Of a DNA stretch of 64,000 nucleotides, positions 1 to 64,000 are shown one piece after another. The stretch is from Streptomyces niveus (GTDB lineage: Bacteria; Actinomycetota; Actinomycetes; Streptomycetales; Streptomycetaceae). A program made the position numbers and the translations under genes. Each line of letters starts with the position of its first letter. The first letter of the stretch is position 1. The stretch covers positions 992,001-1,056,000 of the forward strand of contig NZ_CP018047.1 in the NCBI RefSeq assembly GCF_002009175.1, read 5' to 3'. The notes beneath the pieces are model-generated. The model was not told the origin of the DNA. It saw only the letters and a program-made list of their open reading frames with translations, and ran no database searches.

Positions 1-564
1 CGCGTCGACCATCAGCGGAATGATCATGGCCGAGTACGTGTCGAAGATGCCGAGTTGGTTGAGGACCAGGAACTTCGGGATCAGCAGCACCACGCCGGGC
101 ACCGCCATGATCGTCAGCAGACCGTTGAAGAGCAGGTTGCGCCCGCGGAAGTCGAGGCGGGCCAGCGCGTAGCCGGCCAGCGAGTCGAAGAAGACCCGTC
201 CGGCGGTGATGAACAGGGTGACGAGGACCGAGTTGCTCAGCCAGGTGCTGAACGGCACGGCGTCACCGGAGTTCCCGAGCCCGAACAGCCGCCGGTAGGA
301 CTCCAGCGAGAACGGGTTCGGCAGCAGGCCCAGCGGATTGCCCGCCGCGTCCGGGTCGGTCTTGAACGACGTGACGATCTGGATGACGAACGGCAGGATA
401 TAGATCAGCCCGACCGCGGTGAGCACCAGATACACGAAGGCGAGCAGGATCCGCCGCCCGGTTCCGCCCTGGGCCCGGGGCCCGGCGGAACCGCTGCCGG
501 AGGTCCGCGGCTGCCAGGTCGCCTGCGTCTTCCGCACCGGTGGGGTCGTCGGTAGCGTACTCAT
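1..564 (-). CDS. Carbohydrate ABC transporter permease, MalG type (3' end outside window)
   Basis: This is the inner-membrane permease of a sugar importer of the MalFGK2 type, and it pairs with the MalF-like permease upstream. The visible 188 codons encode a cytoplasmic N-terminus of about 35 residues, a first membrane helix (ILLAFVYLVLTAVGLIYILPF), a periplasmic loop, and the start of the BPD_transp_1 core with GYALARLDFRG and the next helix. The C-terminal half with the EAA loop lies beyond position 1. The start ATG at 564 overlaps the stop of the upstream permease (ATGA), so the two are translationally coupled. The substrate cannot be read from the sequence. The linked debranching-like enzyme suggests an oligosaccharide, which is inference. 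Confidence 0.9.
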   Translation of the reverse strand, partial: MSTLPTTPPVRKTQATWQPRTSGSGSAGPRAQGGTGRRILLAFVYLVLTAVGLIYILPFVIQIVTSFKTDPDAAGNPLGLLPNPFSLESYRRLFGLGNSGDAVPFSTWLSNSVLVTLFITAGRVFFDSLAGYALARLDFRGRNLLFNGLLTIMAVPGVVLLIPKFLVLNQLGIFDTYSAMIIPLMVDA

Positions 565-1718
565 GAAGTCCTCCGGCGAAGGGCGCCGAACCGGCCGGCC
601 GTCCTGGCGGGTCTGTCCCGGTCGCGCAGCAGGACGCGCTGGATCAGGGTCATCACCATGATGATCGCCAGCAGGATGAAGGCGATGGCCGCGGCACGGC
701 CGTATTCGGAGTCCTGGAATCCCGCGGTGTAGGAGAGGAAGGCGGGGGTGAGGGTGGTGTTGCCGGGGGCGCCCTGGCTCATCACGTAGACGGCGTCGAA
801 GATCTGCCAGCTGCCGATCAGGCCGAGTGTGAGGACCAGGAAGATCACCGGCCGGAGCGCGGGGATGGTGACGTTGCGGAACGACTGCCAGCGGTTGGCG
901 CCGTCCAGCAGGGCGGCCTCCTCCAGTTCGGCGGGCACGTCCTGCAACGCGGCGAGGAAGATCAGCATGTACGTGCCGGACGAGGTCCACACGATCAGCG
1001 CGATGATGGTGCACATCGCGATGGAGGGGCCGGAGAGCCAGTCCCACCAGGACAGTCCGAGGAACCCGTTGGACGCGAGCGCCGCCGTCGGCTTGTCGGG
1101 GTCGACGATGCCGAGTCCGCCGAGCACCGTCCAGACCAGTCCGTCGGCGTCGGTGAACCACTTCGGTCCGGTGATACCGACCCACTTCAGCAGCGCGTTG
1201 ACGGCGCCGCTGCCCTGGAACAGGAAGAGGAAGACGGTGGAGATGGCGATGGAGCTGGTCACCGAGGGGAAGTAGAAGATCGTCCGGAAGAGGCTCTTGC
1301 CTTTTATTCGGCGGCTGTTGACCGCGACGGCCAGCGCGAGGGCGAGGATCGTCTGGAGCGGTACGACCAGCAGGACGAAGTAGAGGTTGTTGCGGACCGA
1401 GGTCATGAACAGCGTGCGGTCGAGGCCGTCGTTGGTCAGGACGTTGGAGTAGTTGTCGAGACCGACGAAGTCGGCGGCGCCGGTGAAGGGGTTGGACTGC
1501 CCGTCCCAGTTCAGCAGGCTGACCCACAGGGCCATCCCGATGGGCAGCAGCAGGAACAGTCCGAGGACCAGCACCATCGGGCTGACGAAGAGCCAGCCCC
1601 ACAGTCCCTGCCGGCCCTTGATGCGGGACGCCGGCTCACGGCGGCGGCGCCGCCCATCGCCTCCGGCCGCGGCGGGCGGCGCCGCGACAGAGCCGCTGCC
1701 GCTGCCGTACTGACTCAT
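561..1718 (-). CDS. Carbohydrate ABC transporter permease, MalF type
   Basis: This is the second permease subunit of the sugar importer. The 385-residue protein has a basic, Gly/Ala-rich N-terminal tail (about 1-35). A first transmembrane helix follows at about 40-65 (GWLFVSPMVLVLGLFLLLPIG). A long extracellular loop and five more helices complete it. The ABC-ATPase-contacting EAA loop is visible as DVPAELEEAALLDGANRWQ near residue 270. The length is somewhat above the 300 residues usual in the family because of the tail and an extended loop (about 195-220). The gene lies 71 bp after the binding protein and overlaps the MalG-type gene by 4 bp. No ATPase gene is seen here. Streptomyces importers of this type commonly share the MsiK ATPase encoded elsewhere, which is established for the family. 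Confidence 0.93.
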   Translation of the reverse strand: MSQYGSGSGSVAAPPAAAGGDGRRRRREPASRIKGRQGLWGWLFVSPMVLVLGLFLLLPIGMALWVSLLNWDGQSNPFTGAADFVGLDNYSNVLTNDGLDRTLFMTSVRNNLYFVLLVVPLQTILALALAVAVNSRRIKGKSLFRTIFYFPSVTSSIAISTVFLFLFQGSGAVNALLKWVGITGPKWFTDADGLVWTVLGGLGIVDPDKPTAALASNGFLGLSWWDWLSGPSIAMCTIIALIVWTSSGTYMLIFLAALQDVPAELEEAALLDGANRWQSFRNVTIPALRPVIFLVLTLGLIGSWQIFDAVYVMSQGAPGNTTLTPAFLSYTAGFQDSEYGRAAAIAFILLAIIMVMTLIQRVLLRDRDRPARTAGRFGALRRRTS

Positions 1719-1789
1719 TCTCTTTCTCTTTCCTCCCGCACCCGCCGGGATCGTCCTCCCGGCGGGTGTCGTACGGGGTGGGACCGGCC

Positions 1790-3031
1790 TCAGCCGTTGT
1801 TCTTCAGGACCTGCTCGCCGTTGGTCTGAAGATCACCGAGGATCTTCTTCGGGTCGGCCTTCGCCAGCCCGGCCAGGTCCGTGTCGAACTGTTCGAGCAC
1901 CTTGGTGAAGCCGGGCAGGGTGACCGGGCCCTGCGCGTAGGCGGATCCGTCCACGAACGCCTTGTCCTGCGGGTGCTTCCGCGCGTACGTGTCCAGTGCG
2001 CTGGCGCGCGAGGGCATCACGCCGTACTCGTCGGCGAACTTCACCTGCTGGTCGGCGGCGGTGAACGCCTCGACGAGCGAGACGGCCGCGTCGTGGTGGG
2101 TGCTCTTGTTGGCGATGCCCCAGCAGGTGCTGAAGGAGAGCGTGCCCTGGCCCTTGGGACCCTTGGGCAGCGGGACGACCGTGTACTCGACGTCCGGGAA
2201 GTCGTTGGTCATCGCGCCGGAGAGCCAGTTGCCCTCGATGGTCATGGCCGCCTTCTGGCTGCCGAGCGCCTCACCGCCCCAGCCCGCGTCGACCTGCTTG
2301 GGGTAGCTGAGCACACCGTCGTTGAGCAGCTTCTTCACGTACGTCAGCGCCTCGACGTTCTCGGGGCTGTCGGCCGTTATCTCGGTCTGGTCGGCGTTGG
2401 TTATCCAGCCGCCGGCCTGCTTGAGGAACGGGCCGAGCTGGTTGTACGAGCTGTTGACGACCAGGCCGCTGACCTTGCCCTTGGTGAGCTTCTTGGCGAC
2501 CTTCGCCAGGTCGTCCCAGGTCGTGGGGTAGTCGGCGTCGGTGAGCCCGGCGTCCTTCCACATCTTGGTGTTGATCGCGAGCGAGAGGGTGGAGCTGTCC
2601 TTGGGGGCGCAGTAGAACTTGTCGTCGTAGCTGAAGGAGCTGCGCAGCGTGGCGGAGAAGTCTTCCTTGTCCTTGAGCTTGTCGCCGTACGCGTAGAGGG
2701 AGTTGCCCTTGGCGTAGTTGGCGAAGACCGACGAGCCGACGTAGAAGACGTCCGGCGGCTTGCCTCCGGCCAGCGCCTGACCGAGTTGCTGGTCCAGGTT
2801 CTGGGCCGGGGTGACGGTCACGGTGTTGCCGGTCTTCTTCGCCCAGGCCGCCGCGGCAGCCTTGACGGCGTTGGTCTCGGCGTCGCCGGAGGAGCCGATC
2901 ATCACGGTGAGCTCCTGCTTGCCGGAGCTGTCCTGTTCGCCACTGCTGTCGCTGCCGAAGTCGGACGAACATCCGGTTATCAGGAGCGCGCCGCACACGG
3001 CGGCAGCGGTCGCGGCTCTGTTCTTTTTCAT
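1790..3031 (-). CDS. Extracellular sugar-binding lipoprotein of ABC importer
   Basis: This 413-residue protein is a family-1 (MalE-like) solute-binding protein. The N-terminus MKKNRAATAAAVCGALLITG is followed by Cys21 and forms a lipoprotein signal with lipobox LITG-C, so the mature protein should be lipid-anchored outside the membrane. A Ser/Gly/Asp-rich linker (about 22-40) leads into the binding fold, beginning ELTVMIGSSGD. Typical family features follow, such as a PDVFYVGSS segment and AAMTIEGNWLSGAM. It is the first transporter gene of the operon, 82 bp after the LacI gene and ahead of the two permeases. The ligand is not identifiable from sequence alone. Confidence 0.93.
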   Translation of the reverse strand: MKKNRAATAAAVCGALLITGCSSDFGSDSSGEQDSSGKQELTVMIGSSGDAETNAVKAAAAAWAKKTGNTVTVTPAQNLDQQLGQALAGGKPPDVFYVGSSVFANYAKGNSLYAYGDKLKDKEDFSATLRSSFSYDDKFYCAPKDSSTLSLAINTKMWKDAGLTDADYPTTWDDLAKVAKKLTKGKVSGLVVNSSYNQLGPFLKQAGGWITNADQTEITADSPENVEALTYVKKLLNDGVLSYPKQVDAGWGGEALGSQKAAMTIEGNWLSGAMTNDFPDVEYTVVPLPKGPKGQGTLSFSTCWGIANKSTHHDAAVSLVEAFTAADQQVKFADEYGVMPSRASALDTYARKHPQDKAFVDGSAYAQGPVTLPGFTKVLEQFDTDLAGLAKADPKKILGDLQTNGEQVLKNNG

Positions 3032-3113
3032 CTGCTTCTCTCTCCAGCTGTCGCTGTTGGGGACGTGCTGTGGGGGCTTCGGTGGGCCGGGGAGGCCGGG
3101 ATCAGGGCGGGGT

Positions 3114-4163
3114 TCAGGGTCGGGGCTCGGCCGACGAGCTCTCCCTGATGATCAGTTCGGGCGCCAGAAGCACGCGCTCCGGTGCGGAATCCGGTTCTTT
3201 GATACGGGCCATGAGGATCCGGGTGCAGGCACGCCCGACCTCGTCCAGCGGCTGACGGACGCTGCTGAGGCTCGGCGAGAGGAGACCGGCGGCGGGCGAG
3301 TCGTCGAAGCCGACGACCGCCACGTCACGCCCCGGACTCAGCCCCGCGTCCCGCAGTGCGCGGTAGCAGCCGAGCGCGAGCGTGTCGCTCGCCGCCACCA
3401 CGGCGGTGGCGCGGCCGACGACACGGGCGACCGCGGTGCGCGCGGCGTCCACGTCGTCCACCGACGACACCCGCAGGTCCCGTATGGGCAGATCGTGCCG
3501 GCGCATGGCCTCGCGCCAGCCGCCGGCCCGGTCGTCACCTACGCCCGAGCCGCGCGGCCAGCCCAGGAACGCGATCTTCCGGTGCCCGGCCGCCACCAGG
3601 TGGTCGACGGCGGCGGCGGTGCCGTGGGCACCGTCGACGTCCACCCAGTCGCCGGTGTCCTTCGCCGACCACCGGCCGAACGCGATGAACGGGACCGCGT
3701 TCTTGTGCAGCCAGCCCGGCCGTTTGTCGCCCCGGTAGGTGTTGCTGAGGACGAACCCGTCGACCGAGTGCTCCCGCAGCAGCTCGTCGTAGCGTTCGGC
3801 CTCGTCGTCGGCGCCGAGGGGCGCGGCGAAGAGCAGTATCCGGTAGCCGGCCTGGTCCGCCGAGTCCGACAGCGCGTGCAGGAAGTGGTCGGACACGGGC
3901 GTCGACAGGCCGGGGGGCGTGGGCTGGACGCCGTATCCGATCAGTCTGCTGGAGCGGGTGCGCAGTGAACGGGCGGCCTGGTGGGGCCGGTAGTCCAGCT
4001 CGTCAAGCGCCTCGCGGACCCGCTTCAGGGTGGCCGGCGCGAGGAGTTCGGGCGAGTTGAGAGCGTTGGAGACCGTCTGTGTGGACACTCCGGCCCGCTG
4101 GGCGACGAGAGCCAGGGTTACCGGCCCTCCCTTGCGCCCGCCTGCCGACGTCGTACGTGCCAC
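3114..4163 (-). CDS. LacI-family transcriptional regulator of the sugar importer locus
   Basis: This is a sugar-responsive repressor. An N-terminal helix-turn-helix (about residues 15-40, TLALVAQRAGVSTQTVSNALN) and hinge helix (RPHQAARSLRTRSSRLIGY) precede a periplasmic-binding-protein-like effector domain of about 280 residues. I place the start at GTG 4163 because GGAGG lies six bases upstream and the LacI DNA-binding domain begins shortly after. An upstream ATG at 4256 would add an unconserved 31-residue extension. The gene heads the leftward operon (regulator, binding protein, permeases). Inverted copies of an operator-like site occur at 4220-4232 and 4270-4283 in the divergent promoter, so autoregulation and control of the rightward hydrolase are likely (inference). 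Confidence 0.9.
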   Translation of the reverse strand: MARTTSAGGRKGGPVTLALVAQRAGVSTQTVSNALNSPELLAPATLKRVREALDELDYRPHQAARSLRTRSSRLIGYGVQPTPPGLSTPVSDHFLHALSDSADQAGYRILLFAAPLGADDEAERYDELLREHSVDGFVLSNTYRGDKRPGWLHKNAVPFIAFGRWSAKDTGDWVDVDGAHGTAAAVDHLVAAGHRKIAFLGWPRGSGVGDDRAGGWREAMRRHDLPIRDLRVSSVDDVDAARTAVARVVGRATAVVAASDTLALGCYRALRDAGLSPGRDVAVVGFDDSPAAGLLSPSLSSVRQPLDEVGRACTRILMARIKEPDSAPERVLLAPELIIRESSSAEPRP

Positions 4164-4219
4164 CAACGGCCTCCGTTCCTCGCACGGCGGCCGCTCGAAA
4201 TGCGGCGCCGCATCTGCAA

Positions 4220-4232
4220 TGGATCGATAAAA
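4220..4232. promoter_or_regulatory. Putative LacI operator 1 over the leftward promoter
   Basis: The sequence TGGATCGATAAAA is repeated in inverted orientation at 4270-4283. The site overlaps a likely -10 element of the leftward promoter: on the minus strand, TTGCCA at 4256-4251 is followed after 18 bases by TTTTAT at 4232-4227. A repressor bound here would block transcription of the LacI gene and importer. The operator role is inference from position and symmetry. Confidence 0.5.
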
Positions 4233-4269
4233 CTCTTTCCCATGGCAGCTTGGCAAGGGTTAAGGTGAA

Positions 4270-4283
4270 TTTTGATCGATCCA
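4270..4283. promoter_or_regulatory. Putative LacI operator 2 near the rightward start
   Basis: TTTTGATCGATCCA is the inverse of the 4220-4232 site with one extra base. Its core GATCGATC is a perfect 8-bp palindrome, the kind of centre LacI-family proteins recognise. It lies about 20 bp before the GTG start of the debranching-like gene, where binding would block rightward expression. The two sites are about 50 bp apart. Confidence 0.5.
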
Positions 4284-4304
4284 AATCACGAGAGGCGCCA
4301 CACA

Positions 4305-6434
4305 GTGAACACGGTCGTCCAGGGAAACCCCGCCGCTCACCAGCCGCCCGCGGACGTCGTCACCGAGGGCCTTCAGCCCTTTCTGCACGACGTCTGCACC
4401 ACGCTCTACGCGCCCAGCCTGGTGCTGTCCCGGCCGGCCGGTGACATCGCAGGCGGTCCCGACGGGTTCTTCCACGGCGATCGCCGACTGCTCTCGACAC
4501 TCTCGGTCCGGGTCGAGGGCGTGCCCGTCCTCCCCGTCAGCAACACGATGAGCTCCGCCGACCGCACGGCCTTCCGTGCCGTGCTGCGCGGCGTCGGCGA
4601 GCACACCGCCGACCCGGCTGTCACGCTGCACCGCGTGCGCTCGGTCGAACCGGGCGTGCTGCGCGAGGAGTTGGAGATCGCGAACGCGGGCGTCAAGGAG
4701 ATACGGGTCGAGGTCGTCGTCGGCGCGGGCAGCGACCTGGCGAGCATGATCGACGTCAAGTCCGGCCGTACGTCGCCCGCGCTGCCCGCCGAGCTGGACG
4801 GCGACGCGCTGGTCTGGCGCCGGGACGAGGTCACCGTCCGGCTGCGCGCGACGTCGGGCTCCCCCAGGATCGACGCGGCCACGGGCGAGCTGCGGTTCGA
4901 GGTGGCGCTGGCTGCTCGCCAGTCGTGGAGTACGACCCTGGAGTGCGTCGTCACCGACGACGAACCCCTGCGCTTCCCGGCCGTGGCGCGCGACGCGGTG
5001 CCGTGGTCACCCACCGCGCTGCGCAGCGCCGACCACCGCATGGATCAGTTCTTCGCCCGCTCGGTGGGTGACCTGGAGCGGCTGCTGCTGGCCGACCCGG
5101 AGCACCCGGAGGACCAGTTCCTGGCCGCAGGATCCCCCTGGTTCCTCACCCTGTTCGGCCGTGACTCGCTGTGGGCGGCGCGGATGCTGCTCCCGCTCGG
5201 CACCGAACTGGCGGCCGGCACGCTGCGTACGCTCGCCCGCCGTCAGGGCATCACGACCGACGCCCGCAGCGACGAGCAGCCCGGCAAGATCCTGCACGAG
5301 GTGCGCCGCGAGGGGCTGAAGCTCAACGAGGGCCCGACACTGCCGCCGGTCTACTACGGCACGGTGGACGCCACCCCGCTGTGGGTGATCCTGCTGCACG
5401 ACGCGTGGCGCTGGGGCCTCGACCCCGAGCAGGTCCGCGACCTGCTGCCGCACGCCGAGGCCGCGCTGGAGTGGCTGGCGACGTACGGCGACGCGGACGG
5501 CGACGGCCTGCTGGAGTACATCGACGTCTCGGGCCTGGGGCTCGCCAACCAGGGCTGGAAGGACTCGGGCGACTCCATCCGCTGGCGCGACGGCCGGCTC
5601 GCCGAGGCCCCCATCGCGCTGTGCGAGGTCCAGGCGTACGGCTACGAGGCGGCGATGGGCGGCGCCGCGCTGCTGCGCGCCTTCGGCCGGCCCGGCGCGG
5701 AGCGCTGGGAGGAGTGGGCGGAGCGGCTCAAGCGCCGTTTCCGGGAGAGCTTCTGGGTCGAGGACGAGGCCGGCCGCTACCCGGCGGTGGCGCTCGACGC
5801 CGCCAAGCGCCCGGTGGACTCGGTCACTTCGGGCTTCGGTCATCTGCTGGGCACGGGACTGCTCGACGAGGAGGAGAGCGCGCTGCTCGCCGCCCGGCTG
5901 GCGGGGCCGGAGCTGAACTCCGGCTTCGGACTGCGTACGTTGAGCACGGATTCGACCGGTTTCAACCCGTTCGGTTACCACATCGGGTCGATCTGGCCGC
6001 ACGACACCGCCATCGCCGTGCACGGCCTGGCCCGTGCGGGTTTCCCGGCGGAGGCCGCGTCGCTGGCCGGCGGTCTGGTCGCGGCGTCCACGACGTTCGA
6101 GGGCCGGCTGCCCGAGCTGTTCGCCGGTCACGGCTCGGCCGTCGACAGCGTGCCCGCCCCGTATCCGGCGTCGTGCCGTCCGCAGGCGTGGTCGGCGGCG
6201 TCCGCCGTCGCCCTGCTCCAGGCCGCGCTCGGGCTGGAGGCCGACGTACCGGCCGCCACGCTGCGTTTCTCGCCGCGCGCCGCCGAGGGCATCGGCCCGC
6301 TGGACCTGACCGGTCTGCGGGTGGCGGGCGCGCCGCTGTCCGTACGGCTCGACGCGGCCGGCCGGATCCAGGTGGAGGCACCGGACACGCTCACCGTGCA
6401 CGGCGCGGACCGCGCAGGGGACGCGTCGAAGTAA
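4305..6434 (+). CDS. Glycogen-debranching-enzyme-like glycoside hydrolase
   Basis: This 709-residue cytoplasmic protein has the two-part layout of amylo-alpha-1,6-glucosidase relatives. An N-terminal beta domain carries the GDE_N_bis signature (LVLSRPAGDIAGGPDGFFHGDRR...). A C-terminal (alpha/alpha)6 barrel starts near residue 280, with FLAAGSPWFLTLFGRDSLWAAR and YIDVSGLGLANQGWKDSGDS, where the acidic residues probably form the active site. I take GTG 4305 as start (GAGG nine bases upstream). ATG 4272 would lie inside the putative operator. It is divergent from the LacI/importer operon and probably hydrolyses the imported oligosaccharide. The exact linkage is unknown. Confidence 0.85.
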   Translation: MNTVVQGNPAAHQPPADVVTEGLQPFLHDVCTTLYAPSLVLSRPAGDIAGGPDGFFHGDRRLLSTLSVRVEGVPVLPVSNTMSSADRTAFRAVLRGVGEHTADPAVTLHRVRSVEPGVLREELEIANAGVKEIRVEVVVGAGSDLASMIDVKSGRTSPALPAELDGDALVWRRDEVTVRLRATSGSPRIDAATGELRFEVALAARQSWSTTLECVVTDDEPLRFPAVARDAVPWSPTALRSADHRMDQFFARSVGDLERLLLADPEHPEDQFLAAGSPWFLTLFGRDSLWAARMLLPLGTELAAGTLRTLARRQGITTDARSDEQPGKILHEVRREGLKLNEGPTLPPVYYGTVDATPLWVILLHDAWRWGLDPEQVRDLLPHAEAALEWLATYGDADGDGLLEYIDVSGLGLANQGWKDSGDSIRWRDGRLAEAPIALCEVQAYGYEAAMGGAALLRAFGRPGAERWEEWAERLKRRFRESFWVEDEAGRYPAVALDAAKRPVDSVTSGFGHLLGTGLLDEEESALLAARLAGPELNSGFGLRTLSTDSTGFNPFGYHIGSIWPHDTAIAVHGLARAGFPAEAASLAGGLVAASTTFEGRLPELFAGHGSAVDSVPAPYPASCRPQAWSAASAVALLQAALGLEADVPAATLRFSPRAAEGIGPLDLTGLRVAGAPLSVRLDAAGRIQVEAPDTLTVHGADRAGDASK

Positions 6435-6619
6435 CGCCGGCCGCCCGGAGCGCCGGGCGCACGGCGCCTGGTCCGGGCGCTCGCGTACGGCCCGTACGTG
6501 AGCGGCCCGGCACCACCGCGAGCGCCGGTACCACAGCGAGCACCCGTGACGTGCGCCCGGCGCCGGACGGGCCTCCGGCACCGACCCCCGCCCGACCCAC
6601 CGAGAGGGAGAGCGCTGCC

Positions 6620-7600
6620 ATGCCGCTGATGGACCTGCCCCTGGAGGAACTGCGCGGCTACCTCCCCGACCGGGAGGAACCGTCGGACTTCGACGCCTTC
6701 TGGGCCGACACGCTCGGTGAGGCGCGGACCCATGACCGGCCGGCCGTCTTCACGCCGTACGACGCCTGTCTGACCGAGGTGGACGTCTTCGACGTGAGCT
6801 TCCCGGGGTTCGGCGGCGACCCGGTGGCCGGCTGGCTGCTGGTCCCGGCCTCCGCCACCGGTCCGCTGCCGTGTGTGGTGGGCTTCCTCGGGTACGGCGG
6901 CGGGCGCGGTTTCCCGTACGAGTGGCTGACCTGGCCCTCCGCCGGATACGCGCATCTGCTGATGGACACCCGCGGTCAGGACGGCTCGCTCCAGCCCGGC
7001 GCGACGGGCGACCCGCACGGCAGCGGCGGCGCGTCGTCGCCGGGCATGGTCACCCGGGGCATCGAGGACCCGGCGGACTACTACTACCGCCGGGTCTTCA
7101 CCGACGCGGTCCGTGCCGTGGACGCCGCCCGCACCCATCCGTCGGTCGACCCGGCTCGGATCGTCATCGCCGGCGGGAGCCAGGGCGGCGGTATCGCGCT
7201 GGCCGCGTCGGCGCTGAGCGACAACGTGAGCGCGGCGCTGGTCAACCAGCCCTCGCTGTGCCACTACCGGCGGGCGCTCCAGGTGGTGGAGGGCAACGCG
7301 TACCGCGAGATCTGGACGTATCTGCGCACCCACCGGGAGTCGGCCGAGCGGGTGTTCAGCACACTGTCGTACTTCGACGGGGTCAACTTCGCGGCCCGCG
7401 CAAACGCCCCGGCGCTGTTCTCGGCGGCGCTGATGGACGACATCTGCCCACCGTCCACGGTGTTCGCCGCGTACAACCACTGGTCGGGACCGAAGGACAT
7501 CCGGGTCTGGCCGTGGAACCGCCACGAGGGCGGCGGCTACTTCCAGGACCTGGAGCAACTGCGCTTCCTGCGGACACTGCCGGGGCTCGGCGGGAGCTGA
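6620..7600 (+). CDS. Acetylxylan esterase / cephalosporin-C deacetylase family hydrolase
   Basis: This 326-residue alpha/beta hydrolase belongs to carbohydrate esterase family 7, which removes acetyl groups from xylo-oligosaccharides and related esters. The nucleophile elbow is GGSQGG with Ser187. An Asp in LMDDICPPST (about 273) and His302 in WNRHEGGGY complete the triad, and RGQDGS (119-123) is the family's conserved motif. There is no signal peptide, so it should act on imported, acetylated oligosaccharides in the cytoplasm. ATG 6620 is preceded by a GAGAGGGAGAG ribosome site. The gap after the debranching-like gene is about 185 bp. Context suggests that importer, debranching-like enzyme and esterase serve one plant-polysaccharide pathway (inference). 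Confidence 0.9.
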   Translation: MPLMDLPLEELRGYLPDREEPSDFDAFWADTLGEARTHDRPAVFTPYDACLTEVDVFDVSFPGFGGDPVAGWLLVPASATGPLPCVVGFLGYGGGRGFPYEWLTWPSAGYAHLLMDTRGQDGSLQPGATGDPHGSGGASSPGMVTRGIEDPADYYYRRVFTDAVRAVDAARTHPSVDPARIVIAGGSQGGGIALAASALSDNVSAALVNQPSLCHYRRALQVVEGNAYREIWTYLRTHRESAERVFSTLSYFDGVNFAARANAPALFSAALMDDICPPSTVFAAYNHWSGPKDIRVWPWNRHEGGGYFQDLEQLRFLRTLPGLGGS

Positions 7601-7640
7601 GGTCGGCGGGCGGGCGCAAGAGGCGACTCCAAGGCGCGAT

Positions 7641-7928
7641 TCAGCGTGAGTCGCCCTGCCAGTCCCAGCGGCGTGGATCGTCGGCGCGCGGCCCGTACAG
7701 GGTGCGCCCGCCCGGTCCGTACGCACCTATCTCCGTGGGCAGTGTCGCGCCCTCGGCCAGCTCCTGATCCGTCCAGCCGGTGACGTCCAGGAGCAGCCCG
7801 TCGAGCGGACCCGCGCACAGCTCCCGGTAGCTGTGGCCGGTCCGCGGCCCGGGGTCCGGGTCCTCGTGGTCGGCGCCGTACACCCGGCGCCGCTTCAGTT
7901 CGTCCATGAACGCCAGCATCTCAGCCAC
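7641..7928 (-). CDS. Small hypothetical protein downstream of arsI
   Basis: I do not recognise this acidic protein of about 95 residues. The start is uncertain. GTG 7928 and ATG 7919 are plausible, and a longer form could begin at 8015 inside the end of arsI. Visible sequence includes a helical FMDELKRRRVYG start and a C-terminal half rich in Gly, Pro and Trp (GGRTLYGPRADDPRRWDWQ). No signal peptide, membrane segment or cysteine pair is present. It lies within 50 bp of the arsI stop on the same strand and could be cotranscribed, but nothing in the sequence ties it to arsenic. Confidence 0.5.
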   Translation of the reverse strand: MAEMLAFMDELKRRRVYGADHEDPDPGPRTGHSYRELCAGPLDGLLLDVTGWTDQELAEGATLPTEIGAYGPGGRTLYGPRADDPRRWDWQGDSR

Positions 7929-7977
7929 CACTGACAGCCGGGCTCCGGGCGGACGGAGCGTCAGCCACCGACAGGCG

Positions 7978-8415
7978 TCAGCGGCAGCAGCCGGCGCCCG
8001 AGTCGGCGGCGGCATCGGCGTCGGCTACGGCGGCGCTCTTGCCCATCCGGTCGGCGTCGGCCTTCACCACGTACACCTCCCACGGCTCCTTGCCGGGGCC
8101 GTGGACCCACACCTTGTCCTGGAGGGCGTAGCAGCAGGAGGTGTCGTTCTCCTCGAAGGTGGCGAGCCCGGCCTCCTTGAGGCGGGTGGTGGCGGTGACC
8201 TCGCCGGTGGTGTCGACCTCGACGCCGAGGTGGTCCAGGCGGGTCTCCTGACCGGGCTCGCCCTCGATCAGCACGAGCTTGAGCGGCGGGGTGGTGATCG
8301 CGAAGTTCGCGTAGCCGGGGCGGCGCTTGGCGGGTTCGACGCCGAAGAGCTTGGAGTAGAAGGCGATCGAGCCTTCCAGGTCGGCGACGTTGAGGGCGAG
8401 CTGGGCACGGGACAT
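7978..8415 (-). CDS. arsI: ArsI/CadI-family VOC metalloenzyme (organoarsenical C-As lyase candidate)
   Basis: This 145-residue vicinal-oxygen-chelate protein closely resembles mycobacterial CadI and ArsI. ArsI is an Fe(II) dioxygenase that cleaves the carbon-arsenic bond of trivalent organoarsenicals. The family hallmark is present: a vicinal cysteine pair in NDTSCCYALQDKVWV (Cys94-Cys95), which binds the As(III) substrate. Gln5, His62 and Glu113 sit where the metal ligands of the family lie. An extra cysteine pair ends the protein (GCCR). ATG 8415 begins MSRAQLALNV, as in the family. The gene diverges from arsR-acr3-arsC across two operator repeats, so it is probably induced by arsenite through ArsR. 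A cadmium-related role remains possible. Confidence 0.88.
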   Translation of the reverse strand: MSRAQLALNVADLEGSIAFYSKLFGVEPAKRRPGYANFAITTPPLKLVLIEGEPGQETRLDHLGVEVDTTGEVTATTRLKEAGLATFEENDTSCCYALQDKVWVHGPGKEPWEVYVVKADADRMGKSAAVADADAAADSGAGCCR

Positions 8416-8433
8416 GGCTGTCTCCCCGGTCTG

Positions 8434-8459
8434 CTTGTATCGACGACTGTCAATACAAG
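8434..8459. promoter_or_regulatory. ArsR operator 1 (distal to arsR)
   Basis: This is a 26-bp inverted repeat. The left arm is CTTGTATCGAC, the spacer GACT and the right arm GTCAATACAAG, with 10 of 11 arm positions complementary. It lies just upstream of arsI and in the divergent promoter. The sequence is close to the TATCGA...TCAATA class of actinobacterial ArsR sites. A second diverged copy starts 33 bp further on. Confidence 0.75.
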
Positions 8460-8466
8460 CTTGCGA

Positions 8467-8492
8467 CTTGTTTCGATACCTGTCAACATAGA
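8467..8492. promoter_or_regulatory. ArsR operator 2 (next to the arsR start)
   Basis: This is a second copy of the 26-bp operator, aligned base for base with 8434-8459 at 17 of 26 positions (CTTGTTTCGA...CTGTCAACATAGA). It ends three bases before the arsR ATG and leaves no room for a normal ribosome-binding site. The arsR message may therefore be leaderless or have a very short leader. Its left-to-left distance from the first site is 33 bp, about three helical turns, so two dimers would sit on one DNA face. Confidence 0.65.
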
Positions 8493-8495
8493 AGC

Positions 8496-8906
8496 ATGTC
8501 GAAACAAGAACTCGTCGTCCTCGGTCAGGACGCCGACGAATGCTGTCCCGCCCTGCTGACCGCGCCGCTGGACGCCGGTCAGGCCGATGTGCTGGCAAGG
8601 GTGTTCAAGGCCCTGGGCGACCCGGTCCGCCTGCGGCTGCTTTCGATGATCGCCTCGCGAGCGGGCGGTGAGATCTGCGTCTGTGACCTCACCCCGGCCT
8701 TCGACCTGTCGCAGCCGACGATCTCCCACCACCTCAAACTGCTGAAGCAGGCCGGGCTGATCGACTCCGAGCGGCGCGGGACCTGGGTGTACTACCGGCT
8801 GCTGCCAGAGATGACCGACCGGCTCGCCGCGATCCTGACCCGGCCGGGCGGGCAGCCCCCGGCCGGGACCGCGCCCGCGCACGCGCCCGTCGAAGCCGCC
8901 TCGTGA
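8496..8906 (+). CDS. arsR: ArsR arsenite-responsive repressor
   Basis: This 136-residue winged-helix repressor of the SmtB/ArsR family is released from DNA by As(III). The DNA-recognition helix is visible in DLSQPTISHHLKLLKQAGL (about 70-88), followed by the wing RRGTWVYYRL. Two cysteine groups stand out. Cys16-Cys17 lie in DECCP near the N-terminus, and Cys61 and Cys63 in EICVCDL. An N-terminal CC plus a helix-3 cysteine is the arrangement of the Corynebacterium CgArsR site, so this protein probably senses As(III) with a mixed set of these thiols. The C-terminal 25 residues are Pro/Ala-rich. The gene overlaps acr3 by 4 bp (GTGA) and should repress both itself and arsI. Confidence 0.93.
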   Translation: MSKQELVVLGQDADECCPALLTAPLDAGQADVLARVFKALGDPVRLRLLSMIASRAGGEICVCDLTPAFDLSQPTISHHLKLLKQAGLIDSERRGTWVYYRLLPEMTDRLAAILTRPGGQPPAGTAPAHAPVEAAS

Positions 8907-10042
8907 GCGCGGAAGCGGGCGCGGAAGCAGGCGCGGAAGCAGGCGCGAGCGGGCCGGTGGTCGGGCGATTGTCGTTCCTGGACCGCTTCCTCGCCGTGTG
9001 GATCCTGCTCGCGATGGCCGGCGGCCTCGGCCTCGGCCGTCTCGTTCCCGGCCTGGGAGACGCGCTCGCGAAGGTCACCGTCACCGGCGTCTCGCTGCCG
9101 ATCGCGCTCGGCCTGCTCGTGATGATGTACCCGGTCCTGGCCAAGGTCCGCTACGACCGCCTCGACACCGTCACCCGCGACCGCCGGCTGCTGTTCCTGT
9201 CCCTGGTCCTGAACTGGATCGTCGGCCCGGCCCTGATGTTCGCCCTCGCCTGGGTCTTCCTGCCGGACCTGCCCGAGTACCGCACCGGCCTGATCATCGT
9301 CGGCCTCGCCCGCTGCATCGCGATGGTGATCATCTGGAACGACCTCGCCTGCGGGGACCGCCAGGCCGCCGCCGTCCTCGTCGCCCTGAACTCGGTGTTC
9401 CAGGTGCTCGCGTTCGCCGCGCTGGGCTGGTTCTACCTCGACGTACTGCCGGGGTGGCTCGGTCTGGAGCAGACCGCGCTCGACGTCTCGGTGTGGGAGA
9501 TCGCCCGCAGCGTGCTGATCTTCCTCGGCATCCCGCTCCTGGCCGGGTTCCTCACCCGTCGCATCGGCGAGAAGGCGAGGGGCCGCGCCTGGTACGAGGC
9601 CGAACTGATCCCGCGCATCGGCCCGTTCGCCCTGTACGGGCTGCTGTTCACCATCGTCGTTCTTTTCGCCCTCCAGGGCGACGCCATCACCTCCAAGCCG
9701 CTGGACGTGGCCCGGATCGCGCTGCCGCTGCTCGTGTACTTCGCCCTCATGTGGGCCGGGTCCATGGCCGCCGGCCGAGCGGCCGGGCTCGGTTACCCGA
9801 AGACGACCACGCTGGCGTTCACCGCCGCGGGCAACAACTTCGAACTCGCCATCGCGGTCGCCATCGCCACCTTCGGGGCCACCTCCGGCCAGGCCCTCGC
9901 GGGTGTCGTCGGCCCGCTCATCGAGGTCCCCGTCCTCATCGGCCTAGTCCACGTCGCCCTCGCCGCCCGCCGCTTCTTCCCCCGACCCGCACCGACGGCC
10001 GAACCGGCCGTCTCCCCGGAAGGTCCCGCCCATGCCGTCTGA
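8903..10042 (+). CDS. acr3: ACR3-family arsenite efflux permease
   Basis: This 379-residue inner-membrane antiporter expels As(OH)3. About ten hydrophobic helices are visible from residue 30. Family signatures are GLARCIAMVIIWNDLACGD with the essential cysteine (Cys138) in helix 4, and TAAGNNFELAIAVAIATFG with Glu314 in helix 9. Both are required for arsenite transport in studied ACR3 proteins. The N-terminus is unusual: three tandem AEAG units encoded by 12-bp repeats (about 8907-8950). The C-terminus is a Pro/Ala-rich tail overlapping arsC by 11 bp. The gene sits between arsR and arsC in a translationally coupled operon. Confidence 0.95.
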   Translation: MSAEAGAEAGAEAGASGPVVGRLSFLDRFLAVWILLAMAGGLGLGRLVPGLGDALAKVTVTGVSLPIALGLLVMMYPVLAKVRYDRLDTVTRDRRLLFLSLVLNWIVGPALMFALAWVFLPDLPEYRTGLIIVGLARCIAMVIIWNDLACGDRQAAAVLVALNSVFQVLAFAALGWFYLDVLPGWLGLEQTALDVSVWEIARSVLIFLGIPLLAGFLTRRIGEKARGRAWYEAELIPRIGPFALYGLLFTIVVLFALQGDAITSKPLDVARIALPLLVYFALMWAGSMAAGRAAGLGYPKTTTLAFTAAGNNFELAIAVAIATFGATSGQALAGVVGPLIEVPVLIGLVHVALAARRFFPRPAPTAEPAVSPEGPAHAV

Positions 10043-10517
10043 GTCCGTGCCGATCGAGCCCGACCCGTCCGAGTCCAGACGGTCCGAGGCCAGTCCGTCC
10101 GAGTCCGGACCGTCCGAGTCCAAGCCGTCCGTGCTGTTCGTCTGCGTCCACAACGCGGGCCGCTCGCAGATGGCCGCCGCCTTCCTCACCCATCTCGCGG
10201 GCGACCGGATCGAGGTCCGCTCCGCGGGATCCGCGCCCGCCGACACCGTCAACCCGGCCGCCGTACAGGCCATGGCGGAAGCCGGCATCGACCTCTCCGC
10301 CGAGACACCCAAGGTGCTGACCGTCGAAGCCGTGCGGGCGTCCGACGTAGTGATCACCATGGGCTGCGGCGACACCTGCCCCGTCTTCCCCGGCAAGACC
10401 TATCTCGACTGGCGGCTGGACGACCCGGCGGGCCAGGGCGTCGACGCCGTACGGCCGATCCGGGACGAGATCGAGCGCCGCGTACGCGATCTCCTCGCCG
10501 AACTGCTGCCGCGCTGA
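10032..10517 (+). CDS. arsC: Arsenate reductase, low-molecular-weight phosphatase type
   Basis: This 161-residue cytoplasmic enzyme reduces As(V) to As(III) for export by Acr3. The LMW-PTP P-loop is CVHNAGR (Cys38 to Arg44) followed by SQ, and the Asp-Pro acid is in LDDPAG (131-132). Cys112 and Cys116 in MGCGDTCPVFPG are candidate redox cysteines. With this spacing the enzyme could be thioredoxin- or mycothiol-linked, which cannot be decided from sequence alone. Residues 1-32 are an unusual Ser/Pro/Glu repeat (SES, PSES units) before the beta1 strand KPSVLFVC, encoded by imperfect repeats of TCCGAGTCC. The ATG lies inside the end of acr3, so translation is coupled. Confidence 0.93.
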   Translation: MPSESVPIEPDPSESRRSEASPSESGPSESKPSVLFVCVHNAGRSQMAAAFLTHLAGDRIEVRSAGSAPADTVNPAAVQAMAEAGIDLSAETPKVLTVEAVRASDVVITMGCGDTCPVFPGKTYLDWRLDDPAGQGVDAVRPIRDEIERRVRDLLAELLPR

Positions 10518-10583
10518 GTCCCTGCCCGCGCCACGCGGAAAATCGGGGGCGCCACGCCCTCCCACTGCCCTACGGTCCGGCCC

Positions 10584-11324
10584 ATGGACGATGAGGACGG
10601 TTACTTCGGCGAGCGCGTCGCGGCCACGTACGACAACCCGTCGGCACGGGAGTTCCAGCCGGAGACCCTCGCTCCGATGGCCGATCTGCTGGCGGGACTC
10701 GCCGACGGGGGCCGGGCGCTCGAACTCGGCATCGGTACGGGCCGGGTGGCGCTCCCTCTGGCCGAGCGCGGTGTCCCGGTCCACGGCATCGATCTGTCAC
10801 GGGCGATGGTCGCGCGGATGCGGGACAAGCCGGGTGGCGACGCGATCGACGTGACGATCGGGGACTTCGCGACGACGCGGGTGGACGGTACGTTCTCCGT
10901 CGCGTACCTGGTCTTCAACACGATCATGAATCTCACGACACAGGCGGCCCAAGTGGCCTGCTTCCGCAATGTCGCCGACCATCTCGCGCCCGGCGGCTGC
11001 TTCGTCATCGAGACCATGCTGCCCGAGTTGCGCAAGCTCCCGGCCGGCCAGGACGTGGTGCCGTTCCATGTGAGCCCGACGCGCTGGTCGTTCGACATCT
11101 ACGACGTCGCGACGCAGGAGATGAGCTCCAACTACGTCGAGGTGGTCGACGGTCGCGGCGACTACTGGTCGGTGCCGTTCCGGTACGTCTGGCCGGCTGA
11201 ACTCGACCTGATGGCCCAGCTCGCGGGGATGCGGCTGCGCGACCGGTGGGAGGGCTGGAAGGGCGAGCCGTTCACGAGCGAGAGCGAGCGGCACGTCTCG
11301 GTGTGGGAGAAGCCCGCACTCTGA
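10584..11324 (+). CDS. Class I SAM-dependent methyltransferase
   Basis: This 246-residue protein has a Rossmann-type methyltransferase core. Motif I is ALELGIGTGRVALPLAERG (about 40-58), followed by the acidic VHGIDLSRAMVARMR (motif post-I) and DFATTRVDGTFSVAYLVFNTIMNL (motif II/III). The C-terminal region is rich in aromatic residues (RYVWPAELDLMAQLAGMRLRDRWEGW), as in small-molecule methyltransferases. The start ATG follows the arsC stop by 66 bp. It could be cotranscribed with the ars genes, but it lacks the three conserved cysteines of ArsM arsenite methyltransferases, so I do not call it ArsM. The substrate is unknown. Confidence 0.85.
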   Translation: MDDEDGYFGERVAATYDNPSAREFQPETLAPMADLLAGLADGGRALELGIGTGRVALPLAERGVPVHGIDLSRAMVARMRDKPGGDAIDVTIGDFATTRVDGTFSVAYLVFNTIMNLTTQAAQVACFRNVADHLAPGGCFVIETMLPELRKLPAGQDVVPFHVSPTRWSFDIYDVATQEMSSNYVEVVDGRGDYWSVPFRYVWPAELDLMAQLAGMRLRDRWEGWKGEPFTSESERHVSVWEKPAL

Positions 11325-11486
11325 CGGAACGTCATATCACTGGCTCTGAGGCGGAGTTGACGACAGCAGAGATCACCGGGCGATCGTTCGGATGCCGTAC
11401 GGGAGCGTCCGCCGTCACCGGTACCGTATGTGGATGATCTTGCGGCCTGAGCAAGGCCGGCATCGGTACGGTACGGAGGGGGACCC

Positions 11487-12740
11487 ATGCAGACGGCGGC
11501 CGAGGACGAGGTCCACGACGAGTTCTTTCCCTTCGTCACCGCTCCGCAGGACGGCAGCCGCTGGCAGGCACCCACCGATCTGGAGCAGCATCTCCACAAG
11601 TTGGCCAGGACCGGAAACATGTACGCGTATCTGCGTGCCGTCGCCATCGAGGGCGTGTACTACCCGGTCAGGCTGGACGAGGCACTGGCGGCCGACGAGG
11701 GCACGTACCCGATGCTGACCAACGAGATCCCCGACGGCCGCACCGTGGCACAGGTCTACACGGCGGGCCTGCTGCCCAGGCCGCACCCGTATCTCGTCTA
11801 CGAGTACGCGACCCTGGGCGCCCTCTCGCAGATACTCCCCGCCGGTGTGGACATCCTCGCGGTCAACGTGGCCACGCCCTGCGAGCAGTACTTCCCCACC
11901 GACGACGAGGAGCGGGACGTCTGGCTCGACCTGCACCACGAGCTGTTCTTCTCCGACGAGTTGACGGACCGGGTGGTGACCCGGCGCACCGGCGCTCCGC
12001 CAGCGGGACCGCTGCTGCACGGCCTCGCCTGCGGCGCGCACCTGTGCTTCGCGAACGGCGACGCGTGGAACACGACGCACTGGCACGGCATGGGCCACCG
12101 GGGTGAGCGGGAGCGCGTCGCGGACTCGTGGGGCGTCCACGACCGCGCGGACTGGCTCGCGATCGAGGAGCGGCTGCTCGGACGCGAAGTCAGCCCGTGG
12201 TACTGGGACTTCGTCCTCGGCGCGCGTACGGCGCTGATCGCCGCGCAGGGTCTCCGTGTCGACGCCGAACAGTGGCGCGACTGCGTGGAGGCCACACTGC
12301 GCGACCAGGCCGCCCGGACCGGAACGTCCACCGACGACGCCGAGTTCGACGACTTCGTGGCCCATCTGCGCGCCCTGGTCGGCAAGTTGCTCCGCTACGA
12401 GTCCCGCTTCCGCGCCGACGGTCTCCTGCCGCCCGACGCCGTCGTCCGGTCGGTCGCCGCCTGGGACATCGGGCGCGGCTCCAAGATGGCCCGCTGGGGC
12501 CGGGGCGCCCGGTACGCCTCCGAGGCCGAGATGCACGCGGCGCTCGAACGCGCGTCGGAGGCCGCGCGGGCGGCGTACGGCTCGTGGGAGGAGTTCTCCG
12601 CCGGGTATGTGCTGGGACGGTGTCTCCACTTCGACGAGGAGACGTTCGGCCCCTGGTACACGACCGTGCTCGACGCCCACCTCGCGCTGGCGAACACACC
12701 GGACAGTCCGTGGCGGACGGTTCCGTTCGACGCGGGGTGA
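11487..12740 (+). CDS. SseB-like / DUF1266 domain protein of unknown function
   Basis: This is a 417-residue cytoplasmic protein. The N-terminal part (about 1-130) has the look of an SseB N-terminal domain: FFPFVTAPQDGSRW, a long helix, then DGRTVAQVYTAG and VNVATPCEQYF. The C-terminal part (about 185-410) carries the DUF1266 pattern. This is AWDIGRGSKMARWGRGARY, EAEMHAALERASEAARAAYGSWEEFSAGYVLGR and the terminal TPDSPWRTVPF. No function is established for either family. SseB-like/DUF1266 proteins are often found near secretion or peptidoglycan-related genes, but no such neighbours are seen here. The ATG is preceded by a GGAGGGGGA ribosome site. Confidence 0.8.
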   Translation: MQTAAEDEVHDEFFPFVTAPQDGSRWQAPTDLEQHLHKLARTGNMYAYLRAVAIEGVYYPVRLDEALAADEGTYPMLTNEIPDGRTVAQVYTAGLLPRPHPYLVYEYATLGALSQILPAGVDILAVNVATPCEQYFPTDDEERDVWLDLHHELFFSDELTDRVVTRRTGAPPAGPLLHGLACGAHLCFANGDAWNTTHWHGMGHRGERERVADSWGVHDRADWLAIEERLLGREVSPWYWDFVLGARTALIAAQGLRVDAEQWRDCVEATLRDQAARTGTSTDDAEFDDFVAHLRALVGKLLRYESRFRADGLLPPDAVVRSVAAWDIGRGSKMARWGRGARYASEAEMHAALERASEAARAAYGSWEEFSAGYVLGRCLHFDEETFGPWYTTVLDAHLALANTPDSPWRTVPFDAG

Positions 12741-12858
12741 CGGCGGTCGAGTACCGTTCGCGATATCGAACGCTACGGCTCTTCACCGCCCACTGAGGCG
12801 AACAGGCCGAAGCGAACTGCCGAAGCGAACAGACCTGACGGTCGAAGGAGATCGCCCG

Positions 12859-13452
12859 ATGTCCCCCAGCAGCCCGGTCCGAAGCGCGCTGGCCGCCAAT
12901 CTCCGCCGGGAGAGGAGCCGGCGCGGCCTCTCGCTCTCCGAGCTGTCCCGGCTCTCCAAGATCGGCAAGGCGACCCTGTCGCAGTTGGAGTCGGCCACCG
13001 GCAACCCGACCATCGAGACGGTCTTCAGCCTCTCCCGGGCCCTGGAGGTGCCCATCTCCGACCTGCTGGACACCGGCCACGCGGAGACGATGACCGTGGT
13101 GCGGGCGGCCGAGGTCGACGTACTGAGCGGTGAGGGCGTCGACCTGCGCCCGCTCCGGCGGATCGAGGCGGGCGGGGTCATCGTGGAGGTGTACGACCAG
13201 CAGGTACGCGCCGACGCGCAGCAGCCCTCGCTCGGGCACGCCGGGACCGAGCACACCGTCGTGCAGAGCGGGACGCTCCGCGTCGAGGTGGACGGGCACG
13301 AGGTGGAGCTGGGGCCCGGCGACTACGTCTCGTTCGACGCCTCGCTGCCGCACCGCTACGCGGCGCACGACGGGCCGGTGCGATCGGTACTGCTGCTCCA
13401 CTACCGGTCGGGGAGCGGCACCCGGCACGAGGCGCCGGAAGCGCCTCACTAG
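12859..13452 (+). CDS. XRE-family regulator with cupin sensor domain
   Basis: This 197-residue regulator has an N-terminal XRE helix-turn-helix (about 8-65, ANLRRERSRRGLSLSELSRLSKIGKATLSQLES) joined to a C-terminal cupin barrel (about 110-190). The cupin carries HAGTEHTVVQSGTLRVEVDG and LPHRYAAHDGP, and probably senses a small ligand. ATG 12859 follows GAAGGAG by eight bases. The gene directly precedes the hydroxyproline catabolic operon on the same strand with an 84-bp gap, so it probably controls it (inference from position). Proteins of this architecture often regulate amine or amino-acid catabolism. Confidence 0.88.
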   Translation: MSPSSPVRSALAANLRRERSRRGLSLSELSRLSKIGKATLSQLESATGNPTIETVFSLSRALEVPISDLLDTGHAETMTVVRAAEVDVLSGEGVDLRPLRRIEAGGVIVEVYDQQVRADAQQPSLGHAGTEHTVVQSGTLRVEVDGHEVELGPGDYVSFDASLPHRYAAHDGPVRSVLLLHYRSGSGTRHEAPEAPH

Positions 13453-13555
13453 ATAAGGCCCCGAGGGGGGTCGTTGACACCTCAGGTACGTCGCCATAGC
13501 CTCGGCATCGTTCGTTATGCGGAACGCGGAGGTCTGGTGAACACGAGTCGTCGTT

Positions 13556-14761
13556 GTGGGCGCCGGGATCATCGGCGCCGCCTGCGCCCGCGAACTCGCC
13601 GTCGCCGGTTTCGACGTACTCGTTCTGGACCGCGCCGGGGCCGCCGCCGCGACCACCTCGCACGGCGAGGGGAACGTCCTGGTCTCCGACAAGGGCCCCG
13701 GTCCGGAGCTGGAACTCGCCCAGTTGTCCCGGCGGTTGTGGCCCGAGGTGCTGGCCGCCCTCGCCGAACGGACCCCGTCGCCGGACGAGCCGGACGGCGT
13801 GGACGGCCCGGACGCGGTCGAGTGGGACCCCAAGGGCGGCATCGTCGTGGCCACCACCGCCGAGGGCGCCGAGGCACTGCTCCCCTTCGCGGCGGCCCAG
13901 CGCGCCGCCGGGGTACGGGCGGAGACCATGGACGACGACGCCCTGACCGCCGCCGAACCCTTCCTCACCGAGCGGCGCACCGCCGCCGTGTACTACCCCG
14001 ACGACGCCCAGGTGCAGCCGGCCGCCGCGGCCACGGCCCTGCTCACCGACGCCCTGCGGGCCGGGGCACGGCTGCGTACCGGCTGCGAGGTGCTCGGCGC
14101 GGTCACACGCGGCGGCCGGCTGACGGCCGTGCGCACGGCGGACGGGCCGGTGGAGGCCGACGTGTTCGTCAACGCGGCCGGGCCGTGGTCGGGCGAGGTC
14201 GCCCGGCGGCTCGGCGTTCCGCTGGACGTCCGCCCGCGACGGGGCGAGGTGCTGGTCACCACTCCCCTGCCGCCGACGGTCTTCCACAAGGTGTACGACG
14301 CCGACTACGTGGGCGCGGTCGGCAGCGGCGCGGGGGATCTCCAGACCTCGGCCGTGGTCGAGTCCACCCGCGCGGGGAGCATCCTGCTCGGGTCGTCCCG
14401 GCGGCGCGTCGGCTTCGACGACCGACTGCGCCCCGAGGTGCTGTCCGCCGTCGCGGCCAAGGCGCTGAGACTCTTCCCCGCCCTGGCCGGCGTTCATGTC
14501 ATGCGTGCGTACGGGGGCTTCCGCCCGTACGTCCCCGACCATCTGCCCGTCATCGGCGCCGATCCGCGACTGCCCGGACTCTGGCACGCGACGGGGCATG
14601 AAGGCGCGGGGATCGGGCTGTCCGTCGGCACCGCGCTGCTGCTGCGTGAGCTGCTGACGGGCAGTGCGACGGCGATCGACGCGAGTCCGTTCCGGGTGGA
14701 CCGGCCGGCGGTGCTCGGCGACGCACTCGACGCTTCGGCTACCACCGAGGAGGGATCATGA
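13556..14761 (+). CDS. FAD-dependent D-hydroxyproline/D-amino-acid dehydrogenase subunit, 5' end apparently frameshifted
   Basis: This DadA/DAO-family flavoprotein is the catalytic subunit of a heteromeric D-hydroxyproline dehydrogenase (LhpB/HypO-like). Residues 1-30 hold the FAD Rossmann motif GAGIIGAACARELA. YYPDDAQVQPAAAATALL and RAYGGFRPYVPDHLPVIG are typical of the family. The 5' end is odd. The only in-frame start is GTG 13556, which lacks a ribosome site and removes the first beta strand. That strand (RVVVV) is encoded just upstream in the same frame, back to a stop at 13538. A GTG at 13537 with GGAGGT four bases before it is in the wrong frame. A one-base insertion between about 13540 and 13553, or a read error, would explain this. 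The gene overlaps the next by 4 bp. Confidence 0.8.
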   Translation: MGAGIIGAACARELAVAGFDVLVLDRAGAAAATTSHGEGNVLVSDKGPGPELELAQLSRRLWPEVLAALAERTPSPDEPDGVDGPDAVEWDPKGGIVVATTAEGAEALLPFAAAQRAAGVRAETMDDDALTAAEPFLTERRTAAVYYPDDAQVQPAAAATALLTDALRAGARLRTGCEVLGAVTRGGRLTAVRTADGPVEADVFVNAAGPWSGEVARRLGVPLDVRPRRGEVLVTTPLPPTVFHKVYDADYVGAVGSGAGDLQTSAVVESTRAGSILLGSSRRRVGFDDRLRPEVLSAVAAKALRLFPALAGVHVMRAYGGFRPYVPDHLPVIGADPRLPGLWHATGHEGAGIGLSVGTALLLRELLTGSATAIDASPFRVDRPAVLGDALDASATTEEGS

Positions 14762-15084
14762 GCCCACGTCTCGTACCCGCCGGGTCCGACCCGGCCGGCC
14801 GCCGGGACCGGCCGCTGACCATCACGGTGGACGGTGATCCGTACACCGGCGTCGCCGGCCAGACCCTGGCCGGGGTGTTGCTGGCCGCCGGCCGGACGTC
14901 CTGGCGCCAGGCCCCCTCGGGCGCGCCGCGCGGTGTGTTCTGCGGTATCGGTGTCTGCTTCGACTGTCTGGTGACGGTGAACGACGAGCGTGACGTACGG
15001 GCATGCCGCCGCCGCGCACGGGACGGTGACGCGGTGACCACACAGTCACGGGCGACCGGCGAGCGGGACGGGCAGCGCCCATGA
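14758..15084 (+). CDS. (2Fe-2S)-binding subunit of D-hydroxyproline dehydrogenase
   Basis: This 108-residue protein of the Fer2_4 type resembles the N-terminal ferredoxin domain of sarcosine oxidase alpha and the HcnA subunit of hydrogen cyanide synthase. The plant-type cluster ligands are visible as Cys62, Cys67, Cys70 and Cys83 (FCGIGVCFDC...RAC). It would pass electrons between the two flavin subunits of the dehydrogenase. It overlaps both neighbours by 4 bp (ATGA), as expected for subunits made in equal amounts. The equivalent in known hydroxyproline clusters is the small LhpE/HypP-type subunit. The exact subunit correspondence is inference. Confidence 0.88.
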   Translation: MSPRLVPAGSDPAGRRDRPLTITVDGDPYTGVAGQTLAGVLLAAGRTSWRQAPSGAPRGVFCGIGVCFDCLVTVNDERDVRACRRRARDGDAVTTQSRATGERDGQRP

Positions 15085-16625
15085 CGGGCGAGCCGGTGAC
15101 GGGTCGCCGTCATGTCGTGGTCGTGGGAGCCGGACCCGCCGGCCTCGCCGCCGCCGACGCGGCACTGGCGGCGGGCGCCCAAGTGACGCTGATCGACACG
15201 GCCGAACGGCCCGGCGGCCAGTACCACCGCATGCTGCCCGAGGCGTACGGGGCGACCGACCCCGGAGTCCTCCAGCACGGCTACCGCTCCTTCGACCGCC
15301 GCGTCCGCCGGGTGCTCGGGCACCCGCGCTGCTCCTGGTGGGCGGAGAGTTCCGTATGGGCGCTGGAGCGCCGCGACGCACCTGACACGGCCGACGTGGC
15401 CCATGTCCCCGGCTCGGCCGGGGACGGGCCGCCGCTGGTGCACGTCCTGAGCGGTACGCCCCGGCGCCGCCATGTGCTGGAGCCCGACGCCCTGGTGCTC
15501 GCCGCCGGAGCCCATGACCGGGTGCTTCCGTTCCCCGGCTGGGACCTGCCCGGCGTCTACACCGCCGGCGCGGCCCAGGCCCTGGCCAAGGGAGAGCGCG
15601 TCGCCGTCGGGGACCGGGTGGCGGTCGCCGGTACCGGGCCGTTCCTCCTGCCGGTGGCGACGTCTCTGCTGGAGGCCGGGTCCCGGGTGCTGGAGGTGCT
15701 GGAGGCGGGCAGGCCGGGGGCGCTGGCCGGCGGCTGGCTGCGCCGCCCGTGGGAACTGGGGTCGCAGCTCGGCAAGTCCGGTGAACTCCTGTCGTACGCG
15801 GCGGAGTTGGGGCGCCACCGGGTCCCGTACCGGCTCGGCCGGGCGGTCGTCGAGGCGCGTGGGGACGGCCGGGTGGAGGAGATCGTCACCGCCCGCGTCC
15901 GCGCGGACTGGTCGGTGGTGCCGGGCAGCGAACGCGTCGTCGCCGTGGACGCCGTCTGTGTCGGTCACGGGTTCACCCCGCGACTGGAGTTGCCGGTCGC
16001 GGCCGGATGCGCCCTTCGCCCGCTGTCCGCCGAGTCGCCCGCCGGTTCACCGTCCGAGGTCTTCGTGGAGGTGGACGGCGACCAGCGGACGAGCCGGCCC
16101 GGCGTGTACGCGGCGGGCGAGATCACCGGTATCGCCGGCGCCCCCGCCTCACGCGCCGAGGGCGCCGTGGCCGGCTGGATCGCGGCGGGCGGCGCCCCGG
16201 AATCCCGCGCCCTGGCCACACTGCGCGCGAACCGCGACCGGGGCAGGGCCTTCGCCGCCCGGTTGGCCGCGGCCCATCCCATCGGCCGGAACTGGCCCGG
16301 CTGGCTGCGTCCCGACACGGTGATCTGCCGCTGCGAGGAGACGACGTACGCGGCGGTGTGCCGATCGGCCGTCGACCCCACCCGTACGGAACCGGGCGTG
16401 GCGAAGCTCGCGACGCGAGCCGGACTCGGCCCCTGCCAGGCCCGTATCTGCGGGCCCACGGTCGCCGAACTGCGCCGCGGCGGCGACACGGGCGCCGGCC
16501 CCCATCACCGGCCCGTCGCCGAGCCGATCAGGCTCGGCGAGCTGGCCCGTCCGCCCGAGCCCCCGCCGGGTTCATCCGAACCGTCCGCGCACCCCGACTC
16601 CCCTGTGGAGGAGAGCACTTCATGA
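15081..16625 (+). CDS. NAD(P)/FAD-dependent oxidoreductase subunit with BFD-like domain
   Basis: This 514-residue flavoprotein resembles HcnB, octopine oxidase subunit A and the LhpF/HypN subunit of D-hydroxyproline dehydrogenase. The first dinucleotide motif is VVVGAGPAGLAAADAAL (about 12-28), with RPGGQY following. A second Rossmann motif, VAVAGTGPFLLPVATSLLEAG, lies near residue 180. GVYAAGEITGIAGAPASRAEG is the FAD C-terminal motif. A C-terminal BFD-like iron-sulphur segment carries four cysteines (VICRCEETTYAAV and GPCQARICGPTV). The last 50 residues are a Pro-rich tail. Together with the two preceding genes it completes a three-subunit dehydrogenase. It overlaps both neighbours by 4 bp. 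Confidence 0.9.
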   Translation: MTGEPVTGRRHVVVVGAGPAGLAAADAALAAGAQVTLIDTAERPGGQYHRMLPEAYGATDPGVLQHGYRSFDRRVRRVLGHPRCSWWAESSVWALERRDAPDTADVAHVPGSAGDGPPLVHVLSGTPRRRHVLEPDALVLAAGAHDRVLPFPGWDLPGVYTAGAAQALAKGERVAVGDRVAVAGTGPFLLPVATSLLEAGSRVLEVLEAGRPGALAGGWLRRPWELGSQLGKSGELLSYAAELGRHRVPYRLGRAVVEARGDGRVEEIVTARVRADWSVVPGSERVVAVDAVCVGHGFTPRLELPVAAGCALRPLSAESPAGSPSEVFVEVDGDQRTSRPGVYAAGEITGIAGAPASRAEGAVAGWIAAGGAPESRALATLRANRDRGRAFAARLAAAHPIGRNWPGWLRPDTVICRCEETTYAAVCRSAVDPTRTEPGVAKLATRAGLGPCQARICGPTVAELRRGGDTGAGPHHRPVAEPIRLGELARPPEPPPGSSEPSAHPDSPVEESTS

Positions 16626-17584
16626 ACAGCGGCACCATCACCGACGAGCCCAACCGGCCGAACCGTCCCAACCCGCTGACCGGGGTCGTCGTCGCGACCG
16701 CGCTCCCCTACCGGCGGGACCCGTCGGCCCCGGCGGGCCTCGCCGTCGACTACGACACCTACGCGGACCACTGCCGCTGGCTCGTCGACAACGGCTGCGA
16801 CGGGGTCGGGCCCAACGGATCGCTGGGCGAGTACTCGTCGCTGACCGACGACGAACGCCGCACCGTCGCCCGTACCGCCATCGAGGCGGTACGCGGTCGC
16901 GGCAAGGTCGTCGTCGGCGTACACGGACCCGGTTCGCACCAGGCCGTGCGGTGGGCCGAGGCCGCGGCGGAGGACGGGGCCGACGGCGTGCTCTGTCTGC
17001 CTCCGACGATGTACCGGGCCAACCCCGCCGAGGTGGTGGCGCACTTCGAGGCCGTGGCCGCCGTCGGTCTGCCGGTCATGGTCTACAACAACCCCGTGGA
17101 CACCAAGGTCGATCTGACGCCCCAACTGCTCGCGGAGATCGCCGGGATAGACAACGTCCTGGCGGTCAAGGAGTTCTCCGGCGACGTACGGCGCGTGCTG
17201 GAGATCAAGGAGCGGGCCCCCGGTATCGACGTGATCAGCGGCGCCGACGACGTGGCGCTGGAGAGCATGCTGATGGGGGCCACCGGGTGGTTCGCCGGCT
17301 TCCCCAACGTCTTCCCCGCCGAGTCCGCCCGCCTCTTCCGGCTCGCCACGGAAGGGCGGCTGGAGGAAGCACGCGCCCTCTACCGGCCGCTGGTCGCCGC
17401 GTTCCGCTGGGACTCGCGTACCGAGTTCGTCCAGGCCATCAAGCTGGGCATGGAGATGGTCGGCCGTTACGGCGGCCCATGCCGACCGCCGCGCGGCCCG
17501 CTGATCCCCGCCCACCGGGAACAGATCACCGCCGAGATGCGGCAGGCGATCGACTTCCTCGCCGAGGAAGGGCGGCAGGGCTGA
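16622..17584 (+). CDS. DapA-family deaminase/aldolase (LhpC-like pyrroline-4-hydroxy-2-carboxylate deaminase candidate)
   Basis: This 320-residue TIM-barrel protein belongs to the dihydrodipicolinate synthase/N-acetylneuraminate lyase family. The Schiff-base lysine is Lys183 in NVLAVKEFSGD, and the catalytic tyrosine is Tyr155 in PVMVYNNPVD. The substrate loop GPNGSLGEYSSLTDDER is in the family position. In hydroxyproline-degrading bacteria a DapA homologue (LhpC) deaminates the product of D-hydroxyproline dehydrogenase to alpha-ketoglutarate semialdehyde. Its place between the dehydrogenase and the epimerase supports that role here. Residues 1-18 are an Asn/Pro-rich extension. The start overlaps the preceding stop (ATGA) and the stop overlaps the next start (TGATG). 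Confidence 0.9.
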   Translation: MNSGTITDEPNRPNRPNPLTGVVVATALPYRRDPSAPAGLAVDYDTYADHCRWLVDNGCDGVGPNGSLGEYSSLTDDERRTVARTAIEAVRGRGKVVVGVHGPGSHQAVRWAEAAAEDGADGVLCLPPTMYRANPAEVVAHFEAVAAVGLPVMVYNNPVDTKVDLTPQLLAEIAGIDNVLAVKEFSGDVRRVLEIKERAPGIDVISGADDVALESMLMGATGWFAGFPNVFPAESARLFRLATEGRLEEARALYRPLVAAFRWDSRTEFVQAIKLGMEMVGRYGGPCRPPRGPLIPAHREQITAEMRQAIDFLAEEGRQG

Positions 17585-18585
17585 TGCGCAGCGTACGGAC
17601 GATCAGCGCGGTCGACTCCCACACGGAGGGCATGCCGACGCGTGTGGTCACCGGAGGCGTGGCGCCCGTCCCCGGCGCCACGATGGCCGAGCGCCGCCGC
17701 TACGCGATGGAACACCTGGACCCGCTGCGGCGGTTCCTGGTCGACGAACCGCGCGGGCATCCGGCGATGAGCGGGGCGATCCTGCAACCGCCGACGCGTA
17801 CGGACGCGGACTGGGGCGTCCTCTACATCGAGGTCAGCGGCTTCCTGCCGATGTGCGGGCACGGGACGATCGGGGTGGCGACGGTCCTGGTGGAGACCGG
17901 GATGGTCACGGTCACCGAGCCCGAGACCGTCGTGCGTCTCGACACCCCGGCCGGACTGGTCGAGGCCCGTGTGACGGTGCGCGACGGCGTCGCCGAGAAG
18001 GTCACGCTGCGCAATGTCGACGCGTTCGCGCTGGAGCTGGACGCGAAGGTGCGGGTGCCGGGACTGGGCGAGGTCCGGTACGACATGGCGTACGGGGGCA
18101 ACTTCTACGCCATCGTGGATCTGGCGTCCCTCGGGCTGCCCTTCGACCGGGCGCGCAAGGACGACATCCTCGCGGCGGGGCTCGCGATCTCGGAGGCCGT
18201 CGACGCGCACACTCCGCCGGTGCATCCGGCGGACCCGGCGATCCGCGGCTGCAAGCACGTGCAGTTCCTCGCGCCCGGCTCGGACGCCCGGCACTCCCGT
18301 AACGCGATGGCGATCCGGCCCGGTTGGTTCGACCGGTCGCCCTGCGGGACAGGTACGTGCGCGCGGATGGCGCAGCTCCATGCCCGTGGAGAGCTGGCGC
18401 TGGACACGGAGTTCGTCAACGAGTCGTTCATCGGCACCCGGTTCACGGGGCAGTTGGTGGGCACGAGCGAGGTCGCGGGGGTGCCGGCCGTGGTGCCGGA
18501 GTTCTCGGGCCGCGCGTGGATCACCGGAACGGCGAACTATCTGCTGGATCCGGCGGATCCGTTCCCGAACGGTTTCGTCCTCTGA
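17584..18585 (+). CDS. Proline racemase family protein, likely 4-hydroxyproline 2-epimerase
   Basis: This 333-residue cofactor-free epimerase of the proline racemase superfamily has both catalytic cysteines: Cys91 in MCGHGTIG and Cys254 in SPCGTGTCARMA. The two-cysteine arrangement separates proline racemase/hydroxyproline epimerase from the Cys/Thr dehydratases. Placement in the same operon as a D-hydroxyproline dehydrogenase and an LhpC-like deaminase points to conversion of trans-4-hydroxy-L-proline to cis-4-hydroxy-D-proline as the first step. A 3-hydroxyproline or proline substrate cannot be excluded. It is the last gene of the operon. The alpha-ketoglutarate semialdehyde dehydrogenase that would finish the pathway is not in this window. 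Confidence 0.9.
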   Translation: MRSVRTISAVDSHTEGMPTRVVTGGVAPVPGATMAERRRYAMEHLDPLRRFLVDEPRGHPAMSGAILQPPTRTDADWGVLYIEVSGFLPMCGHGTIGVATVLVETGMVTVTEPETVVRLDTPAGLVEARVTVRDGVAEKVTLRNVDAFALELDAKVRVPGLGEVRYDMAYGGNFYAIVDLASLGLPFDRARKDDILAAGLAISEAVDAHTPPVHPADPAIRGCKHVQFLAPGSDARHSRNAMAIRPGWFDRSPCGTGTCARMAQLHARGELALDTEFVNESFIGTRFTGQLVGTSEVAGVPAVVPEFSGRAWITGTANYLLDPADPFPNGFVL

Positions 18586-18667
18586 TCCGACCGCTGCTCC
18601 GCCCTCCGATCCGATTTTCGAGCCGCCCTTCGAGCCGTCCGGGGGCGCCTGTTACGATCGACGGCAG

Positions 18668-18771
18668 CGAAGGGGAGTAGTCCCGAGAACCGCTGGTCGA
18701 CACACTGGACGCCCTAGGGCGTCCCGGCCACCGGGCCGCCGCATACTCTGCGGGGGCGGACGAGACCTTCG
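18668..18771 (+). ncRNA. yybP-ykoY manganese riboswitch
   Basis: The leader of the GDT1-family gene shows the two conserved blocks of this class: GAAGGGGAGTAG at 18669-18680 and GACGAGACCTTCGACC at 18759-18774. The ends pair as P1 (CGAAGG 18668-18673 with CCTTCG 18766-18771), and a GC-rich arm lies between them. The class senses Mn2+ and usually turns on manganese exporters. The next stable hairpin (18788-18809) may be part of the expression platform. The whole gene-free stretch 18586-18896 is occupied by this leader and its downstream region. Confidence 0.85.
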
Positions 18772-18787
18772 ACCAAGGCATGATTCC

Positions 18788-18809
18788 GGCCCGCATCATC
18801 GTGTGGGCC
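18788..18809 (+). promoter_or_regulatory. Hairpin after Mn2+ riboswitch, possible expression platform
   Basis: GGCCCGCA and TGTGGGCC form an 8-bp stem (one G-U pair) around a six-base loop, 16 bases after the riboswitch aptamer. It lacks a T tract and lies about 90 bases before the start codon. It could act as a Rho-dependent or intrinsic stop, or by changing translation. The role is inference. Confidence 0.4.
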
Positions 18810-18896
18810 GCACCATCGTGCCGGGTCGAGTGGTTCTTCCCGTCGCCCCCCGGGTGCCGCACGAGCTACGGCCCGGCCCCGGCAGAAAGCAAGACA

Positions 18897-19478
18897 ATGA
18901 CCTTCGACCCCCTGGCGATTCTCACCGCCTTCGGGCTGATCTTCCTCGCGGAGCTCCCCGACAAGACGATGTTCGCCTCGCTGGCCATGGGCACCCGGAT
19001 GCGGCCGCTGTACGTGTGGTTCGGCACGTCCACCGCCTTCCTCGTACACGTCGCCATCGCGGTCGGCGCCGGCAGCCTGCTGAGCATGCTCCCGGCGATG
19101 GCCGTCAAGCTCGTGTCGGCTGCGCTGTTCGCGTTCGGCGCCTTCGTCCTGCTGCGCGGCGGGGACGACGACGAGGAAGAGGGTGGCGGCAAGGCCGTCA
19201 CCGGCTTCTGGCCCGTCTACACGACCGCGTTCATGGCCGTCTTCATCAGCGAATGGGGCGACCTCACCCAGATCACCACCGCCAACCTGGCTGCCGGCAA
19301 CGGCTGGCTGCCCACCGCGATCGGCTCGGCCCTCGCGCTGATGTCGGTCTCCGCGCTCGCCCTGCTGGTGGGCCGCTTCATCGCGCAGCGCGTGCCCCTC
19401 AAGACCGTGAAGCGCATCGGTGCGGCGTGCATGGCGGGCCTCGCCGTCTGGACGCTCGTCGAAGCGTTCACCCTCTGA
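18897..19478 (+). CDS. GDT1/TMEM165 (UPF0016) family manganese exporter
   Basis: This 193-residue membrane protein is made of two homologous three-helix halves around an acidic linker (RGGDDDEEEGGG, about 83-95). Each half starts with the family metal-binding motif: AELPDKTMF near residue 19 and SEWGDLTQI near 119. These are variants of E-x-G-D-(K/R)-(S/T). Members export Mn2+ (MneA/MneP, Mnx) or exchange Ca2+/Mn2+ for protons. The Mn2+ riboswitch in its leader strongly supports manganese export. ATG 18897 begins MTFDPLAILTAFGL in the right place for the first helix. The gene is monocistronic and convergent with the tetR gene. Confidence 0.92.
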   Translation: MTFDPLAILTAFGLIFLAELPDKTMFASLAMGTRMRPLYVWFGTSTAFLVHVAIAVGAGSLLSMLPAMAVKLVSAALFAFGAFVLLRGGDDDEEEGGGKAVTGFWPVYTTAFMAVFISEWGDLTQITTANLAAGNGWLPTAIGSALALMSVSALALLVGRFIAQRVPLKTVKRIGAACMAGLAVWTLVEAFTL

Positions 19479-19506
19479 CGCGAGGCCGCCCGGGCGCGGG
19501 GCCGGT

Positions 19507-20115
19507 TCAGACGGCCGGCCAGCTCCTCAGGGCCATGTCGGCCACCAGTTCGAGATCCTCGTGGGTGGCGCCGCCGACGGCCTGGACGGCGATGCCGTTC
19601 GCCACGGTCATGACGTAGCGGGCGAGCAGCATGGGATCGCTGCCGGAAGGGAGGTCGCCCTCGTCGACGGCCCGCTGGAAACGGTCGCGGAGTCGCAGCA
19701 TGCCTTCGGTGCGCCAGACGACGAGGGCGTCACGGGCGAAGCGAGCGGGGTCGCCCGCGGCGAGGGAGCCCTGGACGCCCAGACAGCCGGCGGGGTCGTC
19801 GGGCGAGGTGGTGGTGCGGATGGAACCGCGCAGGAACGCCGTGGCCACCTTCAGTGCCGTGGGTTCCCGCAACGCCCGGGTCGCGTACGAGGCGGGGCCC
19901 GCGGCGTAGAGCTCCAGCGACTTGCGGAACAGCGCCTCCTTGTTGCCGAAGGCCGCGTACATGCTGGTACGGGTGATGCCCATGGCGCCGGTGAGATCGG
20001 TGAGGCTGGCGCCCTCATAGCCCTTCTCCCAGAAGACGCGCATGGCTCTGTCGAGGGCCTTGTCGGCGTCGAAGCCTCTGGGGCGACCGATGGGCGCCGT
20101 TCGGTTGAGCTCCAT
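19507..20115 (-). CDS. TetR-family transcriptional regulator
   Basis: This 202-residue repressor has an N-terminal helix-turn-helix (about 10-58, [54 protein letters not shown]). The all-helical ligand domain that follows resembles TetR regulators with a conserved cysteine in the [13 protein letters not shown] segment (about Cys111). ATG 20115 gives [14 protein letters not shown], and ATG 20127 would add four residues. Neither has a strong ribosome site. Its target is unknown. The divergent side has no gene, since the next gene upstream is on the same strand and ends at 20213. Confidence 0.85.
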
Positions 20116-20212
20116 GGGGCACAGCATATCTCTTCTGTACCGGTTGGTCCGCAAGGTCTCCTCCGGGACGTCCGGGCCGGGCGGGCAGGCGGGCCGGGCG
20201 TCGCCGTACGCC

Positions 20213-21256
20213 TCAGACGACCGGTTCCCCGATGCCCAGCATGTTCCCCTCGCTGTCACGGAACCAGGCACCGCGTTCGCCGCGGGCGCCCTTGCTCGGG
20301 TAGTTGCCCTCGATCTCGGCGATCCCGTCCTTCGTCCGGAACCCGGGTGCGTCGACCTCTTCGAACACCACACCGCGCCGCTTCAGCTCCGACACGACGC
20401 TCTCGATGTCGTCGACCGTCAACGCCATCTGCGTGAACGTGCCGGGCGAGGCCCCCGACGACCGGAACAGCACGAACTCCACGCCCCCGCACCGGTACAG
20501 CAGCCCGCCGGGGCGCTCGTCCACGGGCTCCAGACCGAGTCGTTCGGAGTAGAAACGCCGCGCCCGGTCCAGGTCCTGGGCCGGCAGCCGGGTCGCCACG
20601 CGGGCCCCGGACAGAATCCCCTGGTCCTCCGCGGTCATGGCGACGGACCAGGCGCGGATGCCCGCCGGGTCCGAGATGATCTCGATCGTGGCCGGCTCGA
20701 CCGAGTCGATCCGCAGCGCGCCGGCGAACGCGGCCGTGATGTCGTCCCGAGTCAGCCGGTGGGGACCTCTGGCGCCGGGCGTCACAGGCTCCCGGTCGCT
20801 GAAGCAGATCATGAAGTAGCGGCCTCCGGGGCGCAGCACCGCCCGCAGGCCGCTCGCGAAGGCGGTGCGGTCCCCGGGGTCGAGCATGTGGAACAGCCCG
20901 CTGTCGAGCACCGTGTCGAACCGCTCCCCCAGGTCGGCCACCCGTCGCGCGTCGTGGTGGAGGAACCGCGCGGTCAGTCGGCGTCGGCGTGCCTTCTCCT
21001 CGGCGGCCCGCAGCGCGGTGGCCGCCAGGTCCACTCCGGTGGCGTCGAGACCGAGACCGGCGCACATCAGTACGTGCTCCCCGGTACCGCAGCCGACGTC
21101 CAGCACCCGCCCCCGGATGGCGCCGGACCGCGCGAGATCGAGGAACACCCGCTGCGGGCGCCCGATCTCCCACGGCGGCCGGCCGGCGTACAGATCGTCG
21201 AGCCGCTGCCAGGGGTTCGCGGCGCCCGCGTCGTCGGGCGGGGTCGGTCCGGACAT
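20213..21256 (-). CDS. Methyltransferase-VOC (glyoxalase-like) fusion protein
   Basis: This 347-residue protein joins two enzymes. Residues 1-210 are a class I SAM methyltransferase of the thiopurine-methyltransferase-like group: [22 protein letters not shown], motif [22 protein letters not shown], then [16 protein letters not shown]. Residues 215-347 form one or two VOC/glyoxalase modules, with [23 protein letters not shown] and [16 protein letters not shown]. The joint is at about [12 protein letters not shown]. Each domain is common in Streptomyces as a single protein, but the fusion is unusual. No frameshift is needed to join them. The substrate is unknown. Confidence 0.85.
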
Positions 21257-21324
21257 CAGGTACGGCCTTCCGTCTCCGGTGTTGTGGGGCGGAGCGCTCC
21301 GCTCGTCGGTTTCACGCCGCGCGG

Positions 21325-22866
21325 TCAGCGGCGCTCGGAGCCGCCGACGCCCTGCGCGTAGCGGAACAGGCCCGCCGGGTCGTACCGGCGCTTGACCGCC
21401 ACCAGGCGCTCGTAGTTGGCGCCGTAGTAGGCGTGCTGCCAGTCACGCAGATCCGGGTCGGGGAAGTTGACGTAGGCCGCGTCGGTACGCAGCCGGCGGC
21501 TGAGCGTGCGGTACATCGCGCGGCTCTGCTCCAGCAGCGCGTCCACATCGGTACGGGCGGTCTTCGGCTTCCACTGGGTGCCGATGTCGATCACGAACGT
21601 GGCTCCGCGGTGGGGGTAGGCGGTCTCGTCCGCGCGGGGCGCGCCGCTGGAGCCGCCCATGGCGAAGAGCGTCACGTACCCGCCGGCGCGGGCCGGTCCC
21701 GGGCGCCAGTCGCGGGTCCATTCGATGATGGAGCGCACCGTCTCCGGGGTCAGCCACCGGTCGGGGACGAGGGACTTGGTGGCATGGGACTCCGGCGACA
21801 CGGTCGCCTTGATGTAGTCCTGCGCGGACCAGAAATCGCGCTCCTCGATGAACGCCTTGGCCGGCCGCAGCCTCAGCAGTCGCCCGAAGATCCCGCGCAG
21901 CTTCTCCTCGGAGCCGAGCCGGTGGCCGAGAATCGACAGGGAAGTGCGGCCGTCGCCCGCGTGGTTGAAGGTGATGCGCAGGTCGAGATCGTTGCCGCGG
22001 TCCGTGTCGAGCAGGTGCTGCGCCTCCTCCATCACCTTCGCGCCCGCGTCCAGGCCGAAGGTGATGTCGAAGACGGTGGCGCGCAGCCGGTTCACCGGTA
22101 CGGCGTCGAAGACGAACGCGGTGTTGATCCCGAAGTTGCCGCCCGCCCCGCCGCGGCAGGCCCAGAACAGGTCGGCGTTCTCGTTGTCGGCGGCGCGCAC
22201 CACGGTCCCGTCGGACAGGACGACTCGGGTCTCGGCGAGCCGGTCGCAAGTCAGGCCCCATTTGCGGTCGTTGAAGCCGAGCCCGCCGCCGAGTGTCAGG
22301 CCGGCCACGCCGACGCCGGGGCAGCGTCCGCCGGGGAAGTACAGGCCCGACGCACGGGCCGCGTACACGTCGGAGTTGGTGGCGCCGCCGCCGAGGTGCA
22401 GCCGGTTTCCCTTCGGCTCGACCTGCCGGATCGCCCGCAGACCGATCACCAGACCGGTGGTGGTCGAGAATCCGGCGTAGTTGTGGCCGCCGGAGCGGGG
22501 CACGAAGGACACGCCGTTCTTCGCGCACCAGCGGACCGCGGCCGCCACGTCCTTCTGTGAGGCGCAGCTGAGGACTCCGGCGGGACGGACCGAGGCGTAG
22601 CGCTGGTTGTCGGCGGTCGCCCGGGCCGCGTAGTCCTCGTCGCCCGGGCGGTAGAGCTTGGCGGCCGGACTCACCGTACGGCGCAGTTCCCGCCAGGCGG
22701 CGGCGTCGGGACGCGGGGCGGTGGCGGTGGCGGCCGTCGCCGGACGACTCCCGTACGCTCCGGCCAGCACGGCCCCGGCCGCCGAGGCCGCGCCCGCGCG
22801 CAGTGCGACTCGCCGGCTGACCTGTCCGCCGGCTTCTTCGCTGACTTGTCGTTCGCTGATCTGCAC
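21325..22866 (-). CDS. Secreted FAD-linked oxidase, berberine-bridge-enzyme type
   Basis: This 513-residue flavoprotein has a Tat signal (SRRVALRAGAASAAGAVLAG, cleaved near ATA at about residue 46), so it should be folded with FAD and exported. The PCMH-type FAD domain carries both sites for bicovalent flavin attachment: His128 in PRSGGHNYAGFS and Cys182 in GGRCPGVGVAGLTLGGGLG. The BBE motif is at the C-terminus (YYGANYERLVAVKRRYDPAGLFRYAQ). Family members oxidise oligosaccharides, alcohols or natural-product intermediates using O2. No linked biosynthetic genes are seen, so an extracellular sugar oxidase is as likely as a tailoring enzyme. Confidence 0.9.
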   Translation of the reverse strand: MQISERQVSEEAGGQVSRRVALRAGAASAAGAVLAGAYGSRPATAATATAPRPDAAAWRELRRTVSPAAKLYRPGDEDYAARATADNQRYASVRPAGVLSCASQKDVAAAVRWCAKNGVSFVPRSGGHNYAGFSTTTGLVIGLRAIRQVEPKGNRLHLGGGATNSDVYAARASGLYFPGGRCPGVGVAGLTLGGGLGFNDRKWGLTCDRLAETRVVLSDGTVVRAADNENADLFWACRGGAGGNFGINTAFVFDAVPVNRLRATVFDITFGLDAGAKVMEEAQHLLDTDRGNDLDLRITFNHAGDGRTSLSILGHRLGSEEKLRGIFGRLLRLRPAKAFIEERDFWSAQDYIKATVSPESHATKSLVPDRWLTPETVRSIIEWTRDWRPGPARAGGYVTLFAMGGSSGAPRADETAYPHRGATFVIDIGTQWKPKTARTDVDALLEQSRAMYRTLSRRLRTDAAYVNFPDPDLRDWQHAYYGANYERLVAVKRRYDPAGLFRYAQGVGGSERR

Positions 22867-23122
22867 AGTCGTTCCCTTCAGCCGCCATCACCCGGGTCGC
22901 CCGTATCGGGCAGGCTCACCATGGAGTGGCGGGAGGAAGCGAGCGGACCACGACACTCACGGGTGGTCACGGTTCACGCGAATGCGCGTGAACGCGCGTG
23001 GCCGATTTCTGGCCGTAGGGCCCGGCCGAAGGCAACCGATCCCCAGCGACAGCTGTCTTGCCCTACGAAGGATTTTCCACCACAGGACATCGTCCGTTCA
23101 CCCGTCCCGCAGAGGTTGTTCC

Positions 23123-24397
23123 ATGCCTACTCCCCCACGCACCAGCCGTACTTCTCGCAACACTCGTGCGGCGGTCACCGCTGTCGCCGCGCTGAGCGGC
23201 GCCGGTCTGATCGCGCTGGGCACGGTGCCTGCCGCGTTCGCCGACGAGACCGAGCCCGCGCTGGTCATCGGTGACATCGCCCCGGTCGACGGTGTGAAGC
23301 CGGGCAGCAGCTTCGATCAGCCGGTGACGGTGGCGAACAAGGGCACGAAGGCCGCGGACAAGGTCTGGGTGTACTACTCCGTCACCCGGGGGCTCGGCTA
23401 CGGGGCGATCCCGTCCAACTGCCAGGCCCACCAGGTCCCGTCCTACGACGAGATGACCGAGAAGTCGAACGTCGTGTGCGAGTTCGACCAGAAGGTCGAG
23501 CCCGGCGTCGTCTACGCGCCCGAGAAGGCTCTCGCGATCAAGGCGCTGGACCGCGCGCTCCACGACGACTTGCGCGTGAGCGTCGGCGGCACCGATCCGG
23601 AGCTGGACGAGAACGCCACGCCGCCGGTCGCCGGAACCGCGCCCGCGGTGAAGCTGGTGGAGCGTCAGGACGGGGACGAGGGCACCGAGAGCGCCGTCGA
23701 CGTGACGGTCACCTCCGTCAACACGGCCGACTACCGTGTGACGGGCGACGAGTTGGCGGGCCGCGTCGGTGAAACGGTCACGCTGAAGGTGAAGTTCACC
23801 AACGCCGGTCCCGGCTGGGTGCTGACGAAGGAGGGGGACCCGCTCGTCGGCGTCCTCATCACGCCGCCCGCCGGAACGTCGGTCGTCAAGCCTCACGGGT
23901 TCTGCGAGCCCAAGGGCAAGGCGTACGACTGCGGCACCAGCCAGCGGTGGGTCAACGAGGGCGGCGGCGAGACCTACACCTTCAAGCTGAGGATCGACAA
24001 GCAGGTGGCGGGCGCGAAGGGTTCGGTGGTGCTGAGCGACGAGCCGCGGCCGTTCGACCCCGACAAGGCCAACGACAAGGCCACCATCACGCTGGACGTG
24101 ACGGGTGGCGGGACGTCCGGATCGGGCGGATCCACCGGCGGCGGCTCGACCAGCGGCTCCGGTGGCTCGACAGGCGGCAGCGGCGACAGCGGCGGCTCGG
24201 ACGGCGGCTCCTCGTCGACCGGTGGTTCCGGCTCCTCCTCGGCCGGCGGCAACGAGTCGTCCACGGCCGGCGGCGACCTGGCCAGCACCGGCTCGTCCTC
24301 GACGCTGCCGATCGCGGGCGCCGCCGCCGCGGCGGTGGTCGCGGGTACCGGAATCATCTTCGTCGTACGCCGCCGCCGGGAGCAGAACCCCGGCTGA
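23123..24397 (+). CDS. LAxTG sortase-anchored surface protein
   Basis: This 424-residue cell-wall protein has a Sec signal peptide (TRAAVTAVAALSGAGLIALG...FA, about 15-41). A 290-residue ectodomain follows, with two DUF11/CARDB-like beta domains (KPGSSFDQPVTVANKGTKAADKVWV and GETVTLKVKFTNAGPGWV). Paired cysteines suggest disulphides. Residues about 330-390 form a Ser/Gly linker that would span the wall. The sorting signal is LASTG, then a hydrophobic helix (LPIAGAAAAAVVAGTGIIFVV) and RRRRE. LAxTG is the motif used by class E sortases in Streptomyces. The ATG has AGAGG eight bases upstream. A strong terminator follows. The ligand is unknown. Confidence 0.9.
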   Translation: MPTPPRTSRTSRNTRAAVTAVAALSGAGLIALGTVPAAFADETEPALVIGDIAPVDGVKPGSSFDQPVTVANKGTKAADKVWVYYSVTRGLGYGAIPSNCQAHQVPSYDEMTEKSNVVCEFDQKVEPGVVYAPEKALAIKALDRALHDDLRVSVGGTDPELDENATPPVAGTAPAVKLVERQDGDEGTESAVDVTVTSVNTADYRVTGDELAGRVGETVTLKVKFTNAGPGWVLTKEGDPLVGVLITPPAGTSVVKPHGFCEPKGKAYDCGTSQRWVNEGGGETYTFKLRIDKQVAGAKGSVVLSDEPRPFDPDKANDKATITLDVTGGGTSGSGGSTGGGSTSGSGGSTGGSGDSGGSDGGSSSTGGSGSSSAGGNESSTAGGDLASTGSSSTLPIAGAAAAAVVAGTGIIFVVRRRREQNPG

Positions 24398-24410
24398 TCC
24401 CGGCGATGCC

Positions 24411-24447
24411 ATCGGCGCCCCTGCGGGCTACCCGCAGGGGCGCCGAT
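24411..24447 (+). terminator. Terminator hairpin after surface-protein gene
   Basis: A perfect 17-bp stem (24411-24427 with 24431-24447) encloses a three-base loop CTA, starting 14 bases after the stop. It has no T run, as usual for high-GC actinobacteria. Confidence 0.85.
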
Positions 24448-24584
24448 CCGGTCGAACGGACTGCATCGGCCTCCGATTGGGTAATTCCTCCCATTGGACG
24501 TGACCGGCAGTACCCGCGACGAAGGCGCGGAAGCTCGCGCAGCACGGTGCGGACACGGTCAGCCGACGATTCCAGGAGGCGTAC

Positions 24585-25910
24585 GTGCCGAGTACAGACC
24601 CGCAGCGGCCGGACGCCGTCACCGGTGACGAGGAAGCGCGAGTGATCGTGGTGGGCGCGGGGCCCGCGGGTGCGACCGCCGCGATGTATCTGGCGCGGGC
24701 GGGCGTGGATGTCCTGCTGCTGGAGAAGGGCAGCTTCCCGCGCGAGAAGGTCTGCGGCGACGGCCTCACACCACGCGGCGTACGGCAGTTGGTACGCATG
24801 GGCGTCGACATCGACGCCCCGGGCTGGACGCGTACAAGGGGAATGCGCTGGATGTGCGAGGGACGGCAGGTGCACATCGACTGGCCCCGTCTCGGCGGTC
24901 ATCCGGACTTCGGGCTCACCCGCAGCCGGTACGACTTCGACGACATCCTGGTCCGGCACGCCTGCGAGGCCGGAGCACGGCTGCGCGCGGAGGTGAAGGC
25001 CACCGGACCCCTGACGGACCGCGCCGGGCGGATCATCGGCGTGACGGCGGTCGCGGGCCCGGACAAGCAGCCGAGGACATACCGCGCGCCGGTGGTCATC
25101 GCCGCCGACGGCGCCTCCGCCAGGACGGCTCTCGCCATGGGCCTGGAGCGCGACCCGTCACGCCCGATCGCCACCGCCGCCCGCCGCTACTACCGCAGCG
25201 CCTCCCGTACCCATGACCCCTACCTCGAACTCTGGGCCGATCTGCGCTGCTCCCGCACCGGTCGTGACCTGCCCGGATACGGCTGGATCTTCCCGCTCGG
25301 CGACGGCCGGGTCAATGTCGGCCTGGGGTCCCTGCCCCACCGTCGCCACGGCGCGGTGGACCTGCGGAGCACCATGGACCAGTGGCTGGCGCGTCTGCCG
25401 CGGGAGTGGGGGCTGAGAGAGGAGAACGCCGATTCGCCCCTGCGGAGCGCGGCACTGCCGATGGGCTTCAACCGGCGGCCCCAGTACAGCCGCGGTCTGC
25501 TGCTGGTCGGCGACAGCGCGGGCATGATCAGCCCCTGGAGCGGCGAGGGTGTCGCCCAGGCCATGGAAGCCGGCGAAGCCGCCGCCGAGGCGGTCGTCCT
25601 CGCCCTGCTGCGCCCGAGCGGGCCGGGGCGGGAGGAGGCGTTGCGGCAGTACCCGAAAGAGATCAACCGCCTCTGGGGGCGCTACTACCGGCTGGGCAAC
25701 CGGGCCGCCGACCTCGTCCTGGGACGGTACGGCTACCGGCCGGTCCTCCACCGCCGTGTCATGGCCTCCCCCGTCCTGGTCCGCTCGCTCGCACGGCTGC
25801 TGACCGAAGTCGCCGACGAACCCGGCAACGACGCGATCGACGCCGTCCTGCACGGCCTTCTGCGTCTGGTGCCCAGACCGGCGCCGAGCCACCGGACTCC
25901 GAAACGTTGA
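24585..25910 (+). CDS. Geranylgeranyl-reductase family FAD-dependent oxidoreductase
   Basis: This 441-residue flavoprotein has the FAD-binding motif VIVVGAGPAGATAAMYLARAG (about 20-40). The family marks are EKGSFPREKVCGDGLTPRG, GYGWIFPLGDGRVNVGLG (a variant of the PxxYxWxFP substrate motif) and GDSAGMISPWSGEGVAQAMEAG. Members reduce double bonds of prenyl chains such as menaquinone side chains or archaeal lipids. In actinobacteria a close relative (MenJ) saturates one menaquinone isoprene unit. GTG 24585 has AGGAGG six bases upstream. There is no linked menaquinone gene, so the substrate is inferred only at family level. Confidence 0.88.
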   Translation: MPSTDPQRPDAVTGDEEARVIVVGAGPAGATAAMYLARAGVDVLLLEKGSFPREKVCGDGLTPRGVRQLVRMGVDIDAPGWTRTRGMRWMCEGRQVHIDWPRLGGHPDFGLTRSRYDFDDILVRHACEAGARLRAEVKATGPLTDRAGRIIGVTAVAGPDKQPRTYRAPVVIAADGASARTALAMGLERDPSRPIATAARRYYRSASRTHDPYLELWADLRCSRTGRDLPGYGWIFPLGDGRVNVGLGSLPHRRHGAVDLRSTMDQWLARLPREWGLREENADSPLRSAALPMGFNRRPQYSRGLLLVGDSAGMISPWSGEGVAQAMEAGEAAAEAVVLALLRPSGPGREEALRQYPKEINRLWGRYYRLGNRAADLVLGRYGYRPVLHRRVMASPVLVRSLARLLTEVADEPGNDAIDAVLHGLLRLVPRPAPSHRTPKR

Positions 25911-26024
25911 ACTCCGGCACGGACTCCGACGGAACGCCGTGACCAGGGATTTTAGACCTTCTCTTTACCATTCCTTGGTCATCCTTGTACCGTTGGCCCT
26001 CCAGACCATAGGGAGGGACCGGGG

Positions 26025-27050
26025 TTGGACGTCTCAACGACCATGTGGGTGCTCACGATTGTCGGACTGTGCGCGCTCATCACGGCCGACTTCTTCATAG
26101 GCGGCCGGAAGCCGCATGAAGTCTCGATCAAGGAAGCGGGCATCTGGACGATCGTCTGGGTCGTTCTCGCCGTACTGTTCGGCGTCGGCCTGTTGATCTG
26201 GGGCGGCGGACAGGCGTCCGGTGAGTTCTTCGCGGGCTACGTCACGGAGAAATCGCTCAGCGTCGACAATCTCTTCGTCTTCGTGCTGATCATGGCGAAG
26301 TTCGCGGTCCCCTCGATCTACCAGCAGCGCGTGCTGATGATCGGCGTACTGATCGCGCTGGTGCTGCGCGCCGTCTTCATCGCCGCGGGCGCCGCCGCGA
26401 TCAACTCGTTCGCCTGGGTCTTCTTCATCTTCGGCGCCTTCCTCATCTGGACCGCCTGGAAGCTCATCCAGGAGGCGCGGGCCGGCGAGCAGGACGAGGA
26501 GTGGGAGGAGGGCCGGCTGATGAAGGCGATCGAGCGGCGCCTGCCCTCCACCGACCAGTGGCACGGCACGAAGCTGTTCATCCGTGAGAACGGCAAGCGC
26601 CTCGCCACCCCGATGCTGATCGTCATGCTGGCGATCGGCGTCACGGACGTGCTCTTCGCGGTCGACTCGATCCCCGCGATCTTCGGCCTGACCCAGGACC
26701 CGTACATCGTCTTCACGGCCAACGCCTTCGCGCTGATGGGTCTGCGACAGCTGTACTTCCTCATCGTCGGTCTGCTGAAGAAGCTGGTCCACCTCAGTTA
26801 CGGCCTGTCGGTCATCCTCGCCTTCATCGGCGTGAAGCTGGTCCTGCACGGCATCCACGAGACGACGAGCCTGCACGTACCGGAGATCTCCCTCCCGGTC
26901 TCGCTGAGCGTCATCTGCGGTGTGCTGATCATCACGACGATCACCAGCCTGGCGGCGTCGAAGAAGGCCGCGGAGAAGGAAGCCGCGGAGGCCGCGGAGA
27001 CCGGGTCGGAGAAACCGGAGCCGGCCGAAAAGACGGACGCCCAGGGCTGA
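26025..27050 (+). CDS. TerC family integral membrane protein
   Basis: This 341-residue TerC/Alx-like protein has about eight transmembrane helices. Conserved motifs include GYVTEKSLSVDNLFVFVLIM near residue 70 and AIGVTDVLFAVDSIPAIFGLTQDPYIVFTANAFALMGLR near residue 205, both with the acidic residues of the family. The last 45 residues are Ala/Glu/Lys-rich and cytoplasmic. The family was first linked to tellurite resistance. More recent work on homologues ties it to Mn2+ export and metal loading of secreted enzymes. The start is TTG 26025 with GGGAGGGACC upstream. An internal ATG at 26040 would shorten helix 1. A strong hairpin follows. Confidence 0.92.
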   Translation: MDVSTTMWVLTIVGLCALITADFFIGGRKPHEVSIKEAGIWTIVWVVLAVLFGVGLLIWGGGQASGEFFAGYVTEKSLSVDNLFVFVLIMAKFAVPSIYQQRVLMIGVLIALVLRAVFIAAGAAAINSFAWVFFIFGAFLIWTAWKLIQEARAGEQDEEWEEGRLMKAIERRLPSTDQWHGTKLFIRENGKRLATPMLIVMLAIGVTDVLFAVDSIPAIFGLTQDPYIVFTANAFALMGLRQLYFLIVGLLKKLVHLSYGLSVILAFIGVKLVLHGIHETTSLHVPEISLPVSLSVICGVLIITTITSLAASKKAAEKEAAEAAETGSEKPEPAEKTDAQG

Positions 27051-27062
27051 GCCCTCGCGTCC

Positions 27063-27100
27063 CGCCAGGTCCTGTCCGTCGGGTCGGACAGGACCTGGCG
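27063..27100 (+). terminator. Terminator hairpin after terC
   Basis: CGCCAGGTCCTGTCCG (27063-27078) pairs perfectly with 27085-27100 around a six-base loop, 13 bases after the TerC stop codon. Confidence 0.85.
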
Positions 27101-27204
27101 TCGGCCTTTCCGGCTACCGCGGGTTCCCGTTGATCCGGCCGCCGCCCGTCCGGCCGGCTCCGGGCTCCCACCCGACTCGGCACGTAGTGGGGCAGGGTAG
27201 GGGC

Positions 27205-27708
27205 ATGTCCACATACGAGACGATGGCGTTCCACCTCGAGACCGAGCGGCTGACACTGCGGCCGTGGGCCGAGTCGGACGCCGCCGAGTTCTGCGCCCTC
27301 CTCGCCGAGCGCGGCAACGGAACGCCCACGGTTGAGCACATCCGGACGTCCATCGCGGAGCTGCTGGCCGCCACGGCGACCACGGGCATCGCTCTGCTTC
27401 CCATCCAGCGCCGTGCCGAGGGCGACTTCATCGGCTACTGCGGGCTGATCATCGGCCGCTCCACCGTGGAGGAGCCCGAAATCGCGTACGAGCTGTTCCA
27501 GCGCGCGCATGGGCATGGCTACGCCACCGAGGCGGGCCGCGCGGTGCTCGACGCCGCTGTCGCGACCGGGCGGAAACGGCTCTGGTCGACGGTCGGCACG
27601 TGGAACACACCGTCGCTCCGTGTCCTTGAGAAGCTCGGGTTCGAGCGGGATCACGTTTCCACGGACGACAGCGGTGAAGTCGTATGGCTCACACGCTCGT
27701 TGCCGTGA
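27205..27708 (+). CDS. GNAT-family N-acetyltransferase (RimJ/RimL-like)
   Basis: This 167-residue acetyltransferase of the Acetyltransf_3 type begins with ETERLTLRPWAESDAAEF. It has the acetyl-CoA-binding region AYELFQRAHGHGYATEAGRAVLDAA, in which Q/R-x-x-G-x-G/A is recognisable, and NTPSLRVLEKLGFER. Such proteins acetylate ribosomal protein N-termini, antibiotics or small amines. ATG 27205 is chosen because the conserved start LETERLTLRPW follows directly. An in-frame upstream start at 27130 would add a Pro-rich stretch that overlaps the region after the terC terminator. Confidence 0.85.
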   Translation: MSTYETMAFHLETERLTLRPWAESDAAEFCALLAERGNGTPTVEHIRTSIAELLAATATTGIALLPIQRRAEGDFIGYCGLIIGRSTVEEPEIAYELFQRAHGHGYATEAGRAVLDAAVATGRKRLWSTVGTWNTPSLRVLEKLGFERDHVSTDDSGEVVWLTRSLP

Positions 27709-27903
27709 CGCGGGGTCACCCCTGAGGGCCGGTCGGGCACCCGCGGCGAGAAAGAGGGCGTTGCCGAGCAGGCGGGCGGCCACTGCTGATGACGAGAGTC
27801 CACCAGTGGCGGCGCCGCCCTTGTCGCCGAGGTGATCGACACCTGTCTGCCGATCCGGAGCACGTAGCCGGTTCCGGCGGTGGCTCCACCCCAGAAAAGA
27901 TCG

Positions 27904-27937
27904 AGGGCCGGTTTCGGATCTCCCCGAAACCGGCCCT
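27904..27937 (-). terminator. Terminator hairpin after tRNA-Pro
   Basis: A 14-bp stem (AGGGCCGGTTTCGG 27904-27917 with 27924-27937) with a six-base loop lies about 20 bases downstream of the tRNA on the minus strand. The remaining sequence back to 27709 shows no credible gene. Confidence 0.75.
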
Positions 27938-27956
27938 GACCTGCGACTGTCTCCAG

Positions 27957-28030
<74 letters not shown>

Positions 28031-28339
28031 ATGCCCGCCTGACCTGGGGTTTCCCCTGGCCGAACGCGCATGAGAACAATACCGCACTCCGACCGGTGGT
28101 CACGAACCGCTTTAGCCGTCCCCCGCCGCCCAGGGCCGGGGGCTTCCTCCCCCAGCCGCCGTTCCCCGGCTCCGGCCCGTACGCCTCACCGCTCACCACC
28201 GGGCCCGACCCCGGGCAGCGCTTCCGGCCGTACGGCCACGCCCGGCCACATTCAGCCCACCGCATCGGAAATCACCCGGCCTGACGGCATGACTCCCGGT
28301 GCGCGCAACTCCCTTACCACAGTGGGCGCTTCCGACCCA
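28031..28339. other. Gene-free stretch between tRNA-Pro and the ThuA promoter
   Basis: No open frame here has a ribosome site or recognisable family, and no stable long hairpin was seen. It presumably holds the tRNA promoter on the minus strand, which I could not define with confidence. Confidence 0.5.
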
Positions 28340-28369
28340 TTGACCCCCCGGAAGCAGGGAACCTACGCT
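28340..28369 (+). promoter_or_regulatory. Promoter of the ThuA/sugar-dehydrogenase operon
   Basis: TTGACC (28340-28345) and TACGCT (28364-28369) are separated by 18 bases, a good match to the housekeeping sigma consensus of Streptomyces. The predicted start of transcription is near 28376, just before the palindrome at 28384-28397. Confidence 0.65.
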
Positions 28370-28383
28370 ATGCGACGTACTTA

Positions 28384-28397
28384 AGAAAGCGCTTTCT
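28384..28397. promoter_or_regulatory. LacI-type operator, 14-bp perfect palindrome
   Basis: AGAAAGCGCTTTCT is a perfect palindrome with the central CG typical of LacI-family sites. It lies 14 bases after the -10 element, where a bound repressor would block transcription. The identical 14-mer occurs at 36720-36733 beside a LacI gene. Confidence 0.75.
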
Positions 28398-28433
28398 ACC
28401 CATTCGTAGCCGCCACCTGCACCGGGAGCGCCC

Positions 28434-31400
28434 GTGAGTAGCCGTCCACCAGAACGACCCCCCATGCGCAGAAGCCGATCGCGAAGGGCCCTGACGCCCT
28501 TCACCGTCGTCCTGGCACTGCTCGCTCTCGTGCTCGGACTCGGGGTCGCCTCGCCCCCTCCCGCGGAGGCCGCGCCGTACCGTGTCCTGGTCTTCTCCAA
28601 GGTCACCAACTTCGAGCACGAGTCGATCGCCGCCGGTATCGCGGGCATCAAGAAGCTCGGCGAGGAGAACGGCTTCGAGGTGGAGGCGTCCGACGACGCC
28701 GCCGTCTTCTCCGACTCGAACCTCGCGCGCTTCCAGGCGATCGTGTTCAACAACACCAACTCCACACCGGAGTCGGGCGATCTGCTGAACACCTCCCAGC
28801 GCACCGCTCTCCAGAAGTACATCCGCGCGGGCGGTGGCTGGGTGGGCCTGCACGCCGCTTCCGCGAGCGAGCGTGACTGGGACTGGTACGAGGGACTGAC
28901 CGGGGCGATCTTCGACAAGCACCCCGCCATTCAGACCGGCCGCGTCAAGGTGCTCGACCAGGCGCACCCCTCCACCAAGGGACTTCCGGAGCTCTGGGAG
29001 CGTTCGGAGGAGTGGTACAACTGGCGCACGAATCCGACGGGCAAGGTCCACACGCTCGCGCAGATCAAGGTGAACGACGGCATCACCGGGCTCGACGAGG
29101 GCGTCGACCACCCGTGGTCCTGGTGCCAGAACTACGACGGCGGGCGCTCCTGGTTCACCGCCGGTGGTCATGACGCCTCCGCGTTCGAGGAGGAGAACTT
29201 CCTCAAGCATCTGCTCGGCGGCATCCAGTGGGCGGCGGGCAACAAGCCCGGAGACTGCTCCGCGAGCAAGACCGGGGCGTTCACCCGTACGCAGCTGGCG
29301 ACGGGTCTCTCCGACCCCTACGAGCTTGCCGTGACCCCCGACCGCCGGGTGATCTACATCGAGCGCACCGGAAAGCTCCAGGTCCTCGACCAGGCGACGC
29401 GCCAGACCACCACCGCGCTGGACTTCGAGTTCAGCCGCAAGATGACGGAGCAGTCCGACGGGCTCCTCGGGCTGACGCTCGACCCGGACTTCGCCGAGAA
29501 CAACTGGCTCTATCTCCTGCACTCCGACAAGGAGAAGAAACAGATCAACCTGTCGCGCTACACGCTGACGGGGAACACCGTCGACCCGGCGTCCGAGAAG
29601 CGCGTACTGGAGTTCGCCACCGACCGCGACGAACAGCGTGCCAACGTGCACATGGCGGGCTCACTCGCGTTCGACAAGAACGGCGACCTGTACATCGGGA
29701 CCGGTGACAACACCGACCCGTTCGTCTCGGACAACTTCACGCCGATCGACGAGCGCGCGGGCCGGCACGTCTTCGACGCGCAGCGCACCTCCGCCAACAC
29801 GAACGACCTGCGCGGCAAGGTCCTGCGCATCACCCCCGAGGACGACGGCACCTACTCCGTCCCGGAGGGGAACCTCTTCGCGCCCGGTACGGAGAAGACC
29901 CGTCCCGAGATCTACGCGATGGGGCTGCGCAACGTCTTCCGTATCACCACGGACCCGAAGAGCGGAGCGCTGCTGGTCGGCGACTACGGGCCGGACTCGC
30001 GCGCGGCGGACCCGAACCGCGGCCCGGAGGGGACGGTCGAGTTCAACCGCGTTCCCAAGGCGGCGAACCTCGGCTGGCCGTACTGCATCGGCGCCAACAC
30101 CCCTTTCAACGACTACGACTTCGCGACCAAGGTCTCGGGTCCGAAGTTCGACTGCGCCAACCCGGTCAACGAGTCGCCGAACAACACGGGCCTGCGTGAG
30201 CTGCCGCCCGCCGTGCCGGCGACGGTGCCCTACCTCTACTCGGGCTCGCCCCAGTTCCCCGAGGTCGGCGGGGGCGGTGCGCCGATGAGCGGTCCCGTCT
30301 ACGACTACGACCCCGACAACACGTCGCCGACGAAGTTCCCCGAGTACTTCGACTCGAAGTGGTTCGCCTACGACCTGGGCCAGAACTGGTTCAAGACCTT
30401 CTCCGTCCAGCAGAAGGACCAGTCGTTCAGCGACCCGCGCTTCCCGCCGGCGAAGGCGGGTGACATCCAGTCGGTCAACAAGATCTTCACCGACATGAAG
30501 TGGAACCAGCTGTTCGAGTCCGAGTTCGGGCCCGACGGCTCCATGTACGTGATCGACTTCGGCATCGGCTCCGGCGCCGGCCGTACGGGTGTGATCAACC
30601 AGGGCACCGGCATCTACCGCATCGACTACGTGGGCGACGGCCGGCTGCCCACCGCGAAGATCACCACCACCTCCGACACCGGTCCCGGCCCCCGCAGCGT
30701 GAAGTTCTCCAGTGAGGGCTCCGGCCTGCCGGGGGGCAAGCCGGTCAGCTACGCCTGGGACTTCGACGGGGACGGCACCGTCGACTCCACGAAGGCCAAC
30801 CCGACCCATATCTACACCGACAACGGTGTCTTCACCGCGCGGTTGACGGTCACCGCCCCGGACAAGCTGTCGGCGCAGGCCACCCAGGAGATCACCGTGG
30901 GCAACACGCGCCCGGTGATCACCATCCAACAGGCCCCGGACGGCGGCATGTTCAGCCTCGGTGACACCGTGCCCTTCACGGTGAAGGTCAACGACCGCGA
31001 GGACGGCAAGGGCGCGCAGATCGACTGCGAGCGCGTCAAGGTCGAAGGGCGGCTCGGCCACGGGACCACGCTGCACGCGCTGGAGTCCAAGCAGGGCTGC
31101 TCGGGTGAGTTCACCGTGCCCACGGCGGACGAGCACGCGGACCAGGACCTCTTCTACCGCGTCACCGCGAGCTACAAGGACGACGGCGGCGAGGGTGCGG
31201 GCGTTCCCGCGCTGACGGGCACCGCCACGTCGAATCTCAAGTCCTCCTACCGCGAAAGCGAGTTCTTCACCTCCACCGGGGGCGAGAACGGCGGCGTCAC
31301 GGTGGGCGCCCGCGCCGAGGCGTCGGGCGGGAAGCGCGTCATCGAGGTCGAGCACGGCGACTGGGTCGCGTACGACCCGGTGAATCTCACGGGCGTCCAG

Positions 31401-31934
31401 TCCGTCACCGTCGGCGGGTCGTCGGGCGGAACCGGCGGCACCGTCGAGTTCCGCAACGGCTCGCCGACCGGCCCGCTGATGGGGTCGGTGACCATTCCGA
31501 ACACCGGCAGCTGGACCAACTTCATCTCACCGACGACCCATCTCAGGCCGGTCGGCGGCACGGTGAAGATGTACGCGGTCTTCAGCAATCCGGAGTGGAA
31601 GCCGGACGGACAGGACGTGCTGTCCCTCGACTGGCTGCACTTCAACGGCCGTGGGGTGGAGCGCAAGCCGGGCACGAGCGTCACCGTCGCCACGTCGGTG
31701 GAGGAGGGCGCGGCGCCGCTGGCGACGAAGCTGACCGGCACGGTGAACCTCGCCGAGGGCCGGACAGTGGCCTCGTACCGCTGGAACTTCGGCGACAACA
31801 CGAAGCCCACGGGTGAACAGGGCGCGAACGCGACCCACACATACGCCCGGCCGGGCGCCTACACGGCGCATCTCACGGTCACCGACGACAAGGGCGACAC
31901 GACGACCGGCGCAGTCGAGATCCAGGCGAAGTGA
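28434..31934 (+). CDS. Secreted ThuA / PQQ-type sugar dehydrogenase / PKD multidomain protein
   Basis: This 1,166-residue exported protein has a signal peptide at about 18-47 (VLALLALVLGLGVA...AEA). A ThuA domain spans about 48-265 (VLVFSKVTNFEHESIAAGI, GWVGLHAA, HPWSWCQNY). A soluble glucose/sorbosone dehydrogenase-type six-bladed propeller spans about 283-735, with EQSDGLLGLTLDPDF, AGSLAFDKNGDLYIGTGDNTDP and LRGKVLRI. A PKD domain (YAWDFDGDGTVDST) and a further Ig-like domain follow, then a CBM6-like carbohydrate-binding module (about 950-1080, SVTVGGSSGGTGGTVEFR). A second PKD domain (YRWNFGDNTKP) ends it. It probably oxidises or modifies a polysaccharide-derived sugar outside the cell. 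GTG 28434 has GGGAG six bases upstream. A LacI-type operator lies in its leader. Confidence 0.9.
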   Translation: MSSRPPERPPMRRSRSRRALTPFTVVLALLALVLGLGVASPPPAEAAPYRVLVFSKVTNFEHESIAAGIAGIKKLGEENGFEVEASDDAAVFSDSNLARFQAIVFNNTNSTPESGDLLNTSQRTALQKYIRAGGGWVGLHAASASERDWDWYEGLTGAIFDKHPAIQTGRVKVLDQAHPSTKGLPELWERSEEWYNWRTNPTGKVHTLAQIKVNDGITGLDEGVDHPWSWCQNYDGGRSWFTAGGHDASAFEEENFLKHLLGGIQWAAGNKPGDCSASKTGAFTRTQLATGLSDPYELAVTPDRRVIYIERTGKLQVLDQATRQTTTALDFEFSRKMTEQSDGLLGLTLDPDFAENNWLYLLHSDKEKKQINLSRYTLTGNTVDPASEKRVLEFATDRDEQRANVHMAGSLAFDKNGDLYIGTGDNTDPFVSDNFTPIDERAGRHVFDAQRTSANTNDLRGKVLRITPEDDGTYSVPEGNLFAPGTEKTRPEIYAMGLRNVFRITTDPKSGALLVGDYGPDSRAADPNRGPEGTVEFNRVPKAANLGWPYCIGANTPFNDYDFATKVSGPKFDCANPVNESPNNTGLRELPPAVPATVPYLYSGSPQFPEVGGGGAPMSGPVYDYDPDNTSPTKFPEYFDSKWFAYDLGQNWFKTFSVQQKDQSFSDPRFPPAKAGDIQSVNKIFTDMKWNQLFESEFGPDGSMYVIDFGIGSGAGRTGVINQGTGIYRIDYVGDGRLPTAKITTTSDTGPGPRSVKFSSEGSGLPGGKPVSYAWDFDGDGTVDSTKANPTHIYTDNGVFTARLTVTAPDKLSAQATQEITVGNTRPVITIQQAPDGGMFSLGDTVPFTVKVNDREDGKGAQIDCERVKVEGRLGHGTTLHALESKQGCSGEFTVPTADEHADQDLFYRVTASYKDDGGEGAGVPALTGTATSNLKSSYRESEFFTSTGGENGGVTVGARAEASGGKRVIEVEHGDWVAYDPVNLTGVQSVTVGGSSGGTGGTVEFRNGSPTGPLMGSVTIPNTGSWTNFISPTTHLRPVGGTVKMYAVFSNPEWKPDGQDVLSLDWLHFNGRGVERKPGTSVTVATSVEEGAAPLATKLTGTVNLAEGRTVASYRWNFGDNTKPTGEQGANATHTYARPGAYTAHLTVTDDKGDTTTGAVEIQAK

Positions 31935-32016
31935 GTTCACGGAACCGGATCAACGGAACAACGAATCAACGCGAGTCGCATCAGAGCGAGTTGAACGAGC
32001 CGAGAGAAGAGGTCAC

Positions 32017-32898
32017 GTGAAGGGCACACGAAGAGCGTTCCTGGGTACGGCGGCGGCGGGGCTGGCCGCGGTCTCACTGGCGTCGACGACGGTCACCGCC
32101 CACGCGGCGGAGTCCGGCCGGCACCACGACCCGCGGTGCCGGCGGCGGATCCCGCGCGGCGGCATCGGCATGCATCTCTACACCATGCGGTCCGTCCTGG
32201 CGACGGACTTCGAAGGGACGCTGGAGCAGCTGGCGGACATCGGCTACGCGACGGTCGGTGTCAGCGGGCGGTTCGGCCTCAACGCCACCCAGATCCGGCA
32301 GGTGTTGGACGATGTCGGCCTCAAGGCCGTTCTGGAGCACGTCGGTTACGCCACGGTGGCGGGCGCCGGTCTCCAGCAGGCCATCGCGGACGTCCACACG
32401 CTGGGCGGCGAGTGGGTCGTCGTACCGAGCCTGCCGACCGCCATGCACACCCCCGCGGGTTACCGCGAGGCCGCGGCGGCGATGAACAGGGCGGGCCGGG
32501 CGGCACGCGAGGCGGGTCTCGGCCCGGTGCTCTTCCACAACCACGACGCGGACCACAGGACCGTCGAGGGAGAGGTGCTGTACGACATCCTCCTGAACGA
32601 GACCGACCCGGAGTACGTGGGCTTCGAACTCGACGTCTACTGGGCGGCGAAGGGCGGCGCGGACCCGCGCCGGCTGTTCGTGGAGGAGGGCCCGCGCTTC
32701 CCGGCGCTGCACGTCAAGGACATGGCTCCGAACGGCGACTTCGCGGATGTCGGCTCGGGCGTCCTGGACTTCGCGGAGATGTTCGAGACGGCGCACCGGG
32801 GCGGCGTACGGCAGTGGCTGGTCGAGCACGACTCGCCGAAGGACCCGTTCGCCACGGCCCGCAACAGCTACCGCCATCTGTCGAGGCTGCGGTACTGA
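32017..32898 (+). CDS. Tat-exported sugar isomerase/epimerase-like TIM-barrel protein
   Basis: This 293-residue protein begins with a Tat signal (KGTRRAFLGTAAAGLAAVSLA, cleaved near AHA at about 29). An AP-endonuclease-2-type TIM barrel follows, as in xylose isomerase-like epimerases. Candidate metal ligands are Glu in AVLEHVGY, His/Asp in LFHNHDADH, Asp in GFELDVYW, His in ALHVKDMA and Glu in VEHDSP. GTG 32017 has AAGAGG five bases upstream. It follows the ThuA/dehydrogenase gene by 82 bp with no terminator between, so the two form an operon acting on an extracytoplasmic sugar. ThuA and this isomerase family are frequently linked. The exact reaction is unknown. Confidence 0.88.
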   Translation: MKGTRRAFLGTAAAGLAAVSLASTTVTAHAAESGRHHDPRCRRRIPRGGIGMHLYTMRSVLATDFEGTLEQLADIGYATVGVSGRFGLNATQIRQVLDDVGLKAVLEHVGYATVAGAGLQQAIADVHTLGGEWVVVPSLPTAMHTPAGYREAAAAMNRAGRAAREAGLGPVLFHNHDADHRTVEGEVLYDILLNETDPEYVGFELDVYWAAKGGADPRRLFVEEGPRFPALHVKDMAPNGDFADVGSGVLDFAEMFETAHRGGVRQWLVEHDSPKDPFATARNSYRHLSRLRY

Positions 32899-32926
32899 GG
32901 TAGAAGCAGCACATCTGACGGTGTGT

Positions 32927-32966
32927 CACACCCTCCGACGGGCCTCACGGCCGGTCGGGGGGTGTG
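32927..32966 (+). terminator. Terminator hairpin after the isomerase gene
   Basis: CACACCCTCCGAC (32927-32939) pairs with GTCGGGGGGTGTG (32954-32966), 12 of 13 Watson-Crick plus one wobble. A GGCC/GGCC pair extends into the loop. It lies 28 bases after the stop and 37 bases before the end of the convergent acetyltransferase gene. Confidence 0.75.
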
Positions 32967-33003
32967 GTGCGTCACGGCGGGTTCCCCGCTGGGGGCCGGG
33001 CGG

Positions 33004-33546
33004 TCAGGACGGCGCCGTGTAGCAGTGCACCCGGACCGTCTGCTCCGGCCCCCACCGCTGCTCCCCCGTGGCCATCAGGGTCCATCCCTGGCGCTCGTAC
33101 AGCGCCGCCGCCGACCGGTCGGACGTCACGACGTCCAGTACGGGATGCAGCCCCCGCACGCGGGCGTCGCGGACCGTCTCGCCCAGCAGGAGCGCGCCGA
33201 TTCCGTGGCCCCGTGCCTTCGGCGAGACGAACAGCCGGCTCACCACCGCCGTCCTCTCCGGGCCGATGCCGGTACGGCCGCTCCAGAGGGCGGGCGCGGC
33301 GTCGTCGGGCCGGGCCGGGGAGAGACAGATGTGACCGACGACGACACCGTCGAGCAGCGCCACCCAGACGGCCGGCGGCTCGGCGGGGGACCCCGGCGGC
33401 GTAAGCCAACCCGCCGGGTCCGTGGGCCAGTTGACCGGGTACCCGTCGCTCCGGTGGACCTCGGCCAGTACGCGGACACACGCGTCGAGGTCGGAGGTGT
33501 CGCGGCGTCTGACGGAGATGCGTTCATGGCTCACCGACGCAGCCAA
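33004..33546 (-). CDS. GNAT-family N-acetyltransferase
   Basis: This 180-residue acetyltransferase begins with ISVRRRDTSDLDACVRVLAEVH. It continues with the acetyl-CoA motif VSRLFVSPKARGHGIGALLLGETV (R-G-x-G-I/A, about 103-126) and ends with the beta strand SAAALYERQGWTLMATGEQRW. It is a stand-alone gene, convergent with the ThuA operon. The substrate is unknown. The 244 bp upstream (33547-33790), between this gene and the ABC operon, show no gene. Confidence 0.85.
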   Translation of the reverse strand: MAASVSHERISVRRRDTSDLDACVRVLAEVHRSDGYPVNWPTDPAGWLTPPGSPAEPPAVWVALLDGVVVGHICLSPARPDDAAPALWSGRTGIGPERTAVVSRLFVSPKARGHGIGALLLGETVRDARVRGLHPVLDVVTSDRSAAALYERQGWTLMATGEQRWGPEQTVRVHCYTAPS

Positions 33547-33790
33547 TCACAGGACCGACCCGCGGACTCCGGTTTTCGCGGTGGCCGGGCGGACAGCGAA
33601 CCGCCCCTCCCGCCGCCGGCGTGACCGGGGCGGGAAGGGCGGCCGGATGTGCGCCACGCGGTCTCACCGGGTGAGCGAGCCCCGGTCGGTACGGGGCACG
33701 GGCACCGTGCGACGCGGCGTACACGGGCGGTGGCGGCACTTCGCCGGAACGTGCCGCCACCGCCCGGTTTTCATGGGAACGGTTCCCCCG

Positions 33791-34660
33791 TCAGTCCTCC
33801 GCCGACGCCGCCCCCAGCAGTTCCCTGATGTGCGTCGTCGCCTCGCGGAACTCCGGACGGGCCAGGGTCTCCACGTAGTCCCGCTCCGACGGCAGCCCCA
33901 CGTCGATGATCTCCGTGATCGTGCCGGGCCGGGGGCTCATCACGACGACCCGGTTCGCCAGGTAGACCGCCTCCGAGATGGAGTGGGTGACCAGCAGCAC
34001 GGTCGTGCCGGTCTCCCGCCAGATGCGGTTCAGCTCCATGTTCATCTGCTCGCGCGTCAGCGCGTCCAGCGCGCCGAACGGCTCGTCCATCAGCAGCACC
34101 GGCGGCTGGTGCAGCAGCGCCCGGCACAGGGCCACCCGCTGCTGCATCCCGCCGGACAGCTCATGCGGATACGCGTCCTCGAAGCCGACGAGGCCGGTCA
34201 TCCTGATCAGCTCGTCCGCGCGTTCGCGCGCCAGCACGTTCGGCATCCGGCGCATCTCCGCCTGGAGCAGGATGTTGCGCCGGGCGCTGCGCCACTCCAG
34301 CAGGGCGGCCCGCTGGAAGACGTAACCGATGTCGGGCCGTGGCCCGTCGACGCGCTCGCCGTGCAGCCGTACGTCACCGCTGGACGCCTTCAGCAGCCCG
34401 GCGACCAGCTTGAGCAGTGTCGACTTGCCGCAGCCCGAGGGGCCGACGATCGCGACGAACTCGCCCATCGGGACGTCGAGCGACACATCCCGCAGCGCGG
34501 TGACGTCGCGGTCCTTCGTACGGAACCGGACGGCCACGTCATCGAGGGAGACCGCCGCCGTGGCGTCGGCACCCGCGCCGCTCTTCGTTCCGTCGTCCTT
34601 GCTCAGACCGGTGTTGCTCACGCCATGCTCCCGGAGAGTCGCTTCCCTGGGCATCGTCAT
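33791..34660 (-). CDS. ABC transporter ATP-binding protein, NrtD/SsuB/TauB type
   Basis: This 289-residue ATPase has Walker A GPSGCGKST (about 71-79), the Q loop YVFQRAALLEW, signature ELSGGMQQR, Walker B VLLMDEPFGALD and the switch histidine in LLVTHSISEA. The first 38 residues are a poorly conserved extension. ATG 34660 overlaps the stop of the binding-protein gene (ATGA). The sequence type fits importers of nitrate, sulfonates, taurine or pyrimidines. It is the last gene of a three-gene operon (permease, binding protein, ATPase) governed by the divergent promoter at 36749-36778 and its LacI-type operator. Confidence 0.92.
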   Translation of the reverse strand: MTMPREATLREHGVSNTGLSKDDGTKSGAGADATAAVSLDDVAVRFRTKDRDVTALRDVSLDVPMGEFVAIVGPSGCGKSTLLKLVAGLLKASSGDVRLHGERVDGPRPDIGYVFQRAALLEWRSARRNILLQAEMRRMPNVLARERADELIRMTGLVGFEDAYPHELSGGMQQRVALCRALLHQPPVLLMDEPFGALDALTREQMNMELNRIWRETGTTVLLVTHSISEAVYLANRVVVMSPRPGTITEIIDVGLPSERDYVETLARPEFREATTHIRELLGAASAED

Positions 34661-35673
34661 CCCTTCAGTGCCGAGCTGTCCCAGTAATCCGCCGGCGCCT
34701 TGGGGTTCTTGACGAGACCGGCCTCGGCGAAGATGTCGATGGTCTCCTGCCAGTCGGCCTCGGTGTTGAGCCCGGGCGCCTTGCCCTGGGTCGACTCGGT
34801 GTGCAGCAGGGTTATCGTCGTCGCGAACTGCTCGGTCAGTACGGGCTTCGGCGGAAGCTGCTCGGACGCGCCCTCCATCGCGGCGACCGCGGGCTCCGGC
34901 GCCTTCTCGGCGGCGGCCCACGCCTCGCTGACCGCGGTGGCCATGCGCTTCGTCAGGTCGGCGTCCGATTGGAGGATCTTCTGGCCGGCGATCAGTCCGT
35001 TGGAGTAGAAGTTGAGCCCGTTCTCCGAGAAGCGCAGGTACTCGACGTCCTTCTTGGCCTTGTCCGCCATGGTCGGGCCCTGGTCGCTCGCGTAACCGAG
35101 CAGCGCGTCCGTCTTGCCGGAGATCACCGCGGCGATCTTGCCCGCCGGGTCGGTGTTCTGGATCTTGACGTCCGACAGCTTGAGGCCGTTCTTCTCCAGG
35201 AAGATCGGGAACGTCTTACTGAGCGCGTCGCCGGCCGTGCCCGCGATCGTCTTGCCCTTGATGTCGGCGGGCGTCTTGATGTTCTGGTCGGCGAAGAACT
35301 GCACGGACGACGGTGTCGTCTGGAGCATCACACCGAGGCTCTTGACGTTGACACCCTGGTCGACGCCGCTGATCACGGCGGGGGTGTCCGCCCAGCCGAA
35401 GTCGGTCTGCCCGGCGGCGGTCGCCTGCACGGTCTTCTGGGATCCCTGGCCCGCGCGGATCTCCAGGTCGATGCCGTGCTTCTCGAAGATCTTCTCCTTG
35501 ACGCCGTAGTAGAACGGCGCGTGTTCGCCGTACGGGTACCAGTTGAGCGTCAGCGTGACCTTGTCGAGCTTCTTGCCCGAGTCGCTGGTGGTGGTCTTGT
35601 CGCCGTCCTCGCCGCAGGCGGTGGCGACCAGAAGAAGCGGCACGAGGCCGATCAGGAGTCTGCGGGAGTGCAT
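34657..35673 (-). CDS. NMT1/THI5-like ABC substrate-binding lipoprotein
   Basis: This 338-residue binding protein has a lipoprotein signal (LLIGLVPLLLVATACGED, lipobox VATA-C at about Cys20). An NMT1/THI5-like fold follows, starting VTLTLNWYPYGEHAPFYYGVKEKIFEKHGIDLEI. The LNWYPxxxHAPFY start is close to proteins that bind pyrimidine or thiamin-precursor ligands (ThiY), but sulfonate and aromatic binders share this fold. The ATG has GAAGGG seven bases upstream. It sits between the permease (89-bp gap) and the ATPase (4-bp overlap). No TPP riboswitch is visible in the operon leader. Control by a LacI-type operator argues for a carbon source. Confidence 0.9.
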   Translation of the reverse strand: MHSRRLLIGLVPLLLVATACGEDGDKTTTSDSGKKLDKVTLTLNWYPYGEHAPFYYGVKEKIFEKHGIDLEIRAGQGSQKTVQATAAGQTDFGWADTPAVISGVDQGVNVKSLGVMLQTTPSSVQFFADQNIKTPADIKGKTIAGTAGDALSKTFPIFLEKNGLKLSDVKIQNTDPAGKIAAVISGKTDALLGYASDQGPTMADKAKKDVEYLRFSENGLNFYSNGLIAGQKILQSDADLTKRMATAVSEAWAAAEKAPEPAVAAMEGASEQLPPKPVLTEQFATTITLLHTESTQGKAPGLNTEADWQETIDIFAEAGLVKNPKAPADYWDSSALKG

Positions 35674-35762
35674 GGCTGGCCCTTCTCGGAGGAGAGGTCG
35701 GGGTCGGACGTGGTCGGTGGCGCGGTCGGGGCCGGTCGGCCCGTCGTGATCGGCCGGCCTCA

Positions 35763-36626
35763 TCAGAACGAGGTCGTGACGTTGTTGTCCCGGCGGCTGG
35801 CGTGCCAGGGCAGGAGAAGCTTCTCGGCGATCTCGACCAGGACGAACAGGACGACGCCGATCAGTGACATGACGAGCAGGCCCGCGAAGAGCATCGGGGT
35901 GTCGAGGTTTCCGTTGGCCTGGAGGATCACGTAGCCCAGGCCCTCGTTGGCGCCGACGAACTCACCGACGACCGCGCCGGTCACCGCGAGTGTCACGGCG
36001 ACCTTGAGGCCCGAGAACAGATGCGGCAGCGAGGCCGGGAAGCGGATCTTGGCGAAGGTCTGCCACGGCTTCGCCCCCATCGTCGCGGAGAGCTGGAGCA
36101 TCTCCGGGTCGACCGCCTTGAGGCCGGTGACCATGGAGATCACGACCGGGAAGAAGGCGATGAGCACCGCGATCAGGACTTTCGGCGTGATGCCGAAGCC
36201 GAGCCAGACGACGAACAGCGGCGCGATGGCGATCTTCGGTACGACCTGGGCGAAGAGGAGGATCGGGTAGAGGGTCTTCTCGACGGTCGACGAGTAGACC
36301 ATGACGACGGCGGCGAGCACCCCGACGACGACGGCGATGACGAAGCCGAGCAGGGTCTCGTAGGTGGTCACCCACGTGTGTTCCCAGATGTAACTCGTCT
36401 TGCCCGTCAGGACGTCGAGGGTCGCCCCGGGCGAGGGGACGAGATAGGGCTCGACCAACTCGGCGGCTGCGACGGCCCACCACGCGACGAAGCACGCGAA
36501 CAGCAGCGCGACGGGCCGCCAGCTGGTCTCGACGGCCTTGCCGAACCGCTCCCCCGCTCCTGGCCTGTTGCGTGTGGCGACTCCCGCGATCTCTTTTGTC
36601 GGTCCCGGCATGACGCTCTGGCTCAC
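35763..36626 (-). CDS. ABC transporter permease, SsuC/ThiX type
   Basis: This 287-residue inner-membrane permease has six helices starting at about residue 38 (VALLFACFVAWWAVAAAELV). The cytoplasmic EAA loop is visible as SATMGAKPWQTFAKIRFPASLPHLFSGLK. GTG 36626 is preferred as start because GAGGAG lies six bases upstream. The TTG at 36632 touches that ribosome site. It is the first gene of the importer operon. It is divergent from the second LacI gene across a 217-bp region holding two operator-like palindromes. Confidence 0.92.
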   Translation of the reverse strand: MSQSVMPGPTKEIAGVATRNRPGAGERFGKAVETSWRPVALLFACFVAWWAVAAAELVEPYLVPSPGATLDVLTGKTSYIWEHTWVTTYETLLGFVIAVVVGVLAAVVMVYSSTVEKTLYPILLFAQVVPKIAIAPLFVVWLGFGITPKVLIAVLIAFFPVVISMVTGLKAVDPEMLQLSATMGAKPWQTFAKIRFPASLPHLFSGLKVAVTLAVTGAVVGEFVGANEGLGYVILQANGNLDTPMLFAGLLVMSLIGVVLFVLVEIAEKLLLPWHASRRDNNVTTSF

Positions 36627-36706
36627 AGTCAACTCCTCGGGAATCAGGAGCGGTTGGGCACCGCTGTCCGACCCTCTGCTGTACCGGCTGCCGTACTGCC
36701 CAACGG

Positions 36707-36733
36707 AAGAAGCGCTTTCAGAAAGCGCTTTCT
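36707..36733. promoter_or_regulatory. Tandem LacI-type operators between importer and LacI gene
   Basis: A perfect 14-bp palindrome AGAAAGCGCTTTCT (36720-36733) abuts a second copy at 36707-36720 matching it at 11 of 14 positions. Their centres are 13 bp apart. They lie about 15 bases downstream of the -10 element of the leftward importer promoter. The perfect copy is identical to the site at 28384-28397. Confidence 0.75.
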
Positions 36734-36748
36734 GGTAAGGTGATCGCC

Positions 36749-36778
36749 ACGCTAATGACTGCTTGTCCGAACGGTCAA
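36749..36778 (-). promoter_or_regulatory. Promoter of the NMT1-type importer operon
   Basis: On the minus strand TTGACC (36778-36773) and TAGCGT (36754-36749) are 18 bases apart. The spacing, the -35 sequence and the position of the operator after the -10 are the same as at the ThuA operon (28340-28397). Confidence 0.65.
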
Positions 36779-36843
36779 TAGGTCGTCCGGAAGTTTCGGG
36801 GCCCCGTCAGGGGACCTGCCGCCACCGCGACTCGGGGGCCGTC

Positions 36844-37929
36844 TTGAGTGAACGGGAAGCAAGTGCCCATGTGACGCTGGACGTCGTGGCCCGCCGCGCG
36901 GGCGTCTCGCTGGCGACCGCGTCCAGAGCCCTGAACGGAACAGCACGCGTCCGGGACGAACTGCGGGACCGTGTGAGGGCGGCCGCGGATTTGCTCGGTT
37001 ACATCCCCAACGCACACGCCCAGGCGCTCGCCAGTTCGTCGAGCAACACGGTCGGACTGATCTGTCACGACGTCGGCGACCCGTACTTCGCTGCGATCGC
37101 CGACGGTGTGATGCGCGCGGCCGCCGAACAGGACGTCCTGGTCATGCTCGCGAGCACGTTCCGCGAACCGGCGAGGGAGATCGAGTACGTCTCCATCCTC
37201 CGCGCCCAGCGCGCCCGAGCCATCCTGCTGATCGGCTCCGGCTTCCAGGACCGCACCTGGGAACGGGCGTTGAGCGCCGAACTCGACCCGTACATCCGAG
37301 CGGGCGGCCGGGTCGCCGTCGTCAGCCGGCACCGCAGTGTGCGCGCCGACGCCGTCCTGCCCGAGAATCGCGCGGGCGCGGCGGCGCTCGCCCGCGCTCT
37401 GCTGGCGCTCGGGCACCGGCGGTTCGCCGTGCTGAGCGGGCCGCCCAACCTCACCACCGTCGCCGACAGACTGGCCGGATTCCGCGAGGGGCTGGCCGAG
37501 GCCGGGATCGCGCTCGCTCCCGAGTGCGTCGTGGAAGGCGCGTTCACCCGCGACGGCGGTTACGCGGCCGCCCGTGAACTCCTCACCCGTCCCACCCGCC
37601 CCACCTGTGTGTTCGGCGTGACCGACGTGATGGCGGTGGGCGCGCTCGCCGCGTTCCGGGAGGCGGGCATCGACGTGCCCACCGACATCTCGCTCGCGGG
37701 CTTCGACGACATCCCGCTCGTAAGGGAGTTGACTCCCCCGCTCACCACCGTCGCCCTGCCGCTGACCGCCATGGGCCAGCACGCCATCTCGCTGGCGCTG
37801 CGCGAGCCGCACGGGCAGCGTTCACGAGTGCTCCGGGTGGGCGGAGAGGTGGTGCTGCGGGCGAGTACCGCGCCGCCGCCGGCCGATGTCCCGAGCGAGG
37901 GGAAGCGCCGCGAAGGAGACTTGAGATGA
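36844..37929 (+). CDS. LacI-family transcriptional regulator
   Basis: This 361-residue repressor begins at TTG 36844 (preceded by GGGGG). Its DNA-binding domain is HVTLDVVARRAGVSLATASRALNG (about 9-32), and its hinge includes NAHAQALASSSSNTVGL. The effector domain is a PBP-like fold of about 290 residues. An in-frame start at 36763 would add 27 unconserved residues. It overlaps the enolase-superfamily gene (ATGA). It is divergent from an ABC operon whose promoter contains two CG-centred palindromes, and the same palindrome occurs at the ThuA operon 8 kb away. The most economical reading is that this protein controls all three units. That is inference. Confidence 0.87.
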   Translation: MSEREASAHVTLDVVARRAGVSLATASRALNGTARVRDELRDRVRAAADLLGYIPNAHAQALASSSSNTVGLICHDVGDPYFAAIADGVMRAAAEQDVLVMLASTFREPAREIEYVSILRAQRARAILLIGSGFQDRTWERALSAELDPYIRAGGRVAVVSRHRSVRADAVLPENRAGAAALARALLALGHRRFAVLSGPPNLTTVADRLAGFREGLAEAGIALAPECVVEGAFTRDGGYAAARELLTRPTRPTCVFGVTDVMAVGALAAFREAGIDVPTDISLAGFDDIPLVRELTPPLTTVALPLTAMGQHAISLALREPHGQRSRVLRVGGEVVLRASTAPPPADVPSEGKRREGDLR

Positions 37930-39104
37930 GGGAAAGAGGCGAGATGGGAGGGGAGTTGGCAGGTATGAGGATCGACCGTGTCGAGACGTTCGCCGTCGAG
38001 CTGCCCACCCACCGCTCCTTCGGTGTCGCGGGCGGCTCCGTGGCCGTCGCGGGCACCCCGTCGATCCGGATCCTGGTCCGGGTCGGCGCCGACGGGCTGT
38101 ACGGGTGGGGCGAGGCGACGCCCATTCCCGCCTGGACGTACGAGACCGCCGAGTCCATCGTGACGACCGTCGACCGCTACCTCGCGCCCGCGATCATCGG
38201 CACTCCCGCCTGGAATCTGGACGCCGTCGACACCGCCTTCGACCGCGCGGTCAACCGGGGATTCAGCATCGGCGCACCCCTGGCCAAGAGCGCCGTGGAC
38301 GTGGCGCTGCACGATCTGCTGGGCCGGGCGGCCGGTGTGCCCCTCGGGGTGCTGTGGGGTCAGCGCCGGACCTCCAGCATCGAACTCGGCTGGATCGTCT
38401 CGGGCCAGTCGCCCGCCGAGGTGGGCGAGAGCGTCGCGGAGGGCCTGGCCGAGGGATACCGCGCCTTCAAGGTCAAGATCGGGCTGCACGACGAGGACAC
38501 CGACGCGGCCGTGGTGGCCGCCGTACGCGAACACGCCCCGGACGCGCCGCTGTGGGTCGACGCCAATCAGGCGTACACGGTGCCCGTGGCGCTGCGGATG
38601 GCCCGCCGTCTCGACGCGCTAGGCGTCACCGCGTTCGAACAGCCCCTGCCCGCCAACGACATCGCGGGGCTCCGGCGGCTGCGGGACCTGTCGGCGGTGC
38701 CGGTGGCGCTGGACGAGAGCCTGCGGCATCCGGGCGATCTGGCGACGTTCGTGCGGCTCGGGGCGGTCGATGTCGCGATCGCCAAGGTTCAGCGCAGCGG
38801 CGGCCTCACGCTCTCCCGGCGGCTGTGCTCACTCGCCGAGGACTGCGGGGTCGAGCTGATGGGGTCGGGGCTCACCGAGTCGGACCTGGGGCTGGCGGCC
38901 TCGCTGCACCTGTTCGCGGCGTACGGCATCACGACGCCGGTCGATCTCAACGGCAGGCAGTTCATCGGCTCGCCGTACGCGGGCGAGACCGTACGGGTGG
39001 AGAACGGGACCGCGCGCGTGCCCGAAGGGCCGGGCCTCGGGGTCGAGGTGGACGAGTCGGTGGTACGCGAGTTGGCGATCGACGTTCTGGAACACCGGGC
39101 CTGA
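37926..39104 (+). CDS. Enolase-superfamily protein, muconate-lactonizing/dipeptide-epimerase subgroup
   Basis: This 392-residue protein has a capping domain (1-140) and a (beta/alpha)7-beta barrel. The MLE-subgroup catalytic residues are present: KxK in AFKVKIG (second strand), metal ligands Asp in LWVDANQAY, Glu in FEQPLP and Asp in VALDES, and the opposite-face lysine in IAKVQRSGG. Members are cycloisomerases, o-succinylbenzoate synthases or dipeptide/N-acyl-amino-acid epimerases, which sequence alone does not separate. ATG 37926 overlaps the LacI stop and has AAGGAG seven bases upstream. ATG 37965, after GGAGGGGAG, is an alternative. The regulator coupling suggests a role in catabolism of the imported compound. 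Confidence 0.87.
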   Translation: MRERGEMGGELAGMRIDRVETFAVELPTHRSFGVAGGSVAVAGTPSIRILVRVGADGLYGWGEATPIPAWTYETAESIVTTVDRYLAPAIIGTPAWNLDAVDTAFDRAVNRGFSIGAPLAKSAVDVALHDLLGRAAGVPLGVLWGQRRTSSIELGWIVSGQSPAEVGESVAEGLAEGYRAFKVKIGLHDEDTDAAVVAAVREHAPDAPLWVDANQAYTVPVALRMARRLDALGVTAFEQPLPANDIAGLRRLRDLSAVPVALDESLRHPGDLATFVRLGAVDVAIAKVQRSGGLTLSRRLCSLAEDCGVELMGSGLTESDLGLAASLHLFAAYGITTPVDLNGRQFIGSPYAGETVRVENGTARVPEGPGLGVEVDESVVRELAIDVLEHRA

Positions 39105-39123
39105 CGGTGCGTCAGTCCGGGTG
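39093..39123. terminator. Bidirectional terminator over two convergent stop codons
   Basis: A 14-bp imperfect stem (12 pairs) with a three-base GTG loop spans both the enolase-gene stop (39102-39104) and the GAF-gene stop (39112-39114). The two genes are separated by seven bases. Confidence 0.6.
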
Positions 39124-39651
39124 GATCGATCCGCCGTCCTCTCTTCGGCGTATCTGCTCGGACAGTTCGACGGCCAGTGACTTGACGGTCTCCAGGCCGG
39201 CTCTCCCCCAGTGCCGGGGCCGGGTGTCCAGGACGCAGACGGTGCCGAGCGCGATACCGGTGCGGTCGATGAGCGGGACGCCCAGGTAGGAGCGCAGGCC
39301 GGTCTCGTCGACGATGGCATTGCCCGCGAACCGGGGGAAGTCCCGTACGTCCTCCAGGACGAGGGCCTTGCGCCGGACCACCACATGGGGGCAGTAGCCG
39401 TGGTCCCGGTCCCTGGAGCGTCCGGTCCCGGGGGCCGGAGCGTGCAGCCCGGCGTAGAACTGCCGTTCCTCGGCTATGAAGTTGACCATCGCGTACGGCG
39501 CGCCCGCGAGCTGGGCCAGACGCAGCGCGAAGCCGTCGAAGGCCGGCTCGGTCCGTTCGCCGACGCCGAGCAGGCGCAGCCGCCGCACCCGGTCGGGCGC
39601 GTCCCGGTCGACGGGAGTGAGCAGCAGCCGGCCTATGGGGTCGTACCTCAC
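39112..39651 (-). CDS. GAF-domain protein, fifth gene of the conservon
   Basis: This 179-residue protein is essentially one GAF domain: RRLRLLGVGERTEPAFDGFALRLAQLAGAPYAMVNFIAEERQFYAG, then LVLEDVRDFPRFAGNAIVDE and SYLGVPLIDRTGIALGTVCVLDTRPR. Such domains bind small ligands or haem, or mediate dimer formation. GTG 39651 overlaps the stop of the GTPase gene (GTGA), so it is cotranslated with cvnD. The His/Cys in DHGYCPHVVV is typical of the 'GAF with YCPHVV' group. It probably provides input or output for the conservon GTPase (inference). Confidence 0.85.
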   Translation of the reverse strand: MRYDPIGRLLLTPVDRDAPDRVRRLRLLGVGERTEPAFDGFALRLAQLAGAPYAMVNFIAEERQFYAGLHAPAPGTGRSRDRDHGYCPHVVVRRKALVLEDVRDFPRFAGNAIVDETGLRSYLGVPLIDRTGIALGTVCVLDTRPRHWGRAGLETVKSLAVELSEQIRRREDGGSIHPD

Positions 39652-40274
39652 AGGGACACCCCGTCCTCGGTTCCGACGCCGCTCACGACCGCGGCCGGTG
39701 CGGCGGTGAGGAGGTGCTGGACGAGCGTGACCAGCGTCTGGATCCCGGAGCTGGCGATGCGGGCGTCGCATATCACGACGGGTACGTCCGGCCGGAGATC
39801 GATCGCGGCCCGTACCTCCTCCGGGTCGTAACGGAAGCTGCCGTCGAACTCGTTGACCGCGACGATGAACCCGATGCCGCGCTGCTCGAAGAAGTCCACG
39901 GCGGAGAAGGAGTTCTCCAGCCGCCGTGTGTCGGCCAGGACGATCGCGCCGAGGGCGCCCCGGCAGAGTTCGTCCCACATGAACCAGAAGCGTTCCTGGC
40001 CGGGCGTGCCGAAGAGATAGAGGACATGACGCTCGTCGAGAGTTATCCGGCCGAAGTCCATGGCGACTGTCGTCGAGGTCTTCAGCTCGACGCCTGTCAG
40101 GTCGTCCGTCTCGGCCCCGACCTGGGTCAGCAGTTCCTCGGTGCTCAGCGGCGCGATCTCGCTCACCGCTCCCACGAATGTCGTCTTGCCCACCCCGAAA
40201 CCACCGGCCACCAGGACCTTGAGCGCGGTGGGGAACGGGGTGGGGAAGGAGTCACAGCTGTCGTCGTAGGCCAT
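39648..40274 (-). CDS. cvnD: Conservon small GTPase CvnD
   Basis: This 208-residue Ras-like GTP-binding protein has the G1 P-loop GGFGVGKTTFVGAVSE (about 24-39), G3 LFGTPGQERFWFMWDEL and the NEFD motif in place of NKxD. It belongs to the ATP/GTP-binding family found only next to CvnA-C in actinobacteria. These are proposed to act like eukaryotic G-protein-coupled signalling at the membrane. The gene overlaps cvnC by 23 bp and the GAF gene by 4 bp. The copy number of conservons elsewhere in the genome is unknown from this window. Confidence 0.92.
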   Translation of the reverse strand: MAYDDSCDSFPTPFPTALKVLVAGGFGVGKTTFVGAVSEIAPLSTEELLTQVGAETDDLTGVELKTSTTVAMDFGRITLDERHVLYLFGTPGQERFWFMWDELCRGALGAIVLADTRRLENSFSAVDFFEQRGIGFIVAVNEFDGSFRYDPEEVRAAIDLRPDVPVVICDARIASSGIQTLVTLVQHLLTAAPAAVVSGVGTEDGVSL

Positions 40275-40629
40275 CGAGTACTGCCTCCAGAAGGGAACAG
40301 TCGCTGGGATTGTCGAAGTTGTGGGGTGGCCGGACCGTGACCGCGCCGCTGTCCATCAGGTCGGACAGCAGGATCTTCGTGACGACGGCGGGCAGCCGCA
40401 GATGCCCGGCGATCTCCGCCACGGACGTCGGCCCGTGGCAGAGGGCGAGCGCTTCGCCGTGCTCGGGGCCGAGATACGTCTGGCCGGTGGCTCCCGTGGC
40501 CATGACCAGCGACATCAGATCCAGCTCCGCCGTCGGGCGGGTCCGGCCGCCGCTGACCGTGTACGGGCGGATGAGCCGGCCCGCCGCGTCGTCCAGCCAC
40601 GGCCCGTCCGTCGGGACCGTCACGGTCAC
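40252..40629 (-). CDS. cvnC: DUF742 conservon protein CvnC
   Basis: This 125-residue protein has the DUF742 pattern: LIRPYTVSGGRTRP at the start, then CHGPTSVAEIAGHLRLPAVVTKILLSDLMDSGAV, which looks like a winged-helix fold, and the ending LEAVLDGLRRQL. It starts at GTG 40629, overlapping the cvnB stop. In characterised conservons CvnC associates with CvnA, B and D. It is probably an adaptor in the membrane complex. Confidence 0.92.
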   Translation of the reverse strand: MTVTVPTDGPWLDDAAGRLIRPYTVSGGRTRPTAELDLMSLVMATGATGQTYLGPEHGEALALCHGPTSVAEIAGHLRLPAVVTKILLSDLMDSGAVTVRPPHNFDNPSDCSLLEAVLDGLRRQL

Positions 40630-41063
40630 TGACCCGTGACGCTCGATGAGGTGCCGGCCGCCTGCCTGACCGGCGTCGCCAGATACGGCCTGACGCTCTT
40701 GACCAGCATCGCCATCTCGTAGCCGAGGACGGCGGCGTCCGCCTCGCGTCCGGCGAGTACGGCCAGACAGGTGCCGGACCCGGCCGTCGAGACGAAGAGC
40801 AGCGTGGAGTCCAGTTCCACCACCACCTGGCGCACCTCGCTGCTGTCCCCGAAGCGCGCGCCGGCGCTACGGCCGAGCGAGTAGAGACCTGACGCGAGAG
40901 CGGCCATGTGGTCGGCGCTGTCGGGGTCGAGGCCGTGGACCGATCTGACGAGTCCGTCGGAGGAGAGGAGTACCGCGCTACGGGTGTGAGGCACCCGCTG
41001 GACCAGGCCGCTGAGCAGCCAGTCGAGGTCGGAGACGTGGCCTGTCGGCGCATCGCTCGCCAT
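40626..41063 (-). CDS. cvnB: Roadblock/LC7 domain conservon protein CvnB
   Basis: This 145-residue Roadblock/LC7 protein begins DLDWLLSGLVQRVPHTRSAVLLSSDGL. The central helix-strand unit is DHMAALASGLYSLGRSAG, and VVVELDSTLLFVSTAGSGTCLAVLA is the typical strand pair. Roadblock proteins act as scaffolds or GTPase-activating partners of small GTPases, here presumably CvnD. The gene lies six bases after the cvnA stop and overlaps cvnC by 4 bp. Confidence 0.93.
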   Translation of the reverse strand: MASDAPTGHVSDLDWLLSGLVQRVPHTRSAVLLSSDGLVRSVHGLDPDSADHMAALASGLYSLGRSAGARFGDSSEVRQVVVELDSTLLFVSTAGSGTCLAVLAGREADAAVLGYEMAMLVKSVRPYLATPVRQAAGTSSSVTGQ

Positions 41064-41069
41064 GGTGAT

Positions 41070-43100
41070 CTACTCCTTGGGGGGGTTGTCCCGGTCTCCG
41101 CGTCGCGGAGCCGGCAGTTCCGTCGCGGGGGCGAGCCCGGGGCCGGGCCCGTGGTCCCTGGCGGGCTGGGCCTCGGCGAGGCCGATGCCGCGCTGGAAGG
41201 CGGCCATCAGACCGGGATCGTGGAGCGCCTGTTCGTCGTCGCCGGGCGGGGCGGGCGCGTCCCGCAACTGGGGGACCAGATGCTCCTGGCTGCGGCGCCT
41301 GGGCAGTTGGGGCCGGTCCATGGTGCCGCGCACGGCGCCGGGTACGGAGGGGCCGTCCGTCACCGGCAGGAACTCGGGCCGGGGCGGGGGCCGGAACCGG
41401 TCCTCCGGCGGGAACGAGTCCTTCGGCCGGAAGGAGTCCTCCGGCAGAAACGACTCTTCCGGTCGCGGGTGCTGATCCGGCTCGGGGGGCCGGGGCCGCG
41501 CGGTCGGGCCCGTCGGCGTATCGGCGGACGTGGCGCGCGCGGCGCGCTCACCTCGTACGGGCAGCGGCCGTCGCACCGGGGTCCGCCGGTGCGACGGGCG
41601 CTGCCGGGTCTCCGTCGCGGGGCTCTCCGCGCTCACGGGGCCGGGCCCCGCCTCGTACACCTGCACGGGTACGGACGGTGGGGCGGGTAGGGGCGGTGGC
41701 GCGGGCGCTGGGGCCGTCTCCCGCACCGGAGCGGGGGTGGGCGCGTGCCCTTTCGTGTGCACGGGCAGGGGCGCGGTCGGGGACCCGGCCATGGGCGTGC
41801 CCGGTGCCCGGCCGCCGGCCTGCCCCGATCCATCGCCGTCACCGTCGATGCCCAACAACGCCTGCGGCAGCACGAGTACGGCCTGGATCCCGCCGTAGAT
41901 GTTGGCGTGCAGCCGGACGGCGATGCCGTGCCGCCGGGCGAGGGCCGACACCACGAACAGCCCGATCCGTCCGTCCTGGAGGAGATGGGCCACATTGACC
42001 TGGTCGGGGTCGGCGAGCAGGGCGTTCATCCGCTTCTGCTCGTCGGGGGGCATGCCGAGCCCCCGGTCCTCGACCTCGATGGCTAGTCCGGCGGTGACCT
42101 GCTGCGCGCGCAGCAGGACCTGGGTGTGCGGCGCGGAGAACAGCGTCGCGTTCTCGACGAGTTCGGCCAGCAGGTGGACGACGTCGGCGACGGCGTGGCC
42201 GCGGAGGGTGCCGTTGACGGGCGGCACGAGTTTGACCCGCGGATACTGCTCGACCTCCGCGACGGCCGAGCGCAGCACCTCGGTCAGCGTGACCGGCCGG
42301 CTCCACTGGCGGCGCGAGATGGCACCGCCGAGTACGGCGAGGTTCTCGGCGTGCCTGCGGATGCGGGTGGCGAGATGGTCGACCTGGAAGAGACCTTTCA
42401 GCAGATCCGGGTCCTCGACCTTGTTCTCCAGCTCGTCCAGGAGCTGGATCTCCCGGTGCACGAGCGACTGGAGGCGGCGGGCGAGGTTGACGAAGACCTC
42501 GACCTTCTGTTCGTTGCCGACGCTGCTCGACAGCCGGGACGCCTGGACGACGGCGGCGATCGCGTGCTCCTGGGACCGTCCCAGCTCCTGTGCGAGCAGG
42601 TCCAGTTCGTCGCCGCCGGGTGCCTTCGCCGGGGGCGGTCGCCGTGGTGGCGGGCCCTCGCCGCGGCGCAGCTGTTCCACCACCGCGCGCAGGTCGGCCC
42701 GGGCGCGGGCGCTCGACCGGCGCAGCGCGTCGGAGCGGTGGTGCACGGATCTGGCCGCACGGTCGGCGCCGACGGCGGCGGCCGTTGCCGCGAGGACGCC
42801 GGCCAGCACCGTACCGACGACGGCGGCCCAGATCTCGGGGGTCGGCGCCATCCCGCCGGAGCGGACGGTGACGAGCACGGCGAGAAGGCCGCTGAGCGTG
42901 GCTATGACGGTCGGCAGCACGGCGGCGCGCAGGAGTTGGGGGCGAATACCCGCTTCGGGCGGCGCGGTCGCGGAGGGCTCGGGTGCGGCCCGGCCCTTGG
43001 CCGACGGTGCCTTGGCCTGCGGCGTACGGCTGCCCGGCCTGCCGTGCCGGCCGCCTTCTCTGCGGTCGGGTCGCGCGGCGGGTGCGCGAAGTTGAGACAT
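41070..43100 (-). CDS. cvnA: Conservon sensor histidine-kinase-like protein CvnA
   Basis: This is a 676-residue membrane protein. The N-terminal 50 residues are basic and disordered. Two transmembrane helices lie at about 52-72 (LLRAAVLPTVIATLSGLLAVL) and 83-105. A long helical region precedes the HATPase domain (about 270-410): N box LVENATLFSAPHTQ, D/G boxes VEDRGLGMPPDE and GLFVVSALARRHGI. No clear phospho-accepting H box is visible, as usual for CvnA. The last 230 residues are a Pro/Arg-rich disordered tail. ATG 43100 has GAGGA five bases upstream. It is the first gene of the conservon operon. Confidence 0.92.
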   Translation of the reverse strand: MSQLRAPAARPDRREGGRHGRPGSRTPQAKAPSAKGRAAPEPSATAPPEAGIRPQLLRAAVLPTVIATLSGLLAVLVTVRSGGMAPTPEIWAAVVGTVLAGVLAATAAAVGADRAARSVHHRSDALRRSSARARADLRAVVEQLRRGEGPPPRRPPPAKAPGGDELDLLAQELGRSQEHAIAAVVQASRLSSSVGNEQKVEVFVNLARRLQSLVHREIQLLDELENKVEDPDLLKGLFQVDHLATRIRRHAENLAVLGGAISRRQWSRPVTLTEVLRSAVAEVEQYPRVKLVPPVNGTLRGHAVADVVHLLAELVENATLFSAPHTQVLLRAQQVTAGLAIEVEDRGLGMPPDEQKRMNALLADPDQVNVAHLLQDGRIGLFVVSALARRHGIAVRLHANIYGGIQAVLVLPQALLGIDGDGDGSGQAGGRAPGTPMAGSPTAPLPVHTKGHAPTPAPVRETAPAPAPPPLPAPPSVPVQVYEAGPGPVSAESPATETRQRPSHRRTPVRRPLPVRGERAARATSADTPTGPTARPRPPEPDQHPRPEESFLPEDSFRPKDSFPPEDRFRPPPRPEFLPVTDGPSVPGAVRGTMDRPQLPRRRSQEHLVPQLRDAPAPPGDDEQALHDPGLMAAFQRGIGLAEAQPARDHGPGPGLAPATELPAPRRGDRDNPPKE

Positions 43101-43366
43101 CAGCGTCCTCGGTACGTGGGGCCCCAGGCATTCGGTGTTCTGCGGCGGTGTGTTGCGTGCGTTCTGTGGCGTGTGGTGCGGCTGTGCGGTGCGCGATCGT
43201 CGGCGTGACGGCGGGCGGACATGCGAAAGAAGCCCAGCGTTGATCACCGAGCACACACGGTAGTTGGCGAATAGTCAGTTTCGGCGGGCAGTTGACGAAC
43301 TTGCCCACAGAGCATCCCGCTCTGGTATGAGCTATCGCACAACAGTCCGAAACAGTGCAATCACAC
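43101..43366. other. Upstream region of the conservon operon
   Basis: This part of the 343-bp gap between the SIS gene and cvnA holds no credible gene. The sequence is less GC-rich than its surroundings (for example around 43260-43350), as expected for a promoter. I could not pick -35 and -10 elements with confidence. Confidence 0.45.
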
Positions 43367-43403
43367 CGAGGGCCGGAGCGGTTGCCCACGTCTCCGGCCC
43401 TCG
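43367..43403 (-). terminator. Terminator hairpin after the SIS gene
   Basis: CGAGGGCCGGAG (43367-43378) pairs perfectly with CTCCGGCCCTCG (43392-43403) around a 13-base loop, about 40 bases after the SIS-gene stop on the minus strand. It separates that gene from the conservon. Confidence 0.8.
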
Positions 43404-43443
43404 TTCACCCAGTCCTACGCCCCGCACAGCGCTCTCCGCCGGG

Positions 43444-44337
43444 CTACCCGTCGGCGAGAATCACCGAACGGGTGAGGTGGCGCGGCCGGTCGGGGTCCAG
43501 ACCCCGCGCGTCGGCGAGCGCGAGGGCGAGGCGCTGGATCCGTACGAGCTCGGCCAGCGGGTCGAGTTCACCGGCCACCCACAGTCCGCCGGTCGCGCCG
43601 ACCTGTTCGGCGAGGCCGTCGGGCGCGGGGCCGAGCAGCCAGGTCGCGGTGCCCTTGGTGGTGATGCTGATGGGGCCGTGCCGGTACTCCATCGCGGGGT
43701 AGGACTCCGTCCAGGCGAGCGCCGCCTCCCGCATCTTGAGCGCGCCCTCGTTGGCGAGTCCGACGGTCCAGCCCTGCCCTAGGAACGTGAACTGCGAGCA
43801 GTCGGTGGCCCCTTCGGGCAGCGGCTCCGACACGGCGCGCTCCCCGTCCGCGACCACCGATTCGGTGTGCAGGCCGAGGTGCGCGCGGAGCAGGGTGAGG
43901 GCCGTGGTGGCGAACCGGGTCTGCACGACGGACTGTTCGTCGGCGAAGTCGAGGACGACCAGGTCGTCGGCGGCCGAGCGGATCGGTGTCTCGGGGTCGG
44001 CCGTGATCGCGGTCGTACGGGCGGCGGTGCCGCGTGCGGCCGCCAGCAGTTGAAGGACCTCGGTGGTGGTTCCGGACCGGGTCAGCGCCACGACGCGGTC
44101 GTACCGGCGGCCGGCCGGGAACTCCGACGCGGCGAAGGCGTCGGTCTCCCCCTGGCCCGCGCCCTCCCTGAGCGCCGCGTATGCCTGGGCCATGTAGTAC
44201 GAGGTGCCGCAGCCGACGACCGCGGTGCGCTCACCGGCTTCGGGGAGCCTTCCCGAGCCGCGCAGGCCGTCGCCCAGCTCCGCCGCCCGGCTCCAGCTCG
44301 CGGGCTGACTGGCCAGTTCCGTCTGGACAAAGGTCAC
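43444..44337 (-). CDS. SIS-domain sugar isomerase-like protein
   Basis: This 297-residue protein has two SIS domains like the isomerase half of GlmS and AgaS. The first is TAVVGCGTSYYMAQAYAALR with ALTRSGTTTEVLQLL, and the second is FLGQGWTVGLANEGALKMREAALAWTESYPAMEYRHGP. The E-x-K...E-x-x-H pattern is typical of aminosugar-phosphate isomerases or deaminases. GTG 44337 has GGAG seven bases upstream and gives TFVQTELASQPASW, the usual family start. The leader (44338-44450) contains GCATGC and TGCTTG...CAAGCA elements that may bind a regulator. It is probably an amino-sugar catabolic enzyme, with substrate not determined. Confidence 0.87.
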   Translation of the reverse strand: MTFVQTELASQPASWSRAAELGDGLRGSGRLPEAGERTAVVGCGTSYYMAQAYAALREGAGQGETDAFAASEFPAGRRYDRVVALTRSGTTTEVLQLLAAARGTAARTTAITADPETPIRSAADDLVVLDFADEQSVVQTRFATTALTLLRAHLGLHTESVVADGERAVSEPLPEGATDCSQFTFLGQGWTVGLANEGALKMREAALAWTESYPAMEYRHGPISITTKGTATWLLGPAPDGLAEQVGATGGLWVAGELDPLAELVRIQRLALALADARGLDPDRPRHLTRSVILADG

Positions 44338-44461
44338 GTCGGCTCTCCACTCTCGATCACTCTGGCGAAATGCTTGTTCATGCATGCTAGAGGAGCGTTT
44401 CGAGCATCTTCAAGCAAAGTTCCTGGGGCTTTGACGGCACTCGGGGTGCTTGAACGACACA

Positions 44462-44497
44462 GGCGCCCCCGAACTGGCGAAGCTGTTCGGGGGCGCC
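44462..44497 (-). terminator. Terminator hairpin after the MBL-fold gene
   Basis: GGCGCCCCCGAAC (44462-44474) pairs perfectly with GTTCGGGGGCGCC (44485-44497) around a ten-base loop. It lies downstream of the hydrolase gene on the minus strand. Confidence 0.8.
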
Positions 44498-44563
44498 GGT
44501 GTGACGGTCGTCCAGGTCCGAGGTCGGTCCGCGCCCCTCATGAGGCGCGCGGCACCGGCCGTT

Positions 44564-45922
44564 CTACGGCGCGCTCTGCGCGGAGGGCGCCGACCCGGCG
44601 GACCCCGCGGCCGTGCCGGGACCGGTCTCCGTCCTGGCGGTCGCGCCGCCCGCGCCCGTGGCCCGGTCCGGCGCGGCGGAGTCCGGACCCGGCGCGGAGG
44701 CCGCGGTCGCCGTGACCGCGGCGGGGGCCACGGCTGTGGCTGCGGCCGAAACCGGAGCCTTGTCCCCGGCAGGGACCGCCTCCGGCCAGCCGCCGGCCGG
44801 CGGGACGGCGACCGAGCGCCACCACGGGGCGCCCGGGATGCTGTCGGTCAGCGTCGGCTCGTAGGACTCGCCCGGACGCGGCAGCGCGATCCGTACACCC
44901 GCCTCCGCCGCGGCGGTGACCGTGCCCTCGCCGGGCTCGGCCCACGGATGCGGGGCCAGGTTGAAGGTGCCCCAGTGGATCGGGAGCATGACGCCGGACG
45001 GCTCGCCCTGCTGGAGGTCGAGGTGTGCGCGCAGCCCCTCGGCGGGGGTCATGTGGATGTCCGGCCAGTATTCGCTGTAGGCGCCGATCTGGATCATCGT
45101 GGCGTCGAAGGGGCCGTGCGCGGCGCCGATGTCGCGGAAGCCGGAGAAGTAGCCGGTGTCGCCGCTGTGGTAGATGCGGTGCTCAGGTCCCGCGACGGCC
45201 CAGGAGGCCCAGAGGGTGTGCTGCTGGTTGCGCAGGCCGCGGCCGCAGAAGTGCCGCGCGGGGGTCGCGGTGAAGGAGATGCCCGCCACCTCGGCGGTCT
45301 CGTTCCAGTCCAGCTCGCGCAGGCGCGACGCGGGCACGCCCCAGTGCTCCAGGTGGGCGCCGACGCCCAGCGGCACGGCGAAGACGGTGTTCGTGGAGGC
45401 GAGCCCCTTGATCGTCGGCAGATCGAGGTGGTCGTAGTGGTCGTGCGAGATGACGACGACGTCGACCGGCCCGAGTGCGGCGAGCGAGACGGGTACGGGG
45501 TGCAGCCGCTTCGGTCCGGCGAAGGAGAAGGGGGAGCAGCGCTCGCCCCAGACCGGATCGAAGAGCACGCGCCGGCCGTCGATCTCGGCGAGGACGCTGG
45601 AGTGGCCCATCCAGGTCAGCCGCAGCCCGGAGGCGGGCGGTACGGCGAGGTCGGCGAGGGTGTCCTGGTGAACCGGGATGGCGGAGGCGGGCGCGCGCCG
45701 GGCCCGCGCCTCCTTACGGAGGTAGACCTTCGACAGCTCCACCATGGAGCCGGACGGTCTGGTTCTGGCGGTGCCCTCTGGGTTCTGGAAGACACCGTCG
45801 GCGAAGTTCGGAGAGCGGTGGATCCGCTCCAGGCGTTCGCCGGCCGAGTCGGCCCCGAAGGCCTCGGACCGCATTGAGCGCAGCCGGGAGCGGAGTGAGG
45901 GTGGGGAGCCGGCGCCGTTCAC
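44564..45922 (-). CDS. MBL-fold metal-dependent hydrolase (NAPE-PLD/UlaG-like)
   Basis: This 452-residue metallo-beta-lactamase-fold enzyme has the N-terminal FADGVFQNPEGTARTRPSGSM segment seen in N-acyl-phosphatidylethanolamine phospholipase D-like proteins. The metal site is visible as ISHDHYDHLDLPTI (HxHxDH), His in TPARHFCGRGL, Asp in YHSGDTGYF and His in PIHWGTFNL. The last 85 residues are an Ala/Pro/Thr-rich low-complexity tail unlike the family, rich in Ala-Ala-Thr runs. Members hydrolyse lipid phosphodiesters or lactones, and the substrate here is unknown. The gene is single, ends before a strong hairpin, and diverges from the amino-acid dehydrogenase gene. Confidence 0.87.
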   Translation of the reverse strand: MNGAGSPPSLRSRLRSMRSEAFGADSAGERLERIHRSPNFADGVFQNPEGTARTRPSGSMVELSKVYLRKEARARRAPASAIPVHQDTLADLAVPPASGLRLTWMGHSSVLAEIDGRRVLFDPVWGERCSPFSFAGPKRLHPVPVSLAALGPVDVVVISHDHYDHLDLPTIKGLASTNTVFAVPLGVGAHLEHWGVPASRLRELDWNETAEVAGISFTATPARHFCGRGLRNQQHTLWASWAVAGPEHRIYHSGDTGYFSGFRDIGAAHGPFDATMIQIGAYSEYWPDIHMTPAEGLRAHLDLQQGEPSGVMLPIHWGTFNLAPHPWAEPGEGTVTAAAEAGVRIALPRPGESYEPTLTDSIPGAPWWRSVAVPPAGGWPEAVPAGDKAPVSAAATAVAPAAVTATAASAPGPDSAAPDRATGAGGATARTETGPGTAAGSAGSAPSAQSAP

Positions 45923-46173
45923 TGCATCTCCTGAAGGTTCGGTTCATCCCATTATGGGCGGTTTATCGGACCGGGGTGCCACGCCGGTTGTGCCGTCCGG
46001 GGCACGCTGATGCAACGTCCGGACGATCTCGCGGATTCCCCCGCGCGATCACCGACCGATGGAATCCGGCCACCCGATCGCCGCCCGGTGGGCACTCGGC
46101 AGGCGCCCGGCAGGCGCTTGGCAGGCGGGTGGGGAGCAACCCCCGGCCCGCCCGCCGGGCGCCCGCGATCTTT
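45923..46173. other. Divergent intergenic region
   Basis: This is part of a 339-bp gap between the hydrolase and dehydrogenase genes. It contains repeated GGCAGGCG-like units around 46085-46130 but no open frame with a ribosome site. The rightward promoter is annotated separately. The leftward promoter was not located. Confidence 0.45.
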
Positions 46174-46203
46174 TTGACAGCCGCGCACCCCGCTCCCGAT
46201 ACT
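46174..46203 (+). promoter_or_regulatory. Promoter of the amino-acid dehydrogenase gene
   Basis: A perfect -35 TTGACA (46174-46179) and GATACT (46198-46203) are 18 bases apart, a strong match to the principal sigma factor consensus. The start codon is 59 bases downstream of the -10. Confidence 0.75.
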
Positions 46204-46261
46204 GACTTTCCATTCAGTTGCAGCACTCCCCCATGGTCTGCCGTCGTGCCTGGAGGCACCA

Positions 46262-47443
46262 ATGTCCCCTCTGATATCGCTGACCTGGAGCGACGACGTG
46301 ACCGGCCGCAAGGGGTATCTGGTCGTCGACCGGCTCGTACGCGGCGTCTCCAGCGGCGGGCTCCGGATGCGCGAGGGCTGCTCGCTGGACGAGGTGACCG
46401 GACTCGCCCGTGGCATGACCATGAAAGAGGCCCTGCACTACGACGACGACCCGTCGGTGCGCTACATCCCGCTCGGCGGGGCCAAGGGCGGTATCGACTG
46501 CGATCCCCGGGACCCGGCCGCGTACGGCGTCCTCGTCCGCTACCTGCGCGCCGTCCGGCCGTACATCGAGACCGTCTGGACCACGGGCGAGGACCTGGGA
46601 CTGACCCAGGACCTGATCGACAGGGCCGCCACCGAGGCGGGGCTCGTCTCGACCGTTCAGGCGATCCATCCGCTCCTGGACGACGAGCGGACCGCGCGCC
46701 GGCGCCTCGCCGACGCCTTCGCGGTGGACGTGGACGGCATCGGCCTCGACGAACTCGCCGGGGGCTGCGGCGTGGCCGAGTCGGCGCTCACCGCGCTCGA
46801 CCGGGCGGGGGTGCCGTACGACGGGACACGGGTCGCCGTACAGGGACTGGGGACGATGGGCGGGGCGACCGCGCGGTTCCTGTCCCGGGCCGGGCTGACG
46901 ATCGTGGCCGTGGCGGACGTCAAGGGGACCATCGCCTGTCCGGACGGTCTGGACGTCGAGTCGCTGCTGGCCGCGCGTGACCCGTTCGGGACGGTGGACC
47001 GCGCGGTGCTGCGGCCCGGCGACCGGGAACTGCCGGGTGACGCCTGGCTGTCGGCGGACGCCGAGATCCTGGTGCCCGCGGCCGTCTCGTACGCGATCGA
47101 CACTACCAACCAGGCGCGGATCAGGGCACGTTGGATCGTCGAGGCGGCGAACATGCCCGTGCTGGCCGAGGCGGAGGAACTGCTGACCGCCCGTGGGATC
47201 ACCGTGCTGCCGGACGTCGTCGTCAACTCCGCGACGAACGCCTGGTGGTGGTGGACCCTCTTCGGCGACATCGGCGCCGACGCGGACGAGGCCTTCGCCC
47301 ATACGCGCCGCTCCATGCGCGCGCTGACGGAGCTGACGCTGGCGCGTGCGGAGGCCGGGGGCACGACTCCGAGAGCCGCCGCGCACGCGATCGCCGCCGA
47401 CCGACTGGCCCTGATCGCCGAGCGGTTCGGTCACTACCGCTGA
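46262..47443 (+). CDS. Glu/Leu/Phe/Val dehydrogenase family amino-acid dehydrogenase
   Basis: This 393-residue NAD(P)-dependent enzyme oxidatively deaminates an amino acid. The catalytic lysines are in place: Lys55 in ARGMTMKEAL and Lys75 in IPLGGAKGGIDC. The Rossmann motif is VAVQGLGTMGGATARFLSRAG. VVNSATNAWWWWTLFGDIG lies at the C-terminal hinge, where most relatives have N-x-x-G-V. The proteins commonly form octamers or hexamers. Divergence from classical leucine or valine dehydrogenases makes the substrate uncertain. A strong sigma-70-type promoter lies upstream. It is followed by a tetR gene on the same strand 73 bp later. Confidence 0.9.
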   Translation: MSPLISLTWSDDVTGRKGYLVVDRLVRGVSSGGLRMREGCSLDEVTGLARGMTMKEALHYDDDPSVRYIPLGGAKGGIDCDPRDPAAYGVLVRYLRAVRPYIETVWTTGEDLGLTQDLIDRAATEAGLVSTVQAIHPLLDDERTARRRLADAFAVDVDGIGLDELAGGCGVAESALTALDRAGVPYDGTRVAVQGLGTMGGATARFLSRAGLTIVAVADVKGTIACPDGLDVESLLAARDPFGTVDRAVLRPGDRELPGDAWLSADAEILVPAAVSYAIDTTNQARIRARWIVEAANMPVLAEAEELLTARGITVLPDVVVNSATNAWWWWTLFGDIGADADEAFAHTRRSMRALTELTLARAEAGGTTPRAAAHAIAADRLALIAERFGHYR

Positions 47444-47515
47444 CCGGCCGGTACCGGCAGTGGCCGGTGTACAGGCACGCGGTTTCTGTCAACCGGCTGG
47501 GGTTAGGGTTCAGTT

Positions 47516-48139
47516 GTGGCGAGAGTAAGGCTGAGTGTGGAGGAGCGACGCGAGGACCTGCTGCGCGCCGCGATCGAGCAGATCCAGACACGGGGCGTGG
47601 CGGCCGTGCGCATCTCGGATGTCGCCGCGGTCCTCGGAGTGAGCAACGCCCTGGTGCTGTACCACTTCTCCACGAAGGAGAAGCTTCTCGCCGCCGCCTT
47701 CAGACATGCCGCGGAGGAGGACCTGGCGCAGTTGCGGGAGTTGCTGGGCCGCCGTGCCGGCGCGCTGAGCCGGCTGCACGCCGCGATCCGCTGGTACGCG
47801 CCGACCGGCGAGGCCAAGGGGTGGCGGCTGTGGATCGAGGGATGGGCGGCGGCGCCGCGCGAGCCCGCGCTGCACGAGGTGGCGAGCGAACTCGACCAGC
47901 AGTGGAAGACCGCGCTCGCGGCCGTCATCAACGAGGGCGTCGACGCCGGGGAGTTCCGCTGTGCGGACCCGGTGGCGACGGCCTGGCGGCTGACCGCGCT
48001 GCTGGACGGCCTCGCGGTGCAGATGACGTCGTACGCCCGCCCGCTGACCCGAACGACCCTGCTGGAGTGGTCGGACGAGGCTCTGGCGCGTGAACTGGGC
48101 GTCGACCGGGCGGTCCTCACCGCTGACGGCCCGTCGTGA
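47516..48139 (+). CDS. TetR-family transcriptional regulator
   Basis: This 207-residue regulator has the HTH at about 8-54 (VEERREDLLRAAIEQIQTRGVAAVRISDVAAVLGVSNALVLYHFSTKEKLLAAAF). A BetI-like C-terminal domain (TetR_C_6 type) follows, with WRLWIEGWAAAPREPALHEV and WRLTALLDGLAVQM. BetI-type regulators often sense amines, polyamines or amino-acid derivatives, which would suit its position after an amino-acid dehydrogenase. GTG 47516 gives MARVRLSVEERRE. There is no strong ribosome site. Confidence 0.87.
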   Translation: MARVRLSVEERREDLLRAAIEQIQTRGVAAVRISDVAAVLGVSNALVLYHFSTKEKLLAAAFRHAAEEDLAQLRELLGRRAGALSRLHAAIRWYAPTGEAKGWRLWIEGWAAAPREPALHEVASELDQQWKTALAAVINEGVDAGEFRCADPVATAWRLTALLDGLAVQMTSYARPLTRTTLLEWSDEALARELGVDRAVLTADGPS

Positions 48140-48235
48140 CCGGCCCCGCCGGCTGACGGACCACCCACCCACCGGCCGGCGCCGGCACGGCCATACTGTG
48201 GCGGACATCCGGAATCCGGAACGAAGGTGGAGACT

Positions 48236-49195
48236 GTGGCGCAGCAGCAGACCGAACATCCGGACGTCGAGCACGGTGGTTCGGAGGCCGGTCCGGGAGC
48301 CGAGCCGAGCCTCGACGTGCTGGTCGTCGGCGGCAGCGGCGTGGACACCGTGGTCCGTGTCGACTCGCTTCCCGTCCCGCTCGCCGACGCGATCGGTGTC
48401 GGGCCGATCCGCGAATGGCCGGGACAGACCGGTGGCAATGTGGCCCTGGGCTGTCAGGCCCTCGGACTGAACGTCAAATTCCTCGACTTCATCGGTGACG
48501 ACTGGACGGGCGGTCAGGTCCGCGAGCATCTCGCGAAGGGCGGGGTGGACTTCGAGGGGCTGATCTCGCCCGCGGGCACGCGCCGCGCGGTCAATCTCGT
48601 CGAGAAGACGGGCCGCAGGATGTCCTTCTACGACGCGCGCGATCCGGAGGACCTGCGGATGCCCCGCGAGTTCTACCTGCCGCACCTTCGGCGGGCCCGT
48701 CGCGTCCATGTGTCACTGACCAACTTCACCCGCTTCCTGCTGGACGACATCATCGAGCTGGGAATCCCGGTCTCGACCGACCTGCACGACTGGGACGGGG
48801 TGAACGCCTACCACCGGGAGTTCGCCTACCGCGCGGACCTGGTCTTCCTCAGCGCCGCAGGTGCGCGTGAGCGCATAGCGCCGGTGATGCGGGAGATCCT
48901 GCGCGAGGGAAGGGCGCAGGCGGTGGTGGCCACCGCGGGCGCCGGCGGGTCGTATCTGCTGACCCGCGAGGGCAGCCGTACGCCCCGGCCGATCCCGGCG
49001 ACCGTCCCGCCCGCACCGGTGGTGGACTCCAACGGCGCGGGCGACGCGTACGTCTCCGCTTTCCTCTACGGCCAGTTGGACGGGCGGGACCTGGACGACT
49101 GCGCACGCCTCGGCGCGGTGGCGGGTGCCTACGCGTGCACGGTGGAGGGCAGTTCGTCGCCGATCACCTCCGAGGCGCTGCTGTCGGGGGTGTAG
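48236..49195 (+). CDS. PfkB-family carbohydrate kinase
   Basis: This ribokinase-like sugar kinase has about 319 residues. The PfkB signature 1 region is WPGQTGGNVALGCQALGLNVKFLDFIGDDWTG, and signature 2 with the catalytic Asp is VVDSNGAGDAYVSAFLYG. The first 25 residues are Gln/Glu/Gly-rich and dispensable-looking before the beta strand LDVLVVGGSGVDTVV. GTG 48236 is chosen because AAGG lies eight bases upstream, and GTG 48227 is an alternative. No linked sugar operon identifies its substrate. Adenosine, ribose or fructose derivatives are all possible. Confidence 0.87.
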   Translation: MAQQQTEHPDVEHGGSEAGPGAEPSLDVLVVGGSGVDTVVRVDSLPVPLADAIGVGPIREWPGQTGGNVALGCQALGLNVKFLDFIGDDWTGGQVREHLAKGGVDFEGLISPAGTRRAVNLVEKTGRRMSFYDARDPEDLRMPREFYLPHLRRARRVHVSLTNFTRFLLDDIIELGIPVSTDLHDWDGVNAYHREFAYRADLVFLSAAGARERIAPVMREILREGRAQAVVATAGAGGSYLLTREGSRTPRPIPATVPPAPVVDSNGAGDAYVSAFLYGQLDGRDLDDCARLGAVAGAYACTVEGSSSPITSEALLSGV

Positions 49196-49225
49196 AAACG
49201 GCCGGTCGGCCCGAGAGGCGTCCCG

Positions 49226-50227
49226 TCAGGTCTGCCTGAGGGGTTCGTACGTCTGGGCGTCGAGGCCGAACGTCCAGGCGACCCCCTCCTTGGCGGTGCG
49301 GGTGTTCGGCGGCACCCGCAGCCAGTAGGTGCGGCTCGTGCCGTCGGGCTCCGGGGTGGAGTTGACGACCTCGACCATCACGACGTCCTCGTCGTCGGCG
49401 AGCGCTATCCGCCACAGGATGCCGGTCTCGTCCTTGCCGATCGGCTCGGCGCCGGATTCGGCGAGGTAGCGGTCGTAGCCGTAGTACTCCAGCATCACGC
49501 GGCGCAGTTCCGCGTTCTCCTCGGTGCGGATCCGCGCCGGGTCGAGCGTGGTCAGCTCGGCGAGGAAGTCGGCCGGGACCGGCATACCTCGCCACGCGTA
49601 GAGCGCGAAGCCGTCCGGGTAGGCGAGGGCCGGGCCGTCGCCGCGGTCGAGGCGTCCCGCCTCGTCGCGGTGCAGCTCCACCGGGCGTTCGCAGACCACC
49701 GTCACCTTCTCGTACGGCCACCACCAGCCGGCGTGGGCCGCCACCTCGGCGAGCCCCGCCAGCCGCTCGCCCCGGCCGTCGAACGCGGCCAGCCAGGCGG
49801 CGTCGTGCTGGCCGAGGACCGCGTCGAGCAGCAACTGACGTGTCTCGGGCAGCTCCGCGGGGTCCGTGGTGGGCGCGTCGGTGATGCCGGAGCGGATCCG
49901 CTCGGCGAGCGCGCGGGTGGTGTCCCACAGCCGGGCGCCCGTGACGCCCCACCACTCGGCCCAGCCCGCCGGGCCCAACTCGTCGTGGATACGCCGCCGT
50001 TCCTCGGCCCACGGCTTGGTGCGCACCTCGTCACGGACCGATCTGCCCTGCTCCGTGAGAGACCGGACGGCGGTCAGTCCGGCGAGCGGCGAGTCCGCCC
50101 AGACGATCCGCTCCGGCTCGGCCAGTCCGGCCGTGCGGTAGGCGAGCCGTATCCCCGCCTCGGCCGCCGGCCGGTCCGCCGCCCCCGTCGCCGCCGCGAC
50201 GCCCCGCCACTTGTCCACCTGCTGCAT
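49226..50227 (-). CDS. DUF6745 domain protein facing the STM4011-4015 cassette
   Basis: This is a 333-residue protein of unknown function. The C-terminal 130 residues match the DUF6745 pattern: LYAWRGMPVPADFL, ARIRTEENAELRRVMLEYYGYDRYL, GKDETGILWRI, MVEVVNSTPEPDGTSRTYWLRVPP and AWTFGLDAQTYEPLRQT. The N-terminal half is helical and Trp-rich with no signal or membrane segment. ATG 50227 has GGGG eight bases upstream. It is transcribed away from the leucine-rich-repeat genes with the 109-residue gene at 50333-50662, 105 bp upstream. In my recollection DUF6745 proteins often accompany leucine-rich-repeat proteins in bacteria, so a functional link to the cassette is plausible. Confidence 0.8.
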   Translation of the reverse strand: MQQVDKWRGVAAATGAADRPAAEAGIRLAYRTAGLAEPERIVWADSPLAGLTAVRSLTEQGRSVRDEVRTKPWAEERRRIHDELGPAGWAEWWGVTGARLWDTTRALAERIRSGITDAPTTDPAELPETRQLLLDAVLGQHDAAWLAAFDGRGERLAGLAEVAAHAGWWWPYEKVTVVCERPVELHRDEAGRLDRGDGPALAYPDGFALYAWRGMPVPADFLAELTTLDPARIRTEENAELRRVMLEYYGYDRYLAESGAEPIGKDETGILWRIALADDEDVVMVEVVNSTPEPDGTSRTYWLRVPPNTRTAKEGVAWTFGLDAQTYEPLRQT

Positions 50228-50332
50228 GTCTGAAGCCCCGTCCCCTGTTGTCACTGTCGTTCCGTGCACTGATCTGCCCTGTCCTGCCCTGCGATTACGC
50301 CGCGATCTTCGACGCGTTCCGCCCGTCCGTCC

Positions 50333-50662
50333 TCAGTCGGCGACGACGCGCACCGCGCCCGGCAGGTACTCGCGCTGGCGCACCACGCGGAACCACCCCT
50401 TGGGCAGCGGGATCATCGCGTGCTCCTCGTGCACCACCCGGCCGCCCTCCGGCAGATGGAGCAGCATCGGCCCGAACTCGCCGCCGGTCTCCCGGACGAG
50501 CCTGCCGGGGCCCGTCACCGCGTGGGCGTGTCCCGTGACCTCGCCCAGCGCCAGAACGAGGCGCCCCCGCGCGTCCCTCGGCTCGCTCCGCGCCTCGGTG
50601 ATGCCGGACGGCACGCTCTCCTCAGCGACGGGCACGATGAGCACGTCTCCCTGCCGGTACAT
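50333..50662 (-). CDS. Small conserved protein with VTGHAH motif
   Basis: This 109-residue protein starts MYRQGDVLIVPV and contains LALGEVTGHAHAV, VVHEEHAMIPLPKGWFRVVRQREY and a terminal VRVVAD. The conserved His residues (GHAH, HEEH) could bind a metal. The strand-rich composition suggests a small beta barrel. Similar RQGDVLL...VTGH proteins occur in phages and beside DUF6745 genes. No function is established. ATG 50662 has GAGGGGAG four bases upstream. It is divergent from the first leucine-rich-repeat gene (170-bp gap) and is probably cotranscribed with the DUF6745 gene. Confidence 0.8.
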   Translation of the reverse strand: MYRQGDVLIVPVAEESVPSGITEARSEPRDARGRLVLALGEVTGHAHAVTGPGRLVRETGGEFGPMLLHLPEGGRVVHEEHAMIPLPKGWFRVVRQREYLPGAVRVVAD

Positions 50663-50831
50663 GGCTCTCCCCTCGACCGGCGGCGCCGAGTGCGCCGACC
50701 TGTGAACGACGCTAGACCGTGGGTCTGACAATCGGCTCCGCCCCCCGAACGGGGTTGTCAGTGGCGCCTGTTACAACTTCTCTCAGCATCAAGCCGATCA
50801 ACGCCGACGCCCGGTGTCTGGAGCACTCGCC

Positions 50832-51779
50832 ATGACCGTTTCGAACCACCTGCAGGAGTTGGACGGCCTGCCCGCGTTCGACTTCCCCGACGCCGAAGCC
50901 GAACCGAAGGCGAAGCTCCCCGACGCGGGCTCGGTGGCCTGGCGTGTCGGCGTCGACGCGTACGACAGCGAGGAGGAGTGGGAGGAGGCGTTCGCCCGCT
51001 TCCTCGCCGCCGTCGACTCCACACAGGTCCGCGCGCTGATCGTGGGCGCCTGGAGCGAGGCGTACGACACCGCGCCGGACGAGGTGACGGGCGCCCTCGT
51101 CGCGGCGAGCGACCGGCTTCCCTCGCTGCGGGCGCTGTTCGTAGGTGACATCACCTACGAGGAGTGCGAGATCTCCTGGATCAACCAGGCGGCGACGGGC
51201 CCCCTGATCAACGCCTTCCCGCAGCTCCACTCGTTCGGGGTGCGCGGTGGCCAGGGGCTGGACATGGCCGGCATCAAGCACGAAGGGCTGCGTTCGCTGA
51301 CTGTCGAGACGGGCGGTCTGGACGCCGGGGTGGTGCGTGACATCGGCGCGGCCGATCTGCCCGCGCTGGAGCATCTGGACATCTGGCTGGGGGTTTCCTG
51401 GTACGGGGCGAACACGATCGTGGCGGACCTGGATCCGTTCCTCACCGGGGCCCGGCTGCCCGCGCTGAAGTCACTGGCCCTGCGGAACAGCGAGATCCAG
51501 GACGAGATAGCCGCCGCTCTGGCGGGAGCGCCGGTCGTGGCCCGCCTGGAGACGCTCGACCTGTCGATGGGCACCCTCGGGGACGAGGGCGCGGAGGCGC
51601 TGCTCAGTGGGCAGCCGCTCACGCACCTCAAGAAGCTCGATCTTCACCACCACTATCTGAGCGAGCCGATGGAGAAGCGGCTCCGCGAGACGCTGGAGCC
51701 CGCCGGGGTGGTCGTGGACCTCTCCGAGCGCGAGTCCGCGAGGGACGACGAGTCGCGCTACACGGCGGTGGCCGAATGA
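50832..51779 (+). CDS. STM4015-family leucine-rich-repeat protein, copy 1
   Basis: This 315-residue cytoplasmic protein starts HLQELDGLPAFDFP. Its middle and C-terminus carry irregular leucine-rich repeats: LPSLRALFVGDITYEECEISW, LPALEHLDIWLG, LPALKSLALRNSEIQDEIAAALAG and LETLDLSMGTLGDEGAEALLSG followed by LTHLKKLDLHHHYLS. ATG 50832 has GGAG nine bases upstream. It overlaps the paralogue that follows by 4 bp. In STM4011-4015 clusters this family is the non-enzymatic member. It could be the substrate, a scaffold or a recognition protein (inference). Confidence 0.88.
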   Translation: MTVSNHLQELDGLPAFDFPDAEAEPKAKLPDAGSVAWRVGVDAYDSEEEWEEAFARFLAAVDSTQVRALIVGAWSEAYDTAPDEVTGALVAASDRLPSLRALFVGDITYEECEISWINQAATGPLINAFPQLHSFGVRGGQGLDMAGIKHEGLRSLTVETGGLDAGVVRDIGAADLPALEHLDIWLGVSWYGANTIVADLDPFLTGARLPALKSLALRNSEIQDEIAAALAGAPVVARLETLDLSMGTLGDEGAEALLSGQPLTHLKKLDLHHHYLSEPMEKRLRETLEPAGVVVDLSERESARDDESRYTAVAE

Positions 51780-52759
51780 CCGGCCCGGACGGAATCGACC
51801 ACATCGAGGAGTTCCACGGGCTGCCCGTCCTCACCCTTCCGCGCGACGAGACCCCGGCGCCGGAGACACTGCCCGAGCCCGACGCCGTCGCGTGGCGGCT
51901 GGACTGCGGGTGGGACCAGGAGTGGCCGTTCGCCAGGCTGTGGCGGCGGTTCACGGACGTCGTGGACACCGAGCGGGTGCGCGCGCTGGTCATCGGGCCC
52001 TGGTGGTGCGGCGAGTACTCGGAACTGAGGCCCGTCCTGGAGCTGATCGTCGCCGACGCGGCGCGGTTCCCCGCCCTGCGCGCGCTGTTCCTGGCGGACG
52101 TGGTCGGCGAGGAGTGCGAGGTGTCCTGGCTGCGGATCAACGACATCACCCCCGCGATCGAGGCGTTCCCGCTGCTGGAGGAGTTCGGGGTGCGGGGCTG
52201 CGGCGACACGTACAGGGACGGTGACCTGCGGCTGCGGCCGGTGAAGCACGACCGGCTGCGGGTCCTGCGCTTCGAGTCGGGCGGGCTGCCGGGGGCCGTC
52301 GTGCGGGCCGTCGGTGCGAGCGAACTGCCCGCGCTGGAGCATCTGGAGCTGTGGCTGGGCGTCGATGAGTACGGGGGCAACGCGACAGTCGCCGATCTGG
52401 CGCCGCTCCTCGACGGCGGCCGGCTCCCGCGGCTGCGCCATCTGGGGCTCCAGAACAGCGAGATCCAGGACGAGATCGCGGGCGCCGTGGCCTCGGCGCC
52501 GGTCGTCGCCGGGCTCCGTTCGCTGGACCTGTCCATGGGAGTGCTGTCCGACGCGGGCGCCGAAGCGCTCCTCGCCGGCCAGCCGCTGACCCATCTCAAG
52601 GAGCTGGACCTGAATCATCACTTCGTCTCGAAGCCCTGGATCGAGCGGATCGAACATGCTCTGGGGCCGCACGGCGTGCGGCTGGGGCTGGGGTCCGCGA
52701 TGGACTACAGCGGCGGTACCGACGAAGACGAGTGGCGTTATGTCGCCGTCTCCGAGTAG
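51776..52759 (+). CDS. STM4015-family leucine-rich-repeat protein, copy 2
   Basis: This 327-residue paralogue of the preceding protein matches it over the full length. It shares LPALEHLELWLGVDEYGGNATVADL, LQNSEIQDEIAGAVASAPVVAGLRSLDLSMGVLSDAGAEALLAGQPLTHLKELDLNHHFVS and a similar acidic C-terminus (DEDEWRYVAVSE). The N-terminal part is more divergent and longer. The head-to-tail order, shared motifs and 4-bp overlap indicate a local duplication. Conservation is strongest in the repeat surface, which suggests related but distinct partners. Its end overlaps the ATP-grasp gene by 20 bp. Confidence 0.88.
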   Translation: MTGPDGIDHIEEFHGLPVLTLPRDETPAPETLPEPDAVAWRLDCGWDQEWPFARLWRRFTDVVDTERVRALVIGPWWCGEYSELRPVLELIVADAARFPALRALFLADVVGEECEVSWLRINDITPAIEAFPLLEEFGVRGCGDTYRDGDLRLRPVKHDRLRVLRFESGGLPGAVVRAVGASELPALEHLELWLGVDEYGGNATVADLAPLLDGGRLPRLRHLGLQNSEIQDEIAGAVASAPVVAGLRSLDLSMGVLSDAGAEALLAGQPLTHLKELDLNHHFVSKPWIERIEHALGPHGVRLGLGSAMDYSGGTDEDEWRYVAVSE

Positions 52760-53966
52760 TTCCGGGCCGCGTCCGGAGCCTGCCCTGGCGGTCGTCGGCA
52801 ATCCCGCCAACCGGCGTGTCGGCCTGTTCCAGGACGCGGTCCGGACGGCGGGCCTGCCGCCGGCCCGAGAGGTGGCCTGGCTCGAAGTGCTGGGCGGGCG
52901 TGCCGAGTTCCGGCCGGGTGAGGTCGTACGGGTCGAGTCGCCGGGCGAGGACGCCGCGGTGGAGCGGCTGCTGCGCGGCACGGACGACGCCACCCGCGTG
53001 GAGGGCACGGCCCTCTGGTACGAGCGGTTCACCTCCGCCGTACGGGAGCTGGGCCGCGCCGTGCGCGAGGCGGGGGCCGGTCTCCTGGACGACCCGGACG
53101 AGTTGGCGGTGCTCTTCGACAAGCGGCTGTGCCACGAGGTGCTGGACCTGGCCTCCGTTCCCGTGCCTCCGTCGCCGACCTCGGGGGCCCGCGCCCCGGC
53201 GGTGCGGGGCTGGGACGACGTACGCGCGCTGATGGACGGCCCCGGCATGCGCCGGGCGTTCGTCAAGCTCGCCCACGGGTCGTCCGCCTCCGGGGTGCTG
53301 GCGGTCGAGACCGCCGGTCCCGGTCGGGTGCGGGCGACGACATCGGTCGAACGCGACGCCTCAGGGCGGCTGTTCAACTCGCTGCGGGTGCGGCGCCTGA
53401 CCACCGAGCAGGAGGTGGCGGCGGTCGTCGACGCGCTGGCCCCGGACGGGCTGCATGTCGAGCGGTGGCTGCCGAAGGCCACGCAGCACGGCCGGGCGGC
53501 CGATCTGCGGGTGGTGGTCGTCGCGGGCCGGGCGACGCACGCCGTCGTACGGACCAGTTCGTCGCCCATGACCAATCTGCATCTCGGCGGGGCCCGCGGC
53601 GATCTGAACGCGGCGCGGGAGGCGACCGAAGCGGCCGGGGGCGGCCGGAGCTGGGCCGCCGCGCTGGAGATCTGCGAGCGAGCGGCGGCCTGCTTCCCCG
53701 GCACGCACTGCGTGGGGGTCGACCTGCTGCCCGCGACCGGCTGGCGCCGTTTCGCCGTCGGTGAGGTCAACGCCTTCGGCGACCTGCTGCCGGGTCTCAG
53801 CGGGCTGCCGGGAAGCGGTGCGGAGGGCCTGGACACCTACGGGGCGCAGCTCGCGGCGCTGCGGGCGGGCGACCGCCCCGGGGGCGCGCGGACCGACGGC
53901 ACCGCCGCCGGGGCCAGGGCCGAGGCCACCGATGTCGCGGGACGGGAGCACCATGCCCACATCTGA
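52740..53966 (+). CDS. STM4014-family ATP-grasp-like protein
   Basis: This 408-residue protein shows the layout of a RimK-like ATP-grasp ligase. An N-terminal pre-ATP-grasp domain (ALAVVGNPANRRVGLFQDAVRTAG) comes first. The segment LFDKRLCHEVLDLASVPVPPSP follows, then the ATP-binding lysine strand RRAFVKLAHGSSASGVLAVE. VERWLPKATQHGRAADLRVVVVAGRATHAVVRT is next, and Mg-ligand-type ends VGVDLLPATGWRRFAVGEVNAFGDLLPGL complete it. ATP-grasp enzymes join a carboxylate to an amine or thiol via an acyl phosphate, so a peptide or protein ligase role is likely (inference). ATG 52740 lies within the end of the second repeat gene. The last 40 residues are Ala/Gly-rich. Confidence 0.85.
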   Translation: MSPSPSSSGPRPEPALAVVGNPANRRVGLFQDAVRTAGLPPAREVAWLEVLGGRAEFRPGEVVRVESPGEDAAVERLLRGTDDATRVEGTALWYERFTSAVRELGRAVREAGAGLLDDPDELAVLFDKRLCHEVLDLASVPVPPSPTSGARAPAVRGWDDVRALMDGPGMRRAFVKLAHGSSASGVLAVETAGPGRVRATTSVERDASGRLFNSLRVRRLTTEQEVAAVVDALAPDGLHVERWLPKATQHGRAADLRVVVVAGRATHAVVRTSSSPMTNLHLGGARGDLNAAREATEAAGGGRSWAAALEICERAAACFPGTHCVGVDLLPATGWRRFAVGEVNAFGDLLPGLSGLPGSGAEGLDTYGAQLAALRAGDRPGGARTDGTAAGARAEATDVAGREHHAHI

Positions 53967-54816
53967 GACGGGGAGTGCCGCCGGCCTCGCCGCCGGGCTG
54001 CCCGACATGAGCCGTGTCGTCGGCCACGACGACCTGCTGCTGGTCACGCTCGACACGCTGCGTTTCGATGTGGCGGCCGAACTGGCCGAGGCGGGCCGGC
54101 TGCCGAATCTCGCGCCTCATCTGCCCGGTGGCCGCTGGGAGGAGCGGCACGCTCCCGGCAGCTTCACCTACGCCTCGCACCAGGCGATGTTCGCCGGTTT
54201 CCTGCCGACTCCGGCGGCGCCGGGGCCGCATCCGCGGCTGTTCGCCGCGCGGTTCGAGGGGAGCGAGTCCACGGCCGACGGGACGTTCGTCTTCGACACG
54301 CCCGACCTCGTGTCGGGTCTCGCGGAGGCCGGTTACCGCACGGTGTGCATCGGGGGTGTCGGCTTCTTCAACAAGCGCGGCGCGCTCGGTTCCGTACTGC
54401 CGGGGATGTTCCAGGAGAGCCACTGGGCGCCGGAGTTCGGAGTGGCGTCGCCGACGTCGTTCGAGTCGCAGGTGGCTCGCGCGGAGGAGGTCGTGGCCGA
54501 ACTGCCCGCTGAACAGCGGCTGTTCCTCTTCGTCAATGTGCCGTCGCTGCATCAGCCGAACTGGTTCCATCTGCCCGGCGCCACCCGTGCGGCGGGGGAC
54601 TCGCGGGAGACGCACGCCGCCGCGCTCGAATACGTCGACCGGCACATCGGGCGGCTGTTCGCCGCGGCGAGCAGCCGGCGCCGCTGCTTCACGATCGTCT
54701 GTTCCGACCACGGTACGGCCTACGGCGACGACGGGTGGAGCGGCCACCGCCTGGGCCACGAGTCCGTCTGGACCGTGCCGTACGCCCATTTCTTCCTGGA
54801 ACCTGGGGCACCCTGA
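53953..54816 (+). CDS. STM4013-family alkaline-phosphatase-superfamily hydrolase
   Basis: This 287-residue protein has the fold marks of the alkaline phosphatase/sulfatase superfamily. DLLLVTLDTLRFDVA carries the first metal-binding acid, GSFTYASHQAMFAGFLPTP occupies the nucleophile region with Thr/Ser, and TIVCSDHGTAYGDDGWSGHRLGHESVWTVPY carries the C-terminal Asp-His and His ligands. It is shorter than free sulfatases and has no signal peptide, so it acts in the cytoplasm. It could cleave a phosphate, sulfate or phosphodiester from a modified intermediate. ATG 53953 lies 14 bp before the end of the preceding gene with GGGAG upstream. Its stop overlaps the next start (TGATG). Confidence 0.87.
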   Translation: MPTSETGSAAGLAAGLPDMSRVVGHDDLLLVTLDTLRFDVAAELAEAGRLPNLAPHLPGGRWEERHAPGSFTYASHQAMFAGFLPTPAAPGPHPRLFAARFEGSESTADGTFVFDTPDLVSGLAEAGYRTVCIGGVGFFNKRGALGSVLPGMFQESHWAPEFGVASPTSFESQVARAEEVVAELPAEQRLFLFVNVPSLHQPNWFHLPGATRAAGDSRETHAAALEYVDRHIGRLFAAASSRRRCFTIVCSDHGTAYGDDGWSGHRLGHESVWTVPYAHFFLEPGAP

Positions 54817-56195
54817 TGACCGACCCGACCAGCACCACCACCATCGCGCCGCGTCCGTACGAGAGTTACGTCTACGCGTATCCGCACAAGACCGCGTACC
54901 GGCCGCTCACCGACCGTCCGGCCCTGAGCGCGCTGTGGGCGGGCGAGCGCAAGGACGCGCTCTCGCTCTATCTGCACATTCCGTTCTGCGAGGTGCGCTG
55001 CGGCTTCTGCAATCTCTTCACGCGGATCGGCGCGCCCGGCGAACTGACGACCCGTTATCTGGACGCGCTGGACCGGCAGGCGTCGGCCGTCGCGGACGCC
55101 CTCCACGCACACCCCGTTCCGGGCACCACGGAAGCGAGCGCAGGCCCGGTACGGTTCGCCGCCGCGGCCTTCGGCGGTGGCACGCCCACCTTCCTCACGG
55201 CCGGGGAGCTGGAGCGGCTGTGCGACATCGCCGAGAAGCGGATGGGCGCCGATCTGCGGGCCGTCCCGCTCTCCGTCGAGACGTCGCCGTCGACCGCGAC
55301 GGCCGACCGGCTGTCGGTGCTGGCCGACCGGGGGGCCACACGGCTGAGCATCGGTGTGCAGAGCTTCGTGGAGGAGGAGGCGAAGGCGGCGGTGCGCCCG
55401 CAGCGCCGCTCCGACGTCGAGGCGGCCCTCGGCCGGATCCGGGACGCGCGGATCCCGGTCCTCAACATCGATCTCATCTACGGCATCGACGGCCAGACGC
55501 CCCGGTCCTGGCGGCTCTCGCTCGACGCGGCGCTCGCCTGGCGGCCCGAGGAGCTGTATCTCTACCCGCTGTACGCCCGGCCGTTGACCCCGCTCGGCAG
55601 GCGCGCCCATCCCAGCGAGGCCGGCTGGGACGCCCAGCGGCTGGCGCTGTACCGCCAGGGGCGGGACCATCTCCTCGCGCAGGGCTACGAGCAGGTGTCG
55701 ATGCGGATGTTCCGGCTGCCCGGCGCGCCGCGCGAAGGGGCGGACGACTACGCGTGCCAGACCGACGGCATGATCGGCCTCGGCTGCGGCGCGCGGTCGT
55801 ACACCTCGGACCTGCACTACTCCTTCGACTACGCGGTCGGGATGCGCGAGATACGCACGATCATCGACGCGTACACGGTCACCGAGGACTTCTCCCGTGC
55901 CGAGGTGGGGCGCGCGGTCGACGCGGACGAGGCGCGCCGGCGTCATCTGCTCCAGTCGCTGCTCCAGGCCGAGGGCATGGCGGTGGCCGACTACCAGGAG
56001 CGGTTCGGCAGCGGCCCCTTCGACGACTTCCCCGCGGAGCTGAACCGTTTCGCCGGTCTCGGCTGGCTCGACACGGACGCCGGCCCCGGCCTGCTCCGGC
56101 TCTCGCCCGAGGGTCTGGCCCACTCGGACGCGCTGGGTCCGGCACTGTTCTCCCCCGCCGTCCGGGCGGCGATGGCGTCGTACGAACTGAAGTGA
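54816..56195 (+). CDS. STM4012-family radical SAM protein (HemW-like)
   Basis: This 459-residue radical SAM protein has the [4Fe-4S] motif in LYLHIPFCEVRCGFCNLF (Cys58, Cys62, Cys65, C-x3-C-x2-C). The SAM-binding GGE-like strand is FGGGTPTFL, and TRLSIGVQSF resembles the coproporphyrinogen dehydrogenase/HemW group. The C-terminal 130 residues form a HemN_C-like domain (GLGCGARSYTSDLHYSFDYAVG). HemW relatives bind haem or make radical additions. In this conserved cluster the substrate is unknown. It is translationally coupled to the hydrolase and followed eight bases later by the second radical SAM gene. Confidence 0.92.
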   Translation: MTDPTSTTTIAPRPYESYVYAYPHKTAYRPLTDRPALSALWAGERKDALSLYLHIPFCEVRCGFCNLFTRIGAPGELTTRYLDALDRQASAVADALHAHPVPGTTEASAGPVRFAAAAFGGGTPTFLTAGELERLCDIAEKRMGADLRAVPLSVETSPSTATADRLSVLADRGATRLSIGVQSFVEEEAKAAVRPQRRSDVEAALGRIRDARIPVLNIDLIYGIDGQTPRSWRLSLDAALAWRPEELYLYPLYARPLTPLGRRAHPSEAGWDAQRLALYRQGRDHLLAQGYEQVSMRMFRLPGAPREGADDYACQTDGMIGLGCGARSYTSDLHYSFDYAVGMREIRTIIDAYTVTEDFSRAEVGRAVDADEARRRHLLQSLLQAEGMAVADYQERFGSGPFDDFPAELNRFAGLGWLDTDAGPGLLRLSPEGLAHSDALGPALFSPAVRAAMASYELK

Positions 56196-56202
56196 GACAG
56201 AC

Positions 56203-57048
56203 GTGGACCTGACGATCCTCTACCGCGGCCCGCTCGCGTCCTGCGACTACGACTGCCCCTACTGCCCGTTCGCCAAGCGCCGCGACAGCCCCGCCCAACT
56301 GCGCGCGGACCGCGCCGCGCTGGAACGCTTCACGGCCTGGGCCGCCGAGCGGACGGACGACCGGCTGTCGGTCCTGATCACCCCCTGGGGCGAGGGCCTC
56401 ACCCGATCCTGGTACCGACGCGCGCTCACCGACCTCTCCCATCTGCCGCATGTCGCGCGGGTCGCCATCCAGACGAACCTCAGCTGCCGCACGGACTGGC
56501 TGAAGTCCGCCGACCCGGCCAAGGTGGCCCTGTGGTGCACGTACCACCCGGGCCAGACGCCGTACGACCGCTTCCTCACCAAGTGCCGTGAGCTGGGGGC
56601 CGCGGGCATCCGCTTCAGCGTCGGCATCGTGGGCTTCCCGGACCATCTCGACCAGGCCCGCCGCCTCCGCGCCGACCTCCCGGAACACGTCTATCTGTGG
56701 GTCAACGCGGCGGAGGGCCGCACCTATTCGGACCCGGAGGCAGCCGACTGGACATCGGTCGACCCCCTGTTCCCGTACAGCCGCCACCCGCACCGCTCGG
56801 CCGGGCTGCCGTGCCGGACGGGCGAATCGGTGATCTCGGTTGACGGCGAAGGCACGGTCCGCCGCTGCCACTTCGTCCCGGCGGAGCTGGGCAACCTCTA
56901 CGACGGCTCGTACCGCGCGGCCCTGAAGCCCCGTGCGTGCCCGCTCACCACCTGCGACTGTCACATCGGCTACGTCCACCTGGAGACACTGCCGCTGTAC
57001 GACGTCTTCGCCGGTGGCGTCCTGGAACGGATACCGGCCGCGCGGTGA
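56203..57048 (+). CDS. STM4011-family radical SAM protein
   Basis: This 281-residue radical SAM protein has the cluster motif right at the N-terminus: CDYDCPYC (Cys14, Cys18, Cys21). The C-terminal third has further cysteines (VRRCHFVP, ACPLTTCDC) that could hold an auxiliary cluster, as in SPASM/twitch peptide-modifying enzymes. The C-terminal CGY-type end YVHLETLPLYDVFAGG is family-specific. GTG 56203 starts seven bases after the previous stop. Together with the HemW-like protein it gives the cassette two radical enzymes, pointing to difficult C-H chemistry on a peptide, protein or cofactor. Confidence 0.9.
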   Translation: MDLTILYRGPLASCDYDCPYCPFAKRRDSPAQLRADRAALERFTAWAAERTDDRLSVLITPWGEGLTRSWYRRALTDLSHLPHVARVAIQTNLSCRTDWLKSADPAKVALWCTYHPGQTPYDRFLTKCRELGAAGIRFSVGIVGFPDHLDQARRLRADLPEHVYLWVNAAEGRTYSDPEAADWTSVDPLFPYSRHPHRSAGLPCRTGESVISVDGEGTVRRCHFVPAELGNLYDGSYRAALKPRACPLTTCDCHIGYVHLETLPLYDVFAGGVLERIPAAR

Positions 57049-57108
57049 CTCGGTGACGGGCCATCAGTCACGCCGATATCACTACCACCGGAACCGGTGA
57101 CGCGGGAA

Positions 57109-57936
57109 TCAGTGACGCATCAGCGGCAGCAGGTCCGGGCGTTTGGCGACCGTGTGGTCGCCCGAGGATTCACCGCGCAGGCGGCGGCCTATCCAGGGGA
57201 CCAGGTATTCGCGCGCCCACTGCATGTCGTCGCGGCGCACCTCCAGCGTGCCGCGCGGGGGCAGCGGCGGCCACGGCTGGTCGGGGTCGGCGGGGACGTC
57301 GAGGCCGAGGACCTGGGCCGCGCGCAGGGCCACGCGGGTGTGGCCCTCCGGGGACAGATGCAACCGGTCGCCGTCCCAGGCCCGGCGGTCCTGGACGGAC
57401 CGGAGCGACCACAGGTCCAGGACCGGGCAGTCGTGGCGGTCGGCGATGGAGCGGACGTGCGCGGTGAACGTGGCTATCTTGCCGCGCAGATGGCGCAGCA
57501 CGGGCACGCCGCGCGTGTCGAACCCGGTCGGGACCATGACCGTGCCGACCACGCTCGTGAGGTCCGCCAGCGCGTGCTCGAAGCGTTCGGCGACATCGTC
57601 GGGGTCGCTGCCGGGCCGGATGATGTCGTTGCCGCCGGCGCAGAACGTCACCAGATCCGGGGCGAGTTGCTTGGCGCGCGGGATCTGCTCGGCCACGATC
57701 TGGTCGAGCAGCCGTCCTCGTACGGCGAGATTGGCGTACCGGAACGATCCGTGGTCCGGGTCGTCGACGGCCGCCCCGTCGGGTGTCCGGTCGGCGAGCA
57801 GTACGGCGAGCCGGTCCGCCCAGCCGACATACACTCCGCCCGGTCCGGGATCGCCGACGCCTTCGGTGAAACTGTCACCGATGGCGGCGTACGACCCGAA
57901 GGCAATTCTGGTTTCTCTTCTCGAATCGTCAGCCAC
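57109..57936 (-). CDS. SGNH/GDSL-family esterase
   Basis: This 275-residue SGNH hydrolase has block I YAAIGDSFTEGVGD with nucleophile Ser22, block II Gly in NLAVRGRLLDQI, block III FCAGGNDIIRPG with oxyanion Asn, and block V DGDRLHLSPEGHTRVA with the Asp and His. There is no signal peptide, so it is cytoplasmic. The C-terminal end is WIGRRLRGESSGDH. Members deacylate lipids, sugars or peptides. GTG 57936 is in line with the first beta strand, with AAGGA upstream. It converges with the STM4011 gene (60 bp between stops). Confidence 0.9.
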   Translation of the reverse strand: MADDSRRETRIAFGSYAAIGDSFTEGVGDPGPGGVYVGWADRLAVLLADRTPDGAAVDDPDHGSFRYANLAVRGRLLDQIVAEQIPRAKQLAPDLVTFCAGGNDIIRPGSDPDDVAERFEHALADLTSVVGTVMVPTGFDTRGVPVLRHLRGKIATFTAHVRSIADRHDCPVLDLWSLRSVQDRRAWDGDRLHLSPEGHTRVALRAAQVLGLDVPADPDQPWPPLPPRGTLEVRRDDMQWAREYLVPWIGRRLRGESSGDHTVAKRPDLLPLMRH

Positions 57937-58042
57937 AGCGGAACATCCTTCACCCGCGTATGTGACCTACGCGACCGTAAGGAGGGGTTCACGCCGGTGA
58001 GAAACACCACCGGTCAAAATTCGTTCAAGCCGGAATAAGGCA

Positions 58043-58083
58043 ATGGCTGTTGGCCGGCACTCGGAGTACCGGCCAACGGCCAT
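58043..58083 (-). terminator. Terminator hairpin after the M23 peptidase gene
   Basis: ATGGCTGTTGGCCGG (58043-58057) pairs with 58069-58083 (14 of 15 plus one wobble) around an 11-base loop, 40 bases downstream of the peptidase stop. Confidence 0.8.
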
Positions 58084-58123
58084 TCATCGTGAGATCGGAA
58101 ACCGATCGGACCGGTCGGACCGA

Positions 58124-59041
58124 TCAGATGGAAACGCCGTGCTCGCGCAGGTACGCCAGCGGGTCGACGTCCGAGCCGTAACTCGGGCCGGTGCGGATCT
58201 CGAAGTGCAGGTGCGGACCGGTGGAGTTGCCGGTGGAACCGGAGAGACCGATCTGGTCGCCGCCGGCGACGGTCTGGCCGGCCGAGACGGCGAGCGAGGA
58301 CAGGTGGGCGTACTGCGAGTACTGGCCGTCGTCGTGCTTGATGACGACCTCGTTGCCGTACGACCCGGACCAGCCGGCCGAGACGACGGTGCCGGGGCCG
58401 ACCGCCTTGACGGTGGTGCCCGAAGCGGCCGCGAAGTCCACACCGGTGTGGTAGCCGCTGGCCCAGCTGCCGCCGGCCGCGCGGTAAGCGGTGGTGGGCG
58501 TCGCGCCGTCGACGGGCGCGGTGTAGCCGGAGCCGCTGCTCTGTGCCGCGGGCTCGTTCGCCGAGGTGGTGTCGGCCTCCGGAGCGGCCTCCGGGGCGGG
58601 CTCGGCCGGGGCGGGCTTCGCGGGGGCCTGCTTCTTCGGGGTGGCCTTGGCCTTGCCCTCGGAGGACGCCTTGGCCTTCGCGCCGATGGTGAGCTTCAGA
58701 CCGGGGTGGATCAGCGACGGGTCGTCGCCGACGGCCTCACGGTTGTCCTTGTACAGCTTGTGCCAGCCGCCGCTGACCTTCTGCGTCGCGGCGATCTTGG
58801 CGAGGTAGTCCCCGGCCTTGACCGAGTACGTCTTCACGGTCTTGGCGGTGGCGGCCTGCTTGGCCGTCTGCGCGGCGGGAGCGGCGTGCGCCGCGGCCGG
58901 GGCGGCGGCCGGCTCGGCGGCGTGCGCGCCGGTGGCACCGATGAGCGGAATTGCGATGGCGGCGCCACCCGTTCCGGCGGCGACGAATCCGCGGGTTATC
59001 GGGTTGGTCCTCGGACGACGGTGCTTACCCTTTCCGGGCAT
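58124..59041 (-). CDS. Secreted LysM - M23 peptidoglycan endopeptidase
   Basis: This 305-residue cell-wall hydrolase has a signal peptide (about 18-42, GFVAAGTGGAAIAIPLIGATGAHAA). A LysM domain (about 69-118, KTYSVKAGDYLAKIAATQKV...HPGLKLTIG) binds glycan, and an Ala/Pro/Lys linker follows. The C-terminal M23 LytM domain (about 175-305) has the zinc ligands HTGVD (H-x3-D) and PHLHFEI (HxH). It cuts stem-peptide bridges during growth or sporulation. The leader carries a c-di-AMP riboswitch, the type that controls wall hydrolases in Streptomyces, so expression should fall when c-di-AMP is high. Confidence 0.93.
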   Translation of the reverse strand: MPGKGKHRRPRTNPITRGFVAAGTGGAAIAIPLIGATGAHAAEPAAAPAAAHAAPAAQTAKQAATAKTVKTYSVKAGDYLAKIAATQKVSGGWHKLYKDNREAVGDDPSLIHPGLKLTIGAKAKASSEGKAKATPKKQAPAKPAPAEPAPEAAPEADTTSANEPAAQSSGSGYTAPVDGATPTTAYRAAGGSWASGYHTGVDFAAASGTTVKAVGPGTVVSAGWSGSYGNEVVIKHDDGQYSQYAHLSSLAVSAGQTVAGGDQIGLSGSTGNSTGPHLHFEIRTGPSYGSDVDPLAYLREHGVSI

Positions 59042-59054
59042 GGCGGATTCCTCT

Positions 59055-59240
59055 CCGGCGCCTACGAGGTGAGCTGTCGGGTTCGGGCTGGAGATGCCCG
59101 GCCGCGCCGTGACGCGACTTCACCCCAAGCCGTCCGGAAGTCCGGACCGGCGTACTACCTGGGTCCCCCGCTCCTGCCACACGTGGATGAGTGCTGGGTG
59201 GATGCGGATTCCGAGCGGCGGCAGGATTCGGCGATCCGCT
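59055..59240 (-). ncRNA. c-di-AMP (ydaO/yuaA) riboswitch
   Basis: On the minus strand the leader of the endopeptidase gene contains the conserved blocks of this class. GGGGGACCCAGGTAG lies near 59170-59150 and CTTGGGGTGAAGTC near 59130-59115. CCGAACCCGACAGCTCACC lies at 59086-59068, followed by TCGTAGGCG. These match the Streptomyces rpfA-type riboswitch closely. The 5' boundary is approximate. c-di-AMP binding usually causes early transcription stop. About 14 bases separate the aptamer end from the start codon, so ribosome access may also be involved. Confidence 0.85.
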
Positions 59241-59604
59241 CGGATTGCGGTGACGGTAAGCCGGGTGGACCGACCCGTACAAGCCGTCGTTTTCCTCCGG
59301 CAATCCGTCGTTGAATATCGGTCTCCGCGAGCGGTCACCCTGCGTGGATTACGGATCTTCGAATTCCGGGCGCCACCCCAATTCCCCTTCCCGGCGCCGC
59401 CACACACCGTCACGGATATGATCTGGCTCACCAGCCGGGGACGATCTGCGTCCATCTCGTCTGCGACCAGGGCACGTTGGACTCAAACGCTCATTACGGA
59501 CAGAAGCCGCAATCGTGAGCCGATTTCAGCGGGAACGGATGTCGTAAGGTCGGAGCGCGACAGCGTCGGCGACGAGCGCCGACCGCAGACGCGGAGGAGC
59601 TCAC
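59241..59604. other. Divergent promoter region
   Basis: The rest of the 563-bp gap between the endopeptidase and phosphatase genes has no credible gene. It must contain the promoter for the riboswitch transcript (minus) and for the phosphatase gene (plus). I could not assign the elements with confidence. Confidence 0.45.
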
Positions 59605-60420
59605 GTGACGCACGAGGTGCCGCAGCCGGTCCCGCCGACCGAGCCCGAACTGGCCGGTGTACGCAACTTCCGCGACGTGGGCGGTCTGCCGACCGCCGAC
59701 GGACGGCGCGTGCGGTACGGCCGGCTCTTCCGCAGCGGCCACCTCGCGCACGCCACCGCCGAGGACACGGCGTTCCTGACGTCACTGGATCTGCATACGG
59801 TCTTCGACTTCCGCAACGCGGCCGACCAGAAGCTGGACGGCCTGGACGTCGAGCTCACCGGCGTACGCAATGTGAACATCCCGCTCACCGACCCGGCCGA
59901 CGGGACCGAGTTCTGGAAGATGGTCCGCGACGGGGATCTGAACCAGCTCCGGTCGATCCTCGCCGACGGCAAGGGCGTGGCCCGGATGTCCGCTTCGTAC
60001 CGTTCGATCATTCTGGACCGCACCGCCGAGCACCGGCGGGTGCTGCACGCCCTGGCCGAGGAGAGCCTGCCCGCCCTGATGCACTGTGCGGCGGGCAAGG
60101 ACAGGGCCGGGCTCTCCATCGCGGTGTCGCTGCTCGCCGTGGGTGTGGAGCGGGAGGCGATCGAGACGGACTATCTGAAGTCGAACGATCCGCACCGCAG
60201 GTACCAGGTACGCCGCAGCGATCCGACGCCCGGCGGCACTTCGCCGGAGGTGATGGAGCTGCTGGCGCCGCTCTTCGACGCGCGCGCCGAGTATCTGGCA
60301 ACGGCCTTCACGACGATGGAGGAGACGTGGGGCACCGTCGACCGCTATCTCACGGACGGCCTTGGCCTGACGGACGAGACGCGCGAACGGCTGCGGAGCC
60401 GTCTGGTCGACGACATCTAG
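59605..60420 (+). CDS. Protein-tyrosine-phosphatase family protein (Y_phosphatase3)
   Basis: This 271-residue cytoplasmic phosphatase starts GVRNFRDVGGLPTADGRRVRYGRLFRSGHLAHAT, the family hallmark. The P-loop is MHCAAGKDRAGLS (Cys161 to Arg167, C-x5-R with Lys and Asp inside). This is the pattern of the atypical triple-specificity or lipid/tyrosine phosphatases such as MptpB-like proteins. GTG 59605 has GGAGGAG five bases upstream. It is a single gene. The substrate, protein or phosphoinositide-like, is unknown. Confidence 0.92.
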   Translation: MTHEVPQPVPPTEPELAGVRNFRDVGGLPTADGRRVRYGRLFRSGHLAHATAEDTAFLTSLDLHTVFDFRNAADQKLDGLDVELTGVRNVNIPLTDPADGTEFWKMVRDGDLNQLRSILADGKGVARMSASYRSIILDRTAEHRRVLHALAEESLPALMHCAAGKDRAGLSIAVSLLAVGVEREAIETDYLKSNDPHRRYQVRRSDPTPGGTSPEVMELLAPLFDARAEYLATAFTTMEETWGTVDRYLTDGLGLTDETRERLRSRLVDDI

Positions 60421-60445
60421 CGCGTCCGGGCCGCCGGGGACACCC

Positions 60446-60643
60446 TCAGCGGCCCTGCGCGCCCGCCTCGAAGAGCAGATAGAGGAAGCCCGCCAGGACA
60501 TGGCCGGCCACGAGGTAGGCGAAGAGGCGGATGGCGAGGCCGCGCGGGAAGTTGCGTTCCTCGTCCATGACGGGCTTGACGGGTGTCTCGGCGGTCGCCT
60601 CCGGCTCGCGCGCGGCGGCGGGGTCCACGGGGTTGTCGGACAC
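60446..60643 (-). CDS. Small single-pass membrane protein (DUF6126-like)
   Basis: This is a 65-residue protein with a polar N-terminus and one C-terminal membrane helix (LFAYLVAGHVLAGFLYLLFEAG), preceded by the basic ERNFPRGLAIR. GTG 60643 is chosen because GAGAGG lies about nine bases upstream, and ATG 60661 is an alternative giving 71 residues. It lies 39 bp after the XRE-cupin regulator on the same strand. The same order (aminotransferase, regulator, small membrane protein) occurs at the end of hopanoid clusters of other Streptomyces. Function unknown. Confidence 0.75.
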   Translation of the reverse strand: MSDNPVDPAAAREPEATAETPVKPVMDEERNFPRGLAIRLFAYLVAGHVLAGFLYLLFEAGAQGR

Positions 60644-60682
60644 GGTGGTGGCCTCTCTCATCTGGTCGGGACCGGGGGCGGA

Positions 60683-61309
60683 TCAGCGGCGGTGGGCGCC
60701 GCCCGGCAGGCACAGCTCGTTGGTCGGGCTGGTCAGCAGGGTGTGCACGAACAGCAGCTCGGCGCCGTCCTGGCCGGCCGCCGCGAGGCGGTGCGGTGTC
60801 ATCGAGTCGAAGTGGGCGCTGTCGCCCGGTTCGAGTACATGGACGGCGTCCCCGAGGCCCAGCCGGAGCCGCCCCCGAAGGACATGGATCCACTCCTCCC
60901 CCGGGTGGACGCGGACGAGGTCGCCCTGCGCCCCGTACGGCACCGTCACCCGCAGCGGCTGCATCGCGCGGCCGGACGAGCTGCCCGCCTGGCGGTAGAT
61001 CCAGCCGTCGGCCTCCACCGGTTCCGCCCGTGCGGCGCGGATGACGGGATCGCGTTCCGGCGGCTCCTCCCCCAGCAGCTCGGAGACCGTCGTACCGTAG
61101 ACACGCGCGAGTCCGAGCAGCATCGGCAGTGAGGGCTGGCGGCGCCCGGTCTCCAGCCGGGAGAGATGGGCCGGGGAGAGTCCGGCCCGTGCGGCGGCGG
61201 CCTCCAGGGTGAGGCCACGGCCGCGTCGCAGCTCGCGCAGCTGTGGCGCGACGTCCGGCAGGGCCTCTGTCTCGGGGTCGTGCCCGCCGATGGCGGCCGG
61301 GTTGTCCAT
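60683..61309 (-). CDS. XRE-family regulator with cupin domain
   Basis: This 208-residue regulator has an N-terminal helix-turn-helix (about 22-80, LRELRRGRGLTLEAAAARAGLSPAHLSRLETGRRQPSLPMLLGLARVYG). A C-terminal cupin (about 115-195) carries HPGEEWIHVLRGRLRLGLGD, LEPGDSAHFDSMTPHRL and LFVHTL. It lies after the aminotransferase gene and just downstream of two near-palindromic repeats that resemble its own operator. It is likely to control itself and possibly the aminotransferase unit. The ligand is unknown. Confidence 0.88.
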   Translation of the reverse strand: MDNPAAIGGHDPETEALPDVAPQLRELRRGRGLTLEAAAARAGLSPAHLSRLETGRRQPSLPMLLGLARVYGTTVSELLGEEPPERDPVIRAARAEPVEADGWIYRQAGSSSGRAMQPLRVTVPYGAQGDLVRVHPGEEWIHVLRGRLRLGLGDAVHVLEPGDSAHFDSMTPHRLAAAGQDGAELLFVHTLLTSPTNELCLPGGAHRR

Positions 61310-61330
61310 GCCTCCATTGCGCCAGGAATT

Positions 61331-61364
61331 TTCCTCTGAGGCAAATCTCTTGCCTGAGAGGCAA
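61331..61364. promoter_or_regulatory. Paired operator-like repeats upstream of XRE-cupin gene
   Basis: TTGCCTGAGAGGCAA (61350-61364) is a perfect palindrome about GAG. A second copy, read on the minus strand as TTGCCTCAGAGGAAA (61331-61345), matches at most positions. Starts are 19 bp apart. The sites end 22 bases before the regulator start, so autoregulation is likely. Confidence 0.6.
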
Positions 61365-61373
61365 ACCGCCTGT

Positions 61374-62834
61374 TCAACGGTTGGCGATCGCCTGCTTCAC
61401 CAGCGTCCTGCCGAAGTCCCACATCAGACCGCCGCCCTTGTGCGCGTCGTCCATGACAGCGGTGAAGGCCGTCACGAAGCGGTCGACCTCCTTCTCCCCG
61501 ATGGTCAGCGGCGGAATCAGCTTGATCACTTCCAGCTCGTCCCCGGAGACCTGGGTGAGGATGCGGTGCCTCTGGAGGAGCGGCACCACGACCATCTGCG
61601 CGAAGAGACCCTTCCGGGCCGCCTGGAGCATCGTCCAGCGGCCACGCAGTCCGATCGACGCCGGCCTCCCGAACTCGATGCCGATCATCAGCCCCCGGCC
61701 GCGCACCTCGCTCAGGAACTCGTACCGGTCGACCAGCGCCGCCAGCCGCGACCGGAGCAGATCGCCGGTCGCCTTGGCGTTGGCGACGATCCCCTCGTCC
61801 TCGATCACCGACAGGACGGCGAGCCCCGCGGCCATCGCCTGCGCGTTGGACCCGAAGCTGGCCGAGTGGACCAGCACCCGGTCCATCGAGGAGTAGACCT
61901 TCCTGAAGATCCAGTCCTTGCCGAGGGTGGCGCCGACCGGCACGTACCCGCCGGAGAGCGCCTTCGCGACGCACACCAGGTCCGGCTCGACGCCTTCCTC
62001 GTGCTGGTACGCGTAGAAGTCCCCGGTCCTGCCGAGCCCGGTCTGCACCTCGTCGGCGATGAGCAGCGCCTTGTGCCGGTGCAGCAACTCCTGCGCCGCC
62101 CGCAGGAAGCCGGGCGGCGTCGCGCGCACGCCCTTGCCCTGGATCGGTTCGACGACGAAGCCGGCGACGTCGCCGCGCCTCAACTCCCTTTCCAGTCCGT
62201 CGAGATCACCGAGCGCGAGCGCGGTGTCGGGGAGCAGCGGTGCGAATCCGTCACGGAAGCCGGCCTCGCCGTTGACCGAGAGGGAGCCGGTGGTCAGGCC
62301 GTGGAAGGCGTGGGAGCAGTAGAGGATTCTGGGCCTGCCGGTGGCGTACCGGGCGAATTTCAGCGCGGTCTCGACGGCTTCGGTACCGCTGTTGCCGAAG
62401 AAGACGCGGTCCAGGTGCGGGCTGTGCGTGAGCAGCTTCTCGGCGAGCAGGCCGGGCAGCGGCTGGCAGTCGAAGCGGGTGAGATCGGCGAGCGAGGCGT
62501 CGAGGACGTCGTGGAGGGCCTCGCGTACGACGGGGTGGTGCCGGCCGAGGCCCATGACGCCGAAGCCGGCGAGCATGTCGAGGTAGTCATTGCCCTCGGC
62601 GTCCCAGAAGTAGGCGCCCTCGGCGCGTTCGTAGACCTTGTCGAAGCCGATGGTCCGCAGCATGCGAGGGAGTTGGTGGTTGAGGTGGGCGGTGTGCAAC
62701 TCGTAGCGTTCGCCGCCGCGTTCGGCGAGGAGCTTCGCGAGGTCGAAGCCCTTGCCGCGCGCCTCCGGCTCCCGATGTCCCGCCGCGCGGGGGGCGCCGC
62801 CGCGCCCCGTGGCGCTCTCACTGGACTCCGTCAT
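61374..62834 (-). CDS. hpnO: Class III PLP aminotransferase, HpnO-like (hopanoid side chain)
   Basis: This 486-residue PLP enzyme has the class III signatures FFGNSGTEAVETALKFAR, LLIADEVQTGLGRTGDFYAYQHEEGVEPDLVCVAKALSGG with the Schiff-base lysine in VAKALSGG, and the terminal helix KQAIANR. Close linkage to hpnH supports a role in converting ribosylhopane to aminobacteriohopanetriol. The first 40 residues are an unconserved Gly/Arg-rich extension. ATG 62834 has GGAGGAG eight bases upstream. It is separated from hpnH by a perfect 17-bp hairpin, so it is not simply read through. Other class III roles (ornithine or diaminobutyrate) are less likely in this context. Confidence 0.82.
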   Translation of the reverse strand: MTESSESATGRGGAPRAAGHREPEARGKGFDLAKLLAERGGERYELHTAHLNHQLPRMLRTIGFDKVYERAEGAYFWDAEGNDYLDMLAGFGVMGLGRHHPVVREALHDVLDASLADLTRFDCQPLPGLLAEKLLTHSPHLDRVFFGNSGTEAVETALKFARYATGRPRILYCSHAFHGLTTGSLSVNGEAGFRDGFAPLLPDTALALGDLDGLERELRRGDVAGFVVEPIQGKGVRATPPGFLRAAQELLHRHKALLIADEVQTGLGRTGDFYAYQHEEGVEPDLVCVAKALSGGYVPVGATLGKDWIFRKVYSSMDRVLVHSASFGSNAQAMAAGLAVLSVIEDEGIVANAKATGDLLRSRLAALVDRYEFLSEVRGRGLMIGIEFGRPASIGLRGRWTMLQAARKGLFAQMVVVPLLQRHRILTQVSGDELEVIKLIPPLTIGEKEVDRFVTAFTAVMDDAHKGGGLMWDFGRTLVKQAIANR

Positions 62835-62875
62835 CGTGTGTTCTCCTCCCGGAGCTGTGATCGCCGGTCAGGGCG

Positions 62876-62914
62876 CCGGAAGGACGGCGGCGACGGGCGC
62901 CGCCGTCCTTCCGG
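62876..62914 (-). terminator. Strong hairpin between hpnH and the aminotransferase gene
   Basis: A perfect 17-bp stem (62876-62892 with 62898-62914) with a five-base loop ACGGG starts about 26 bases after the hpnH stop. It has the form of an actinobacterial terminator. The aminotransferase start is 42 bases beyond it. Confidence 0.8.
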
Positions 62915-62940
62915 TGGCCATGACGTCACGGGCCGCCGGT

Positions 62941-63960
62941 CTACTTGCTTCCGGAGACCGTCTCGCGAACCGCTCGCAGCGACTCCTTGAGGGAGCCCAT
63001 GGTGGCGAGTACGGCCGTCGGTTCGTAGCCGCAGTGCGCCATGCAGTTGGCGCAGCGCGGGTCCTTGCCCCGGCCGTACTTGTCCCAGTCGGTCTTCTCG
63101 ATCAGTTCCCGGTACGTCGGGACGTACCCGTCGCTCATCAGATAGCAGGGGCGCTGCCAGCCGAAGAGCGAGTAGTTGGGAATGGCCCAGGCCGTGCACG
63201 GGAAGTCGGCCTTGCCCTCCAGGAAGTCCAGGAAGAGCGGGGAGTGGTTCAGCCGCCAGCGGGCTCTGTTGCCGCCGGAGAACGCCTTCTTGAAGAGCTC
63301 CCGCGTCTGGTCGACGCCCAGGAAGTGTTCCTGGTCGGGTGCCTTCTCGTAGGCGTAGGCGGGCGAGATCATCATCTCGTCGACCTTGAGGTCGTCGTTG
63401 AGGTAGTTGAGGACCTCGATGATGGTCTGCGGGGTGTCGGTGTTGAAGAAGGTGGAGTTGGTGGTGACCCGGAAGCCGCGCTTCTTGGCCTCCTTCATCG
63501 CCTCCACGGCCTCGTCGAAGACCCCTTCCTTGGCGACGGACTCGTCGTGCCGGTCACGCAGGCCGTCGATGTGCACGGCGAACGCGAAGTACGGCGACGG
63601 CGTGAACTTGTCCATCTTCTTGCGCATCAGCAGCGCGTTGGTGCAGAGGAAGACGTACTTCTTCTTCGCCACCAACTGCCGGACGATCTCGTCGATCTGA
63701 GGGTGCATCAGCGGCTCGCCGCCGGCGATGGAGACCATCGGCGCCCCTGATTCGAGCACCGCCCCCACCGCTTGCGCCACGGGCATGCGCTGCTTCAGGA
63801 CCCCGGCCGGGTGCTGGATCTTGCCGCAGCCCTCACAGGCGAGATTGCAGGCGAAGAGCGGTTCGAGCTCGACGATGAGTGGGAACTTCTCACGCCTGCG
63901 GAGTTTCTGTTCAACGAGGTACGTCCCGACCCTGATGGTCTGACGGAGCGGCATGGCCAT
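62941..63960 (-). CDS. hpnH: Adenosyl-hopene transferase HpnH (radical SAM)
   Basis: This 339-residue radical SAM enzyme adds a 5'-deoxyadenosyl radical to diploptene to form adenosylhopane, the first step of hopanoid side-chain assembly. The start MPLRQTIRVGTYLVEQKL and the cluster motif FACNLACEGCGKIQHP (C-x3-C-x2-C) are diagnostic. SIAGGEPLMHPQID is the GGE motif. FPCTAWAIPNYSLFGWQRPCYLMSDGY and the C-terminal cysteines DPRCANCMAHCGYEP are conserved in HpnH. ATG 63960 abuts the stop of the preceding gene with GGAGG eight bases upstream. ATG 63954 is a second possible start. Confidence 0.95.
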   Translation of the reverse strand: MAMPLRQTIRVGTYLVEQKLRRREKFPLIVELEPLFACNLACEGCGKIQHPAGVLKQRMPVAQAVGAVLESGAPMVSIAGGEPLMHPQIDEIVRQLVAKKKYVFLCTNALLMRKKMDKFTPSPYFAFAVHIDGLRDRHDESVAKEGVFDEAVEAMKEAKKRGFRVTTNSTFFNTDTPQTIIEVLNYLNDDLKVDEMMISPAYAYEKAPDQEHFLGVDQTRELFKKAFSGGNRARWRLNHSPLFLDFLEGKADFPCTAWAIPNYSLFGWQRPCYLMSDGYVPTYRELIEKTDWDKYGRGKDPRCANCMAHCGYEPTAVLATMGSLKESLRAVRETVSGSK

Positions 63961-64000
63961 CTAGCTCACCTCCTGGGGAGCAGCAAAGAACGGTGCCATT
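63961..64000 (-). CDS. C-terminal end of the gene before hpnH (probably hpnG-like), 5' part outside window
   Basis: On the minus strand the last 40 bases read ...MAPFFAAPQEVS and a TAG stop at 63963-63961, directly before the hpnH start. Its AGGAGG also serves as the hpnH ribosome site. In hopanoid clusters the gene in this place is usually the nucleosidase/phosphorylase HpnG that acts on adenosylhopane. The identity is inferred from position only. Confidence 0.45.
   Translation of the reverse strand, partial: MAPFFAAPQEVS

Follow-up and report, generated by a model that had tools for sequence, protein, structure and literature searches.

The closest described systems are LysX/ArgX with their partner proteins LysW/ArgW, RimK with ribosomal protein S6, the graspetide ligase PsnB, SkfB-type radical SAM RiPP enzymes, and the radical SAM enzymes HemN and NocN. 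PsnB acts on the carboxylates of its precursor, and in the structures 3vpb and 5k2m LysW reaches the ATP-grasp site with its glutamate. We know of no radical SAM or hydrolase partners of RimK, and of no earlier carrier or precursor borne on a leucine-rich-repeat (LRR) protein. According to PMC10433800, LysW has an obligatory C-terminal glutamate in an EDWGE motif, an amine is joined to this last residue via its gamma-carboxyl, and an ArgW E54A strain is an arginine auxotroph.

Organization and distribution of the STM4011–STM4015 cassette

Within the window (the whole 64,000-nucleotide stretch of DNA that was analysed), the initial annotation placed six tightly overlapping rightward genes faced by a DUF6745 gene and a small VTGHAH gene, an arrangement borne out by NCBIfam and Pfam matches and by the gene junctions. 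The features are:

49226..50269, minus strand: DUF6745 protein (accessory module); PF20530, 390.8 bits (cut-off 27); matched in 78 of 80 related loci
50333..50662, minus strand: small VTGHAH protein, paired with DUF6745 in the accessory module; matched in 79 of 80 loci
50832..51779, plus strand: first copy (a) of the leucine-rich-repeat protein STM4015, putative substrate; NF038076, 394 bits (cut-off 275)
51756..51776, plus strand: tail RYTAVAE at the C terminus of copy a, whose last Glu is the candidate modification site; this Glu is found in 22 of 22 diverse STM4015 sequences
51776..52759, plus strand: second copy (b) of the leucine-rich-repeat protein STM4015, putative substrate; NF038076, 369 bits (cut-off 275)
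52736..52756, plus strand: tail RYVAVSE at the C terminus of copy b, overlapping the STM4014 start
52740..53966, plus strand: STM4014, ATP-grasp ligase of LysX/ArgX/RimK type; NCBIfam, 447.6 bits (cut-off 175)
53953..54816, plus strand: STM4013 (STM4013/SEN3800), NPP-like hydrolase of the alkaline phosphatase superfamily; NF038075, 419.6 bits (cut-off 250)
54816..56195, plus strand: STM4012, HemN/NocN-like radical SAM enzyme; NF006067, 629.6 bits (cut-off 380)
56203..57048, plus strand: STM4011, radical SAM enzyme whose C-terminal cysteines resemble an auxiliary-cluster set; NF038073, 420.2 bits (cut-off 200)

All six STM401x proteins (two copies of STM4015, and one each of STM4014, STM4013, STM4012 and STM4011) exceed the NCBIfam curated cut-offs. 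The junctions along the row are, in order, a 4-base overlap, a 20-base overlap, a 14-base overlap, one shared base and a 7-base gap. Aligned orthologues favour the ATG at 50832 as the start of STM4015 copy a, whose listed open reading frame begins with a GTG at 50814, and the VTGHAH start was placed at 50662 from a conserved MYRQGDV.

The cassette is a patchy, phylum-spanning gene set. The order 4015-4014-4013-4012-4011 recurs in Streptomyces/Nocardia, Deinococcus, Methylobacterium, Paenibacillus and Salmonella; in one Bacteroides plasmid copy STM4012 was not found and STM4013 was present only as a piece. Within Streptomyces, S. griseus is among the carriers of the cassette (locus L062). A megablast search, which is able to show near matches only, returned no copies of the Salmonella cassette in E. 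coli. Among 219 Streptomyces genomes searched at E up to 1e-20, STM4014 occurs in 98, all of which also encode STM4015, and a strong form of DUF6745 is found in 85 of these 98 vs 1 of the 121 genomes lacking STM4014. Because STM4014 is accompanied by STM4015 in every one of these genomes that has it and strong DUF6745 is distributed in this way, the cassette is a real unit rather than a chance grouping. The independent scattering considered in the initial annotation was seen neither for STM4014 with STM4015 nor for the five families in the 80 loci.

Four neighboring genes, encoding GDH, TetR, a PfkB kinase and a GDSL lipase, were rejected as parts of the cassette, having matches in 35, 66, 10 and 72 of the 80 loci, respectively, and none in two Nocardia loci (L034, L070) that keep the whole block. 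A defence-system function gained no support: PADLOC, run on the eight proteins, gave no convincing match, the only one being STM4012 to PDC-M51A at 24.7 bits.

DUF6745 and VTGHAH form an accessory pair outside the cassette core. Although VTGHAH matches nothing in Pfam (E up to 0.1) or in NCBIfam (E up to 0.01), its conservation in 79 of the 80 related loci indicates a real gene; PDB comparison gave no useful match for its fold or function. The pair accompanies the operon in Deinococcus and Methylobacterium. The initial annotation had counted both genes as cassette members, yet the stretches fetched from Salmonella, Paenibacillus, Bacteroides and Embleya yielded neither, and in Salmonella and Paenibacillus the five-gene core is complete; 13 of the 98 STM4014-bearing Streptomyces genomes lack the strong DUF6745 form; and in the Microcystis cyanophage Ma-LMM01 a VTGHAH homologue adjoins a DUF6745-like gene with no STM401x gene annotated in the 10 kb examined.

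STM4014 and its partner enzymes

Among ATP-grasp ligases, STM4014 comes nearest to LysX/ArgX, and structural alignment places RimK level with them. LysX/ArgX is the top match by profile and by Foldseek, LysX/ArgX and RimK share the top of the VIA-align ranking, and LysX is the closest in fold among solved structures, with the small-molecule ligases DcsG and glutathione synthetase close behind. The best ten Foldseek matches are LysX/ArgX, RimK and PsnB, which we take to be ligases acting on protein or peptide carboxylates; the absence of PsnB from the 50 VIA-align matches listed carries no weight. Against the LysX model TIGR02144, STM4014 scores 15 bits, far below the cut-off of 275.6, and against the RimK-family model TIGR00768 it scores 18.4 bits, below the cut-off of 143.4.

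The partner enzymes have intact motifs. For STM4013, the best profile matches in the PDB are the NPP structures 7n1s and 2gsn, both of which align with the T72 region, and D34, T72, H200, D229, D252, H253, H265 and H269 are invariant in 9 of 9 sequences; these presumably represent a threonine nucleophile and a metal-binding Asp/His set, as in the NPP-type alkaline phosphatase superfamily. STM4012 matches HemN (7.9e-53) and NocN (2.1e-33) in the PDB profile search and is homologous to HemN over most of its length (profile 18–419 of 445) and to NocN over 45–315. It scores 114.8 bits against the HemN model, under the cut-off of 324.95, and its CxxxCxxC motif is followed by Asn-Leu, where HemN has a fourth cysteine. 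In STM4011, eight cysteines are invariant in 12 of 12 sequences, and the C-terminal cysteine region matches SkfB. SPASM/twitch motifs follow the pattern C-x9-15-G-x4-C with further cysteines beyond, and C204, G217 and C222, followed by C246, C251 and C253 (all invariant in 12 of 12), fit a motif of this type. The Pfam SPASM model did not match the window STM4011 at E up to 0.1 and gave 18.3 bits, under its cut-off of 21.5, for the Bacteroides homologue, in which a HAD domain is fused to STM4011.

A conserved C-terminal tail on STM4015

STM4015 is an LRR protein of ~320 residues. Copy b has a predicted LRR fold (mean pLDDT 85.4, with residues 308–327 under 50), and its nearest solved structure is 2ra8. 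At the C-terminus, an acidic linker leads into a conserved tail, mostly RYxAVxE, in which the final glutamate is invariant in 22 of 22 diverse aligned sequences, none of which ends in EDWGE. No position of the tail is more constant than this last one, and most residues ahead of it vary. As judged from these alignments, the conserved tail with its invariant terminal glutamate is new here. A C-terminal glutamate is present in 222 of 225 STM4015 proteins from fetched loci containing STM4014, and in 17 of 23 from stretches without it, where absence refers to the fetched stretch, which is short at some loci. Retention of the tail merely through overlap with the STM4014 start codon was rejected, as copy a lacks this overlap and the tail persists in copies outside the operon.

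Several diverged STM4015 proteins per genome share one tail, and some lie far from the cassette. The tail is present in 23 of 29 out-of-operon copies vs 0 of 5 in genomes classed as STM4014-less by STM4014 absence alone (Fisher p 0.0017), a comparison confounded by paralogue lineage. The sample comprises 36 genomes (20 + 16) picked for extra or odd copies, this genome and three plasmid records; 2 of the 29 copies (L212, L213) lie only about 5–8 kb from the cassette, and the identical copies L142 and L250 were entered once. Excluded were the frame-broken L266, a minus-strand open reading frame in L138, incomplete copies from G773 and G777, and a Calothrix copy. Absence of STM4014 was checked in the 219 genomes and, among 93 others that encode STM4015, in the 80 that remain once the 13 best STM4015 matches are set aside.

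Proposed modification and alternatives

The gene order, co-occurrence, intact motifs, STM4014 fold and kinship, and conserved tail are direct observations, from which we infer modification as the cassette activity, together with the reaction, its step order and retention of the group on the protein. Tentatively, and at somewhat less than an even chance, the cassette acts by covalent modification of the STM4015 repeat proteins at their C-terminal tail, with STM4014 loading the last glutamate and the group staying in place. STM4014 would use ATP to activate the carboxylate of this residue and join an amine-bearing small molecule there, much as LysX does on LysW; RimK acts likewise on ribosomal protein S6. 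STM4011 and STM4012 may then remodel the attached group or a neighboring tail residue, and STM4013 could remove a phosphate or phosphodiester, assisted in some lineages by a HAD phosphatase. The finished group would remain on several different repeat proteins, alike in their tail but with fast-evolving bodies, and would provide them with a common chemical end.

The initial annotation's protein-modification cassette, in which an ATP-grasp ligase is combined with radical SAM enzymes and a hydrolase in fixed order, is supported as probable, and its suggestion that the repeat proteins could be the modified substrate is supported as likely. The tail and the LysX/RimK kinship make this reading more specific.

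Alternatively, STM4015 may be a LysW-like carrier, loaded by STM4014 on its terminal glutamate, from which a metabolite or cofactor is released after radical SAM enzymes and hydrolases process the tethered molecule. LysX and ArgX, to which STM4014 is most closely related, load carriers; the LysW and ArgW findings cited above (PMC10433800) also count for this reading; and the phosphatase-type partners (STM4013, and the HAD fused to STM4011 in Bacteroides) suit small-molecule processing. However, several diverged repeat proteins with the same tail, some distant from the cassette, exceed the need of one carrier; the annotated plasmid loci have no peptidase gene in common, with a single S41 peptidase gene near the Bacteroides copy; and LysW, small and with zinc-binding cysteines, has its glutamate at position 54 and is not a repeat protein. 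We regard a releasing carrier as unlikely, if worth serious consideration. A docking role, in which the tail is only a signal, the repeat protein brings enzymes or targets together and STM4014 has a free small molecule as its substrate, appears improbable. The last residue is the most constant in the tail and corresponds to the one LysX uses on LysW, and the best ten Foldseek matches act on protein or peptide carboxylates, judging from entry titles. Repeat proteins are nevertheless common scaffolds, the acidic tail might attract STM4014, which is more basic, and DcsG and glutathione synthetase rank near LysX in fold. Some docking tags, such as PDZ ligands, also end at the exact C terminus, which counts for docking.

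It is very improbable that DUF6745 or VTGHAH is the modified substrate with STM4015 as an adaptor. The two accompany the operon in 78 (DUF6745) and 79 (VTGHAH) of 80 Streptomyces and Nocardia loci, and also in Deinococcus and Methylobacterium, yet the pair was not found around the complete five-gene Salmonella and Paenibacillus cassettes, 13 of the 98 Streptomyces genomes with STM4014 have no strong DUF6745, and the Ma-LMM01 pair has no annotated STM401x gene nearby.

Returning to tail modification with retention, there is close to an even chance that the cassette represents a new protein end-modification: a radical-SAM-made group on the C-terminal glutamate of an LRR family with several members per genome, some megabases away, in which the repeat body selects the partner and the tail bears the common chemistry. 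No function for the STM4011–STM4015 families was found in the open-licence literature, nor were biochemical data on the cassette families. The families already have names, and the sequences now indicate an exact residue. If the proposal is true, a substrate, a residue and a first enzyme of the cassette become open to testing, reducing the question of function to the mass of one peptide.

Comparison with known systems

STM4014 shares its ATP-grasp fold with LysX/ArgX, and its partner, like LysW/ArgW, ends in an invariant glutamate on an acidic tail. Unlike LysW/ArgW, STM4015 is a ~320-residue LRR protein rather than a small zinc-cysteine protein, and its tail is mostly RYxAVxE rather than EDWGE. 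STM4014 also falls far short of the LysX model (15 bits vs 275.6) and the RimK-family model (18.4 vs 143.4), and the cassette supplies radical SAM enzymes and a phosphodiesterase-like hydrolase in place of lysine/arginine enzymes. STM4012 is homologous to most of HemN and part of NocN, but is below the HemN model cut-off and has Asn-Leu rather than the fourth cysteine. The fold match to PsnB and the C-terminal cysteine region common to STM4011 and SkfB resemble graspetide and SkfB-type RiPP systems, although in the present case a folded repeat protein would supply the candidate core through its tail. If the proposal is true, this would be the first LRR-borne carrier or precursor known to us, also from literature search, and would bring tail chemistry of the amino-group-carrier or RimK type to repeat proteins and to radical SAM tailoring.

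Gene organization and distribution of the cassette

The genome holding the window is a single contig of 7.99 Mb, in which the window occupies bases 992001-1056000. Between 50.8 and 57.0 kb, six genes run rightward, beginning with two STM4015 leucine-rich-repeat (LRR) genes (copies a and b) and continuing with STM4014, STM4013, STM4012 and STM4011. Successive junctions measure -4, -20, -14, -1 and +7 bases, and all six proteins score above curated NCBIfam cut-offs. A DUF6745 gene and a small VTGHAH gene oppose this set. Between the divergent sets (window 50662-50832), most of 12 aligned sequences retain GGGTCTGACAA and TTGTCAG blocks; judged by eye, these are perhaps back-to-back promoters, as their appearance suggests, or a shared operator.

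A scan of named genomes confirmed 425 STM4014 relatives, and the best 80 of these were retained, all from Streptomyces or labelled Kitasatospora apart from two Nocardia. Counting matches that span more than half of the query, the best 80 of 425 loci contain STM4015 (80), STM4014 (80), STM4013 (78), STM4012 (79) and STM4011 (79), together with DUF6745 (78) and VTGHAH (79); outer neighbors are rarer (GDSL 72, TetR 66, GDH 35 and PfkB kinase 10). Both Nocardia loci possess the whole block without the GDSL, TetR, GDH and PfkB kinase neighbors. Among 219 Streptomyces genomes, STM4014 occurs in 98 and STM4015 in 101, and all 98 STM4014 carriers have both (E up to 1e-20). The cassette is patchy, since STM4014 passes its cut-off in 6 of 396 Actinomycetota genomes.

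The gene order recurs on plasmids of Deinococcus (three records), Methylobacterium, Paenibacillus, Salmonella (one of two records read) and Streptomyces. On one Bacteroides plasmid, STM4015 and STM4014 are accompanied by a fragment of STM4013 and by an STM4011-HAD phosphatase fusion; STM4012 was not found on the plasmid as read. The STM4015 protein of this plasmid (L137:6918-7988) has an N-terminal WGR domain (PF05406, 65 bits).

HAD phosphatases at or near the cassette
L137:9370-10932, Bacteroides plasmid: STM4011-Cof-type HAD phosphatase fusion
L136:11793-12527, Salmonella: HAD phosphatase gene overlapping the STM4011 end
L146:11483-12310, Deinococcus taeanensis: HAD phosphatase gene close to the cassette

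The DUF6745/VTGHAH accessory pair

DUF6745 and VTGHAH lie alongside the cassette in Streptomyces, Nocardia, Nonomuraea, Deinococcus and Methylobacterium, and phmmer searches of the stretches fetched from Salmonella, Paenibacillus, Bacteroides and Embleya found neither. The strong DUF6745 form is absent from 13 of 98 STM4014-bearing Streptomyces genomes, and one genome carries it without STM4014. In the Microcystis cyanophage Ma-LMM01 (L279:4968-6499), VTGHAH (gp175) adjoins a DUF6745-like gene (gp174) close to polymerase and exonuclease genes, with no STM401x gene annotated within the 10 kb read around the pair. Because the pair was not found in some fetched cassette stretches, strong DUF6745 occurs without STM4014, and the phage has the pair, DUF6745 and VTGHAH are a separable two-gene module. 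Eight STM4014-less Streptomyces genomes (G022, G456, G463, G516, G532, G570, G592 and G599) carry a DUF6745 form that has diverged, with best matches of about 70-111 bits.

A conserved C-terminal glutamate in STM4015

STM4015 proteins share a C-terminal tail, mostly RYxAVxE. In a diverse set from six phyla (n=22; other members share 28-53% identity with copy b of the window), the terminal residue is Glu in 22/22, preceded by an Arg-Tyr-like pair (R in 19/22, Y in 16/22). Over 304 scored columns, the terminal Glu lies at the 96th percentile of conservation and the tail Tyr at the 95th; the Asp/Glu-rich linker ahead of them (columns 305-319), variable in length and sequence, falls below the 50th. 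Among 248 distinct STM4015 proteins, mostly from Streptomyces, Glu terminates 222 of 225 from fetched loci with STM4014 (the other three, in L026, L234 and L237, end in Ala) and 17 of 23 from fetched stretches without it. A third STM4015 in the host genome, 2.2 Mb distant, ends GRYIAASE. On a plasmid of the cyanobacterium Calothrix, STM4015 (L143:2014-3285) ends EDRYCSVAE; other cassette genes were not found within the 8 kb read around it.

AlphaFold2 models the LRR body with confidence, at a mean pLDDT of 85.4; residues 308-327 score below 50. The solved homologue, 2ra8 from Bacteroides fragilis (E 1.5e-91), was deposited as 'uncharacterized'. Its coordinates apparently reach residue 354, the final Glu by sequence, followed by an eight-residue extension that is probably a purification tag. 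A simple disordered tail is disfavoured because 2ra8 is apparently modelled through that Glu.

Tails in genomes without STM4014

Five Streptomyces genomes (G026, G483, G507, G709 and G763) have STM4015 and no STM4014 match, and none of their STM4015 proteins (0/5) has the tail.

Ends of the five STM4015 proteins from STM4014-less genomes
PSISVGPLTY
ERYVSIAV
WRSICVEGLP
PDICVGPVSY
HNFVADGRDF

In a comparison of hand-picked genomes, 23 of 29 distinct non-operon copies in the STM4014-bearing genomes examined are Glu-terminated, versus 0/5 (Fisher p 0.0017). In G722, STM4014 is broken, yet STM4015 still ends in Glu. Tail absence tracking STM4014 absence is thus suggestive, not clean. A separate paralogue lineage may account for the tail-less proteins, since the six exceptions among the 29 carry the same ISVGPLTY-like and FVADGRDF tails as STM4014-less genomes.

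A second STM4015 lineage outside the cassette recurrently ends ISVGPLTY, ICVGPVSY or similar (L198, L199, L210, L211, L251 and L271-L273); adjoining genes seemed unrelated in the four loci with surroundings read (L226-L229).

Enzymes and proposed function

Searches of an open-licence library turned up no functional account of the STM4011-STM4015 genes, DUF6745 or 2ra8, or of radical SAM/ATP-grasp/LRR/alkaline phosphatase/RiPP combinations. STM4013 is included in a sigma-54 binding table (PMC3844500), and STM4015 in a selection table as a hypothetical protein (PMC2784778).

STM4012 belongs to the radical SAM proteins of the HemN/NocN type. STM4011 possesses CxxxCxxC, a C-terminal C-x12-G-x4-C and three further invariant cysteines, and its C-terminal region matches SkfB (E 4.5e-4). 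STM4013 matches NPP phosphodiesterases (E 6.7e-7), with an invariant Thr, Asp and His set (9/9). The window's copies of STM4011 and STM4013 retain these motifs intact.

The terminal Glu of STM4015 is probably the acceptor of the STM4014 ligase, whether the attached group is lasting or STM4015 is a carrier, loaded like LysW, from which the product is released. That the group stays on the protein is a more tentative proposal. We consider it likelier that different binding proteins share an end group than that STM4015 serves as a single-use carrier, because several diverged repeat bodies bear one tail and these bodies (57-61% median identity) evolve faster than the enzymes (75-85%).
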